49,406 bases of DNA. It comes from Bacteroidia bacterium. GTDB taxonomy: Bacteria > Bacteroidota > Bacteroidia > NS11-12g > UBA955. Under the pieces are notes generated by a model. That model did no database searches and was not told where the DNA came from. It was given only the letters and a program-made list of their open reading frames with translations. The position numbers were made by a program, and so were the translations under genes. Below are positions 1 through 49,406 of this stretch, in pieces; the first letter of the stretch is position 1, and every line of letters begins with the position of its first letter. The stretch is from positions 19,495 to 68,900 of the forward strand of contig JAOASJ010000050.1 of the NCBI GenBank assembly GCA_030158725.1, given 5' to 3'.

Positions 1-210
1 TTTTCTTGATGAACCTCCCCACCACGGATCATGTCAATAATCCCTTCTCTAAATTCAAGACATTAATCAAATCATATTTTTTCTTGATGAACCTCCCCAC
101 CACGGATCATGTCAATAATCCCTTCTCTAAATTAAAGACATTAATCAAATCATATTTTTTCTGGATGGACCTCCTCCTCACGAATTAGGTGAACAATCCC
201 TTCTCTATAT
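1..210. repeat. 78-bp tandem repeat, two near-identical copies plus one diverged copy
   Basis: Units begin at 1, 79 and 157, each opening with TTTTCT. Units 1 and 2 differ by about one base over 78 bp; unit 3 is clearly diverged and alignable only to about 210. The period is exactly 26 codons. Read on the minus strand, every unit encodes a similar peptide (REGIIDMIRGGEVHQEK in units 1 and 2, REGIVHLIREEEVHPEK in unit 3) followed by ATA and a TGA stop, with a further TAA two codons on. The array may continue left of the window. The repeats are contiguous with no unique spacers, so this is not a CRISPR array. Confidence 0.85.
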
Positions 211-275
211 AATTTTTCATAACTATCAAAATTCTGAAAGGTCCAACATTTAGTGAGTTTAAAGTCCCTTAACAA
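150..275 (-). pseudogene. Possible small gene or gene remnant running into the tandem repeat
   Basis: A minus-strand frame is open from a TAA inside the 3' end of the DUF1361 gene to the TGA at 150-152. The first usable start is TTG at 275, giving 41 residues that begin LRDFKLTKCWTFQNF after the start and end REEEVHPEKI. Its last 26 codons are the diverged unit of the 78-bp repeat. The two further copies downstream keep the same frame but are separated by stops, which suggests repeated duplication of a gene's 3' end. I do not recognise the family. No ATG and no clear ribosome site are present, so a decayed gene is as likely as a live one. Confidence 0.3.
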
Positions 276-295
276 GAGAATATGCTTTACTAAAT

Positions 296-970
296 TTATT
301 TGGCTTCTACTTTATCCTTTTGGTTACGAATATGAATTAAATAGCCTAAATAAATTATGATGCTATAAAAAACAACAGCATTCCAATTGAAAAAACCCGG
401 TGTCTCGTTGGCAAACGATTGGTATATGAATTCTATAAGTGAATAAGGTCTTAAAACTATATCCCATGAATTTAGTCTCAAGTCTCGGCCCAAATATATC
501 CCATAGGCGCTAATAAGAATAATAAAGGCAACAACCACATGAACAAATAACCTATTCTTAACTTGCTTCAGAAGTATTGTTTCAATATCATCAAGACTTA
601 ACAGTGCTATCCAGAATGCAATTAATAAAATGTAAATCCAAATCACTACATCGATAACAACAAAGGCAGAACTAGGTCCAATAACATGCAAACCATCCGT
701 TAAAATATAAGGTGCATTCGGAAAGAAAATCAACCAAATTATGCCGCAAATCAAATTTGAAATCTTTGTTTTTTTGCTTGAGTAATAGCGAATATATGTA
801 CTTATAATTAGTGGTATAAAAGCCAGAAACAAGTTATAAATTAAAAATCCAAGTGATCTATGGTTAGGCAATATTAATCTACAAATAACTAGCAGCACAG
901 CTATAAGCGACAATTTAATTAAAGCCCTAAATTCTTGCTTCCTTGAATCTATAATCTTAGATAATATCAC
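296..970 (-). CDS. DUF1361 family integral membrane protein
   Basis: 224 residues with about six hydrophobic segments (roughly 17-34, 40-63, 70-90, 100-125, 141-160 and 198-216). The family signatures are visible: FPNAPYILTD at 83-92 and GRDLRLNSWD at 161-170, both typical of DUF1361. It acts in the cytoplasmic membrane; the family's function is unknown. The start is GTG at 970. A promoter at 976-1006 places the transcription start at about 970, so the message would be leaderless. No ATG lies nearby, and the N-terminus before the first membrane helix has a plausible length. The assignment to the family is confident; the role is unknown. Confidence 0.85.
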   Translation of the reverse strand: MILSKIIDSRKQEFRALIKLSLIAVLLVICRLILPNHRSLGFLIYNLFLAFIPLIISTYIRYYSSKKTKISNLICGIIWLIFFPNAPYILTDGLHVIGPSSAFVVIDVVIWIYILLIAFWIALLSLDDIETILLKQVKNRLFVHVVVAFIILISAYGIYLGRDLRLNSWDIVLRPYSLIEFIYQSFANETPGFFNWNAVVFYSIIIYLGYLIHIRNQKDKVEAK

Positions 971-975
971 AATGT

Positions 976-1006
976 CAAAAGTATATAATTATTAAATAGA
1001 TTCAAT
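976..1006 (-). promoter_or_regulatory. Bacteroidota-type promoter of the DUF1361 gene
   Basis: On the minus strand this reads ATTG, 19 nt, TACTTTTG. The -7 box (976-983) matches TAnnTTTG exactly and the spacing is the phylum's usual 19 nt. The predicted transcription start falls on the GTG start codon. Confidence 0.7.
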
Positions 1007-1070
1007 ACCCACTTCTTCGCAATAAATTCAAAATACCTCATTCTAAATAGGTGATTTAATGATCTTGAAA

Positions 1071-1102
1071 ATTGGAATTCTCAGTAAAAACAACAATCTT
1101 TG
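1071..1102 (+). promoter_or_regulatory. Probable promoter of lpxH
   Basis: ATTG at 1071-1074, 20 nt, then AATCTTTG at 1095-1102 (one mismatch to TAnnTTTG). A TTG inside the -7 box (1100) is in frame with lpxH, but it would lie upstream of the predicted transcript start near 1108. Translation therefore probably begins at the later TTG (1118). Confidence 0.5.
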
Positions 1103-1117
1103 AACAAAAATTATAAT

Positions 1118-1870
1118 TTGGAGAATAAAAAATCACATATATACTTTGCTTCAGATTTTCATTTAGGTGTACCAAGTTATGAGTCTTCATTAATTAGGGA
1201 AAAGAAAATATGTGAATGGTTAGAAACTATTCGACACAATGCCTCTGAAATATATCTAGTGGGAGATGTGTTTGATTTTTGGTTTGAATACAAGCATGTA
1301 GTTCCTAAAGGATACACACGATTGTTAGGCAAACTAGCAGACATATCAGATCAAGGCACTAAAATCACATTCTTTAAAGGGAACCACGATATGTGGACTT
1401 TTGGGTATCTAGCTCAAGAAATTGGAGCCCAAATAATAAGCAATGAACTTGAAATAGAGAGAAACGGCAAAAAATTTTACATACACCATGGTGATGGAAT
1501 AGGTCCTGGTGACAATGGTTATAAACTAATTAAGAAAATTTTTAGGAGTAAATTATCAGTCAAACTTTTTGGCTTTCTACACCCATATTTAGGTGTCGGT
1601 TTGGCTAACTTTTTATCTAGAAAAAGTAGAATTAGCAAAGGCAATAATGACAAAATTTATCTAGGAGAAGAAAATGAATTTATCATTATTCATTGTAAAG
1701 AGCTCTTAAAGAAAAAACATTATGATTTCTTTATATGTGGGCACAGACATTTAGCCCAAGATTTACAGATACAAGCCGATTCAAAATATATCAACTTAGG
1801 AGAATGGGTGAATGATTTTACCTATGCTGAATTTGATGGCATTAATCTTGAACTAAAACACTTCAAATGA
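1118..1870 (+). CDS. lpxH: UDP-2,3-diacylglucosamine diphosphatase (LpxH-type metallophosphoesterase)
   Basis: Hydrolyses UDP-2,3-diacylglucosamine to lipid X in lipid A synthesis, at the inner face of the cytoplasmic membrane. Counting from TTG 1118, the five calcineurin-type metal blocks are present: D13-x-H15 (SDFH), D50 (VGDVFDFW), N89-H90 (GNHD), H124 (HHGDG) and H209-x-H211 (GHRH). The frame is open from 1088 and has no ATG before the catalytic core. TTG 1100 lies inside the putative -7 box, while TTG 1118 gives MENKKSHIYFASDFH, matching the usual N-terminus, so 1118 is preferred. The stop overlaps the next gene's start by 4 nt (ATGA). LpxH-like and LpxG-like relatives are hard to separate by eye, but the role in lipid A is likely. 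Confidence 0.85.
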   Translation: MENKKSHIYFASDFHLGVPSYESSLIREKKICEWLETIRHNASEIYLVGDVFDFWFEYKHVVPKGYTRLLGKLADISDQGTKITFFKGNHDMWTFGYLAQEIGAQIISNELEIERNGKKFYIHHGDGIGPGDNGYKLIKKIFRSKLSVKLFGFLHPYLGVGLANFLSRKSRISKGNNDKIYLGEENEFIIIHCKELLKKKHYDFFICGHRHLAQDLQIQADSKYINLGEWVNDFTYAEFDGINLELKHFK

Positions 1871-2670
1871 GTTTTACCAAGAAGCTAATCCAGTTTGTCT
1901 TATTTGCCTGTATATCGCATATTCAGGCCCAAACAACCTTCCAAGACACTATTCCAGTGCCCTTGGGCAGTACAATTAGCAGTGATAATTTAGACAACCT
2001 ATATGTCATTACGCCAACCAATGACATAATAAAATATAACAAAAATGGACAAAAGCTAGCAACTGCCAACTTTAAAGTCCTAGGGAATATAAGTTATTTA
2101 GATGCTGGTAATCCATTTGAGATTTATGTTTTTTACCGTGATCAAAACAAGATTATTTTCTTAGATAACATGCTAAACTTGAGAGGCGAATGTGATCTTG
2201 AAAGCATTGGTATTTCTCAAATCGCTTGCGTGGCCAGAAGTTCAGATAACCAAATATGGTTATTTGATATGTCAGATCAAAAATTAAAGAAATACAGTAA
2301 AGACCTTAAGCTTCTGAATGAAAGTGCTGCACTTAATAATTATCCTATAGGAAATAACATCAGTCCAAATTTAATTCTTGATGTAAATTCTAGTGTCTTG
2401 GTACTAAACAACTTTAATATTCTTGAATTTGATTTATATGCTAATTTTAGCAAAACAGTTTTAATTGACACACTAAAATCGTTTCAATTTTTAAATAGCA
2501 AAATTGTCTTTTTGAAAAATAATTCTATTATGCTTTACGACAAATCACTTTTAAAAATGGAGGTTTTTAACCAAATTATTCCCTTAGGGACAAAAGGCAT
2601 ACGAATCGAAAAAGAAAGATTGTTCATTTTAAAGGATGAATTCGTAATTTTGCGCCCAATTTCAGAATGA
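1867..2670 (+). CDS. Secreted protein of unknown function, beta-propeller-like
   Basis: 267 residues. A signal peptide covers about residues 1-22 (hydrophobic stretch, then HIQAQ), so the mature protein is periplasmic or outer-membrane associated. The rest is a series of short strand-turn units (for example DNLDNLYVITPTNDIIKYNK, and DNQIWLFDMSDQKLKKYSK) that look like NHL or WD-type propeller blades carrying no catalytic residues. It overlaps lpxH by 4 nt and ends 24 nt before prfA, so the three are probably co-transcribed. I recognise no named family. The propeller idea comes from the repeat rhythm only. Confidence 0.75.
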   Translation: MSFTKKLIQFVLFACISHIQAQTTFQDTIPVPLGSTISSDNLDNLYVITPTNDIIKYNKNGQKLATANFKVLGNISYLDAGNPFEIYVFYRDQNKIIFLDNMLNLRGECDLESIGISQIACVARSSDNQIWLFDMSDQKLKKYSKDLKLLNESAALNNYPIGNNISPNLILDVNSSVLVLNNFNILEFDLYANFSKTVLIDTLKSFQFLNSKIVFLKNNSIMLYDKSLLKMEVFNQIIPLGTKGIRIEKERLFILKDEFVILRPISE

Positions 2671-2694
2671 TTTCATTTTGAAACATCAATACCA

Positions 2695-3768
2695 ATGTTA
2701 GATAAATTTGACGCCATAGAGGCGAGGTTCAAAGAAGTTGAGTTGCTTTTAAGCAATTCAGAAACCATGCAAGACATGAAAAGATTCACTCAACTCAACA
2801 AAGAGTATAGTGACTTGAAAGAAGTTGTTGAGACAGCTAATGAATACAAAACTGTATTGAACTATTACCAACAAGCAAAAGACATTATTGCCAATGAAAA
2901 AGATCAAGATTTGAAAGAAATGGCAAGAATGGAGGCGGAAGAAATGGAGGCTAAAATTGGTCCATTAGAAGACAAAATAAGATTGTTACTAATACCTAAA
3001 GATCCTGAGGATGCTAAAAATGCGATAGTTGAAATTAGAGCCGGTACAGGTGGAGATGAAGCCAGTTTATTTGCTGGAGACCTCATGAAAATGTATATGC
3101 GCTATTGTGAAAACAGAGGTTGGAAGGTCGAGGTACTTGATGAAAGTGAAGGCACAGCTGGTGGGTATAAAGAGGTTATTTTAGAAGTTACCGGAAACAA
3201 CGTATACGGTGATATGAAATATGAAAGTGGTGTACACCGCGTTCAAAGGGTTCCAAAAACTGAAAGTGCAGGAAGAGTTCATACCTCTGCTGCAACTGTT
3301 GCTGTAATGCCAGAAGCTGAAGAGGTAGATGTGCAATTAAACCCAGCAGACATTGATTTGCAAACCAGTAGAAGTGGTGGTGCAGGTGGTCAAAACGTAA
3401 ATAAAGTTGAAACAAAAGTTCAATTAACGCATAGACCAACAGGTATAGTGGTAGTATGTCAAGTTGAAAGATCACAATTGGGAAATAGAGAGCGCGCGAT
3501 GCAAATGTTAAGAACAAAACTTTATGAACGCGCTTTAGAAGAACACAATTCTAAAATTGCCAGCAAAAGAAAGACACTTGTTTCAAGTGGTGATAGAAGT
3601 GCAAAAATAAGAACCTATAACTTCCCTCAAAGTCGTGTAACTGATCATAGAATCAATATGACGGTGTATTCTCTTGATAGTTTCCTCGGTGGAGGCATAC
3701 AAGATATGATAGACGCCTTAAAAGTCGCTGAAAACGCAGATAGGATGCAAGAAGGAACCGTAGAGTAA
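2695..3768 (+). CDS. prfA: Peptide chain release factor 1
   Basis: 357 residues, normal length. It reads UAA and UAG in the ribosomal A site and triggers release of the finished protein. The anticodon-like tripeptide is P-K-T at 187-189 (PxT marks RF1; RF2 has SPF). The catalytic GGQ is at 231-233 within [11 protein letters not shown], whose Gln is the target of PrmC (encoded at 31986-32822). The start ATG follows 24 nt after the upstream secreted protein. The stop TAA is immediately followed, with no spacer, by the stop of a small gene on the other strand. Confidence 0.97.
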
Positions 3769-3876
3769 TTATACTCCAGCAGGACCTTGTTGAACGCCAT
3801 TGCCATCTTTACGCACGGGTTTTTCCATGCCTTTTTTACGGCTACGCACTTTAGGATATTTTTTTTCGGTGCTCAT
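3769..3876 (-). CDS. Small basic protein of unknown function, 35 residues
   Basis: ATG at 3876 to TAA at 3769-3771. The N-terminus reads MSTEKKYPKVRSRKKGMEKP and the tail KDGNGVQQGPAGV. Ten of 35 residues are Lys or Arg; there is no membrane segment, no cysteine and no signal peptide. It ends exactly where prfA ends on the other strand (TAATTA junction). The regular codon-like composition and its own ATG favour a real gene, but the function is unknown. Its composition would suit an RNA- or ribosome-binding peptide, which is inference only. It could also be a chance frame. Confidence 0.55.
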   Translation of the reverse strand: MSTEKKYPKVRSRKKGMEKPVRKDGNGVQQGPAGV

Positions 3877-4047
3877 CTAATAGTTTTAACACAATATTTA
3901 AATCAATTATTGTGCCTCATTTAATTATTAGACGTTTTAAATCCAAAAACGTTTCACGCAATCTAAAAATAATTTAAAAAATGAAGATTTAATGACATTC
4001 TCAAACTCAATTTGAGATTCGTAATTAAATATTTATAGAAGAAATTC

Positions 4048-5355
4048 TCAATCCAATTCTTTATTCAAAAAGCGCTCTGCCATAAGCCTACCCTCTCTTA
4101 CAGCATAGTTTGTGCCCCTATCCTCAGGATAAATCTGGGCCATTGTATTGATATAAACACCTGATAACGGCGTTTTAAAACCTGGAATAATTTTACTGTA
4201 ATGTTTTGTAACCAATGGTTGAGAATACGCCTCTTTCCATACATGATAATCCAAAACCCAATCCTTTTTAAAGTCAGGAAACATTTTTTGAATGTAAGGA
4301 ATGGCATACTCGAAAAACTCCTCCTCATTCATATTATACAATGTTTCATCAGTTGGTAGGTATTTAGACAAATAAACTATGTGACGTCCTTTATAAGTCT
4401 CTATAGGCTCAAAATTGGTGTGTTCTATTATACCTACAAAAGGAAACCCTGGATCATTAACATTCAACCAATAGATTTCACTCAAACTGCGGTTTAACTC
4501 CAAAGTCAAACATATATTTCCAATGTATTGTATTTGCTTTATTTGTTCAATATACGATTGGTCTACAGAACCATCCAATATCTTAGCTATAATTGGCAAT
4601 GGAGCTGTTAAAACTGTCTTATCAGCATTTACAACACTTCCATCTGCTAACTTCAAAGATGATTCACCAGTTACTGATAAAACTTCAGTGTTATATCTAA
4701 TTGTACCACCAAATTCAACTATTTTATTAGCTACTGATTCAGCTAGAGAAGCAAATCCTCCTTTATAATAGGCTAAATTTTCTTTGCCTTTTTCTCCTCT
4801 ACTTCCGCCTCTTAATTTCAATTTATTCCAAAACCAAACTGCAGAAACAGTCTCAGCATATCTGCCAAATTTTCCTTTAAGCAGAGGTTCCCAAACTACA
4901 GTATATCCTTGTTTGCCACAAATCTTAATCAGCCAATCTTTTGCAGTGATGTTTTCTAATTTTTTCCAATCATTCACAATTCTCACCGCTAATACAACAA
5001 ATCCAAGTCTTATTCTATTAATAAAACTTAGAGGATTGAATTTTAATAGGTCTAATGGTGAGCTTAATTTGAAAAAATTATTGGCATAATACATTCCCGT
5101 TCTTGTCGGTCTGATAACTATATGATCTTCACAATCTAATTCTTTGATTAAATTCATGATGTGTAAGTCATTTGTAAACCAATGGTGGTAAAATTTCTCT
5201 AAATTTTCACCTTCAACTTTGAATGAGCCAGCCAATCCACCTGGCTCAGCATCTTTTTCAAAAATATTTACTTTCCAACCAGCCTTAGCTAAATAATAAC
5301 CTAAACTAAGACCTGTAAAACCTGCACCTACTATATTTATTGACTTTTCTGACAT
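4048..5355 (-). CDS. NAD(P)/FAD-dependent oxidoreductase, amine-oxidase fold
   Basis: 435 residues from ATG 5355. The N-terminus carries the dinucleotide-binding motif G10-A-G12-F-T-G15, with E33 to bind the ribose and the following EPGGLAGSF. The C-terminus has the usual second FAD contact region (YINTMAQIYPEDRGTNYA). The fold is shared with protoporphyrinogen oxidase, UDP-galactopyranose mutase-like and carotenoid enzymes; the substrate is not evident. A TTG 15 nt upstream could extend it into the glycosyltransferase gene, but the ATG sits one base after that gene's stop and is preferred. Tight coupling to a polyprenol-type glycosyltransferase suggests a role in envelope glycan or glycolipid modification (inference). 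Confidence 0.82.
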   Translation of the reverse strand: MSEKSINIVGAGFTGLSLGYYLAKAGWKVNIFEKDAEPGGLAGSFKVEGENLEKFYHHWFTNDLHIMNLIKELDCEDHIVIRPTRTGMYYANNFFKLSSPLDLLKFNPLSFINRIRLGFVVLAVRIVNDWKKLENITAKDWLIKICGKQGYTVVWEPLLKGKFGRYAETVSAVWFWNKLKLRGGSRGEKGKENLAYYKGGFASLAESVANKIVEFGGTIRYNTEVLSVTGESSLKLADGSVVNADKTVLTAPLPIIAKILDGSVDQSYIEQIKQIQYIGNICLTLELNRSLSEIYWLNVNDPGFPFVGIIEHTNFEPIETYKGRHIVYLSKYLPTDETLYNMNEEEFFEYAIPYIQKMFPDFKKDWVLDYHVWKEAYSQPLVTKHYSKIIPGFKTPLSGVYINTMAQIYPEDRGTNYAVREGRLMAERFLNKELD

Positions 5356-5356
5356 C

Positions 5357-6301
5357 CTATTTTTGTTCAAACCCTAATTTATCTTGAATAATATAAAGTG
5401 GTCTTTGTTTGATTTCTCCATATATCCTTCCTACATACTCTCCAATAATTCCTAATACCAACAATATTATACCTCCAATAAGCAAAACTGATATCATTAA
5501 TAATGTCCATCCTTCAACAAAGTTTTCAGTAAATAAACGCATGTACAATGAATACAATATTCCAAAAAATGCGATTATAGAGGTAATAAATCCAACAAAA
5601 GTCGCAACCTTTAATGGGGTATTTGAAAATGATAAGATTGCATCGCTTGCCAAACGAAGCATCTTTTTTAGAGGATATTTGGTCGTTCCGGCAAACCTAC
5701 TTTCTCTATCATATTCCACAAAAGTTTGCTTAAACCCAATCCATGCAACCATGCCTCTTACAAATCTATAAGTTTCACGCATTCTTAGAAATTGATCTAG
5801 AGCATTTCTGTCCATCAGTCTAAAATCACCCGTATCTAAAGGCATATCTACATCACTTAAACGGTTAATAAATCTATAAAACCATTTAGCAGTTACAAGC
5901 TTAAATGTACTTTCTCCTGCGCGTTCCCTTCTTTTTCCAAAAATGACATCATAACCTTCTTCCCACTTTTTAACCATTTCAAGAATCACAGTAGGCGGGT
6001 CTTGCAAGTCGGCATCAATTACCACTGCAGCATCGCCTTTACAATTGTCTAATCCAGCAGTAATGGCTATCTGATGTCCAAAATTTCTAGAGAAATTTAT
6101 TCCTTTAACTCTAGGATCTTGTTTTATCACATTTTGAATCTGCTCTAAAGTATTATCCTTACTTCCATCATTAACAAATATGATTTCATAATGATATTTA
6201 TTTTTATCTAATTGCTCGAATGTTTCGGTCAAACGTTTGTATGTTTCACCAAAAACTTCCTGCTCATTATAACATGGAACTACAATTGATATTAATTTCA
6301 T
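5357..6301 (-). CDS. Glycosyltransferase family 2, DPM1/GtrB type with two membrane helices
   Basis: 314 residues. An N-terminal GT-A domain opens with ISIVVPCYNE and has the metal/nucleotide-binding D96-A-D98 (VIDADLQDPP). Two membrane helices follow at about 231-253 and 266-288, with the family's GEYVGRIYGEIKQRP segment near the end. Such enzymes move a sugar from a nucleotide donor to undecaprenyl or dolichyl phosphate on the cytoplasmic side of the inner membrane. It starts 5 nt after the acyl-CoA carboxylase stop and is followed after one base by the FAD oxidoreductase, so all three form one transcript. The sugar cannot be read from sequence. Confidence 0.9.
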   Translation of the reverse strand: MKLISIVVPCYNEQEVFGETYKRLTETFEQLDKNKYHYEIIFVNDGSKDNTLEQIQNVIKQDPRVKGINFSRNFGHQIAITAGLDNCKGDAAVVIDADLQDPPTVILEMVKKWEEGYDVIFGKRRERAGESTFKLVTAKWFYRFINRLSDVDMPLDTGDFRLMDRNALDQFLRMRETYRFVRGMVAWIGFKQTFVEYDRESRFAGTTKYPLKKMLRLASDAILSFSNTPLKVATFVGFITSIIAFFGILYSLYMRLFTENFVEGWTLLMISVLLIGGIILLVLGIIGEYVGRIYGEIKQRPLYIIQDKLGFEQK

Positions 6302-6306
6302 TGAAT

Positions 6307-7869
6307 TTATAAAGGAATATTACCGTGCTTTTTTCTTGGAAGATTCTTAACTTTATTTTCTAACATGGAAAAGGCAGTTATTAATCGAGATCTTGTCTCC
6401 TCAGGATAAATAACATCATCAATAAACCCGCGTTCTGCAGCTCTATAAGGATTTGCAAAAATCTCAGCATATTCTGATTCTTTTTCTTTCCAAGCTTGTT
6501 CTGGATTTTCTGCAGATGAAATTTCTTTCTTGAATATAATTTCTGCTGCACCTTTTGCTCCCATTACAGCTATCTCAGCACTAGGCCAAGCAAAGTTCAT
6601 GTCTGCTCCAATATGCTTACTGTTCATTACATCATAAGCTCCACCGTATGCTTTCCTGGTAATAACCGTAATTCTAGGTACCGTAGCTTCACTAAATGCA
6701 TACAACAATTTTGCACCATTGGTTATAATTGCATTCCACTCTTGATCAGTTCCAGGCAAGAAACCAGGGACATCTTCTAATACTAAAAGCGGAATATTAA
6801 AGGCATCACAAAATCTAACAAATCTTGCTCCTTTGGTTGAAGAATTAACATCTAAAACTCCGGCTAAAGATGCTGGATTATTAGCAACTATTCCGATGCT
6901 ACGACCTGCTAATCGAGCAAAACCTACTAAAATATTTTCAGCAAAATTCTTGTGTACTTCAAAAAAACTTGCTTCATCAACCAATCCCTCTATTACTTCA
7001 CGCATATCATATGGCTGATTTGCATTATCAGGGATTATATTTTTCAATTGTTCTCTTGTTTCATTTGTTGATTGATATGGCAACATAGGTGCTTTTTCCT
7101 CACAATTTTGAGGAACATAACTTAGCAATTTTTTCAAACTACTTAAACAATCAATTTCATTGGCAAAAGAAAAGTGTGCAACACCAGATTTAGAAGAATG
7201 CACTGATGCTCCTCCTAATTGCTCACTGCTAACTTCTTCATTTGTTACAGTCTTTACAACATTTGGTCCCGTTACAAACATGTAACTCGTATTTTCAACC
7301 ATGCCAATAAAGTCTGTAATTGCTGGAGAATAAACAGCTCCACCAGCACAAGGTCCCATGATTGCAGATATTTGTGGTATTACACCACTTGCTATTGTGT
7401 TTCTGTAAAAAATATCAGCATAGCCCCCTAAAGAAACTACACCTTCTTGAATTCTAGCACCACCACTATCATTTAAACCAATTACTGGTGCACCATTTTG
7501 AATGGCCAAATCCATAATTTTACAAATCTTTTCAGCATGTGTTTCACTTAGTGAACCGCCAAAAACTGTAAAATCCTGCGAGAAAACATAGACTAATCTA
7601 CCAGCAATTGTTCCATATCCTGTAACAACTCCATCACCAGCAAACTTTTGCTTTTGCATCCCAAAATCATTGCTTCTGTGCATGACGAAAGCACCAATTT
7701 CATTAAAGCTATTTTCATCTAGTAAAAAATGAATTCTTTCTCTAGCTGTCAATTTCCCTTTAGCGTGTTGCGATTTGATTCTATCTTCACCACCGCCCAA
7801 CAATGATTCTTGACGTTTCTGCTCCAGTATTTCTCTTTTATTCATATATTCTTGAGACTGTGTACCCAT
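6307..7869 (-). CDS. Acyl-CoA carboxylase, carboxyltransferase beta subunit
   Basis: 520 residues, the usual length for the biotin-dependent carboxyltransferase subunit of propionyl-/acetyl-CoA carboxylases and methylmalonyl-CoA decarboxylase. The acyl-CoA site loops are seen ([17 protein letters not shown] and [17 protein letters not shown]), and the C-terminal half has the carboxybiotin-site [15 protein letters not shown]. It transfers CO2 from carboxybiotin to propionyl-CoA or a similar acyl-CoA in the cytoplasm. No biotin carboxylase or biotin carrier gene lies nearby, so PccB-like and MmdA-like roles cannot be told apart. ATG at 7869 is used; an internal ATG at residue 9 is an alternative start. 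It lies 32 nt downstream of aroB. Confidence 0.9.
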
Positions 7870-7901
7870 AAGTTTTAAATGTGCAAATTAAAGATGTTTT
7901 T

Positions 7902-8918
7902 TTATATAATTCCTTCAATTTTCCAATTCTTTAGCTGATCTAATGAAACTTTCCATTGATATTGTCCATTTCCAATTGATTTAGGCAAGGAAAAACTAAT
8001 ATTTGAATCATTATTCTTTTTGTCTGCACTCAAATACTTGCTATAAAAATCAAATAAATCAGTCCCACTAAAATCATATCCAACCTTAAGTTTTATAAGC
8101 TCTGATACCCTATTAAATTCAATTTTATTAATATTTCCAATATGCAATGCAAGCTTTAATTCCATTAACATTCCGTAGGCAACCGCATAACCATGATGTA
8201 TTGGTTTATTTATTTCCAAATGGTAAGATTCAAGTGCATGACCAATTGTATGACCAAAATTAAGAAGTTGACGAATATTTTGGTCTTTAAAATCCATTTC
8301 AACCAATCTAGATTTTGTCAATACACATTCTTTTATAACCTCATCTAAATCTCCATTGCTTTCTATAGTATGAAACAACCCAATATTGGCAATAGAGGCA
8401 GTTTTAATAATTTCACTCCATGCACTTTTAAGTTCATCTTGGGGTAAAGTCTTTAAAAATTCAGATGAAATAAATATTGCCTTTGGGTGATTAAATACAC
8501 CAATGATATTCTTGTAGTTTAAAAAATCAATTCCTGTTTTGCCACCAATGCTGGCATCTACCATTCCTAACAAACTTGTTGGGATATTTATAAAAGGGAT
8601 TCCCCTTTTATAAATTGAAGCAACGAAGCCTCCTAAATCACTTACTACACCACCTCCAAGATTAATAAGAAGTGTTTGTCTGTCGGCATTTAAATCAATT
8701 AATTGATTTAAAATAAAATTTACTTGTTCGAATGACTTTGAAACTTCACCTGCAGGAAACGCAACAACTTTAAAATTCAATTCAGAGATTAATGGCAAAC
8801 AATGCACACTGGTATTGCTATCGCAGAGGATTATTGCATTCTTAATTTGATTTAAAGAACAATAGTGATTAAGAGATTCCGAGATGGTTTTTGTGAAAAC
8901 CAATTCAGGCATTTGCAT
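7902..8918 (-). CDS. aroB: 3-dehydroquinate synthase
   Basis: 338 residues. Converts DAHP to 3-dehydroquinate, the second step of the shikimate pathway, using NAD+ and a divalent metal. Visible: the NAD-binding glycine loop GGGVVSDLGG (88-97), GGKTG near 125-129, and probable metal ligands E169, H227 (FGHTIGHA) and H242 (HHGYAVAYG). Its ATG shares one base with the stop of the upstream DUF4835 gene (TGATG), indicating translational coupling. Confidence 0.95.
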   Translation of the reverse strand: MQMPELVFTKTISESLNHYCSLNQIKNAIILCDSNTSVHCLPLISELNFKVVAFPAGEVSKSFEQVNFILNQLIDLNADRQTLLINLGGGVVSDLGGFVASIYKRGIPFINIPTSLLGMVDASIGGKTGIDFLNYKNIIGVFNHPKAIFISSEFLKTLPQDELKSAWSEIIKTASIANIGLFHTIESNGDLDEVIKECVLTKSRLVEMDFKDQNIRQLLNFGHTIGHALESYHLEINKPIHHGYAVAYGMLMELKLALHIGNINKIEFNRVSELIKLKVGYDFSGTDLFDFYSKYLSADKKNNDSNISFSLPKSIGNGQYQWKVSLDQLKNWKIEGII

Positions 8919-9835
8919 CAGGTTTTTATTTGATCGTAAAACGATTTATTAGCTGGATCCATCTTAGAAAGCAATTCAATTGCTTTGGTTTGCTCGGCAG
9001 TTGGAGCACCCTTAAATATTTCAATTAACTCGCGGTATTTCGCATTGAAAAAAACTTTAACCAACATTGAGTTTGGGTATACCCTAGTTAATTCTTGGAA
9101 ATTTTCTAAAGCTTTAAAAACTTCGTCTCTGCCTTTATTCACGTCTTTATGCATAATGTCTAGGCCAGACATATGGTAATTATATAAACTTTTTCTTACA
9201 GGGGAATAACGGTCATTTGTTAGATTGTCTATTAGGTAATACCTGTTTTTCAAACTTTGGCCGTCATTTGATCTCCAACCTGACATGCTTTGACTGGCAT
9301 TCAGTATTTCTCTAGCCTTTTGATAATAAGGTGTTCCAGCATCCAATGAATAAGTATCATAGTTTAATCCCAATACAACATTTACATAAAAAGCCAACAT
9401 GCCTGTTAAATTATAGACATTCGCATTTTGTTGAAATTCCATGGCTTGAAATTCTTGGTACTGAAAGTTAAAGTCTAAATCCAGTTGGTTAAATATTACA
9501 GTATTGTAAGTACTGCCATATACCGGTCTAGTAGCTTGAATTTGAATAGTACCCGTAAAGTCATTTGAGTTTAGCTCATATCCAGTTATGTCAATCAACA
9601 GAGTCATTTTAATATGCTCTACTGAGGTAAGTTTATCAGCACACCATAGCCTTTGGTTTATAAATTGCGAAATTGATGACTCTAAAGATTTAAAAATCTG
9701 AGTATTTGAAATCTGAACCTTAGGGTGAATGATTGATATTTTCGCTTCAACATCTTGTCCTGACAAACGAGTATTTGCAAGAAAGAAAAGACAGAATAAA
9801 GCGACACTTAATTTTTTAAATTTTCTGAAATACAT
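8918..9835 (-). CDS. DUF4835 family secreted protein (PorD-like)
   Basis: 305 residues with a signal peptide (about 1-26, ending NTRLSGQ). The body matches the DUF4835 pattern: WCADKL, ATRPVYGSTYNT, and GLNYDTYS(L)DAGTPYYQKA followed by WRS(N)DGQSLKNRYYLIDNL. It is a periplasmic protein of Bacteroidota. Some databases name this family PorD and link it to type IX secretion; that link is recalled, not shown here. Its place directly after coaBC is the usual one in the phylum. It overlaps the end of coaB by 28 nt and aroB by one base. Confidence 0.88.
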   Translation of the reverse strand: MYFRKFKKLSVALFCLFFLANTRLSGQDVEAKISIIHPKVQISNTQIFKSLESSISQFINQRLWCADKLTSVEHIKMTLLIDITGYELNSNDFTGTIQIQATRPVYGSTYNTVIFNQLDLDFNFQYQEFQAMEFQQNANVYNLTGMLAFYVNVVLGLNYDTYSLDAGTPYYQKAREILNASQSMSGWRSNDGQSLKNRYYLIDNLTNDRYSPVRKSLYNYHMSGLDIMHKDVNKGRDEVFKALENFQELTRVYPNSMLVKVFFNAKYRELIEIFKGAPTAEQTKAIELLSKMDPANKSFYDQIKT

Positions 9836-10473
9836 GTAATAATATCTTTGGCAACAAGCTGTTTATCTTTTAATGGGTATTCAAAAATAATATCTTTTTG
9901 AAGAATTATTGTAATTTTATTGGTTTGATGACTAAATCCAGCGCCACTATCATTTAAAGAATTCAATACGATTGCATCGGCATTCTTCCGAACTAACTTC
10001 TCTTTGGCATTTGCAATTTCATTGTTAGTCTCCAAAGCAAAGCCAATTAATAACTGCCCTGGCTTTTTTCTACTTCCTAAAGTTGCTAAAATATCAGGGT
10101 TTTTAACCAACCTCAAGACCAATTCATCAGCGCTTTTTTTGATTTTAAAACCTTCATATGATTCTGGTCTATAATCAGCAACAGCAGCAGCCATTATAGC
10201 TATGTCGCAGTCAGGAAATAACTTTGTACATACATCGAGCATTTCTAAGGCTGATTCAACTTTGTAAAGTGAAATGTTTGGATTAATTGGTTTAATATGC
10301 ACTGGACCCGATACTAAGTGTACCTCAGCGCCAATATTTGCCAACTCCTCTGCTATCGCATAACCCATTTTACCTGTTGAATAATTGCCAATGAAACGAA
10401 CAGGATCTAACTTTTCGTATGTAGGTCCCGCAGTTATGACAATCTTTTTACCAGAATAAAACTCAAGAAGCAA
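9808..10473 (-). CDS. coaB: Phosphopantothenate-cysteine ligase domain (CoaB), separate frame
   Basis: 221 residues. It joins cysteine to 4'-phosphopantothenate in coenzyme A synthesis. Motifs: GKKIVITAGPTYEKLDPVRF near the N-terminus, GNYSTGKMG, MAAAVADY, and KIKKSADELVLRLVKNPDIL, which holds the family's lysine-rich loop. CoaB is usually the C-terminal half of a bifunctional CoaBC. Here its frame begins in TTG 10473, overlaps coaC by 11 nt and is shifted +1 relative to it, with the break exactly in the linker between domains. It may be a true split gene, a one-base assembly error or a frameshift event. No ATG or GTG precedes the first strand. Confidence 0.88.
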   Translation of the reverse strand: MLLEFYSGKKIVITAGPTYEKLDPVRFIGNYSTGKMGYAIAEELANIGAEVHLVSGPVHIKPINPNISLYKVESALEMLDVCTKLFPDCDIAIMAAAVADYRPESYEGFKIKKSADELVLRLVKNPDILATLGSRKKPGQLLIGFALETNNEIANAKEKLVRKNADAIVLNSLNDSGAGFSHQTNKITIILQKDIIFEYPLKDKQLVAKDIITCISENLKN

Positions 10474-11011
10474 AATGCTTAGATAATAAATTTAAAATAT
10501 TTTCAGGTTCCGCCATTCTACCTTTACCATCCAATCCACTGGCCAATTCTCCTTCTTCGGCATCAATTAGTATATTGCCGTATGACTGAAGTTTAGCTAT
10601 ATTATTTTGAACTGCTGGATGGAGATACATATCCAAATCCATAGCAGGTGCAAAGAACACTTTAGATCTGGCAGACAGATAAGTAGCTAAAAGTAGGTTA
10701 TCACAAATTCCATTTGCCATTTTAGCTATGGTATTTGCACTAGCAGGTGCAATCAACATTGCATCTGCCCATAATCCCAATTCAACATGGTTATTCCATT
10801 CCCCTGTATTGGAAATATAAAAATCACTTAATACAGGATTCTTACTTAAGGTAGATAAGGTCACAGGAGCAATAAAGGATTTCGCAGATTCGGTCATAAG
10901 AATCTTTACCTCTGCGTGTTCTTTAACGAAAAGTCGGGTTAAAAATGCTGCTTTGTATGCAGCTATACTGCCAGAAACTCCAAGTAAGATATGCTTACCC
11001 TTGAGACTCAT
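10463..11011 (-). CDS. coaC: Phosphopantothenoylcysteine decarboxylase domain (CoaC), separate frame
   Basis: 182 residues, a flavoprotein that decarboxylates phosphopantothenoylcysteine. Seen: FMN-binding GSIAAYK (14-20), catalytic H75 in NNHVELG, PASANT (89-94) and the substrate-binding APAMDLDMY (121-129). At position 158, where E. coli CoaBC has its active-site Cys, there is Ser (LASGLDGKGRM); I recall this variant as common in the phylum. The frame ends at TGA 10463-10465, right after the decarboxylase domain. Its start overlaps the end of rpoZ by 17 nt. Confidence 0.9.
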   Translation of the reverse strand: MSLKGKHILLGVSGSIAAYKAAFLTRLFVKEHAEVKILMTESAKSFIAPVTLSTLSKNPVLSDFYISNTGEWNNHVELGLWADAMLIAPASANTIAKMANGICDNLLLATYLSARSKVFFAPAMDLDMYLHPAVQNNIAKLQSYGNILIDAEEGELASGLDGKGRMAEPENILNLLSKHFAS

Positions 11012-11318
11012 TATCTGGTAGACGATAATATACTTTACCGTTTAAAAATTCTTGAGTAGAAACAAGTGTTGCTTTAGGCATTTTCTCATACAATGCGCTA
11101 ATTTCAATTTGCTCTCTATTTTCATGAACTTCTTCCAAGTTGTCGTGGTCTGAAGCAAATTCAGAAAGTTTATTGCTTAATTCATCTTTCATTTGTTGTG
11201 AAATCTGATTGGCTCTTTTAGCAATAATTACAGTTGAAAGGTATAAGTTTCCAGATACGCTTTCAATGTCTTTCAAATTACGCGCTTCAGCACTTGGAGA
11301 CAATTTTTGTTCTTTCAT
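10995..11318 (-). CDS. rpoZ: RNA polymerase omega subunit, Bacteroidota Rpb6-like form
   Basis: 107 residues. It matches the longer, divergent omega of Bacteroidota by the NLYLSTVIIAKRANQISQQMK segment (a conserved omega helix that clasps the beta' subunit) and by position between bamD and coaBC. Omega assists assembly and stability of RNA polymerase. ATG 11318 lies one base after the bamD stop, and the end overlaps coaC by 17 nt. The family is too divergent for exact motif checks by eye, but the context is strong. Confidence 0.85.
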   Translation of the reverse strand: MKEQKLSPSAEARNLKDIESVSGNLYLSTVIIAKRANQISQQMKDELSNKLSEFASDHDNLEEVHENREQIEISALYEKMPKATLVSTQEFLNGKVYYRLPDNESQG

Positions 11319-11319
11319 A

Positions 11320-12204
11320 TTATTGAATTTTATGGATTTTTTGGTGTTTGCTTAATTCTTCTTGAGCCTTTTTGTTGTATTTGGTGGCTTCTTCGTACCA
11401 TTTATTAGAAGGTTTATTGTTTTTAATATATTCAGCATATTCGCTAAATACAAGTTTCAATCTCTCCTCTTTCTTTTCATCGATACTATACTTAGCGTAT
11501 AGGTAAGAACATTTAACAATTAAAAACTCTATTTCATCTTTGTTATCCATATCAGGAAAATCCTTAATGGCGTTTTTAAAGGAAACAATAGCGGCTAAAT
11601 AATCTTCAATTTTGTAAAACAGTAATGCATTTTCGAAAGCCTTGGTTTTTAATTTCCCCCTAAGCTCTTCTATCTGCTCATTACATTTGTCTTTATAAGT
11701 AATTGTATCTTTATAAGATATTGTCTGTCCATCTACAATCTTGTCTTTATCCAAAACTTCATATATAGATTTTGAATTTGGATATTGGTTTAGATATAAT
11801 TGGGTTTCAGCAATTGCTTTTACAGTGGATGTTTGATCTAAAAAATATTCAAGTGCATCCTTATACAGACAATTGGTATATCTAAAACTACATTCTTCAA
11901 TATGTTTGCTGTTGTAATAGTTTTCAGTAAAGTTTTTAAAGTGATATGCTGCTAGTTCATATTGTCCTAGTCCGTAATAAGAGTAACAATAGTAAAAATA
12001 TATTTCTTCACTTTTCTCTTTCCCTCTGTATACAGCCAACAAATCTTCAAACAAAGGCAATGCCCTAACATAATCTTTTTTCAGATATAGCTTTTTAGCC
12101 ATATCGTACTTTTCATCATTTGTGCCTTTCTTCACAACAGTACCGTACTCGGAACACGAGGAAACCAGTATAATTAATAAGCTATAAATGAAGTATTTGT
12201 TCAC
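11320..12204 (-). CDS. bamD: Outer membrane assembly lipoprotein BamD
   Basis: 294 residues from GTG 12204. Lipoprotein signal with Cys17 (IILVSSC). TPR-type helical repeats follow: YDMAKKLYLKKDYVRALPLFE, YYCYSYYGLGQYELAAYHF and a later LLFYKIEDYLAAIVSFKNAI. BamD is the essential lipoprotein partner of BamA in outer-membrane protein insertion. A TTG at 12222 would add six residues, but it lies within the -7 promoter box, so GTG 12204 is chosen; it also gives a normal-length signal peptide. It is the first gene of the operon bamD-rpoZ-coaC-coaB-DUF4835-aroB. Confidence 0.9.
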   Translation of the reverse strand: MNKYFIYSLLIILVSSCSEYGTVVKKGTNDEKYDMAKKLYLKKDYVRALPLFEDLLAVYRGKEKSEEIYFYYCYSYYGLGQYELAAYHFKNFTENYYNSKHIEECSFRYTNCLYKDALEYFLDQTSTVKAIAETQLYLNQYPNSKSIYEVLDKDKIVDGQTISYKDTITYKDKCNEQIEELRGKLKTKAFENALLFYKIEDYLAAIVSFKNAIKDFPDMDNKDEIEFLIVKCSYLYAKYSIDEKKEERLKLVFSEYAEYIKNNKPSNKWYEEATKYNKKAQEELSKHQKIHKIQ

Positions 12205-12219
12205 AGTTGATGGAATCCG

Positions 12220-12251
12220 CAAAAGTAATACAAATAACGCACAAAGTCAAA
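12220..12251 (-). promoter_or_regulatory. Promoter of the bamD operon
   Basis: On the minus strand: TTTG (12248-12251), 20 nt, TACTTTTG (12220-12227). Both boxes match the Bacteroidota consensus. The predicted transcript start is about 12214, giving a leader of roughly 10 nt before GTG 12204. Confidence 0.75.
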
Positions 12252-12256
12252 ATTAG

Positions 12257-12946
12257 TTACATTACCCCCTCATCTGCATAGCTATAATATCCATTTTGAG
12301 TAATTATCAAGTGGTCTAGTACATTAATATCCAATAGTTTACCAGATTCTTTTAATTTTCTAGTTAATTGATTATCAGACTCGCTTGGGAATAGATTGCC
12401 ACTTGGGTGGTTGTGAAACAATATAATTCCGGTGCTTTTATCATCTAATGCCAATTTAAATATTTTTCTTTGGTCTACAATAGTTGCTGTTATGCCTCCA
12501 ACACTAATACAGTGCTCTGAAATCACCCCATTCTTTCGATTTAAAGTTAGTACCCAAAATTCTTCATGGTTCAAATCCTCCATAAAATGACGCATCATTC
12601 CATATGCATCTTTACTAGAATTTACAACTGACCTTTCCTTATTTTCCGACAATTGTCTGCGCACGGATAATTCAATTGCTGTTATCAGAGTTACTGCCTT
12701 AGCTGGTCCAATACCATCAATTTTACAAAAATCATGTACGGTCCATTTTGCTAATTCTTGGATATTCTGTCCAGCCTTTAATAATATTTCTCTTGCAATA
12801 TCAAGTGCCGTTTTTTTGCTTGTACCAGTAGATATTAAAATAGCCAACAACTCTGCATTGCTTAATGATGCTCGCCCCTTCTTTATTAGCTTTTCTCTTG
12901 GCCTTTCATCCTCCTCCCAGTTTTTTATGGAAACAAATTCATTCAT
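12257..12946 (-). CDS. radC: RadC family JAB-domain protein
   Basis: 229 residues. A helix-hairpin-helix region (KIDGIGPAKAVTL, about 75-87) precedes a JAB/MPN metalloprotease-like domain with H178-N-H180-P-S182...D191 in HNHPSGNLFPSESD. The family is named for DNA repair, but its true function is unsettled. Length and motifs are complete. It lies 53 nt upstream of the bamD start and has a possible -7 box TAATTTCG at 12956-12963 for itself. Confidence 0.93.
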   Translation of the reverse strand: MNEFVSIKNWEEDERPREKLIKKGRASLSNAELLAILISTGTSKKTALDIAREILLKAGQNIQELAKWTVHDFCKIDGIGPAKAVTLITAIELSVRRQLSENKERSVVNSSKDAYGMMRHFMEDLNHEEFWVLTLNRKNGVISEHCISVGGITATIVDQRKIFKLALDDKSTGIILFHNHPSGNLFPSESDNQLTRKLKESGKLLDINVLDHLIITQNGYYSYADEGVM

Positions 12947-13019
12947 AGTTTCAAACGAAATTATCCCTTAAAAAGAAAAGAAAAAAGGGAAAAATAAACT
13001 AAGAATTATCTATATTAAG

Positions 13020-13946
13020 TTAGGTTTTATTCAGGAAATTAATATTTCTCATTAATCCTTTAAACTTAGTCCGCTTAACAGCACTTTTGGAAAATACTTT
13101 TTGAAAACTTGATTCTGTCAATTCAAGCCAATCTGATTTTTGCATACTCATTAATTCATCCTTTACATCAAATCTAGGTTCATTGTGCTGACTCGAGAAC
13201 CTATTCCATGGACAAACATCTTGACAAATATCACATCCAAATATCCAATCCTTCATTTTGCCATCAAACTCTTGTGGTATTTCATTTTTTAACTCAATTG
13301 TCAAATAAGATATACATTTTGAGGCATTTAATGTCTTATCAGGAAGTATTGCTTCTGTTGGGCATGCGTCAATACATTTTGTACAAGTGCCACAATAATC
13401 CTTAATCTTCCCATCTGGCTCGCATTCAAGGTCTAAAACCAATTCTGCTAAAAAGAAAAAGGAACCTTGTTTCTTATTTATCAATAATCCATGCTTTCCA
13501 ATCCAACCAATACCAGACCTTTCCGCCCACGCTCTTTCTAGAATTGGCGCAGAATCAACAAATACTCTTCCCTCTATGTTTCCTAATAATAAACGAAGTT
13601 CATCCAACAACTGCAAACATTTGTCTTTTAGAACAGTATGATAATCTTGCCCATAGGCATATTTAGCTATTTTAAAAGTAGCCGGATCTTGCTGAATTTC
13701 AGGGTAATAATTAAAAAGTAAACTTATAACTGTTTTCGCTCCAGGAACAAGTAGTCTTGGATCTAAACGTTTGTCAAAATAATTTTCCAAATAATGCATT
13801 TCGCCATGGAATTTGTTTTGCAACCACAATTCCAATCTTGAGGCCTCTGTTTCCAAGAAGTCTGCTTTTGATATTCCACATTCTGTAAAACCGAATTGTT
13901 TTGACAAACGTTTTACCAAATCAGAATTAAATCTCGGACTGCTCAT
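13020..13946 (-). CDS. queG: Epoxyqueuosine reductase
   Basis: 308 residues. Cobalamin-dependent enzyme of the last step of queuosine synthesis in tRNA (epoxyqueuosine to queuosine). Catalytic-type Asp131 lies in VDSAPILERAWAERSGIGWIGKH. The two [4Fe-4S] sites use C185-x2-C188-x2-C191-x3-C195 with C238-x2-C241-x3-C245 and C211. It lacks the C-terminal HEAT-like extension of the longer forms. It is the most upstream gene of this minus-strand block. Confidence 0.94.
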   Translation of the reverse strand: MSSPRFNSDLVKRLSKQFGFTECGISKADFLETEASRLELWLQNKFHGEMHYLENYFDKRLDPRLLVPGAKTVISLLFNYYPEIQQDPATFKIAKYAYGQDYHTVLKDKCLQLLDELRLLLGNIEGRVFVDSAPILERAWAERSGIGWIGKHGLLINKKQGSFFFLAELVLDLECEPDGKIKDYCGTCTKCIDACPTEAILPDKTLNASKCISYLTIELKNEIPQEFDGKMKDWIFGCDICQDVCPWNRFSSQHNEPRFDVKDELMSMQKSDWLELTESSFQKVFSKSAVKRTKFKGLMRNINFLNKT

Positions 13947-14131
13947 AAATACAGCGACAATTATACATAAAACTATTTATTTCGCAGATAAAACTTTGTT
14001 TTGAGAATGCTTTGATTTAAGAAGGTTTTTTCTCCACATTCTAAAATCATACTATATGACCTAAAAGCTCATATTTACTTGGTCCTACAAGGTTTAATAA
14101 TTAAAATTACTGATATGTTGATAATTTGTTG

Positions 14132-14139
14132 TACCTTTG
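14132..14139 (+). promoter_or_regulatory. -7 box of the DEAD-box helicase gene
   Basis: TACCTTTG is an exact TAnnTTTG box. The matching -33 element is not clear. The box ends 10 bases before ATG 14150 and rules out an upstream in-frame ATG at 14126. Confidence 0.6.
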
Positions 14140-14149
14140 CAGCTTCTTT

Positions 14150-15937
14150 ATGACAGAAACATTTCAAGACATGGGTTTAAGTAAACCTGTGTTTGATGCG
14201 ATCAGTGATCTAGGCTACGTCAGCCCCACTCCCATCCAACAACAAGCCATCCCAGTTCTTTTACAAGGAACTAAGGATTTCGTAGGTCTGGCTCAGACCG
14301 GAACAGGTAAAACCGCCGCTTTTGGTTTACCATTATTGTCTTTAATAGACACTTCAAACAAACAGGTCCAAGGTCTTGTTATTTGCCCAACGAGAGAATT
14401 GTGTATTCAAATCACAAATGATTTCAAAGCGTACGGCAAATATTTAGAAGACTTCCATCATGTCGCCGTTTACGGCGGAAGTAGCATTGAAAATCAAATT
14501 AAATACCTTAGGAAAGGTGTTCAAATTGTAGTAGCTACCCCTGGTCGTTTGATTGACCTTATTGAACGTAAAGCTGTAAAACTCGATGCTGTTACCCACG
14601 TGGTACTAGACGAGGCAGACGAAATGCTCAATATGGGATTCAGAGAGGATATAGAATTTATCTTATCCCATGCTACAGTTAGACAAGCCGCTTGGCTTTT
14701 CAGTGCCACAATGCCTAAGGAAGTTCGCAGAATTGCGCAAACTTTCATGGAAAATCCAGTAGAAATCAAAGTTAACTCTGTTGCTACTGCTCAAAACATT
14801 AAACACGTCTACTATCAATGTCAATCATCTCAAAAGTATGAAACACTTAAGAGACTAATTGACTTTAATCCAGGTATGTACGGTATCGTATTTACCCGTA
14901 CTAAATTAGAAGCTCAAGACATAACCGAAAAATTATTAAAAGAAGGTTATGAAATCGATGCTTTACACGGTGACTTAAGTCAACAACAACGCGATAAAGT
15001 AATGGGTCGTTTCAGAGAAAAGACCATCAAATTACTTATAGCTACAGACGTTGCAGCAAGGGGTATTGATGTTAACGACATTACCCACGTTATAAACTAC
15101 GCTTTACCAGATGAACCGGAAGTATATACACATAGAAGTGGACGTACAGCCCGTGCTGGTAAAACAGGTGTTTGTATCAGCATATTACACAGCAGAGAAA
15201 CTGGACGTTTGAGAGATGTTGAACACATCATGAAAGCACAGTTTGAAAAGCTTGAAATTCCAAGTGGTAGAGAAGTTTGTGAAAAGCAATTCTTCGCTTT
15301 CATTGAAAAATTAAAGCAAGCTGACATCAGCCATGGTGATTATGAAAATTATCTTCCTTATCTCAAAGAACAATTTGATGACATGAGCAAAGAAGAAATC
15401 ATCAAAAGAATGGCATCTCTTGAATTTAACAGATTCTTGAAATACTATGAAAAAGCTGGTGATTTGAATGCAGGCGACTCTAGAAATAGCGATCATGGCA
15501 AATACAACAGATTGTTTATCAGTTTAGGTGAAAAAGATGGCTTCTATAAAGCTGCTTTCCTAGAATTTTTATTAGACACTACTGGCCATACCAAAGCGCA
15601 ATTAGGCAAAATTGAATTAATGGATGCCTATAGTTTTGTTGAAGTTGAAAAAGACATCGTTCAAGAATTCATGACTGCTTTTGAAGGTAAAAAATTCAGA
15701 GGTAGACAAATCAAAATTGAAATTTCTACTGACCGTAGTGGCGGTGGCCGTAGCAACAGCCGTGGAGGTTGGGGTGGCGGTGGTGGCCGTGACAGAGACC
15801 GTGGAAGAGGCAATGGTGGTGGCGGTGGAGAAAGACGCTTCGAAAACAGAGGAAGAAGCGGTGGCGGAAATAGTGGTGGTGGAAATAGTGGTGGCGGTGG
15901 TGGATACGACCGCTCTAAAAAACGCAAGTCTTACTAA
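14150..15937 (+). CDS. DEAD-box RNA helicase with DbpA-type RNA-binding domain and glycine-rich tail
   Basis: 595 residues from ATG 14150. The Q motif (SPTPIQQQAIP), AQTGTGKT, VLDEADEM, SAT and HRSGRTARAG are all present. After the two helicase lobes comes a DbpA/CsdA-like RNA-binding domain (NRLFISLGEKDGFYKAAFLE...FRGRQIKIEIS). The last 65 or so residues are Gly/Arg/Asn-rich, ending KKRKSY. It probably remodels structured RNA in ribosome assembly or cold growth. An in-frame ATG at 14126 adds eight residues but lies upstream of the -7 box. Codon use is richer in C-ending codons than its neighbours, as expected for high expression. A terminator follows at 15959-15989. Confidence 0.95.
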   Translation: MTETFQDMGLSKPVFDAISDLGYVSPTPIQQQAIPVLLQGTKDFVGLAQTGTGKTAAFGLPLLSLIDTSNKQVQGLVICPTRELCIQITNDFKAYGKYLEDFHHVAVYGGSSIENQIKYLRKGVQIVVATPGRLIDLIERKAVKLDAVTHVVLDEADEMLNMGFREDIEFILSHATVRQAAWLFSATMPKEVRRIAQTFMENPVEIKVNSVATAQNIKHVYYQCQSSQKYETLKRLIDFNPGMYGIVFTRTKLEAQDITEKLLKEGYEIDALHGDLSQQQRDKVMGRFREKTIKLLIATDVAARGIDVNDITHVINYALPDEPEVYTHRSGRTARAGKTGVCISILHSRETGRLRDVEHIMKAQFEKLEIPSGREVCEKQFFAFIEKLKQADISHGDYENYLPYLKEQFDDMSKEEIIKRMASLEFNRFLKYYEKAGDLNAGDSRNSDHGKYNRLFISLGEKDGFYKAAFLEFLLDTTGHTKAQLGKIELMDAYSFVEVEKDIVQEFMTAFEGKKFRGRQIKIEISTDRSGGGRSNSRGGWGGGGGRDRDRGRGNGGGGGERRFENRGRSGGGNSGGGNSGGGGGYDRSKKRKSY

Positions 15938-15958
15938 ACAACTCAATAATTTAATATT

Positions 15959-15989
15959 AAAAAATGCGACAGTTAGTCGCATTTTTTTT
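15959..15989 (+). terminator. Rho-independent terminator after the helicase gene
   Basis: A 9-bp stem AAATGCGAC / GTCGCATTT (15962-15984) with loop AGTTA is followed by a run of T. The A-run before it would also let it work on the other strand. Confidence 0.85.
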
Positions 15990-16056
15990 ATGCCTAAATT
16001 TTAGACCCCACAAGTAATATGTGAGCATAGTTACCCAAAACAGGATATTTTTTTTG

Positions 16057-16064
16057 TATTTTCG
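16057..16064 (+). promoter_or_regulatory. -7 box of pruA
   Basis: TATTTTCG, a one-base variant of TAnnTTTG, is followed by GCAGAC. The -33 element is unclear. The predicted start near 16070 gives a leader of about 16 nt to ATG 16086. Confidence 0.45.
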
Positions 16065-16085
16065 CAGACTAAAATAAGATTATAT

Positions 16086-17717
16086 ATGAACGGATTTTTT
16101 AAAGTTCCAAATGCAGTTAATGAAACAGTGCTTGATTATGCTCCCAATAGCAAGGAAAAACTAGCACTTAAGAAAGCTTTAGCTGAAGCAAGGTCTCAAG
16201 TTATAGACATTCCAATGTACATCAATGGTCAAGAAATTAGAACAGGCAATACCCAAGCTATATTTCCTCCCCACGATTTACATCATCAAATTGGCACTTT
16301 CCATCATGGCAATGAAGAACATGTACACATGGCAATTGAAGCGGCACTTGCAGCTAAGCCAGCTTGGGAAAATATGCCTTGGGAACAAAGAGCAGCAATA
16401 TTTTTAAAAGCAGGTGAATTATTAGCAGGTCCATACCGCGCCAAAATGAATGCTGCTACAATGTTAGCACAATCAAAAAATGCTTATCAAGCAGAAATAG
16501 ATTCAGCATGTGAGTTAATTGACTTTTTGAGATTCAATGTTCAATATATGTCTGAAATATATGCTGATCAACCAAGCGCGAACAGCAAAACAATATGGAA
16601 CAGATTAGAGCATAGACCACTAGAAGGTTTTACTTTTGCTTTAACTCCTTTCAACTTTACAGCTATCGCAGGAAATCTACCTAGCAGTATGGCTATGATG
16701 GGCAACGTTGTTGTTTGGAAGCCTGCCTTCACTCAAATATATTCAGCAAAAGTGATTATGGAAATATTCATGGAAGCTGGTCTACCTGATGGCGTAATTA
16801 ATTTAATTTTCACAGATGGACCAACAACTGGAAATGTAATTTTCAACCATCCTGATTTTGCAGGATTACATTTTACAGGTTCAACTGGTGTGTTTAGAGG
16901 AATGTGGAATGCTATTGGAGCCAATATCCATAAATACAAAACCTACCCAAGAATAGTTGGTGAAACAGGTGGTAAAGACTTTGTGTTAGCTCATAGAAGT
17001 GCCGATATTGATACAACAGTAACAGCTTTAGCACGTGGAGCTTTTGAATACCAAGGACAAAAATGTTCAGCGGCATCTAGAGCTTACATCCCATCAAATT
17101 TATGGCCTGAAATTAAAAGCAAATTAATTGCTGAAGTTGCTACAATGAAAGTTGGGCCAACAGAAGATTTTAGAAATTTTGTTAATGCTGTAATCGATGA
17201 AAAAGCATTTGATAAAATTACTGCCTATATTGAGAAAGCAAAAAATGACCAGAATGCAGAAATCATTTGCGGTGGCCAAAGCGATAAATCAAAAGGATAT
17301 TTCATACAACCTACTATAATTCTTGCTAAAGATCCAAAATATGTCACAATGTGTGATGAACTGTTTGGCCCTGTATTAAGTATCTATGTGTATGATGAGA
17401 ATGACTTTGATCACGCACTGGATTTAGTGAACACCACTAGCGAATACGCGTTAACAGGTGCTGTTATTGCACAAGACAGATATGCAATAACCCAAGCAAC
17501 AGATTACCTAAGACATTCTGCAGGCAATTTCTATATCAATGACAAGCCAACAGGTGCTGTTGTTGGTCAACAGCCATTTGGTGGCAGTAGAGCCAGTGGT
17601 ACAAATGATAAAGCTGGTAGCAAAGCGAATTTATTGCGATGGACCAGCACTAGAACAATAAAGGAAACTTTAGTTCCAATTAAAGATTACCGCTATCCAT
17701 TCTTAAGCGAAGAATAA
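16086..17717 (+). CDS. pruA: 1-pyrroline-5-carboxylate (L-glutamate gamma-semialdehyde) dehydrogenase
   Basis: 543 residues, the length of stand-alone P5C dehydrogenases. Oxidises glutamate semialdehyde to glutamate with NAD+, the second step of proline breakdown. Seen: the substrate-binding N-terminal part (AKMNAATMLAQSKN), catalytic Glu in GETGGKDFVL, catalytic Cys in GQKCSAASR, and the C-terminal QPFGGSRASGTNDKAG. No proline dehydrogenase lies nearby. It is transcribed alone, between its own -7 box and the terminator at 17721-17751. Confidence 0.95.
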   Translation: MNGFFKVPNAVNETVLDYAPNSKEKLALKKALAEARSQVIDIPMYINGQEIRTGNTQAIFPPHDLHHQIGTFHHGNEEHVHMAIEAALAAKPAWENMPWEQRAAIFLKAGELLAGPYRAKMNAATMLAQSKNAYQAEIDSACELIDFLRFNVQYMSEIYADQPSANSKTIWNRLEHRPLEGFTFALTPFNFTAIAGNLPSSMAMMGNVVVWKPAFTQIYSAKVIMEIFMEAGLPDGVINLIFTDGPTTGNVIFNHPDFAGLHFTGSTGVFRGMWNAIGANIHKYKTYPRIVGETGGKDFVLAHRSADIDTTVTALARGAFEYQGQKCSAASRAYIPSNLWPEIKSKLIAEVATMKVGPTEDFRNFVNAVIDEKAFDKITAYIEKAKNDQNAEIICGGQSDKSKGYFIQPTIILAKDPKYVTMCDELFGPVLSIYVYDENDFDHALDLVNTTSEYALTGAVIAQDRYAITQATDYLRHSAGNFYINDKPTGAVVGQQPFGGSRASGTNDKAGSKANLLRWTSTRTIKETLVPIKDYRYPFLSEE

Positions 17718-17720
17718 TTT

Positions 17721-17751
17721 AAAAAAAGGCATCAATTGATGCCTTTTTTTT
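17721..17751. terminator. Bidirectional terminator after pruA
   Basis: GGCATCAATTGATGCC (17728-17743) is a perfect 16-nt palindrome flanked by A7 on the left and T8 on the right, so it can act in both directions. Confidence 0.9.
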
Positions 17752-17997
17752 GTCTAAACTTAAATCTTCAATTTATAAATCTATTGAATTCAAATTATTT
17801 TAATTCCTGATTATGATATTAGAGTTATTTGACAATAATTGTTAAATAAAAAAATTTGTATTCGGGTCAAAATAAAATCATTTAAAGAAATAAAATTGAT
17901 TTTTAAAATTAACCTTAAAAAAACTTTTAAAAAACATTTGTAAACACGCTAATAACTCTTATCATTGCATTGTGTTTTCATAGTTTTAGTTTTTAGA
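17752..17997. other. Gene-free AT-rich stretch
   Basis: No reading frame of note. The stretch is very AT-rich with A- and T-runs. An imperfect -7-like AACATTTG lies at 17933-17940, which could start the small RNA proposed for 17945-18028. Confidence 0.6.
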
Positions 17998-18028
17998 ATG
18001 GGTTGGACTTAGGTCCGACCCTTTTCTA
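17945..18028 (+). ncRNA. Candidate small RNA ending in a strong terminator
   Basis: A GC-rich hairpin, GGGTTGGAC / GTCCGACCC (18000-18021, nine pairs including one G-T) with loop TTAG, is followed by TTTTCTATTT and so terminates a plus-strand transcript. No gene lies upstream of it for 280 bp, and pruA already has its own terminator. The 5' end is a guess from the weak -7-like box at 17933. No protein frame fits (the only ATG codes for four residues). It resembles no RNA family I know. Confidence 0.35.
18000..18028 (+). terminator. Strong orphan rho-independent terminator
   Basis: Nine-pair GC-rich stem, four-base loop and T-rich tail. On the minus strand the flank is not T-rich, so it serves a plus-strand transcript. 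Confidence 0.75.
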
Positions 18029-18032
18029 TTTA

Positions 18033-18052
18033 AAACAATTGTAACTACAATT
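18033..18052 (-). terminator. Weak terminator directly after the LuxR-type regulator gene
   Basis: On the minus strand AATTGT-AGTT-ACAATT is followed by GTTTTAAAT, starting right after the stop codon at 18053. The stem is short and AT-rich. Confidence 0.4.
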
Positions 18053-18724
18053 CTAATCAATTAAGCCATAGTTAATGGCTTTTCGCATTAACCCGGCAGT
18101 ATTTTTTACTTTCATCTTAGCAAAAAGTCTTCTTCTTAAATACATAATTGTTGATGTAGGAAGTTTTAACATCTCATTCATCTCTAATTGGGTATATTCA
18201 TCTGCAATCAAACGAATCATTTGCATATCTGCTTCGTCGAGATGTAAATCATCTGGCTTAAGGGTAATCTTCTTTTTATGAAGGTTTTTAGAATACTTTA
18301 ACAAACTATCAGTATCATAATATTTAGAGCCTTTAACGAGTTTGATTAACGCAAATTCAAGTTCTTCTTCACTGCAATCTTTCTTAAGAAATCCACTTGC
18401 GTTCATTTTCAAAGCTTCTTGTATTCCTTTTTCTGCAGTATCATCTGATAATACTAATATTGATGTATACTTACTACCTTTAACTATTTTCTCTAAATGC
18501 TTGTTGGCTTCTTTGCTTTTAAAACTAGAATCCAATATAATAATTCTGAACTTTTGCATGTCTGTATCTGCAAATTCAGAGCCTAATTTAAACAAACTAA
18601 TATCAGCATTCTCAAAACCCCTAAAATTACGAATAATATTTTTCAAACCTATTCCAAGTATACCTTGATGGTCCAATATGGCTATACTAATTGGGATAGA
18701 TATTTCTTTCGATGAATTTGACAT
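18053..18724 (-). CDS. LuxR/NarL-type response regulator, orphan
   Basis: 223 residues. A receiver-like N-terminal domain (about 10-135) shows the phosphorylatable-type Asp in RIIILDSSF, a Ser in LVLSDD and Lys in GFLKKDCSEEEL. The acidic pair near the start of receivers is reduced to one Asp (AILDHQG), so phosphorylation is uncertain. The C-terminal LuxR-type helix-turn-helix is at about 155-223 (LIADEYTQLEMNEMLKLPTSTIMYLRRRLFAKMKVKN). No kinase is nearby. It sits alone between two gene-free stretches, which may hold its targets. An AT-rich palindrome lies 83 bp upstream. Confidence 0.85.
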   Translation of the reverse strand: MSNSSKEISIPISIAILDHQGILGIGLKNIIRNFRGFENADISLFKLGSEFADTDMQKFRIIILDSSFKSKEANKHLEKIVKGSKYTSILVLSDDTAEKGIQEALKMNASGFLKKDCSEEELEFALIKLVKGSKYYDTDSLLKYSKNLHKKKITLKPDDLHLDEADMQMIRLIADEYTQLEMNEMLKLPTSTIMYLRRRLFAKMKVKNTAGLMRKAINYGLID

Positions 18725-19188
18725 ATTACTTTGAGTTTAATTGTATTTAAATTGTGATTTTTAGGGCTTTCTAATCTTAATATTCATTAAATGATAACAT
18801 TTCGACTTTTCAATATTGAAAATTTTTATGTTGTTGAGGCTTTATTATTTCACTTATGTGACTAACATTCAGACACTAAACAATAAAAATTCCTGCATAA
18901 TAGAATTGTAGAAAATTTTTAAGCTATCAATTAGTCCACAAAATTAAGTTTAATCTTTATAAATTAAAAATCAATACTTAAGAGAATTTTATAATACTAA
19001 AATCAAAACATAATTTCTTTTTATTAAAAAAACTACTTAATGTTTATTATGAAATTTATATTTTAATAAAAAACATCATTTTAAATAAAATACTATGATT
19101 CTTTTAATCAAATCATTTTAAAATATTTAAATTCCATTCATGTATTCCTTCAAAACCAAACAATTGATTATTTTTGAGCCCTATTTAA
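18725..19188. other. Gene-free AT-rich intergenic stretch with a perfect palindrome
   Basis: 464 bp between divergent genes with no reading frame of note. TTTTCAATATTGAAAA at 18807-18822 is a perfect 16-nt palindrome 83 bp before the regulator's start and could be an operator. No exact TAnnTTTG box facing either gene was found. The rest is long A/T runs. Confidence 0.6.
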
Positions 19189-19644
19189 ATGGAAACAAAA
19201 GAAGTTAGATACCTAAGCCTGGTTGCCCAAATAAACGCATTAATCGACACACGTTGCAGTGAAATCGCCAATTATGCAAACACTGCAGCTGCAATACAAA
19301 ATGAATTTAAACACTGGTGGTGTGGATTCTATTTTGTAAACGCAAACAATCAACTAGAGTTGGGCCCCTTTCAAGGTCCTGTGGCATGTACCTTAATTGA
19401 CTTTAATAAAGGGGTTTGTGGAACTGCTTGGGCTAAGAAAGAAACTATTTTGGTACCTAATGTCCATGAATTTGAAGGCCATATTGCCTGCTCATCTGAA
19501 AGCAATTCAGAAATAGTTGTTCCTATAATGAAAAATGGGGTAGTATACGCGGTTTTAGACATCGATAGCACCGAATACAATACCTTCGATGCCATCGATG
19601 AAAAATACCTTATGCAAATAGCTGATTTGCTTTCAAACTGTTAA
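19189..19644 (+). CDS. msrC: Free methionine-(R)-sulfoxide reductase (GAF domain)
   Basis: 151 residues, a single GAF domain. Reduces free L-methionine-(R)-sulfoxide in the cytoplasm. The three family cysteines are C67 (GPVACTLI), C77 (GVCGTAW) and C101 (GHIACSSES); their spacing of 10 and 24 equals that of the yeast enzyme (91, 101, 125). The substrate-site SEIVVPI (107-113) is intact. Its last four bases overlap the end of the convergent MORN-type gene. An msrB lies 5 kb away, covering the protein-bound form. Confidence 0.92.
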   Translation: METKEVRYLSLVAQINALIDTRCSEIANYANTAAAIQNEFKHWWCGFYFVNANNQLELGPFQGPVACTLIDFNKGVCGTAWAKKETILVPNVHEFEGHIACSSESNSEIVVPIMKNGVVYAVLDIDSTEYNTFDAIDEKYLMQIADLLSNC

Positions 19645-22600
19645 CGTTTAATCGTTTCAACTGAATTGCTATTCAATAACTTTCCTTTGGTGTAAAAAGA
19701 TTCTGTTAAATCTAAATTTCCACCATAAGTATTTATCCAATCTAAGTATTCATCGTTGTTCATAAAACAAACTTTGTCACTTAAATTAAGTCCGCTCAAA
19801 TCACCATATAACCAACGACCAACTTTTAATCCATTTTCATACATTCCTATGGCTTCTGCTTGACCGTAATTATTATAGTAAATCCAAATCCCTTGCTTTT
19901 TATTGTTGACAATCTGGCCTTCTTTGAGTTTATGACCACTGGCTTGTAATTCTGTTATAAAGCCGCTGCCGTTCTTTAGTAAATTCTGACCTAAGGTATC
20001 ATAAAAAGCCAAATAATAATCTTCTTCTGTTGGAATATCTGTTTCACTCTCACAAGTATATTTGGTGTTATTATCGGTCGCATAACCAATAAACATTGGC
20101 TTTCCATCATCATAATACGCTTTTACAATTCCTTTTGAAAAAACACTATCATCTCCTTCAGCATACAAAAATGAATCATTGAAATCTATGGTCTTATATA
20201 CTCTGTTCTTACCCTCTCTAAAGAATGTCCAACGACCACTCAACTCATTGTTAATTTTATATCCTTGCTTAAATATATTACCACTTTTATAGTAATATGT
20301 ATATAGACCACGCTTTAAATAAGGAGATTCAAATATTTGATAAATAAAATCATTTCCATTAATTATGGAGGATGCATTTCTATCTCCTGAACCTCCGCGT
20401 TCCAATCTAATATGTTCGTCTATATATTCATCACTGTAGTGAGATGAATAGGAACCTTTGGAAGATTTGTACTTCTTACTTCTATAATCACTCAATTTGT
20501 AAACAGGCGTGAAAGCTGTAAAATACATGCTGTCACTTTTGTCAAAATCTACAGTATATCTTAAATTATCAGTGTCTCTATAGTTATAGTAGCGGCCACT
20601 CAAATACCCATGATCGAAAGTATATTTCTCTTTAAAATATTTAGCTGTATCAAGATATTTCTCGCTGTTGTTAAAATACTTCACCAATTCACCGTGCGGA
20701 ACTCCCTTATTAAAGCGACCATGGTATACCGGGTAACCATTTTTATGTAAACGCCAGAAATCACCATTTACCGTATCATTTTCCATAGGGTATACATAAC
20801 TAATGTATTGAAAAGAATTGCTTTCCGAATACTTGTATTGCATACCATTCAATTTATTGTGGTGGAAATTGTATTGGTTTTTACTGCTCGCATAATTAAT
20901 TGGTTCTATAGTCCATTGTCCTTCCTTTTCTCCGTATCTATATGTCATCATTGAAGAATTTACAGGATGGAAATGCTTTTCTTTCATTTTTCTATTCCAT
21001 CCCTTATTCAAACTATAAACTCTCGTTTCTAAATCATCGTTCAATCTATTGTCATAATATGTACTCGAAGCAGACCAATAATCAAAGATATCAATAAATC
21101 TTACTGAACCATTAAAAGCACCATCTATCAAAGAATAATTGATCTCAGAAGTAGGTCGCATTAATTTGTACTTATTGCGCTTTATAACTTGCTTATCCTC
21201 TTCTAATTTAATCACTATTTCTAGTCTTTTTTGTAACCCAAAAAATTCTAAAATTTCAAACAATTGCGCCTTAATTTTTTTAGGATTTCTTTTGTAATCT
21301 ATTTCAACTTTAATGTCGCCAGTATATTGCTCTTTCCCCAATAAAATTGTTTTATGTTGCTGCGGTAATACTTTAAAAAATTGAAGAATATAATTATTCA
21401 ATTCATAATATTCTGAATTATCATTTTCTGATAAATAAGACTCAAAACCAGCTTTAAAATGCTCATCTTGCTTGTACAAATATTTACCTCTTTTCATAAT
21501 GGTATCAATCAAGGTAAGTGTATCATATTTCATTGGAATCTTTATGAATTTAACAACACTTCCATTTTCTTTGTTTCCTGAAACTTTATAATATAAAGAA
21601 CTATTTAATCCACGTCCTTTAATCCATTGAACATCCTTATAACCATAATCTAAAGGTTCATAATATTGTTTTGTTATTAAAGCTTTATGGCTCTCAGTTG
21701 TTTTACTAAATACATAAGTGTTTTTTTCATTAGGATTCAATTCAAAATATTTGGTAGTTTTAAACATATCTGTAATTACTCCTTTGCGGTTGTAAGACTT
21801 TTGGATTATTAGAACAGCACAATATCCATTTGAGTTTTGATAGCTAACAGATGCACCACTACATGTATCTAGCAAATACTGTGATTCAACACCTCTTATG
21901 TAACCCACTTTTTTTGTTCTAAAAAACCTCCCATTAATTATGGTATCTGTTATACTCCCATCTCTTTTATAAAACCCAGGTTTAATCCAAGCATCAATTC
22001 TAAAGGATTCATCCAATAAAACACCATTCTTATAGTCGCGGCGAATTAAAGCAATCGGTGTTGATGAATTGTAATTATACCTTTCAACATCCACATCAGG
22101 GAAAATAGCAATTGTTTTATAGTCTGGGTAATGCTTAATAACGCTGTCTCTACCGTATATAAATTTGTTGACAATTACACTGTTGTGGTATATTTCCTTT
22201 GCACATTCTATACCTTTAGTATAGTAAGATATCTCTTTGTCATTATCTCTCTCAAAAATCGAAGTCCATTTACCTTCCTTCTCATCGCTAACAAAGTTTC
22301 CCTCATAAACACTGAACTGCTTGATTTTTTTCTTCTCTTTCCAGTAGACAAAGTGTTTATATGGACCATTTTTGAGTCCTTGATTAACTGTAAATTCATC
22401 CACCAATAAAGTATCCTTTTTTACAAATTGATAGGCTTTTAGATTGCCATCTAATATACCATTTACATAGTTTAATTCAAACTTAGAACCTTCAAATTTT
22501 ACTCGATTTTTAGAATAAATATAATGATCATAATCTATTTCGTCATCATCATCATAGTAATCATCATCCCAATTGTGTCCTCTATAATTCGTTCTATTGA

Positions 22601-23030
22601 TTTGATATATTGTAAAGTGCCCATCTATCAAGTCATTTTTATAAGGAATTATACACTTTACATCCTGCGTATACATGGTATAAATTGTAGCATTCCCCTC
22701 CTTTTTATTGTTTTTAATGGTAAATGTTGCATATACTTGGTAAACCGTATCGTAAACCACTTCTTTGGCAATTTTTCTTTTATTTTTAAGAACAAAATTG
22801 GTATTGTAAATCAAATACTCTCCATCTTCAACACTGCCAATAACAGGAGGCAAATTAAGGTTGTTAAATTTCAATTGATACAAGTTGAAATAGACATTTG
22901 AGCTTCGACTATCAATAGTTTGCGGATAAACACGGTACAGTTTGCCTTTAAATGTTGCTGTTTTTTGGGAAAAAGCAGAAAAACCAATGAAAATACAGAT
23001 TAAAAAAAGGACAGTTTTATTTAATTTCAT
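19641..23030 (-). CDS. Large secreted MORN-repeat-type protein, 1129 residues
   Basis: Signal peptide at 1-21 (ending SAFSQ). The whole protein is built of MORN/YwqK-like units with the pattern hydrophobic-x-NG/DG-x-(F/Y/W)-x-x-Y, for example NDLIDGHFTIYQ, NGILDGNLKAYQF, KEGKWTSIFE, EKEGQWTIEP, NELSGRWTFFREG, NKKQGIWIYYNNYGQAEAIG and NGLKVGRWLYG; at least ten can be counted. The family is common in Bacteroidota, but its function is not established and most members are far shorter. It is exported to the periplasm or surface. No sorting domain or lipobox is seen. The end overlaps msrC by 4 nt. Confidence 0.8.
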   Translation of the reverse strand: MKLNKTVLFLICIFIGFSAFSQKTATFKGKLYRVYPQTIDSRSSNVYFNLYQLKFNNLNLPPVIGSVEDGEYLIYNTNFVLKNKRKIAKEVVYDTVYQVYATFTIKNNKKEGNATIYTMYTQDVKCIIPYKNDLIDGHFTIYQINRTNYRGHNWDDDYYDDDDEIDYDHYIYSKNRVKFEGSKFELNYVNGILDGNLKAYQFVKKDTLLVDEFTVNQGLKNGPYKHFVYWKEKKKIKQFSVYEGNFVSDEKEGKWTSIFERDNDKEISYYTKGIECAKEIYHNSVIVNKFIYGRDSVIKHYPDYKTIAIFPDVDVERYNYNSSTPIALIRRDYKNGVLLDESFRIDAWIKPGFYKRDGSITDTIINGRFFRTKKVGYIRGVESQYLLDTCSGASVSYQNSNGYCAVLIIQKSYNRKGVITDMFKTTKYFELNPNEKNTYVFSKTTESHKALITKQYYEPLDYGYKDVQWIKGRGLNSSLYYKVSGNKENGSVVKFIKIPMKYDTLTLIDTIMKRGKYLYKQDEHFKAGFESYLSENDNSEYYELNNYILQFFKVLPQQHKTILLGKEQYTGDIKVEIDYKRNPKKIKAQLFEILEFFGLQKRLEIVIKLEEDKQVIKRNKYKLMRPTSEINYSLIDGAFNGSVRFIDIFDYWSASSTYYDNRLNDDLETRVYSLNKGWNRKMKEKHFHPVNSSMMTYRYGEKEGQWTIEPINYASSKNQYNFHHNKLNGMQYKYSESNSFQYISYVYPMENDTVNGDFWRLHKNGYPVYHGRFNKGVPHGELVKYFNNSEKYLDTAKYFKEKYTFDHGYLSGRYYNYRDTDNLRYTVDFDKSDSMYFTAFTPVYKLSDYRSKKYKSSKGSYSSHYSDEYIDEHIRLERGGSGDRNASSIINGNDFIYQIFESPYLKRGLYTYYYKSGNIFKQGYKINNELSGRWTFFREGKNRVYKTIDFNDSFLYAEGDDSVFSKGIVKAYYDDGKPMFIGYATDNNTKYTCESETDIPTEEDYYLAFYDTLGQNLLKNGSGFITELQASGHKLKEGQIVNNKKQGIWIYYNNYGQAEAIGMYENGLKVGRWLYGDLSGLNLSDKVCFMNNDEYLDWINTYGGNLDLTESFYTKGKLLNSNSVETIKR

Positions 23031-23129
23031 AAATTGGTAACTAATAAAAATAAGTAACGCAAGATACTCTAAATTAGTATGTTTTAGGCATTAGAATATT
23101 TCAGCCGTGGACATACTAACAAAAAACGT

Positions 23130-23137
23130 TACCTTTG
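23130..23137 (+). promoter_or_regulatory. -7 box of der
   Basis: TACCTTTG, exact TAnnTTTG, seven bases before ATG 23145, so the mRNA is nearly leaderless. No good -33 box is visible. Confidence 0.55.
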
Positions 23138-23144
23138 TGACCAA

Positions 23145-24464
23145 ATGTCAAGAATAGTCGCCATAGTAGGCAGACCGAATGTCGGTAAATCAACCTTGTT
23201 CAATCGTCTAACCGGCGAAAGGAAAGCAATTGTTGATGATTTCAGTGGAGTAACGCGCGATAGACACTACGGTGACAGCGAGTGGAATGGTGAATCTTTT
23301 ACAGTTATTGATACTGGAGGATACGTTAAAGATAGTAAAGATATATTTGAATCCGCAATACGCGAACAAGTTCAAATTGCTGTTGAAGAAGCTGCAGTTG
23401 TAATATTTATGGCTGATGTGCAAACAGATGTTACAGATTTGGATACCCAGTTTGCAAATATTTTAAGAAAATCAAATAAGCCAGTTCTTATGGTTGTCAA
23501 TAAAGTTGACAACCACGACCAAATCTCTGAAACGGCTGTATTCTACCGTTTAGGGTTTCAAGAAATATTCGCCATTTCTTCAGCTACAGGTAGCGGAACT
23601 GGTGAGTTGTTAGACAAATTGGTTGAACTTCTTCCGCCTGATGATGGAAAAGAGTTTGACGATGAGAATCTTGGTGAATTGCCTAAAATAGCCATAGTTG
23701 GTAGACCTAACGTAGGTAAATCTTCTTTTGTTAATGCTTTGGTTGGTTACAATAGAAACATTGTTACGGATATAGCAGGTACTACAAGAGATTCAATCCA
23801 CACAAGATACAATGCTTTTGGAAAAGACTTGGTCTTAATCGATACAGCTGGTATTCGTAAAAAATCTAAAGTTGAAGAAAATATTGAGTTTTATTCAGTT
23901 ATGCGCAGTTTGCGAGCAATCGAAAATTGCGATGTTTGTATTTTGATGCTAGATGCCCAGCAGGGTATTGAGTCTCAAGACATGAACTTATTGTTCTTAG
24001 CCCATAGACACGGAAAAGGAATTATCATTCTGGTAAACAAATGGGATTTATACGAAAAAGGAACAAACACGGCTAAGGAATACGAAGAACACATTAAGAA
24101 AAGAACCGCTCCTTTTGTGGATTATCCGGTAATTTTTATCAGTGCTCTGAACAAACAACGTATTTTCCAAGCAATGGAAACTGCAGTGAAGGTTCATGAA
24201 AACATGTCTAACCGTGTTAAAACAAGTAAGTTGAACGAATTGCTTTTACCTATTGTTAAGAATACCCCTCCTCCAGGAGTTAAAGGAAAAACCATTTCAA
24301 TTAAGTACATCCAACAATTGCCTTCTAAATCAGTTTGCTTTGCTTTCTTCTGTAACTTACCACAGTACATAAGCGAATCTTACAAACGATTCTTAGAAAA
24401 CCAATTGCGTCAGAACTTTGATTTTAATGGTGTTCCGATTAAAATCTTCTTTAGAAAAAAATAA
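23145..24464 (+). CDS. der: Ribosome-assembly GTPase Der (EngA)
   Basis: 439 residues. Two G domains in tandem, each opening with GRPNVGKS (about residues 8-15 and 184-191), DTGG/DTAG switch II motifs and NKVD/NKWD specificity motifs, then the C-terminal KH-like domain. Needed for 50S subunit maturation. Single gene with its own -7 box. It converges on msrB with one base between the stops. Confidence 0.97.
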   Translation: MSRIVAIVGRPNVGKSTLFNRLTGERKAIVDDFSGVTRDRHYGDSEWNGESFTVIDTGGYVKDSKDIFESAIREQVQIAVEEAAVVIFMADVQTDVTDLDTQFANILRKSNKPVLMVVNKVDNHDQISETAVFYRLGFQEIFAISSATGSGTGELLDKLVELLPPDDGKEFDDENLGELPKIAIVGRPNVGKSSFVNALVGYNRNIVTDIAGTTRDSIHTRYNAFGKDLVLIDTAGIRKKSKVEENIEFYSVMRSLRAIENCDVCILMLDAQQGIESQDMNLLFLAHRHGKGIIILVNKWDLYEKGTNTAKEYEEHIKKRTAPFVDYPVIFISALNKQRIFQAMETAVKVHENMSNRVKTSKLNELLLPIVKNTPPPGVKGKTISIKYIQQLPSKSVCFAFFCNLPQYISESYKRFLENQLRQNFDFNGVPIKIFFRKK

Positions 24465-24465
24465 T

Positions 24466-24864
24466 TTAAGATTCTTTTTTCTTAAAACCTAGTGACACGC
24501 TGTTGATACAATAGCGAAGACCTGTTGGAGTCCCATGTCCATCGGTAAAAACATGTCCTAAATGTCCAAGACAATTAGAACAAACTACTTCAACCCTAAT
24601 CATTCCATGGCTATAGTCAGGTTTTTCAAGCACTTTTGATTTGTCAATTGACTCATAAAAGCTTGGCCATCCGCATCCCGCGTCAAATTTTGTTTTTGAT
24701 TCAAATAGCACCTGATTACAACCTTTGCATACATATTCGCCTTCTTCCCAAAACTTGTTATACGCTCCAGTATGTGGCCTTTCAGTACCCTTTTGCCTAA
24801 GAACTCTGTAAGATTCCTCACCTAGTTCTTGTTTCCATTCTTCTTCTGTCTTTTCAATAGCCAT
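24466..24864 (-). CDS. msrB: Peptide-methionine (R)-S-oxide reductase
   Basis: 132 residues. Repairs oxidised Met-R-sulfoxide in proteins. Zinc-type cysteines C46, C49, C95 and C98; catalytic C119 in RYCIN; C64 in GCGWPSF may be the resolving cysteine. No signal peptide, so cytoplasmic. Its promoter's -7 box ends five bases before the ATG, suggesting a leaderless message. Confidence 0.95.
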   Translation of the reverse strand: MAIEKTEEEWKQELGEESYRVLRQKGTERPHTGAYNKFWEEGEYVCKGCNQVLFESKTKFDAGCGWPSFYESIDKSKVLEKPDYSHGMIRVEVVCSNCLGHLGHVFTDGHGTPTGLRYCINSVSLGFKKKES

Positions 24865-24868
24865 AATG

Positions 24869-24876
24869 CAAATTTA
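24869..24876 (-). promoter_or_regulatory. -7 box of msrB
   Basis: On the minus strand TAAATTTG, exact consensus. It is four bases from ATG 24864, so transcription would begin at or next to the start codon. Confidence 0.5.
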
Positions 24877-24916
24877 AATGTCTTTGTTAATACTATGTCC
24901 AACAATTCAAAATCAA

Positions 24917-24970
24917 TATAGTTTAGTGAACAATATTTTTTTGTCAAACAGACGGTAAACTATAAATTTG
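24917..24970 (+). promoter_or_regulatory. Perfect promoter with overlapping inverted repeat, upstream of the symporter operon
   Basis: TTTG (24940-24943), exactly 19 nt, TAAATTTG (24963-24970). The inverted repeat TATAGTTTA (24917-24925) and TAAACTATA (24956-24964) frames the -33 box, and its right arm runs into the -7 box. This is the geometry of an operator where a repressor would block polymerase (inference). The predicted transcript start is near 24976, leaving a leader of about 58 nt to ATG 25035, longer than at most genes here. Confidence 0.65.
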
Positions 24971-25034
24971 AACAAATTACAAAACTCAATTTAAAGTATT
25001 TAACTACACAAAATCTTTAATATTGATAACCATT

Positions 25035-26501
25035 ATGAGTGCTAGTATATTTTTCGCGGTGATTTTTTCTTATTTCACTGCCTTAATCATAATAAGTAGA
25101 ATCACCGCCAATAAAGCGGATTCTGCTTCCTATTTTATTGGAAACAAACAATCGCCTTGGTATTTAGTAGCCTTTGGAATGTTAAGTGATTCACTTAGCG
25201 GAGTTACCTATATCTCTGTTCCCGGCGCTGTTCTTAGCAATTCATTAACCTATCTTCAAGTAGTTATTGGTTACTTTTTGGGCTATTTTATCATAATGTT
25301 CATTCTGTTGCCGTTGTATTACCGCCTAGAATTGGTTTCAATATATACCTATTTGCAACAGCGCTTTGGGAAAAATGCTCAAAAAACTGGTTCTTTCTTC
25401 TTTTTAATTTCCCGTTTACTAGGCGCAGGAGGTAGACTTACTTTAGCTATAGGTGTCATGCAATTATTTGTATTCAATGGCTATGGAATTCCCTTCCCTT
25501 TAACAGCTGCAGTATTTATAGGTTTAATGCTACTTTACACCTATAAAGGTGGAATAAAAACCTTGGTTTACACTGATGCCTTTCAGTCTCTCTTTCTAAT
25601 TCTAGGAGTTGTATTATCTATCGCCGCTATAGCAACTCAGCTCAATTACAGCGCCTCTGATTTAATTGAAACCGTTAGACATAGTAGTCTGAATAAAGTT
25701 ATAGAAACCGATTATTTAAAAGGAAATTTCTGGGCCAAACATATTCTAGGTGGAGCTTTGTTTACTGTTGCTATGACTGGACTTGACCAAAACATGATGC
25801 AAAAAAACTTGAGTATGAAATCACTTGGAGAAGCAAGAAAAAACATGTTCTGGTTTAGCATTGTAATGGTTATTGTTAATGTACTATTCCTTTCTTTGGG
25901 TGTCTTGCTTTATCATTTTGCAAACACAAAAGGAATTCAAATTCCAGAAATAAGCGACAATGTATTTCCAACGCTCGCACTCGGATACTTTGGAACTTTT
26001 ACAGCATTGGCATTCATTATCGGATTGACTGCGGCAACTTTTAGCAGTGCTGACTCCGTTCTAGCAACCCTTACTACATCTTTTTGTATTGATTTTCTCG
26101 GTTTTGGAATGAATGAAAAATACAGCGAAAACCAACAAACAAAAATCAGACATTGGGTACACATTGGATTTGCTTTCGTGCTACTTTTAGTGATTGTTTT
26201 TATAAAATATGCCTTCAGTTCAAAGGCGAGTATAGATGTCATTTTAAGTATGGCCTCTCTAACTTACGGTCCTTTAATTGGACTTTTTGCTGCAGGACTA
26301 TTCACCAAACACATATACAATGACAAGCTAATACCCTTGGTATGCCTTATATCTCCCGTAATTAGTTATTTCCTACAACAAAATGGCAAAGCATGGTTTG
26401 GGGGATACCAATTCGGAAATGAAATTATTTTTATTAATGGTTTTTTAACCTTTATATTTTTATTATTATTGAAAAGAAAAAAACTCTCTACGCCGCTATG
26501 A
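25035..26501 (+). CDS. Sodium:solute symporter (SSS family)
   Basis: 488 residues from ATG 25035 with about 13 hydrophobic segments. The SSS pattern is clear: SASYFIGNKQSPWYLVAFGML(S)DSLSG near the N-terminus, the conserved GGI(K)TLVYTDAFQS, and the sodium-site helix ALAFIIGLTAATFSSADSVLA. It imports a small solute with Na+ across the inner membrane; the solute cannot be read. An in-frame TTG at 25023 is an alternative start. Its stop overlaps the next gene's start by 4 nt, so it shares a transcript with the transglutaminase-like genes. Confidence 0.92.
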   Translation: MSASIFFAVIFSYFTALIIISRITANKADSASYFIGNKQSPWYLVAFGMLSDSLSGVTYISVPGAVLSNSLTYLQVVIGYFLGYFIIMFILLPLYYRLELVSIYTYLQQRFGKNAQKTGSFFFLISRLLGAGGRLTLAIGVMQLFVFNGYGIPFPLTAAVFIGLMLLYTYKGGIKTLVYTDAFQSLFLILGVVLSIAAIATQLNYSASDLIETVRHSSLNKVIETDYLKGNFWAKHILGGALFTVAMTGLDQNMMQKNLSMKSLGEARKNMFWFSIVMVIVNVLFLSLGVLLYHFANTKGIQIPEISDNVFPTLALGYFGTFTALAFIIGLTAATFSSADSVLATLTTSFCIDFLGFGMNEKYSENQQTKIRHWVHIGFAFVLLLVIVFIKYAFSSKASIDVILSMASLTYGPLIGLFAAGLFTKHIYNDKLIPLVCLISPVISYFLQQNGKAWFGGYQFGNEIIFINGFLTFIFLLLLKRKKLSTPL

Positions 26502-28618
26502 AAGTCAAACATTTAAAAAGTTCCCTTTATTTCTTAACGCTATTTCTTTTAGCTTGCTCTGGTCCGCGCATTCACATTCCTAGTGCATATGAAACTAAGG
26601 CTGTTTTCCAAGGTGAAGAAGAAATCAATGTTGGGCCCAACAACATCTCCGAAGCAGGAGATTTGGCCGAAGAATTTCCAGAAGAAAGTATCATAAATGA
26701 CCGTATTAAAGTTACAGTTGATTTTACATTTAATGACAAATACGATTCGTCTTTGTACTATAAACAGTATATTTCTGAAAATAAAAAAGCCGATAGCTTA
26801 GCAAAAATCGAAAAAGCAAAAAAATCGAAAAGCAAAAGCAAACCTGAATTAACAGAGCATCCAATTCCTGATGGTCAAGTATTCATGACTTCAACTTATG
26901 AGTATGAATATAAAACCATTCGTGATTTTGTTGAAGAACCAATTGTTTTACATTACAATTCAATGGTGTCTGTAAATAAGTTCTACGCCAAGATTGACAA
27001 CAATTCAGCAAACCTTAAAAAACGAGATGAAAGCAATGATGGATACATGTATTTCAAGACAGATAGTCGATATAAAATCTATGACTTAAATTTACCAGTC
27101 AGAGGTACAGAGGTTAGTTATGAGTACACAGAAGAATGCAGAGACGCAAAATTCAACAGTGTAATGTATATACCTGATGACCATTTCACACAAAAGAAAA
27201 TTATAAAAATTGCCCTTCATGATTATTTAAAATTTGAAATCATTGAAAAGAATTTTGAAGGTTTAATCTATACAAAAGATACCGTTTTGGAATATCCTAA
27301 AACTGGTGCTAATAAAGAGAAAATTAAATATCTAGTTTATACTTTTAAACGCTTAAAAGGCTTTCAAAACTATGAATCAGATAGAGGTCCATCATACAAT
27401 TATCCAATGTTGTATTTCCAGTTTAAATCTGCTTCAAAAAATGGAAGAACACATCAAATTCTAAACAATACCGATGATTTATATAGATGGTACCGATTGG
27501 TTTCCTCTAATTTAACAAATGACACATCAGTTTTTGCCCAATTCACAAAGAATCTTGTAAAAGACAAAAAATCTGATGAAGACAAAATCAAAACAGTTTT
27601 TTATTGGATACAAGACAACATACGTTACATCGCTTTTGAAGATGGTATTGCTGGCTTCAGACCTGATGAATGTGCAGACGTATTCAGAAAAAGATACGGC
27701 GATTGTAAAGGAATGGCCAATTTAACAAAGAACATGTTAAAGGTATTGGGTTACGATGCCAGAATGGTTTGGATTGGCACAAAACATCAAAATTTTAGTT
27801 ATGATGCTCCTGGTATGCCCGTTGACAACCATGCTATTTGTGCAGTAAAATTAAATGGAAAATTTGTATTCCTAGATGGCACTGAAAACTATATTGCCAT
27901 GTACGATTATGCAAATAGAATTCAAGGCAGAAAATGCATAGTAGAAAATGGAGAAAACTATACCATTGAAACTATTCCTGAATGGGGATATGAACACAAT
28001 GAAGCTTCCAGTGTAGAGACTATAAACATTAATGGCTTAATGCTCAATAGTCACATTAAAAAAACATATAAAGGAGAGAGTAAACTCGATCTAATTCGTG
28101 GATTTAACTACCTAGAAACAGAAAGTAAAAGTGAGGTCCTTCACAACTACCTTAAAAACAATAATATTAATTTCAAAATTAGCAATATTGTTTCAAGTGA
28201 TTTGGGAAATAGAGACATTGTTCCTGAAATTTCTTACGACCTGAACATACAAAATCAAATAATAAAAGGTAAAGACAGATTGTATGTGAGCATAGAATGG
28301 GAAAGAGATTTTGATGGTGTTTGGTTTGATTCATCAAGAAGAGTTGACTTTGATTTGGGCCATAAAAACTTCGTAAACAAAGTGGTTACTTTAAACTTAA
28401 ACAAAGACCAAAAAGTTATTTACTTGCCAAGTGCCGTTAATATTGACAACGAATATTACACCTTTAAATTAGAAATGAAAATTGTTGGAAATACTATTGT
28501 TTATACCAAGACAATTATCAACAAAAAAGACTACTTACCTAGCTCTTTGCTTAAGACATTTATGAATGATTGCAAGCAACTCTCCGCATTTTATAATTCC
28601 TATATTGAAATTCAATAA
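26498..28618 (+). CDS. Transglutaminase-like lipoprotein, DUF3857 type, with intact triad
   Basis: 706 residues. Lipobox at Cys20 (LFLLACSG), so membrane-anchored in the periplasm. A transglutaminase-core domain lies at about 360-480 with the Cys-His-Asp triad C403 (YGDCKGMAN), H445 (VDNHAIC) and D460 (FLDGTE). The flanks are beta-rich like DUF3857-type N-terminal and C-terminal domains. Such proteins may cut or link peptides, and the substrate is unknown. Coupled to the symporter gene by an ATGA overlap; 19 nt separate it from its inactive-looking relative. Confidence 0.85.
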   Translation: MKVKHLKSSLYFLTLFLLACSGPRIHIPSAYETKAVFQGEEEINVGPNNISEAGDLAEEFPEESIINDRIKVTVDFTFNDKYDSSLYYKQYISENKKADSLAKIEKAKKSKSKSKPELTEHPIPDGQVFMTSTYEYEYKTIRDFVEEPIVLHYNSMVSVNKFYAKIDNNSANLKKRDESNDGYMYFKTDSRYKIYDLNLPVRGTEVSYEYTEECRDAKFNSVMYIPDDHFTQKKIIKIALHDYLKFEIIEKNFEGLIYTKDTVLEYPKTGANKEKIKYLVYTFKRLKGFQNYESDRGPSYNYPMLYFQFKSASKNGRTHQILNNTDDLYRWYRLVSSNLTNDTSVFAQFTKNLVKDKKSDEDKIKTVFYWIQDNIRYIAFEDGIAGFRPDECADVFRKRYGDCKGMANLTKNMLKVLGYDARMVWIGTKHQNFSYDAPGMPVDNHAICAVKLNGKFVFLDGTENYIAMYDYANRIQGRKCIVENGENYTIETIPEWGYEHNEASSVETININGLMLNSHIKKTYKGESKLDLIRGFNYLETESKSEVLHNYLKNNNINFKISNIVSSDLGNRDIVPEISYDLNIQNQIIKGKDRLYVSIEWERDFDGVWFDSSRRVDFDLGHKNFVNKVVTLNLNKDQKVIYLPSAVNIDNEYYTFKLEMKIVGNTIVYTKTIINKKDYLPSSLLKTFMNDCKQLSAFYNSYIEIQ

Positions 28619-28637
28619 CTAAAACTCGAAATCAAAA

Positions 28638-30857
28638 ATGAAAAAAATATTCTTATTCCCATTTTTATTGTTCAGCATATGCATAATGGGACAATCTCAA
28701 TTTGAGAAAACATATTTTAGCCAAGCTTTTAATGACACTTTCAAAAATGAATCAGTTGTTATTGTTAGAATGATGGATGAAAGCACCTATACAAATTATG
28801 GTATTGATGATTATAAAGTCAATGTGGTATTTAGAGCTCAATATTTGTTAAAAGACATTTCTGCAATAAGCAATTTTAGCACCTTGTTAAAAAACAATGA
28901 TCTAAAGCGATATGAGTTAAAGCAGATTAAGCCTAATGGAAAAGTAAATACTATTTACGAATATTTTGACAAGAACTATCCTGATGATGGATATGACAAG
29001 CCAGAAAATCAAGAGGAAGATGAAGAAAAGAAAAAAGAGGAAATTCCATTAGAAGGTTTAGAAATTGGCGATATTATCGATTATAAATACGAATATACCT
29101 TCACCACAAAGTCGAAAGACTTCAGAAAAATTTCTATTAACAATGGCAAATTCGACCATTCAATTATTGAAATTATCAACCACAACAGAAACAAGTATTT
29201 AATCTTTAAAAATAAATTTGTAGAGGAAAGCTACCCAATTGCAAGTAGTGTTACTTATATTAGTGTGCCTAGCGAATTAAAACTAATTCAAAAGTCATTT
29301 AACTGTGGCTATAAATTCACCGAAAAAAGCAATGCTGGGAAAACCACCTATGAATGTAATTTTGATTTAGTAAAGGCCTTCAAAAGCGAAGATTTTAGCT
29401 ATAATTACTTGCACCATCCTGTAGTGAAGTATGCATTAATCCAAACAGATAATTCTAAAAAGCCTAATTTTAGCTACCAATTTGAAGACCCAAACGTTTC
29501 AGAAGAAGATATAGTAAGTTTGGGAAGGAAATTTTATCAAAACAAAAACTACATACCTAAATTTCTTTATTACTTAAATACTCAAAAATCTAGTGAAGCC
29601 TATACAGAAGTAAGCCTGAATAAATTTTTCTCAGCATTTTTAAGCACTTTCACCAAAAACGACAAAGACAAATACAGCAAATTGAATAAACTTCATGAGT
29701 ATTTAGTAAATGAAGATGAGTTAAACCAAATGCCATATGGAGACATGGCCTATACGGTAGTAATGGCAAGGTTTTGCGACAAACTTGGCATTAAATACAA
29801 AATGATGGCCTCATTGAACCGTTATGATGGCCCTTGGGCTGACATCATTTCTCCTTACGAAATTACCTGGGGGCTTTATATTCCGAGAAAAGAAAAAGAT
29901 TTATATGTGAATTCTTATACCAAAGAAAGCAATATATACCAAAGATTTGGCTCTTATTCAGGGACTGACCTTATTGTATTCGATCCAAAAGACAATACTA
30001 AGCCTTCTGAAAAAATCAAATACCCTATGGTTTCTGCATCTGAAAATCTTTACATCCAAAATTCAGAAATAACGAAATCAGATGATAAAGAATACGATTA
30101 TACTTTTGTTAACACCTATTCAATGAGCGGTTCTCAAAAAGATGCGATTAGTGATTACATCAGAAGCCAATTTGACTATGAAAGATTAAGAACTCCTTAT
30201 AACTTTTTTGGCTTAGTTAATTATAGTGATTTGTACAATTTCAAAGAATTTAGTTCAAACGAAGAATGGTTTGAAGAAGCAAATAGGATAGACTCTTCTT
30301 ACCGTCTATACTTCAAAGATTATTACAAAGGAAGAATGTTAGCTTTCCTATATAACGAATATCAATTTTCTGATATTAGTATTGATAGTATGCGCATTTT
30401 TGAAGACGGTAATTACCCTGATGACGAATCTAAAGATTATGGATTTAAAGTTGTTTTTAAAACCAAAGGATTAATTGAAAAAAGCAGCAATGAATCAATT
30501 CTAGTGCTTAATTTGGGTAAATTAATGACCGAGCAATATCAATTGTCCGACTACAAAGTAGAAGAGCGCATTTCAGACGTTTACAATAGCAACTTGAAGG
30601 AAATCCATTGGAACAACAGTATAGACATTCCAGAAGGCTACGAATGCATCAATTTGGACGATTTTAACATTACTTTTGAGAATGCTGCTGGCATATTTAA
30701 AACAACAGCAACGATTGAAGATGGAAAAATTGTATTCAAAATTGAAAAGACATACAAAGCACATTATCTTCCTAAAGAAAACTGGATGGATATGGTTAAT
30801 TTCTTGCATACTGCTGAAAAAGTCTTCATGAAAAAACTGATTTTAAAGAAAAAATAA
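28638..30857 (+). CDS. DUF3857-type secreted protein, transglutaminase fold without the catalytic residues
   Basis: 739 residues with a signal peptide (1-19, ending CIMGQS). It has the same layout as the preceding gene: an N-terminal domain typical of DUF3857 (DIIDYKYEYTF) and a helical core with MPYGDMAYTVVMARFCDKLG. There the catalytic Cys of GDCKG is replaced by Met370, and no NHA histidine or LDGT aspartate follows. It is therefore probably a non-catalytic partner or binding protein. An acidic stretch (ENQEEDEEKKKEEIP) lies near residue 125. It is followed after 40 nt by an L,D-transpeptidase gene. Confidence 0.82.
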   Translation: MKKIFLFPFLLFSICIMGQSQFEKTYFSQAFNDTFKNESVVIVRMMDESTYTNYGIDDYKVNVVFRAQYLLKDISAISNFSTLLKNNDLKRYELKQIKPNGKVNTIYEYFDKNYPDDGYDKPENQEEDEEKKKEEIPLEGLEIGDIIDYKYEYTFTTKSKDFRKISINNGKFDHSIIEIINHNRNKYLIFKNKFVEESYPIASSVTYISVPSELKLIQKSFNCGYKFTEKSNAGKTTYECNFDLVKAFKSEDFSYNYLHHPVVKYALIQTDNSKKPNFSYQFEDPNVSEEDIVSLGRKFYQNKNYIPKFLYYLNTQKSSEAYTEVSLNKFFSAFLSTFTKNDKDKYSKLNKLHEYLVNEDELNQMPYGDMAYTVVMARFCDKLGIKYKMMASLNRYDGPWADIISPYEITWGLYIPRKEKDLYVNSYTKESNIYQRFGSYSGTDLIVFDPKDNTKPSEKIKYPMVSASENLYIQNSEITKSDDKEYDYTFVNTYSMSGSQKDAISDYIRSQFDYERLRTPYNFFGLVNYSDLYNFKEFSSNEEWFEEANRIDSSYRLYFKDYYKGRMLAFLYNEYQFSDISIDSMRIFEDGNYPDDESKDYGFKVVFKTKGLIEKSSNESILVLNLGKLMTEQYQLSDYKVEERISDVYNSNLKEIHWNNSIDIPEGYECINLDDFNITFENAAGIFKTTATIEDGKIVFKIEKTYKAHYLPKENWMDMVNFLHTAEKVFMKKLILKKK

Positions 30858-30897
30858 TCTCCAACAATAAAATCCAATTTACTGGCGTTTAAAAAAT

Positions 30898-31545
30898 ATG
30901 AAGCTGTTTAAAATAATATTGAGTTTAGCCCTTTTTGGAATACTCACATATTCTTTTAAAAGTGTCAATGGCCCTAAACCAAAAGTATATAGAGATACCG
31001 TTTACCGTTTCCCTCCAAAAGCTAAGACCGTTAACTCAAGTGCTAATGCGGCTAAGCCAAAATTACCTGAGATAGCGAAAAAGAAAATAGAAGTAGCTGA
31101 AGAAGATAGAGTAATTTCTATTACCTCTACAATTACCCGTTTTAGAGTTAAGAAATCTGCTCAAAAACTTTACGCTTATTTCGCAGACACATTTAAAGTA
31201 TTTAGAATTTCCTTGGGAGCCAACCCTATTGGACATAAAATAAAAGAAGGAGACAATAAAACACCCGAAGGCACCTATTACATTTCATATAAAAATCCGA
31301 ATAGTAGAGGCTATAAATCATTAAAAATATCTTATCCAAATGAACAAGATAAACAAAATGCTAAGGCGTTAAATGTTAATCCAGGAGGAGATATATTTAT
31401 ACATGGATTGTGGTGGGCTGAGCAAGACCCAAAAAACCATTGGAAAGACAATTGGACCCGTGGATGTATTGCTCTAAACAATCAAGAAATTGAAGAGATT
31501 TTTAACCACACTGAAAACAACACTGAAATTACTATCCTACCATAA
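30898..31545 (+). CDS. L,D-transpeptidase (YkuD domain), periplasmic
   Basis: 215 residues with an N-terminal hydrophobic signal or anchor (about 5-22) and a low-complexity linker. The YkuD domain has H169 (IFIHGLWW) and catalytic C190 in RGCIALNN, the family's HG...GCI pattern. It would form 3-3 crosslinks in peptidoglycan or attach proteins to it; the short YafK/ErfK-like core does not say which. Last gene of the symporter-transglutaminase run. Its TAA stop is directly followed by the stop of the gene on the other strand. Confidence 0.9.
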   Translation: MKLFKIILSLALFGILTYSFKSVNGPKPKVYRDTVYRFPPKAKTVNSSANAAKPKLPEIAKKKIEVAEEDRVISITSTITRFRVKKSAQKLYAYFADTFKVFRISLGANPIGHKIKEGDNKTPEGTYYISYKNPNSRGYKSLKISYPNEQDKQNAKALNVNPGGDIFIHGLWWAEQDPKNHWKDNWTRGCIALNNQEIEEIFNHTENNTEITILP

Positions 31546-31965
31546 TTACATGGTTTGGCAGTATGATTCAATATAGGCTTTCAATTCTGGAATTTCAGCT
31601 TCATTTTCAAGATATGAAGTTTGCATGCTAATAATCTCGCCTGTCTCCTTCAATTTAAAATTAATCTCATATAATTGATAATTAACCTTATCAACTTGCT
31701 CCCATTTTAAGATTCTTGGTCTCTGGATTACAGTGAAGGAATATCTAACACCAATTTCATCTACGATTAAGAAACACTCTTGTTTAAAAAACCCCAATCT
31801 GAATTTTCTGAAAATTAAATATACCAATGCCATAATTGGGAAAACCAAAAAGCTAAACCACATGATACTCGGAAAAGTAACCAAACTAACTATGATACTA
31901 AAGATTGAAAATGCGGCCACCATTGGTGCCTCAGATTTGTTTCTATTTAATTTAAATAAACGCAT
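31546..31965 (-). CDS. Small membrane protein with PH-like C-terminal part
   Basis: 139 residues. Two hydrophobic helices at about 15-33 and 34-51 are followed by a strand-rich soluble part (ECFLIVDEIGVRYSFTVIQRPRILKWEQVDKV) that resembles YcxB/PH-like membrane-associated domains. Function unknown. The start ATG 31965 lies only seven bases from a -7 box. It abuts the L,D-transpeptidase gene tail to tail with no spacer. Confidence 0.75.
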   Translation of the reverse strand: MRLFKLNRNKSEAPMVAAFSIFSIIVSLVTFPSIMWFSFLVFPIMALVYLIFRKFRLGFFKQECFLIVDEIGVRYSFTVIQRPRILKWEQVDKVNYQLYEINFKLKETGEIISMQTSYLENEAEIPELKAYIESYCQTM

Positions 31966-31972
31966 GAGGTGG

Positions 31973-32006
31973 CAAAATTAAACTTTTATTTGCTAATACG
32001 TGCAAA
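31973..32006 (-). promoter_or_regulatory. Promoter of the small membrane protein gene
   Basis: On the minus strand TTTG (32003-32006), 22 nt, TAATTTTG (31973-31980). The -7 box is exact and the spacing slightly long. It lies at the 3' end of prmC. Confidence 0.5.
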
Positions 32007-32822
32007 GCGTTTTTTACCACTTAAGTCATATTTAAAAAGACAATTGAGTTCCTTTTCAATACACCAAAAAGCAAGATCATTGGCAGTTATTGGATTTAAT
32101 TCAAAATAAATATGGGGCATTTTCTTTTCTAAAAAAAGCTGAATAACCCGCTTGTAAAACAACAAGGCATCGTCATCATATACAAACAATGCCAAATGCG
32201 GTTCATAATCTAGAACATTTATTCCCATTGCCTCCTTCTCCTCAATTTTAATATAAGGGGGATTGCAAACCACTAGATCAGGTTGTTCGAACTGATAATC
32301 CTGGGTCAATAAATCGTGCACTTCCCATTGAACCATTGAAAAATCAAAATTTAAACTTTCACTTTTCTTACCCATTTCTACAGCTTTTTCAGAGATATCT
32401 GTTGCAATGATCTTAGAATTAGGAAAGTATTTACGCATTGCCAATGCCAAACAAGCGCTACCTGTGCAAAAATCAGTTATCACGTTTATAGGGCTTTTTT
32501 CTTCCTCAACAATCCATTGTACCAATTCTTCCGTCTCTGGCCTAGGGATTAGAACATCTGAATTGACTAATATTTTTAAGCCAGAAAAATACTCATAACC
32601 CAATATATGCTGAATGGGCTCGCAATTTTTCAATCGAACTAAAATAGCTTCCAATTCATCTTGACTTTCAAATAAATCATCACCATGTAAAATTAAATCC
32701 TTGCTGGTTTTAGAAAACAGATTCTCAAACAAGTAATTAAGTACTGCTGTTGCTTCTGACTGCTCATAAACAAGAGAGAGTGTTTCTTTTGAATTTCGAT
32801 AGGCTTCCCTCAATGTTATCAT
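31986..32822 (-). CDS. prmC: Release factor glutamine N5-methyltransferase
   Basis: 278 residues. Methylates the GGQ glutamine of RF1 and RF2 using S-adenosylmethionine. Motifs: an N-terminal helical domain, ELVQWIVEE, the SAM loop ITDFCTGSACLALAMRKYFP and the substrate-glutamine motif NPPY in LVVCNPPYI. Divergent from ribD, with overlapping -7-like boxes between the two starts. Confidence 0.95.
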   Translation of the reverse strand: MITLREAYRNSKETLSLVYEQSEATAVLNYLFENLFSKTSKDLILHGDDLFESQDELEAILVRLKNCEPIQHILGYEYFSGLKILVNSDVLIPRPETEELVQWIVEEEKSPINVITDFCTGSACLALAMRKYFPNSKIIATDISEKAVEMGKKSESLNFDFSMVQWEVHDLLTQDYQFEQPDLVVCNPPYIKIEEKEAMGINVLDYEPHLALFVYDDDALLFYKRVIQLFLEKKMPHIYFELNPITANDLAFWCIEKELNCLFKYDLSGKKRFARISK

Positions 32823-32839
32823 GTATGCAAAGTTTTAAG

Positions 32840-32847
32840 TAATTTCG
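32840..32847 (+). promoter_or_regulatory. -7 box of ribD
   Basis: TAATTTCG, a TTCG variant also seen before pruA. It is followed by GCAGA and then the ATA proposed as the ribD start. The predicted transcript start coincides with that ATA. A divergent -7-like box (AAACTTTG on the minus strand, 32828-32835) serves prmC. Confidence 0.5.
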
Positions 32848-32851
32848 CAGA

Positions 32852-33871
32852 ATAACAAATCAAGACGAAAAATATATTTCTAAATGCCTTGCCTTGGCCG
32901 AAAAAGGATTTGGACAAGTGTCGCCAAATCCAATGGTGGGCTGCCTGATAGTGCACAATGGTGAAATTATTGGGTCTGGTTATCACAAAGAATATGGTGG
33001 TCCACATGCCGAAGTTAATGCGATTAACAATGTAAAAGACTCTAGTTTGTTAAAAGAATCGACAGCTTATGTTTCTCTTGAGCCTTGTTCGCATTTTGGC
33101 AAAACCCCACCCTGCGCAGACCTTTTAATTAAAGCAGGTATCAAAAAAGTTGTAATTGGTAGCCTAGACCCTAACCCACTAGTTGCAGGTCAAGGAATGG
33201 AGAAACTAATTCAAGCAGGAATAAAAGTAGAATACTCTGTTCTTGAAAATGAGTGTAAGAAACTGAACAAACGATTTTTTACCTTCATAAATAAAAAAAG
33301 ACCTTTTATTATTTTAAAATGGGCTGAATCTGCAGATGGATATATTGGTTCAGAAGACACCAAACAAATTAGTGGACTTGCTGCACAAAAACGACTGCAT
33401 AAGTGGAGAAGTGAAGAAGATGCTTTTTTAGTTGGAACCAACACCTTGCTACTTGATAATCCTCAGTTAAACACTAGGCTTTGGAAAGGCAAAAATCCGA
33501 TAAGAGTAGCAATAGATTTTGAACTTAAATCTGAAAACAAACATCTAAAATTCTATGATCAAAGCCAAAGAAGCATCATCTTAAATGGCGTTAAGAATGA
33601 AAGCAGCAATGGTATTGAATTTATAAAGATATCGGACACTAAAATTGAAACTATTGTAAACGCTTTATATCAATGTAAAATATCTAGTGTGGTAATTGAA
33701 GGTGGTTCTCAATTATTAAATAGTTTTATTGAAGCAAACATTTACGATGAAATTAGAATTTTAAAGTCAAAAAAACTCATGTTGATCAACGGAATAAAAG
33801 CCCCCAAAATTGACTTTATAGCTTCTAGCACGGAAGATTTAATCGATGATTATTTAAATATTTACGAATGA
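32852..33871 (+). CDS. ribD: Riboflavin bifunctional deaminase/reductase
   Basis: 339 residues if begun at ATA 32852. The N-terminal deaminase has zinc ligands H52 (PHAEVNA), C79 and C88 (EPCSHFGKTPPC) and catalytic E54. The C-terminal reductase starts near RPFIILKWAESADG and ends with VVIEGGSQLLNSF. It catalyses two consecutive steps of riboflavin synthesis. No ATG, GTG or TTG lies in frame between the stop at 32840-32842 and TTG 32894, and beginning at 32894 would remove the first conserved helix (YISKCLALAEKG). An AUA start gives the family's normal N-terminus. The end overlaps the next gene by 4 nt. Confidence 0.92.
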   Translation: MTNQDEKYISKCLALAEKGFGQVSPNPMVGCLIVHNGEIIGSGYHKEYGGPHAEVNAINNVKDSSLLKESTAYVSLEPCSHFGKTPPCADLLIKAGIKKVVIGSLDPNPLVAGQGMEKLIQAGIKVEYSVLENECKKLNKRFFTFINKKRPFIILKWAESADGYIGSEDTKQISGLAAQKRLHKWRSEEDAFLVGTNTLLLDNPQLNTRLWKGKNPIRVAIDFELKSENKHLKFYDQSQRSIILNGVKNESSNGIEFIKISDTKIETIVNALYQCKISSVVIEGGSQLLNSFIEANIYDEIRILKSKKLMLINGIKAPKIDFIASSTEDLIDDYLNIYE

Positions 33872-34713
33872 TTTATTTACTCCTATCTGTTGCATTGTCG
33901 GCAAGTTTGTTCTTGTTTTTTAAATGGTTCGACCTTAAGAATATCGCCACTCTTCCAGCAATCAGTGGAAATTATATAGCATGTATTATTACAGGCTTAA
34001 TAATGAACCAAGGTGTCAATTTTGAACATTTAAACACCAATATTATTGTAGCTAGTTTATTGCTTGGCATTCTCTTCTTTGCAATATTTTATGCAATGGC
34101 CTATTCATCATCAAAAATAGGTGTTGGAATAAGTAGTGCTGCTGCCAAACTTTCACTTATGATTCCTGTAACATTTGGTGCATTAGTGCTTCATGAATCA
34201 TTTGGTTTATTGCGAATATTTGCTTTGTTCTTGTCTATTCCTGCTGTTGTATTAATGACCTATACCAAAGGTGAAAAATGGTCATTAAAAACCTTACTTA
34301 TTCCCTTAATTATTTTTATTGGATCTGGTATTATTGACACCTCACTTAACATCTTGCAAAAGAATCTCAATGGAACATCTCCATCGAGTGTTATCATCCT
34401 AATTTTTTCAATGGCTTTAGCAAGCTCTATTGTATTTTCCATATTCACAAAAGTCAACCTCACTAGAGAATATAAAAGTCTATCACATGGTATAATTCTA
34501 GGTATTCCAAATTATTTCTCTGTACATTTTATGATGCTGGCTCTAGGCTCAGGGTTCTTAAGTTCAGGTCAATTTTATTTGGTAAACAATTCATTAGTCA
34601 TGCTATTGTCTTTCCTTTTAGCATGGATGTTTTTCTCCGAAAAAATCAACTTCTATAAAATGTTAGGCATAGTCATTTCGATTATATCCATATATTTAAT
34701 TCTATTTGCCTAA
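33868..34713 (+). CDS. EamA/DMT-family transporter
   Basis: 281 residues with about ten hydrophobic segments arranged as two five-helix halves, the layout of drug/metabolite transporters. It begins in the ribD stop (ATGA) and shares one base with the next gene, so it is co-transcribed with ribD. The substrate is not evident; the link to riboflavin is positional only. Confidence 0.85.
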   Translation: MIYLLLSVALSASLFLFFKWFDLKNIATLPAISGNYIACIITGLIMNQGVNFEHLNTNIIVASLLLGILFFAIFYAMAYSSSKIGVGISSAAAKLSLMIPVTFGALVLHESFGLLRIFALFLSIPAVVLMTYTKGEKWSLKTLLIPLIIFIGSGIIDTSLNILQKNLNGTSPSSVIILIFSMALASSIVFSIFTKVNLTREYKSLSHGIILGIPNYFSVHFMMLALGSGFLSSGQFYLVNNSLVMLLSFLLAWMFFSEKINFYKMLGIVISIISIYLILFA

Positions 34714-35327
34714 TGTTATTTTCGAGTACCTACAAAATGATAGATTCTTCTTGTGAATGCTTATACAAAGCAAAGGGAAGTAAATTTTTCGCATATGCAT
34801 GGCCAGTAAAAACTGAGGCAGAAATAAAAAACCATTTGAATGAGATAAAGGAAAAGTATCCAGATGCTACTCACCACTGTTATGCTTGGATACTTGGGCA
34901 TGACAAACAGAATTTTAGAGCCAATGACGATGGAGAACCATCAAACACAGCAGGTAAGCCAATCTTAAGACAAATTCAAAGACTTGATTTATGTAATACT
35001 TTGGTAATCGTTGTAAGATATTTTGGTGGTACTATGTTAGGCGTTCCCGGCCTAATCGAAGCCTATGGATCTGCAGCAGCAGAATGCCTAACTCTAACCA
35101 AAATTACTGAATATCCAATACTTGAAAAATATACAGTTTCCTGCCCTTTTGGAATGGAAAACGAAGTATTTAAATCATGCAAACAATTCCATGCTTCATT
35201 ATCCGTTCTACCCGAAGAATCATGTTTTTCTGCAGAAATTAAAATACCTTTGCATAAAGCGGGTGAATTTAAAAACCATTTGGCTCTCAATTATCAAATA
35301 AACATTGAATATAAAGGAATAGAATGA
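34713..35327 (+). CDS. YigZ/IMPACT family protein
   Basis: 204 residues. An N-terminal IMPACT domain (ATHHCYAWILG, DDGEPSNTAGKPIL, VVRYFGGTMLGVPGLIEAYG) and a C-terminal ferredoxin-like DUF1949-type domain. It is cytoplasmic, and the bacterial role is uncertain (translation- or protease-related proposals). The ATG shares its first base with the transporter's stop, and its own end overlaps the following secreted-protein gene by 4 nt. Confidence 0.92.
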   Translation: MLFSSTYKMIDSSCECLYKAKGSKFFAYAWPVKTEAEIKNHLNEIKEKYPDATHHCYAWILGHDKQNFRANDDGEPSNTAGKPILRQIQRLDLCNTLVIVVRYFGGTMLGVPGLIEAYGSAAAECLTLTKITEYPILEKYTVSCPFGMENEVFKSCKQFHASLSVLPEESCFSAEIKIPLHKAGEFKNHLALNYQINIEYKGIE

Positions 35328-37732
35328 TTAAAAAACTAAGTGTTGTATTATTTTTAATTTGCAAAAGCATCTTATCCTTTGCGCAAAGCAATGACTACTT
35401 TAATTTAAAAGATGTTAAAACTTACCGCTTTGATCATCTTGAACTAAACACGCCAAAGGCAATAGATCAATTTATTCAAAGCCCTAGCGATTATAATTTT
35501 ATTGATGCTTTAAAAATTAACCAAACAGACCGTTTAAACGAGATAATTGCAAAAACAGGGGTTGGAGAAATCATAAAGGAGCTCAATTTAATTGATTACC
35601 ACGGCGACTTTAATGACAACACATTTGATTCATGTTCGGGTATTGAAATCCTGCATATCAGCATCAATGAAGAAAAACTTGAAGCTCTAAAACACATTCG
35701 TAAAATTAAAAATCTTGAATCTCTTTATATTTATATTATTGGAAAGCCAGAAAATTTAAGTGCACTGGCGAATCTTCCTATCTTAAAAGAACTTCATATT
35801 ATCGGTGATTTTTTACCGAAAGATTTGGCTCAAATTCCAGGTTATATTCAAAATCAAACCTATATGCAAACTCTAGGTTTAAGTATTGACAGAATAACTG
35901 ATTTGCCTGTCAATATCATTCGTTTTAAAACACTTAGCCGACTCAATCTATATGACAACCTTTCTGTTTTCACAAACAAAGGGATTGAGGATTTATCTGA
36001 AGAAAAACTGAGTATTCTTTTTAACATCAATTCTGACAACATCAATGCAATATCTATTTCATATTTTTCAAATAATGGAAAGTTAATTGATTTTGAAATC
36101 GAATACCTACAGAATCTATACAAAGGTGAAATTATTCCTCAGCAATTTGGAGAAAACGAAAATGACAAACAGGAAACTGGCAATATTCCTTTTGCAAAAG
36201 AATTTGTTCCTGATTTTGGCAATACCCCAGAATTCAACAAACCATATCCAAAAATATCCCCTAATACTGAATACTTCACCATTAATCCTTCTACCAACAG
36301 TATACTCTATTCTAACTCAGGACTAAAATTAAGTATAGCTTCAAATAGTTTTGTAAATGAAAATGGCGAGGATATTACGGTCCCAATTTATTTAAAATTA
36401 ATTCAAATTAACAGCCCTAGTGATATCTTATTTGCAGGCTTAAATTTCAAGAATGGCGACCGTCAATTCTGCAACCAATTTTTATTCAATATTCAAGCTA
36501 CTTGCGAAAAAAGTTCTGCTAAATTAAAAGATGGTTATCAAATTAAAGCGAATCTCCCTGTAAATAGCGACAGCGCGCTTACTTATTTTTTCGATTACGA
36601 ATCTAATACCTGGCAAGATTTGAATTTTTACAACCAAATATTTGCTGCAAACTTTACACCCATTGATTTTTATAAAATTGAAAATGGAAATCAATGCAAT
36701 TCCTATTATCAATTTGACACAAGTTCATTTAAACAACGTTTCTCTGGCAAACACAATATTGTATTAAGCGACAAGGAAAACAACAGCCAATTGGTTTTTA
36801 AAAGCCAATCTTTCTATACTGATTTAGACAGGACCTGGAACAAAGACTTTAATAGCAATGGCAATCTGAAAGGCCTTAAAATCAAAAAAGGCAAGTCATA
36901 TATCAAAATACAAAAAGTTATTCCTAAAGTTCGAAACAAAGAACGCCAATACTTTAAAGTACTTGATAAAACTGAACAAGAAATATTTGCTGAACTAAAA
37001 GCCTTCAAAGCCATTAATTTCAATACCATTATTAATCCTGAAAACAAGAAGGAATTTAACGAAACATATATTAAAAATACCAAATATTTTGATGTTCAAA
37101 TTCACTATACAAAAGGCAAAGAATACTGTGAAATAAACATTAAAACAAATGATGGATTTAAACGCCTTCAAGCATTTATTACGGATACAGATGATAAGAA
37201 ATTACTAAAAAAGCAAATCAGTAAATTCGCAAAGGCATATAAGAATTATTTACATATTCGCGCAAAAAGAGAATTGGAATTTAATGCTTTAAACAAGGTA
37301 AGATTTGAAGAATATAAAACTTTCAGCAATGACAGAATTAAGGCTCTTCAAAAAGACAATAAAATATCAGAAATTAAAATACACCAACTTGGTACATTTG
37401 GATACCTGGTCGATAAATCACCTGTCTTCTCTACCAACATAATTGCGCAGTATACCGATGAAACTGGTTTGCCGATTGATGTTAAAAATCTATTTTTAAT
37501 TGATAGCCGTTACAATTCTGTATTCAAAATGCAAGTTGGCAATATTTCTTTTGATCCTAACACCGTTTCTTGTATTGTAGCTACAGATTACTCAGGAAAT
37601 TTATATTACGCCAACAAAAGCGATGTTTCAGCTTCAAACTTGAGCAACAATTCTTTAATTTATATTAAATTGAAAAAGGTAAGTCCTAATTTAAGCAATA
37701 TCAATTTATTCAACTTGTTGTTAAAAAATTGA
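35324..37732 (+). CDS. Secreted protein with leucine-rich repeats and ZU5-like domain
   Basis: 802 residues with a signal peptide (1-20, ending LSFAQ). Residues of about 85-225 hold irregular leucine-rich repeats (LESLYIYIIG, LKELHIIG, LSRLNLYDN). Around 335-420 a domain with GLKLSIASNSFVNENGEDIT and SDILFAGLNF resembles the ZU5-like surface domain of Bacteroidota. The rest is Lys/Asn-rich and not recognised. It lacks a lipobox and a type IX sorting tail. It follows the YigZ-like gene with a 4-nt overlap; its stop is one base from that of the type IX cargo gene on the other strand. Confidence 0.75.
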   Translation: MIKKLSVVLFLICKSILSFAQSNDYFNLKDVKTYRFDHLELNTPKAIDQFIQSPSDYNFIDALKINQTDRLNEIIAKTGVGEIIKELNLIDYHGDFNDNTFDSCSGIEILHISINEEKLEALKHIRKIKNLESLYIYIIGKPENLSALANLPILKELHIIGDFLPKDLAQIPGYIQNQTYMQTLGLSIDRITDLPVNIIRFKTLSRLNLYDNLSVFTNKGIEDLSEEKLSILFNINSDNINAISISYFSNNGKLIDFEIEYLQNLYKGEIIPQQFGENENDKQETGNIPFAKEFVPDFGNTPEFNKPYPKISPNTEYFTINPSTNSILYSNSGLKLSIASNSFVNENGEDITVPIYLKLIQINSPSDILFAGLNFKNGDRQFCNQFLFNIQATCEKSSAKLKDGYQIKANLPVNSDSALTYFFDYESNTWQDLNFYNQIFAANFTPIDFYKIENGNQCNSYYQFDTSSFKQRFSGKHNIVLSDKENNSQLVFKSQSFYTDLDRTWNKDFNSNGNLKGLKIKKGKSYIKIQKVIPKVRNKERQYFKVLDKTEQEIFAELKAFKAINFNTIINPENKKEFNETYIKNTKYFDVQIHYTKGKEYCEINIKTNDGFKRLQAFITDTDDKKLLKKQISKFAKAYKNYLHIRAKRELEFNALNKVRFEEYKTFSNDRIKALQKDNKISEIKIHQLGTFGYLVDKSPVFSTNIIAQYTDETGLPIDVKNLFLIDSRYNSVFKMQVGNISFDPNTVSCIVATDYSGNLYYANKSDVSASNLSNNSLIYIKLKKVSPNLSNINLFNLLLKN

Positions 37733-37733
37733 A

Positions 37734-39041
37734 CTAGCTAAAACTTAGTGTAATCTTAAGACTATTGGAAAAAACACCATGGTACTCAATTTTTACATAA
37801 TAAGATCCAGGATTTAAATGCTCCGGGATTACCAATACCTGACCACTAGTATTCTCTAATTTCTGACTATACAATATCTTTCCACTCAAATCGGTAATAT
37901 GAAGAATTGGCATAGGCAAATTCAGATTATCACCAGAAACATTATAGTATAAAGAAAATTGATTTTTTGCAGGGTTTGGGAATGGAACCCCAATTTCAAT
38001 TTTAACCATATCAGCTCCGGCTTGATTAAGCAATTCAACGGTTTTCAAACTCTTTTTATCGGGCTTTGGATTGGAAATAAACAAGGGTGTAGGATTTGCT
38101 TTTAGAGCATAATTATCTTGTATCACTAAATAATTGAGGTCAAATTTTTTCAGTGTATCCACTTTGCTGAGTGTATAAAAATAAATGTCATTTTTATCCC
38201 ATTGCTCATCATTTAAAACCATTACCAATTGATTTGTCTTTTCAGAAATTCTACATTGGGTTATTTTTAAATGTGCTTCAAATTTTTTAACACTATAAAC
38301 ATCTGAACCAAAGTCTTCTTTAATACTTGAACGTGTTCTGCAAAACAATACATTCTTATCATCATCACATGTGAAATAATACTTCAATCCATCAGATGAC
38401 ATAAAGCCTATTTCTTCACTAAAAATTGAGAGATTAGATTGATAAGTATATGAATTCTCAGATGTTTTTAGAAAATAGCCCAATTTACCCAATCCACTTA
38501 CTGGATCTGAAATAACGGCATAAAGTTTATTAAAATCATCTAAAAAACTAAGTGAAGAAAATGGAGCAAAAGCGTTTTCATCATTAGGGTTATTCGGATT
38601 ACTAAATTTCAATTGAACTGGCTGTGAAAATTGGGTTTTCGAACCATTAATACTCTTACAATGAAAAACTTCAGAACTGTTATTGGTAAAATATAATTCT
38701 GTTAAATCTCGACTAAAATAAGATGATAAAATTGAACCCGTGTAATTAGCAACCTGAATAGGGACTGGCACCGACCATACTTGAGTAACACTGTCTTTAT
38801 TGGTGTAAAACAACCAATGGTAAGAATGGTCCGCCGTAAAATACAAGTCGCTGCCATTGTCACTTAAAAATGGGTATGCTTCTGCTTTGCAATGTGAATT
38901 GTATGCGAACTGCTGTAATTCTCTAGTGTTGTAAATCTGATTTTCACAATTGATATCCTCTTTAGCATCCAAGCTATTGGAAACCTGGGCCTCAAGGTTA
39001 AATAAAGAAATACAGAAACTTAGTAATAGTATATTTTTCAT
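37734..39041 (-). CDS. Type IX secretion cargo protein with C-terminal sorting domain
   Basis: 435 residues. Signal peptide at 1-18 (ending FNLEAQ). The middle part looks like PD40/propeller-type repeats (SDNGSDLYFTADHS, DLTELYFTNN, SDGLKYYFTCDD). The last 85 or so residues are a type A sorting domain: PFPNPAKNQFSLYY, LHITDLSGKILYSQ and NPGSYYVKI. The protein should therefore be exported through the outer membrane by the type IX system and attached to or released from the surface. Function otherwise unknown. Confidence 0.87.
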   Translation of the reverse strand: MKNILLLSFCISLFNLEAQVSNSLDAKEDINCENQIYNTRELQQFAYNSHCKAEAYPFLSDNGSDLYFTADHSYHWLFYTNKDSVTQVWSVPVPIQVANYTGSILSSYFSRDLTELYFTNNSSEVFHCKSINGSKTQFSQPVQLKFSNPNNPNDENAFAPFSSLSFLDDFNKLYAVISDPVSGLGKLGYFLKTSENSYTYQSNLSIFSEEIGFMSSDGLKYYFTCDDDKNVLFCRTRSSIKEDFGSDVYSVKKFEAHLKITQCRISEKTNQLVMVLNDEQWDKNDIYFYTLSKVDTLKKFDLNYLVIQDNYALKANPTPLFISNPKPDKKSLKTVELLNQAGADMVKIEIGVPFPNPAKNQFSLYYNVSGDNLNLPMPILHITDLSGKILYSQKLENTSGQVLVIPEHLNPGSYYVKIEYHGVFSNSLKITLSFS

Positions 39042-39109
39042 AGGCTACTACAAAATAACGCAATTAAATTAATGCTAGTATATAAAAAATTAATTAGGCT
39101 TGCAGACCA

Positions 39110-40387
39110 TTAATTTTTCTCTTCATAAAGTAGTTCTTTATCAACTACTTTCACCGCAATGCCATCCTTAATTTTTAAATTTATGGCTTCGTAAGGAGCT
39201 ATTATCACCATCACACCCGGCTTAATACCTTCTGTAATTTTGATATACTTGGTGTCTTGAATACCAGTCTTAATTGCTTTTTGAACAGCCTTCCCATTTT
39301 CTACAACAAAAACCACTTCTTCTTTCTCTTCTGGTTTATCCTTCTTTTCTTTCATTGTTATTGAAGAAACTGGAACCGCCAAAATATTAAGTTCTTGTTT
39401 GGTGTAAACATGCACTGTTGAACTCATACCTGGTCTAAAAGGCATTTTACCGTTATTCTCCATCATTATAGCTTCATATGAAGAACGAAGAATTAATATT
39501 TTTACTTCATATTTGGTCACTTGGTCAGTGCTCATTGCTGTAGAGCTTTTAGCGCTATTGGCAACTTGTGTGACTATACCTCTAAATGTTTTCCCTAAAT
39601 ATGCATCAACTTCTATACCGGCAGAATCTCCAACATCTATTCGAACAATATCATTTTCGTTAACATCAACCCTTACTTCCATGCGACTCAAATCAGAAAT
39701 ACGCATCATCTCTGTTCCAGCCATTTGAGCAGTACCAACTACACGCTCACCTTTCTTAGAAACCAAGCCAGTAATAACCCCATCAGTTGGCGCTACAACA
39801 CTTGTTCTATTATAAGTCTTTCCAGCTTGTTGAACACTTGCCTCAACAGATTCAGTGTTATATTGTGAAGCTAAGGTTTGCTTTTCTGCCGCTTGAAGTT
39901 CTGCTCTAGACATTTCATATTGCGCTTCAGCAGTATTGTATTCTTGTTGACTGATTACTTTTTCGTTAAACAACTTCTTTTGCATCTCAAAGTTCTTCCT
40001 TTGCAATTCAACATTAGCTCTTGTTCTTGTTAGTTGAGCTTGAATATTTGCTGAAGAAGCCTTGGCATTATTAAGACCTGCTTTCGCTTGTTCCAATTGT
40101 GTTTGGTAAATATCAGGATTGATACGCACCAATAATTGCCCACGTTTTACAGTGTCACCTTCTTTAACATATAAATCGATAATTTCTCCTGAAACATCTG
40201 GACTAATTTTTACTTCATTTTCAGGATAAATTGTACCACTAGCAGTTACCTCTTCTGTGATGCTTCTTAATTCGGCTTTCTCGGTAGCTACCTTAATTCC
40301 TTTATTGTCTTTTTTGGTAAAAATTGCCACCAGAATTAACAATACTGCGACAGAAGACAAGATGATGATGATTTTTTTTGTTGACAT
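39110..40387 (-). CDS. Efflux periplasmic adaptor (HlyD/MacA/RND type)
   Basis: 425 residues. An N-terminal membrane anchor (about 5-23), then the lipoyl half-motif VSGEIIDLYVKEGDTVKRGQLL, a long alpha-hairpin (about 80-190, rich in Gln/Ala/Glu), and the second lipoyl half (VVAPTDGVITGLVSKKGERVVG). It bridges an inner-membrane pump and a TolC-type channel. It follows the TolC-like gene after 8 nt. No ABC (MacB) or RND pump gene follows, so the pump partner must lie elsewhere. Confidence 0.92.
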   Translation of the reverse strand: MSTKKIIIILSSVAVLLILVAIFTKKDNKGIKVATEKAELRSITEEVTASGTIYPENEVKISPDVSGEIIDLYVKEGDTVKRGQLLVRINPDIYQTQLEQAKAGLNNAKASSANIQAQLTRTRANVELQRKNFEMQKKLFNEKVISQQEYNTAEAQYEMSRAELQAAEKQTLASQYNTESVEASVQQAGKTYNRTSVVAPTDGVITGLVSKKGERVVGTAQMAGTEMMRISDLSRMEVRVDVNENDIVRIDVGDSAGIEVDAYLGKTFRGIVTQVANSAKSSTAMSTDQVTKYEVKILILRSSYEAIMMENNGKMPFRPGMSSTVHVYTKQELNILAVPVSSITMKEKKDKPEEKEEVVFVVENGKAVQKAIKTGIQDTKYIKITEGIKPGVMVIIAPYEAINLKIKDGIAVKVVDKELLYEEKN

Positions 40388-40395
40388 GTAAGCGC

Positions 40396-41811
40396 TTATA
40401 AATTGATTGGATTGCCTTTGTAATATTCTAAAATTAGTCCGCGAAATACAAGTTCATATCTGGCTTGAATTTCGTTAGATTGTGATTGTAGTAAATTGTT
40501 TTTCGATTGGATAAAATCGTATGAATTTGTCACCCCTGCGTCGAAACGTTTTTGTATGTAATCAAAACTCATTTTTTGAGCTTCTACATTATTCATTGCT
40601 GCATCATGCTTTGCTTTAGCAGCATTGTAGCTATTCATTGCAGAATTAATTTCATTCAATAAATTGTTTTTTACTTTAGACAAATTGAGATCACTTAGTG
40701 CCTCATTTATTTTTGCCTTTTGAATTTGATTCTGAACTTGAAATGCATTAAAAATATTCCAACTTAAACTGATACCAGCACTTTGTCCTAAGTTATCGCT
40801 GATTTGCTTGTTAAATGCTTTGGTGCTGATTTGATAAGAAAACGTTGGTTGCAAGACAGCATCATTGCTATTTTGAGTATAGCCAATTATTTGAGATCCA
40901 GAAACCGTAGGGTTGCTATAAATCTGAGCACTTTGTGAATATACTGTACTTACTGAACCAAACATAGAAATGCTTGGAAACATACTTCCTTGTGAGGCAC
41001 GGGTTTGATATTTTGCAGCTTCATTTTGAAGTATTGCCGACTTAATTTGTGGCATATTCTCTAAAGCAACTTGATACAATTCGTTTACTGAAAATGAATT
41101 TGAAATGATGTCCATTGAAACAACAGGCATACTCAAATTTAAATCTTGGTCATTGCCCATTTGCAACAATGTTTTTAAATTCAACATTGAAGCATTTTTA
41201 GCATTTATAGCTGTAACTACATTGTACTCTTCATTTGCCAACTGTGCCTTTAATGTTAATAGGTTGCTCAAATCAGCTGTTCCAGCGTCAACCATTTTTT
41301 GAGCCTTTATAATTCGTTGCTTTGTGGTTTCAACTTGAAAATTTAGGTTCTTAATATTCTCTTCAGATTGAATAGCTTGTAAGAAACCATTGGCAACACT
41401 TAACGCAATTTGATTTTTTATGTTTTGAATGTTCTCTTCAGCGGCCTTTTGAGTTGCATTGGCTCTTTTGATATTGTTTTGGGTTTGAAATCCTCCAAAT
41501 AACAGCAGATTGGCATTTAAACTAAAGTTGTTTGATCGTATTGTTTGATTGCTAAATTGATTGGTAAATCTATCGATACTTCTACCAAACTGATAATTCT
41601 GTCCAGCACTAGCTGACAAACTTGGTAAAATATTAGCCTTGCTTTGCTTGAGATCTATATTTGAAGATTCACTGTTTAGAATATATTGACGAACATCTAA
41701 ATTATTCATCCATGCATACTCTATGCATTGCTTTAAACTAAATGTATTGACTTGTCCATTAAGAAGTGAACAAACAAACAAAAAGCTGGGAAATATAAAT
41801 TTACGAATCAT
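40396..41811 (-). CDS. TolC-family outer membrane channel protein
   Basis: 471 residues with a signal peptide (1-19, ending LLNGQ). The two-fold repeat of coiled-coil helical hairpins is seen (residues about 25-220 and 245-460), with the family's SLKQCIEYAWMNNLDVRQ at the N-terminus and FDAGVTNSYDFIQSKNNLLQSQ near the C-terminus. It forms the outer-membrane exit duct for the adaptor gene that follows. A promoter with an exact -7 box lies 21 bases upstream. Confidence 0.92.
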   Translation of the reverse strand: MIRKFIFPSFLFVCSLLNGQVNTFSLKQCIEYAWMNNLDVRQYILNSESSNIDLKQSKANILPSLSASAGQNYQFGRSIDRFTNQFSNQTIRSNNFSLNANLLLFGGFQTQNNIKRANATQKAAEENIQNIKNQIALSVANGFLQAIQSEENIKNLNFQVETTKQRIIKAQKMVDAGTADLSNLLTLKAQLANEEYNVVTAINAKNASMLNLKTLLQMGNDQDLNLSMPVVSMDIISNSFSVNELYQVALENMPQIKSAILQNEAAKYQTRASQGSMFPSISMFGSVSTVYSQSAQIYSNPTVSGSQIIGYTQNSNDAVLQPTFSYQISTKAFNKQISDNLGQSAGISLSWNIFNAFQVQNQIQKAKINEALSDLNLSKVKNNLLNEINSAMNSYNAAKAKHDAAMNNVEAQKMSFDYIQKRFDAGVTNSYDFIQSKNNLLQSQSNEIQARYELVFRGLILEYYKGNPINL

Positions 41812-41831
41812 ACAAGTTCAAGAATATGGGT

Positions 41832-41839
41832 CAAATTTA
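41832..41839 (-). promoter_or_regulatory. -7 box of the TolC/adaptor operon
   Basis: On the minus strand TAAATTTG, exact, with a possible ATTG 22 nt upstream. Predicted leader of about 15 nt to ATG 41811. Confidence 0.5.
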
Positions 41840-41940
41840 GACCAATAAGCTATAAGACCTGCAATACTTCGATAAAATTCGGTGTGAAACGATAAAAAAA
41901 CTTAAGCTAAGTATCTAATTCAGAAAAACTAGTCCGGTTT

Positions 41941-43404
41941 TTATTCGCTTATAAGGCCTGACACTATTTTGGCACTAAGCAAGCACAAAGGTATACCTCC
42001 TCCTGGATGTACACTGCCTCCACAAAAATACAATCCCTCAATTGAACTACTAAAATTGGCATGTCTAAAAAACGCTGACATCATATGGTTGCTGCTACTT
42101 CCATATAGTGCTCCTCTAAATGAAGAAGTTTTACTTTCAATACTCCGAGGATCTAAAATTGATTCATTAGCAATAACATTTTTGAAATCTATCCCCAACA
42201 AACGTGATAGTTTTGCTATGATATTTCTCCGAGTTTCATCAATAATTATATCCCAGTCTTGACCTTCATTGGCTGGTACATTCACCATGACAAACCAATT
42301 TTCACAAGCTTCAGGGGCATCATCTTTCTTATACTTTGAACTAATGTTGACATAAATAGTTGGATCAGCTCCTACACTTTTCTCATTAAATATTTTTGAA
42401 AACTCTTGCTCATAATTCTCACTAAAAAAAATATTGTGAAGATCAAGTTCAGGAAATTCTCTTGAAATACCCCAGTAAAAAATCAAAGCACTACTGCTAG
42501 ATTCAACATTTTTAACCCTTAGCGGTGTCTCTACTTTGGGTAATAAATACTTGTAAGTTGGACTTATGTCCATATTGCTAATTACCAAATCAGAATAAGT
42601 ATCAACGCCATTAACTCTAACTCCACATACTTTGTTCTCTTTTAATAAAATCTCCTCCACTTTCTGATTGTATTCAAATTTAACCCCTTGTCGCTCTGCT
42701 AGAGAAATCAAACTATTGGTAATATCTACCATTCCTTTCTCGGGGAAATAAGTACCATAACCAAATTCTAAATGAGGTATAATATTTAATGTAGCTGGCG
42801 CTTTGTATGGATTACTACCATTATAAGTGGCGAAGCGGTTAAAAAACTGAATGGTTTTTGGATTCTTAAACGTTTTAGAATTGACGGAATACATGGTACT
42901 AAACATGTTCAAACGCCATAAATTCATTATACCCCTAATTCCTTTTAAATTCAGATAAGTGCTTAATTTATGCAAAGAATTTTCTAAAAATACCGGCTTG
43001 GTAATCTCATACATCTTAGCACTTTTATTTAAAAATCTTAAAACAGACGCTTTGTCTTCACCAAATTTTGAATTCAAAATATTAGCAAATTCGTTCGTAT
43101 TTGTTGGGCAATTAAAACGCGTACCATCTTCATAGAAATAATGACAGCCTTCATCAAGTTTAATATAATTGAAATGATCACGTGGATTTTCACCACACAA
43201 TTCAAACAATTCATCTACAAACATTGGCATTGTGAATAATGATGGACCGGCATCAAATCGGTATGCCCCTTGTTGAAACTCACTTAATTTACCCCCTGGA
43301 TAGGCATTAGCTTCATAAACTGTTACACTATAGCCTTGCCTACTCAACCTAATTGAGCTAGCAATTCCAGCTATTCCTGACCCTACAACAATACAAGTGC
43401 GCAT
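41941..43404 (-). CDS. crtD: Carotenoid desaturase, CrtD type (1-hydroxycarotenoid 3,4-desaturase)
   Basis: 487 residues. FAD-binding GSGIAGIASSIRLSRQG at the N-terminus, with PGGKLSEF soon after and the C-terminal GLYFCGGSVHPGGGIPLCLLSAK of phytoene-desaturase-like enzymes. The segment RFATYNGSNPYKAP is what I associate with CrtD in Bacteroidota, whereas CrtI has FLGAKPE(N/D)TPA at the matching place. It would introduce the 3,4 double bond in myxol/saproxanthin-type carotenoids. No other carotenoid gene is in the window. A CrtI role is the main alternative. Confidence 0.8.
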   Translation of the reverse strand: MRTCIVVGSGIAGIASSIRLSRQGYSVTVYEANAYPGGKLSEFQQGAYRFDAGPSLFTMPMFVDELFELCGENPRDHFNYIKLDEGCHYFYEDGTRFNCPTNTNEFANILNSKFGEDKASVLRFLNKSAKMYEITKPVFLENSLHKLSTYLNLKGIRGIMNLWRLNMFSTMYSVNSKTFKNPKTIQFFNRFATYNGSNPYKAPATLNIIPHLEFGYGTYFPEKGMVDITNSLISLAERQGVKFEYNQKVEEILLKENKVCGVRVNGVDTYSDLVISNMDISPTYKYLLPKVETPLRVKNVESSSSALIFYWGISREFPELDLHNIFFSENYEQEFSKIFNEKSVGADPTIYVNISSKYKKDDAPEACENWFVMVNVPANEGQDWDIIIDETRRNIIAKLSRLLGIDFKNVIANESILDPRSIESKTSSFRGALYGSSSNHMMSAFFRHANFSSSIEGLYFCGGSVHPGGGIPLCLLSAKIVSGLISE

Positions 43405-43517
43405 AATTCTTAAGCAAATAAAACACTAATTTGTTTTACTCCATGCACCAATTGAGAAAAAGAAATTGTGGCTATAAAAATGACCCTCTATTGTTTCTTC
43501 ATTTAAACTTTATAAAT

Positions 43518-43525
43518 TACATTTG
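43518..43525 (+). promoter_or_regulatory. -7 box of the von Willebrand A protein gene
   Basis: TACATTTG, exact TAnnTTTG, six bases before ATG 43532. A TTG start in the same frame at 43523 is part of this box and so is unlikely to be used. Confidence 0.6.
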
Positions 43526-43531
43526 CAAAAC

Positions 43532-45601
43532 ATGCAGCTACTATTATCCAGCCCTTGGTGGTTTATTCCCATTTGTCTATTGGCAGGGTTTGGATACGCA
43601 TACTTACTTTACAAACCTCAATTTAATCAAATGCCATACAAAATCATGGCAATTTTGAGGTTTATAAGCATTAGTCTTTTATGCTTTTTTCTATTAGGTC
43701 CTGTGTTAATTCAGGTTTTAAATGAAGTTCAAAAGCCTAAAATTTTAATGGTCCTAGATCAGTCAGAGTCTATTCTAGCTAATAAATATGCAGAGTATTA
43801 CAAAGGTGATTTTCTGAAAAAATGGGGCCAAGCAAAAGACAAACTAGGAGATGAATATGAAGTTGAATATTTAAATTTAGGCAGCAACATAAAGATTTCA
43901 GATTCGACAAGCTTTACTCAAAAGAGAACCAATATCAGCCAGCTATTCGATTATGTCAATAATACCTACGCAAGGGAAAATATTGGAGCTGTTATCTTAG
44001 CTACAGATGGAATTTATAACCGAGGCAATAACCCAATCTATAAGTCATTAAACAAGAATACTGTTCTATATACGATAGGAATGGGCGACAGCATTTTGAA
44101 AAAGGATTTATTAATAAAAGAAGCCAATCACAATGCCATTGCCTACTTAAACAATCAATTTCCTATTGAATTAACAATAACAGCAAATGATTGTATCAAT
44201 AGTTCATCTAACCTTAACTTGACTTGCGAAGGAAAAACACTTTTTAATTCTACCATTAACATCAATCAAAAAGACTTCTTTAAAACAATTAATGTTGACC
44301 TTCTTGCTGAAAAACCAGGAACCATGCACATTGTTGCGACACTAAGTCCTGTTAATGGTGAGTTTTCTGCAGCAAATAACCGCAAAGACATTTTTATTGA
44401 TGTAATAGATGGCCGTGAGAAAATACTTTTGGCTTATCAAACCACCCATCCTGATATTGGGGCCATTAAAGAATCTATTTTAAGCAATCAAAATTATGAA
44501 GTTAATGCTCTTTCATTGCAAGAAATTAAGCTTTCAGATTTAAATCTTTATAGTGCTGTTATTCTCTATCAACTACCAGGAAAAAATAGCAATTCTAAAG
44601 ACTTAATAAGCTCTATAAAGAAACTTCAAATTCCTATATGGTGCATAGTTGGTAACCAAACAGCAATTGAACAATTAAGCCTCGTTAACAACATGGCCAA
44701 GATTGATAAAAATCAAGGGAGAATGAACGAAGTTCAAGGATTTTTCAATTCAGATTTTACAGCTTTCACATTAGACCCCAATACCATTTCTAGCATAACA
44801 GACTTTCCTCCACTAACTTCACCTTACGGGTTTTACAATGCCAGCATAGGAACCGAATCTTTGCTTTATCAAAAAATCGGACAAGTAAATACTCAAACTC
44901 CACTTTGGACATTTAGCAATCAAAATGGTGAGAAGACAGCTTATTTGTTTGGAGAAGGATTTTGGCGTTGGAAATTGTTCGACTTTGTGAAAAATGAATC
45001 ACATACTGCAAGCAACGAATTAATCAGTAAAACCATACAATACTTAACAGTTAAAGAAGACAAAAGAAAATTCAGGGTTTACCCTTTAAAAAATGTTTAC
45101 GATGAAGATGAAACCGTTAAGTTTATTGCAGAATTATACAATGCAAGCTATGAACCGATTAATACGGCCAATGTTCAATTAACTCTTACTGATGCCAATA
45201 AAAAAATATTTAATTACAATTTTAGTCCCATAGGAAATTCTTACCAATTGGACTTAGGTTTTTTAAATCCAGGAATATATTCTTTCAAAGCAAAAGCAAG
45301 TGGTGTAAATGAAACCATTACTGGCAAATTGGTCATTAAACCTTTGCAAATTGAATTGGTCAACACCAGAGCAGACTTTGGATTGATGCGTGAAATGGCA
45401 GCCAATAATTCCGGTAAATTTTTCTCAGCTGAAAAACTGGAATCATGTATAGAAGAGCTCAAGAAAAACACCAATATTACCTCCGTTTCATACAATGAAA
45501 AAAGGCCTGATGAGTTAATTAATTTAAAATGGATTTTCTTTTTCTTGTTGTTTTTAATTTCTGCTGAGTGGTTTATTAGAAAGTATGAAGGTGCCAATTG
45601 A
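43532..45601 (+). CDS. Membrane protein with von Willebrand A-like domain
   Basis: 689 residues from ATG 43532. Two N-terminal membrane helices (about 8-24 and 34-58), then a large periplasmic part, then a C-terminal helix (LKWIFFFLLFLISAEWFI). The MIDAS metal motif D76-Q-S78-E-S80 (LMVLDQSES) and ATDGIYNRG are visible, so a divalent-ion-dependent binding role is likely. The C-terminal half has Ig-like strands (FIAELYNASYEPINTANVQLTLTD). It resembles the BatA-like VWA proteins of Bacteroidota without their usual partners. Its stop shares one base with the next gene's ATG. Confidence 0.8.
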   Translation: MQLLLSSPWWFIPICLLAGFGYAYLLYKPQFNQMPYKIMAILRFISISLLCFFLLGPVLIQVLNEVQKPKILMVLDQSESILANKYAEYYKGDFLKKWGQAKDKLGDEYEVEYLNLGSNIKISDSTSFTQKRTNISQLFDYVNNTYARENIGAVILATDGIYNRGNNPIYKSLNKNTVLYTIGMGDSILKKDLLIKEANHNAIAYLNNQFPIELTITANDCINSSSNLNLTCEGKTLFNSTININQKDFFKTINVDLLAEKPGTMHIVATLSPVNGEFSAANNRKDIFIDVIDGREKILLAYQTTHPDIGAIKESILSNQNYEVNALSLQEIKLSDLNLYSAVILYQLPGKNSNSKDLISSIKKLQIPIWCIVGNQTAIEQLSLVNNMAKIDKNQGRMNEVQGFFNSDFTAFTLDPNTISSITDFPPLTSPYGFYNASIGTESLLYQKIGQVNTQTPLWTFSNQNGEKTAYLFGEGFWRWKLFDFVKNESHTASNELISKTIQYLTVKEDKRKFRVYPLKNVYDEDETVKFIAELYNASYEPINTANVQLTLTDANKKIFNYNFSPIGNSYQLDLGFLNPGIYSFKAKASGVNETITGKLVIKPLQIELVNTRADFGLMREMAANNSGKFFSAEKLESCIEELKKNTNITSVSYNEKRPDELINLKWIFFFLLFLISAEWFIRKYEGAN

Positions 45602-46578
45602 TGAGATTAACACTTAAAAACAATCCTGTACTTTGTAACTACTATGTTACTTACCGCTGCAATGCTAAATGTAGTTTTTGCGATATTTGGGAAAGACCCT
45701 CTCCTTATGTCAATTTAAGCAATGTAAAAGAAAACCTTAAAGACTTAAAAAGACTCGGTGTTCAAGTTATTGATTTTACAGGTGGAGAACCTTTGCTGCA
45801 CAGAGAACTGCCTTTGTTTTTAGATTATGCTAAAGAATTGGGATTTATAACAACTGTAACAACTAATGCACTCTTATACCCTAAAATGGCTGAAAAGCTT
45901 AAAGGTAAAATTGATATGCTTCATTTTTCACTTGACTCTCCAATTGAATCTGAGCACAACGAAAGCAGAGGGGTTGCTTTGTTCAAACAATTTATAGAAT
46001 CCATTGAAATAGCCAAGAAACTTGGTGAAAGACCCGATATTTTATTTACCGTTTTTAGCCATAATATTCACCAAATAGAAGAGGTTTATCAAACTTATTG
46101 TTTGCCAAATAAGTTCATGCTAATCTTAAACCCCGTTTTTGAATACAATGAACTTGGTTCTTCGTTAAGCAATGAAGAATTATTGACTTTAGAGAAATGG
46201 GGTAAAAAGAAATTGGTATATCTTAACCAAGGATTTGTTGAACTGAGAAAAGATGGTGGCAACCATATTGAGAAACCAGTATGCAGAGCAGGCAGCAGCA
46301 GTATCGTTATATCACCGGATAATGAATTGGTATTGCCTTGTTACCATCTAGGTTTGGAAAACATCCCTATCAATGATCAATTGTATTCTGTTTGGAATAC
46401 AAAATCGGTACAAGAATCGATAAAACTAGAAGGTAAACACGAAGCCTGTGAAGGTTGCGCAATTAATTGTTATATGCAAACCTCTTTTGCTACAGAAATA
46501 AGCAAATACTGGATATCAGCCTTACCTTCTACCATAAAATATAATTTGGAAAAAGGTACTTGGAAAAATTTAATTTAA
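45601..46578 (+). CDS. Radical SAM protein with SPASM-type C-terminus
   Basis: 325 residues from ATG 45601 (an upstream TTG at 45598 lies inside the previous gene). C20-x3-C24-x2-C27 binds the SAM [4Fe-4S] cluster, and GGEP (61-64) contacts SAM. Five C-terminal cysteines (C228, C247, C283, C286, C290) suggest one extra cluster, as in SPASM or 'twitch' enzymes that alter peptides or proteins. No small precursor peptide is seen next to it. Its one-base overlap with the von Willebrand A gene points to joint function, which is unknown. It abuts the dioxygenase gene tail to tail. Confidence 0.88.
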   Translation: MRLTLKNNPVLCNYYVTYRCNAKCSFCDIWERPSPYVNLSNVKENLKDLKRLGVQVIDFTGGEPLLHRELPLFLDYAKELGFITTVTTNALLYPKMAEKLKGKIDMLHFSLDSPIESEHNESRGVALFKQFIESIEIAKKLGERPDILFTVFSHNIHQIEEVYQTYCLPNKFMLILNPVFEYNELGSSLSNEELLTLEKWGKKKLVYLNQGFVELRKDGGNHIEKPVCRAGSSSIVISPDNELVLPCYHLGLENIPINDQLYSVWNTKSVQESIKLEGKHEACEGCAINCYMQTSFATEISKYWISALPSTIKYNLEKGTWKNLI

Positions 46579-47112
46579 TTACACAAATTTAGGATCTGTT
46601 TCCATTACATGGCCACAAGATTTGCAAGTGCGTAAATCTTCATTTCCGTAATATTCTCTAAACCTTGGTAGGAAGTCGTTTTCAATATCTTTTAACTCAA
46701 AATAGGTTGAATGCAATGGGTGGTTACATTTTTCGCAAAACCATAACAATCCATCTGTAAAACCTTTGCCTGCGCGAACTCTCTCAACCACTAAACCCAA
46801 TGACCCTTCTGACCTTGCTGGAGAATGTGGAATTTTACCCGGCAACATAAACATATCTCCCGCTTTTAAAGGGACATCAACTGGCTTTCCATCAACTTGA
46901 ATTCTAACATTAATTTCACCTTCTAATTGATAAAAAAACTCTTCAGTTTCGTTGTAATGGTAGTCCTTTCTAGCATTTGGACCAGCAACAACCATAACTA
47001 TAAAATCGCCTGCACCAACCGTAAGATTCTTATTGCCTACAGGTGGTTTTAACAAATGACGGTTCTCTTCTATCCACTGATTAAAATTAAAAGGAGGGTT
47101 AATATTTGCCAT
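46579..47112 (-). CDS. nbaC: 3-hydroxyanthranilate 3,4-dioxygenase
   Basis: 177 residues, cupin fold. Opens the ring of 3-hydroxyanthranilate in the kynurenine pathway (tryptophan to quinolinate/NAD). Iron ligands are probably H52, E58 and H96 (DYHYNETEEFFYQ, KIPHSPAR). The bacterial rubredoxin-like iron site is complete: C126-x2-C129 and C163-x2-C166. Other kynurenine genes are not in the window. ATG 47112 is four bases from an exact -7 box. Confidence 0.94.
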   Translation of the reverse strand: MANINPPFNFNQWIEENRHLLKPPVGNKNLTVGAGDFIVMVVAGPNARKDYHYNETEEFFYQLEGEINVRIQVDGKPVDVPLKAGDMFMLPGKIPHSPARSEGSLGLVVERVRAGKGFTDGLLWFCEKCNHPLHSTYFELKDIENDFLPRFREYYGNEDLRTCKSCGHVMETDPKFV

Positions 47113-47116
47113 GTTT

Positions 47117-47124
47117 CAAAAGTA
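47117..47124 (-). promoter_or_regulatory. -7 box of the 3-hydroxyanthranilate dioxygenase gene
   Basis: On the minus strand TACTTTTG, exact consensus, four bases before the ATG. A TTTG lies 24 nt further upstream, a little far. The message would be leaderless. Confidence 0.5.
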
Positions 47125-47315
47125 TGAAAAAAAATATTAATGCACTTACAAAAGATAAAATGATGTTCATCATTGAACGAGCTGTTTAAGTTTCAAAGGA
47201 TTAATTTGATAAAGGCTACACAAAACTCAAAAACTTTTCCAAAGAAATTCATTTTTTATCCCCGTTTGATGGTTTTGATTACATGAAGTTGATATAAAAG
47301 TCTCATATTCGCAGA

Positions 47316-48194
47316 ATGAATGAGGAAAACATGGATGTACCTTTAATTAATGTTAGGCAAGTATTTCAAGATAAAAACCCAAAACTTGCCAAATTAATTC
47401 CAGGATTTCTATATAAATTTATTGAAAAAGTCATACACCAAGATGACTTAAACCGCATGCTTACGGCTGCTAAAGGAAAACAAGGTGTCGATTTTGCAAG
47501 GTCTTGCTTTGATGAAATTGGGGTGACCATCACTTCCAAAAACATCCATAATGTACCTACAACTGGCCGATTAATTTTGGCTGCTAACCATCCTTTAGGT
47601 GGTTTAGATGGAATGGGATATATCAGTGAAGCACACAAAATTAGACCAGATGTTCGTTTTTTAGTTAACGATATTTTGATGAATGTGAAACCACTTCAAG
47701 GAATATTTTTAGGTGTAAACAAACATGGCAGCAATGCAAAACCATCTTTGCTTGCAGTTGAGCGTCAATTTGCTTCTGATGGTGCAACGCTAATTTTCCC
47801 AGCGGGTATGGTTTCAAGAAAACAAGCCAACGGACAAATTATGGATTTAACTTGGCATAAGAGTTATATCACCAAATCGGTTAAATATAGAACAGATATA
47901 GTTCCAACTTTTGTTGAAGCTGAAAACAGCAAACGTTTCTACAGAGTGGCCCAATGGAGAAAAAGATTAGGCATTAAACTCAATATAGAAATGATGCTTT
48001 TACCTTCTGAAATGTTCAAACAAAAAGGCAAAACAATAACCATTCACTTTGGCAAACCAATCCCTGCATATTTGATAAGACACATTGGAGAGCACCATAA
48101 AATTGCTAATGCAATGAAGCATTTTGTCTATACTTTAAAAGACAATCCAGATGGTGATTTTGAAGAATTTTACCACAAATTCAAACAAAAATAA
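47316..48194 (+). CDS. glsA: PlsC-like O-acyltransferase, glycine-lipid (GlsA) type
   Basis: 292 residues. The acyltransferase block is NHPLGGLDG with H92 and D98, that is H-x5-D rather than the H-x4-D of ordinary PlsC; I recall this form from the GlsA/OlsA-like group. A FPAG motif (FPAGMVSRK) replaces FPEGTRS. GlsA adds the second acyl chain to N-acyl glycine in Bacteroides; ornithine lipid synthesis is the alternative. The next gene is the matching N-acyltransferase type. ATG 47316 follows TTCGCAGA, the same string that precedes the ribD start. Confidence 0.78.
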   Translation: MNEENMDVPLINVRQVFQDKNPKLAKLIPGFLYKFIEKVIHQDDLNRMLTAAKGKQGVDFARSCFDEIGVTITSKNIHNVPTTGRLILAANHPLGGLDGMGYISEAHKIRPDVRFLVNDILMNVKPLQGIFLGVNKHGSNAKPSLLAVERQFASDGATLIFPAGMVSRKQANGQIMDLTWHKSYITKSVKYRTDIVPTFVEAENSKRFYRVAQWRKRLGIKLNIEMMLLPSEMFKQKGKTITIHFGKPIPAYLIRHIGEHHKIANAMKHFVYTLKDNPDGDFEEFYHKFKQK

Positions 48195-48227
48195 TTTTTT
48201 TATATATTTACCGAATAAAATCGACAA

Positions 48228-49181
48228 ATGCAGGAGATCATCGAACCAATTGACAGACACTTATTAGAAGCCGAGTTAAACGAGGATGTCTTTGTAAGGC
48301 CAACCAATAACAGTGGTAATAAATTATATATAGTAGATTGCCACAACGCTCCAAATGTTCTAAAAGAAATAGGACGGTTAAGAGAGTTGTCATTTAGAAT
48401 GGCAGGCGGTGGAACGGGTAAAGATTGTGATCTAGACGAATTTGATTTTGGGCCAACTGCATACAAACAGTTAATTGTATGGCAGCCAGAAGACAAAGAA
48501 ATAATAGGTGGTTATAGATTTATTTTAACCAATAACGCCCGTCAGACAGATGGCTCATACCATCTTGCTACAACAGAAATATATGAATTCAGTGAGCGTA
48601 TGAAGAATTTCTATTTTCTAAAGACTATAGAATTAGGACGTTCATTTGTTCAACCAAAATACCAACCAAGTGCTGAAAACAGAAAAGGATTATTCAGTTT
48701 GGATAATCTTTGGGATGGTTTAGGGGCCTTAATAATCAATTACCCTGAAGTAGATTACTTCTTTGGTAAAGTTACTATGTATACGCATTTTAACAGCGAA
48801 GCAAGGGATTTAATTCTTACCTTCCTTCACCACTACTTCCCTGATAAGGAAAAGTTGATTACAGTTGAAAATCCTGTAACCATTACACACGACACCTCTG
48901 AGTTTTTGGCGTCCTTGCAAAACTTAGAATACAAAGAAGGTCATCACTTATTAAATGCACGAGTGCGTGAACTTGGTGAAAACATTCCACCTTTGTTTAA
49001 TTCATACATGAATACCTCTCCTACCATGAAAACTTTCCCAACCTGTATTAATAGCCACTTTGGCGATGTAGAAGAAACAGGTATCATGGTAACGATAAAA
49101 GATATATATGAATCAAAAAAAGACAGGCATGTTAGTTCATTTCTAAAATATTTAGAAACAAAAGGCAATACAAACAACTAA
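48228..49181 (+). CDS. glsB: GNAT-like N-acyltransferase, glycine-lipid (GlsB/OlsB) type
   Basis: 317 residues, hemolysin/OlsB-like GNAT fold. Family features: LRELSFRMAGGGTG, DEFDFGPTAYKQLIVWQPE, EIIGGYRFIL and TIELGRSFVQPKYQ. It would transfer a 3-hydroxy-acyl chain from acyl carrier protein to the amino group of glycine (or ornithine), the first step of amino-acid lipid synthesis. It lies 33 nt after the O-acyltransferase gene. In Bacteroides I recall the order being glsB then glsA; here it is reversed. Amino-acid specificity cannot be read. Confidence 0.78.
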   Translation: MQEIIEPIDRHLLEAELNEDVFVRPTNNSGNKLYIVDCHNAPNVLKEIGRLRELSFRMAGGGTGKDCDLDEFDFGPTAYKQLIVWQPEDKEIIGGYRFILTNNARQTDGSYHLATTEIYEFSERMKNFYFLKTIELGRSFVQPKYQPSAENRKGLFSLDNLWDGLGALIINYPEVDYFFGKVTMYTHFNSEARDLILTFLHHYFPDKEKLITVENPVTITHDTSEFLASLQNLEYKEGHHLLNARVRELGENIPPLFNSYMNTSPTMKTFPTCINSHFGDVEETGIMVTIKDIYESKKDRHVSSFLKYLETKGNTNN

Positions 49182-49224
49182 AAAACAGCGCTTTAAAATA
49201 GATTTCAAATTTTCTGATATTTTT

Positions 49225-49255
49225 TTTGCATAGAAAATTTAAAATTCTATATTTG
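49225..49255 (+). promoter_or_regulatory. Perfect promoter of the tRNA-Asn region
   Basis: TTTG (49225-49228), exactly 19 nt, TATATTTG (49248-49255), the best promoter match in the window. The predicted start near 49262 precedes the tRNA-like fragment and the tRNA. Confidence 0.8.
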
Positions 49256-49273
49256 CACTCCTTTTAGGAAGAT

Positions 49274-49316
49274 TCCTTGATAGCTCTCCCGATAGCTATC
49301 GGGAGGTTAGAGCGAG
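49274..49316 (+). pseudogene. tRNA-Asn 5' fragment with an 18-nt palindrome in the D-loop
   Basis: TCCTTGATAGCTC (49274-49286) and GGTTAGAGCGAG (49305-49316) are identical to positions 1-13 and the D-loop/stem region of the tRNA-Asn 80 bp downstream. Between them, in place of AGCT, stands TCCCGATAGCTATCGGGA (49287-49304), a perfect palindrome that keeps AGCT at its centre. The RNA would have a D-arm lengthened by a seven-pair stem. Nothing of the anticodon arm, T-arm or 3' acceptor follows, so it cannot be a working tRNA. It lies just after the promoter and would be transcribed with the tRNA. Confidence 0.8.
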
Positions 49317-49353
49317 AAGAATCAAACTTTAACTAAAAATAAATCGGACATAT

Positions 49354-49406
49354 TCCTTGATAGCTCAGCTGGTTAGAGCGAGTGACTGTTAATCACTAGG
49401 TCCCTG
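49354..49406 (+). tRNA. tRNA-Asn (anticodon GTT), 3' part beyond the window
   Basis: Acceptor TCCTTGA, then TA, D-arm GCTC...GAGC, and an anticodon stem AGTGA/TCACT around loop CTGTTAA, giving anticodon GTT (Asn). The sequence stops within the variable/T-arm region because the window ends. Confidence 0.93.

Follow-up and report, generated by a model that had tools for sequence, protein, structure and literature searches.

A truncated copy of tRNA-Asn, with a palindrome in place of its D-loop, stands shortly before the proper tRNA-Asn gene at the end of a Bacteroidia contig. This arrangement is real, neither chance nor artefact, and it is one case of a wider arrangement. In several related genomes, the order of a tRNA, a small GIY-YIG nuclease gene and tRNA pieces points to a selfish element that would break up an essential tRNA gene while providing an intact copy of it. 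On balance, we consider it somewhat more probable than its negation that the fragment described here represents the 5' side of a GIY-YIG cassette of the homing type, which splits the tRNA-Asn gene, brings an intact rescue tRNA with it and multiplies in tandem. Relatives have the nuclease and the 3' pieces at the place where our contig breaks off. The main weakness is that no such nuclease was found in the same genome, and that most stubs elsewhere stand alone.

The stub and its surroundings in the window

The window is the whole stretch of DNA that was analysed, 49,406 nucleotides from contig JAOASJ010000050.1 of assembly GCA_030158725.1 (positions 19,495 to 68,900, forward strand). Its own genome is referred to as G000, and other G numbers are genomes of a 59-genome search set, which includes it. 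The features of the locus are as follows.

49225–49255, plus strand: promoter of the tRNA-Asn transcript, from sequence reading; TTTG (49225–49228), 19 nt, TATATTTG (49248–49255)
49256–49271, plus strand: leader CACTCCTTTTAGGAAG, 16 nt; precedes intact tRNA-Asn directly, in identical form in G008 and nearly so in G014, G004 and G002
49272–49286, plus strand: left part of the 5' stub (2 leader nt, acceptor 5' strand and D-stem 5' strand of tRNA-Asn); exact repeat of 49352–49366
49287–49304, no strand: palindrome TCCCGATAGCTATCGGGA replacing the D-loop AGCT, from direct reading and repeat search; single copy in its own genome
49305–49316, plus strand: right part of the 5' stub (D-loop end, D-stem 3' strand and anticodon-stem start); exact repeat of 49371–49382
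49317–49351, plus strand: spacer from the stub to the proper tRNA, 35 nt, variable by column variation in nine genomes; pairing possible with GTTAGAG of the stub
49354–49406, plus strand: first 53 nt of the proper tRNA-Asn (GTT), after AT; Rfam RF00005, 31.9 bits, cut at the 3' end

According to the initial annotation, the stub copies part of a tRNA and has a palindrome inserted in the D-loop. Direct reading together with a repeat search bears this out: ATTCCTTGATAGCTC at 49272–49286 is found again at 49352–49366, and GGTTAGAGCGAG at 49305–49316 again at 49371–49382. Its count of 25 identical tRNA bases around the insert is correct when made from tRNA nucleotide 1 (13 + 12); the whole stub (49272–49316, 45 nt) has 27 bases in common with the tRNA-Asn region on the two sides of the palindrome, 2 of them lying before nucleotide 1. 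The palindrome TCCCGATAGCTATCGGGA is perfect over 18 nt, or over 20 nt when the flanking C and G are included. The proper tRNA-Asn begins 37 nt past the end of the stub, which stands under the promoter of this tRNA. The coordinates 49225–49255 agree with the promoter that had been proposed, TTTG, 19 nt and then TATATTTG, which we take to be of the Bacteroidota type. The ATATTTGCACTCC promoter block is conserved in relatives whether or not they have a stub, including those in which it runs directly into tRNA-Asn.

The window ends where contig C50 of G000 (68,900 bases) ends, leaving the tRNA-Asn cut at 53 nt. The tRNA-Asn that had been called intact is thus present, but its wholeness is known from relatives only because the contig end cuts it; a whole tRNA-Asn follows the stub in G001, G007, G010 and G011. 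ARAGORN gave no tRNA call in the window for the cut gene, and the stub, called by neither ARAGORN nor Rfam, does not form a complete cloverleaf. The G000 assembly consists of 131 contigs, and of the 19 tRNA matches that Rfam gave in it, 4 are no more than 10 nt away from a contig end (C93, C106, C16 and C40; L084, L085, L088 and L090), which hints at repeated tRNA flanks there too. Tests with 13 and 14 nt found no further partial copies beside other tRNAs of G000.

Stubs and palindromes in the genus and the phylum

Five further genomes of the genus have the stub unit before their tRNA-Asn, once in G001, G007 and G011, three times in G010 and at least three times in G006, where the array runs off the contig. 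As the unit recurs in these five genomes, a chance origin of the stub is excluded. The leader is joined straight to tRNA-Asn, with no stub, in G008, G014, G004, G016 and G002, and no 3'-like piece lies near tRNA-Asn within the sequence examined from G008, G014 and G016. The stub and the tRNA of PH2015 alike read GAGCGAC, as against GAGCGAG in the others. Just before tRNA-Asn in G015 (L048), an apparent degraded stub with an unrelated hairpin (TAACCCA..TGGGTTTA) occupies the same position as the stub of the window. In G008, 5' stubs are found at Ala, Val, Met and Arg; across the genus, the stubs at Ala and Val show local decay.

An exact D-loop-plus-palindrome pattern was scanned over a species-genome collection of 84,980 genomes, yielding 69 stretches. 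By title these are Bacteroidota, except for one Chlorobiota MAG, one 'Rickettsiales' MAG and two 'bacterium' MAGs; some lie in the window's genus, and named strains of Salinimicrobium, Gramella, Marinoscillum, Chryseolinea, Lacihabitans and Jiulongibacter are included. An intact tRNA with a matching 5' end (at least 10 of 13 nt) is found within 1000 nt in 56 of the 69 stretches and within 150 nt in 53, and the tRNAs after the 56 stubs represent 11 amino acids and 15 anticodons. Among the 13 stretches with no following tRNA, 7 end 130 nt or less from the stub. Some stubs carry extra hairpins or inserts, located in the anticodon arm (L147, L149, L155, L187, L194) or in the T-loop (L145, L191). 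In an even draw of 395 phylum genomes, only the window's own genome had the exact pattern, so the exact hairpin-in-D-loop form is rare.

These occurrences bear on the idea of an assembly artefact or a contamination of the metagenome-assembled genome. The window's position at a contig end in a 131-contig assembly, together with the other tRNA matches at contig ends, speaks for it. However, the unit is present in five other genomes of the genus and in the complete PacBio genome of UKL13-3, and loci of the same kind occur in named Salinimicrobium, Gramella and Marinoscillum strains. We regard this explanation as hardly credible, and for the arrangement as a kind it was rejected on the recurrence in the genus and in the complete PacBio genome.

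Palindromes of this type had also been described as scattered repeats in the phylum. This holds for the genus, where 12 of 17 genomes together have 63 exact copies of TCCCGATAGCTATCGGGA (between 0 and 13 in each genome), dispersed and identical as in a REP/MITE-like repeat, but not for the window's own genome, which has a single copy even when up to 3 mismatches over 20 nt are allowed, along with one other CCCGATNNNNATCGGG. The search that had been proposed for the 18-mer in the genome and its relatives accordingly returned many copies in the genus but no second one in G000. By eye, 21 of the 63 copies lie inside partial tRNA copies, and a stricter rule (same tRNA on both flanks, at least 7 nt each and together at least 19), applied with no control, gave 16 of 63. 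A looser automatic rule, in which both flanks match a tRNA over 8 and 6 nt, was dropped as too loose (30/63 compared with 192/570 random positions).

Palindromes are also found outside tRNA. At 17 of the 63 places the palindrome lies at the centre of a CTTCGAC..CAG-type repeat; here, the centre of a dispersed repeat of type CTTCGACTNCGCTCAG is replaced by it (L102, L107, L109, L115–L122, L130, L133, L135, L137, L139). In G008 and G010 (L064, L067, L068, L069) it stands in similar non-tRNA contexts such as ..TTGCCTTCCTC-palindrome-CCTGTTGC.., which may lie within a gene family.

A mobile palindrome alone might account for these observations: a REP- or MITE-like hairpin would enter hairpin tips, including the arms of tRNAs, and would survive only in partial tRNA duplicates, the GIY-YIG genes being a separate tRNA-loving family. 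The 63 exact copies in 12 of 17 genomes and their presence within another repeat are in line with this, as is the finding that, with the palindrome removed, the junction forms a hairpin tip at 24 of 53 distinct sites, compared to 559/2280 random positions and 495/2120 shuffles. Most stub loci also have no GIY-YIG gene nearby. Such an element, however, leaves unexplained why the intact tRNA has 5' pieces on its upstream side and 3' pieces on its downstream side, why some nuclease ORFs end inside 3' pieces, and why the unlike hairpins TCCGCCGCGGCGGA, TCCCGAAGCATCGGGA and TCCCGTAGGTACGGGA are used in the same way. We judge this explanation unlikely as a complete account, although not negligible. 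The earlier proposal, in which a mobile palindrome enters a tRNA duplicate and the 3' end is lost afterwards, keeps its dispersed palindrome but looks too simple given the 3' pieces, the GIY-YIG gene and the many tRNAs involved. It covers part of the picture; a larger share seems to fall to the nuclease and the 3' pieces.

Alternatively, in line with the second reading of the initial annotation, the stub could be a structured leader module under selection, for example one tuning the processing or the dosage of the downstream tRNA. When one unit from each of nine genomes was compared, the stub plus hairpin showed 3 variable columns in 45 as opposed to 23 in 36 for the spacer (Fisher 3e-8). A spacer-stub pairing of 7 pairs is possible in eight of these nine genomes, weak evidence in that the pairs were maximised and the variation is on one side only. 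The PH2015 stub, moreover, tracks its own tRNA. Against a functional RNA, the affected tRNAs differ between species, several genus members have no Asn stub, and the Ala and Val stubs have partly decayed. Homogenisation with the neighbouring tRNA could mimic selection, accounting for the conserved tRNA part of the stub but not for its constant hairpin. We consider this explanation improbable.

GIY-YIG nuclease genes and 3' pieces at tRNA loci

Partial self-copies were sought beside the tRNAs of five genomes, which were taken regardless of stubs and up to 30 loci each. They were found beside Met, initiator-type Met (in tandem), Asn, Ser, another Met (3' pieces) and Leu in G001; beside Val, Ala, Met, Arg and Pro in G008; beside Asn, two Thr, Leu and Arg in UKL13-3; and beside Gly, Asp, Pro and others in Salinimicrobium. 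Some of the scores of at least 24 in this census (31, 31, 28, 33 and 19 tRNAs of G001, G008, UKL13-3, Salinimicrobium and G000) come from complete tRNAs next door (Thr/Gly, tandem Asn, Lys, Glu), and the sorting was done by eye; a control with another tRNA was positive in 6/62, 2/61, 6/56, 10/64 and 1/34 flanks, partly from full neighbouring tRNAs. One search for pieces took in plus-strand tRNAs only and missed the others.

Usually 5' pieces lie upstream of the tRNA and 3' pieces downstream, the exception being a middle piece of Arg downstream in UKL13-3. In several relatives the downstream 3' piece has a hairpin in the T-arm or the anticodon arm, with a small GIY-YIG gene in between. The hairpins vary between pieces (TCCGCCGCGGCGGA, TCCCGAAGCATCGGGA, TCCCGTAGGTACGGGA, TCCCGAGTACTCGGGA, TCACGCCCTACAGCGTGA and others) and are absent from a few, such as Arg-CCT in G008. 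Two repeats 131 bp apart, each with a 3' tRNA-Asn piece, lie downstream of tRNA-Asn in G002 (L046/L017), with no nuclease gene in the sequence examined. In Salinimicrobium xinjiangense (L300–L301), tandem intact tRNA-Lys genes are flanked by a partial 3' copy and hairpins (TCCCGATAATAATCGGGA, TCCCGAGGGA).

Arrays on both sides of the tRNA are found in UKL13-3, a complete genome sequenced by PacBio at 112x (PMC5248499). Eleven tandem units, each a 5' piece with its hairpin and exactly 80 nt long, are followed by an intact tRNA-Asn and by eight tandem nuclease units spaced 410 or 416 bp apart, in each of which the end of the GIY-YIG ORF (..ITVNQ*) runs into the anticodon region of a 3' tRNA-Asn piece. 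These 3' pieces have the T-loop hairpin CCCCGATAGCTATCGGGG in seven of the eight units and a decayed form of it in the outermost. Spacer differences along the 5' array are 7, 5, 6 and then 0 in 8 units, and the GIY units themselves show 0, 0, 1, 1, 2, 1, 20 and 21 differences. Thus the diverged units are the outermost on both sides, as expected if new units arise beside the intact tRNA. The numbers of 5' and GIY units, 11 and 8, are unequal.

Other loci vary this order. At Val in G004, the 5' piece, tRNA, nuclease and 3' piece follow one another, and the codons of the ORF end (..MLVQSIPH*) pass through the D-arm copy into the hairpin. The same order is seen at Asn in G010, where the nuclease is preceded by one 3' piece and followed by another that is degraded. 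A tRNA and a nuclease are followed by tRNA-derived sequence past the stop codon at Leu in G001 and Asn in G012, both with no 5' stub, and at Met in G027 and in Marinoscillum. No clear tRNA piece follows other listed nucleases, for example those at Asn in G001, Prado080 and G004. In UBA2371, three 419-bp units of promoter, 5' piece and nuclease (the last with an assembly gap) precede tRNA-Met; here the nuclease lies between the 5' stub and the tRNA, not after the tRNA. Eight proteins from relatives' loci, chosen from matches of a purpose-built profile, were tested with PF01541, and all eight scored above the cut-off for this GIY-YIG catalytic domain; the L019 protein is probably unrelated.

Three genomes, G001, UKL13-3 and Salinimicrobium, together have 18 GIY-YIG loci of small size (<250 aa), and 8 of these lie at most 1 kb downstream of a same-strand tRNA, versus 0.10 expected (P about 4e-14, with the 1-kb limit set after inspecting the data). 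By genome this amounts to 4/4 in G001, 1/4 in UKL13-3 and 3/10 in Salinimicrobium, where two of the three loci are interrupted by a stop within the matched frame; in G001, three of the four nuclease-adjacent tRNAs have a 5' stub (P 0.003). The other 10 of the 18 loci are not downstream of a tRNA, one of them lying just upstream of one. No small GIY-YIG gene was found in G000 or G008, whose PF01541 matches are ORFs of 612 and 485 aa (two matches) and of 612 and 479 aa, respectively. Among the 56 stub loci that are followed by an intact tRNA, 10 have a GIY-YIG gene within 1.7 kb; over the sequence examined, the count is 12 of all 69. With so few stub loci near such a gene, the majority of stubs would have to be relics, or else the hairpin element moves on its own.

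A nuclease tree of 26 rows was built from 22 of 24 tRNA-adjacent candidates (two were too short) and 4 of 10 lone loci. Only 5 of its 23 inner branches are well supported, and there is no clear grouping by tRNA type. The four lone genes and the Asn-adjacent nuclease of G004 form a well-supported group (100/99), with the Val nuclease of G004 nearby at weak support. The Asn-adjacent nuclease of G004 is probably unrelated to the cassette and adjacent by chance.

In relatives, ORFs abut or enter 3' tRNA pieces, and the presumed target, an uninterrupted leader-tRNA-Asn, is seen in G008, G014 and G016; the window itself shows the 5' side only of the presumed split tRNA-Asn gene. Integrative elements that target tRNA genes by an integrase typically betray themselves by a partial tRNA copy next to the intact tRNA. 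A stub could accordingly be the attachment-site scar of such an element. Units of 80 or 410 bp, their tandem repetition, the 5' pieces and the D-loop hairpins are at odds with such a scar, and the genes seen between pieces are GIY-YIG nucleases, making this a very improbable origin. Two further candidates were rejected. A group I intron was dismissed on the finding that tRNA families alone reached the Rfam gathering score in the window and in 10 relatives' loci. A phage origin was dismissed on the presence of the stub pattern in 0 viral contigs and on the G010 nuclease, the one protein searched, which has no relative in viral contigs or phage records. Against solved structures, the best match of the G010 nuclease was a UPF0213 protein (E 0.01).

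The proposed cassette and its precedents

The full cassette order, as found in relatives, is promoter, 5' piece with D-loop hairpin, spacer, intact tRNA, terminator, GIY-YIG gene, 3' piece and terminator, the 3' piece being derived from the same tRNA and having its hairpin in the T-arm or anticodon arm. A few genomes have this full anatomy; parts of it are found at many tRNAs, and tandem arrays of pieces occur on both sides of tRNAs. For the favoured reading, a GIY-YIG cassette, we infer the following steps: the nuclease would cut an uninterrupted tRNA gene; repair from a cassette-bearing copy would split the cut gene; the intact tRNA within the cassette would keep the cell alive; and tandem arrays would arise by repeated cutting and recombination, or by re-insertion into the intact copy. 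The hairpins may keep the pieces from folding as tRNA or from being recut, a putative role in inactivating or immunising the stubs. In G000, the nuclease side may be unassembled or lost, with the assembly ending inside the tRNA.

A more specific version can be offered only tentatively. It would be a natural homing-rescue system, in which chromosomal GIY-YIG nucleases split essential tRNA genes and survive via the intact copy that they carry, hairpins in place of the D, anticodon and T loops, by which a tRNA is recognised, leave the split pieces neither cut nor folded as tRNA, and re-homing into the rescue copy leads to nested arrays such as 11 5' pieces, the tRNA and 8 units of nuclease plus 3' piece. 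The cassette reading is weakened by the different order in UBA2371, by the palindrome in non-tRNA repeats and by the unequal unit numbers of UKL13-3.

Several known systems share some of these traits. Group I introns with homing endonuclease genes place a nuclease gene inside a split tRNA gene, as here, but at the stub loci a second, intact tRNA, not splicing, keeps the function. Rickettsia palindromic elements, REP and MITE are short dispersed palindromes which may enter genes and RNAs; unlike these, the palindromes described here often lie within partial tRNA copies and within other hairpins, and several unrelated hairpins are used alike. Downstream of E. coli tyrT there are repeats with partial 3' ends of tRNA-Tyr (rtT RNA), which resemble the stub loci as tandem partial tRNA copies beside an intact tRNA; we know of no hairpin replacement or nuclease gene in them. 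Cleave-and-rescue or homing-rescue gene drives are synthetic and direct a nuclease against an essential gene while supplying an intact copy. The proposed cassette would likewise combine a nuclease with an intact copy, but it would be natural and tRNA-based, with putative cleavage.

The nearest tested precedent for the cassette mechanism is SegB of phage T6, a GIY-YIG enzyme encoded beside tRNA-Tyr. It causes tRNA-Tyr and segB to be amplified together in tandem, and the 5' end of the tRNA has microhomology to the 3' end of segB (PMC13096335). This free-standing enzyme of T-even phages resembles the stub loci in having a small GIY-YIG gene beside a tRNA that is amplified in tandem with it, and in the sequence that the tRNA 5' region has in common with the 3' end of the nuclease gene; here, some ORFs end inside tRNA sequence. 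In contrast, the stub loci are chromosomal, lie in Bacteroidota, involve many tRNAs and have broken 5' and 3' hairpin pieces around one intact tRNA. Among the matches listed by full-text searches of a paper collection with few subscription journals, no description of hairpin-bearing tRNA stubs or tRNA-splitting GIY-YIG genes in Bacteroidota was found.

The replacement of a loop by a hairpin is striking under any mechanism. Cassettes of this kind could account for tRNA genes at contig ends in such genomes; tRNA-Asn is among the genes missing from the Illumina assembly of UKL13-3, as stated in its report (PMC5248499). If the favoured reading is true, these cassettes would be a source of change in tRNA copy number and would provide many loci at which to study how GIY-YIG enzymes choose tRNA genes. 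Essential tRNA genes of some Bacteroidota would then host a selfish nuclease that breaks and replaces its own target, a bacterial counterpart of phage SegB and a natural parallel to engineered rescue drives.
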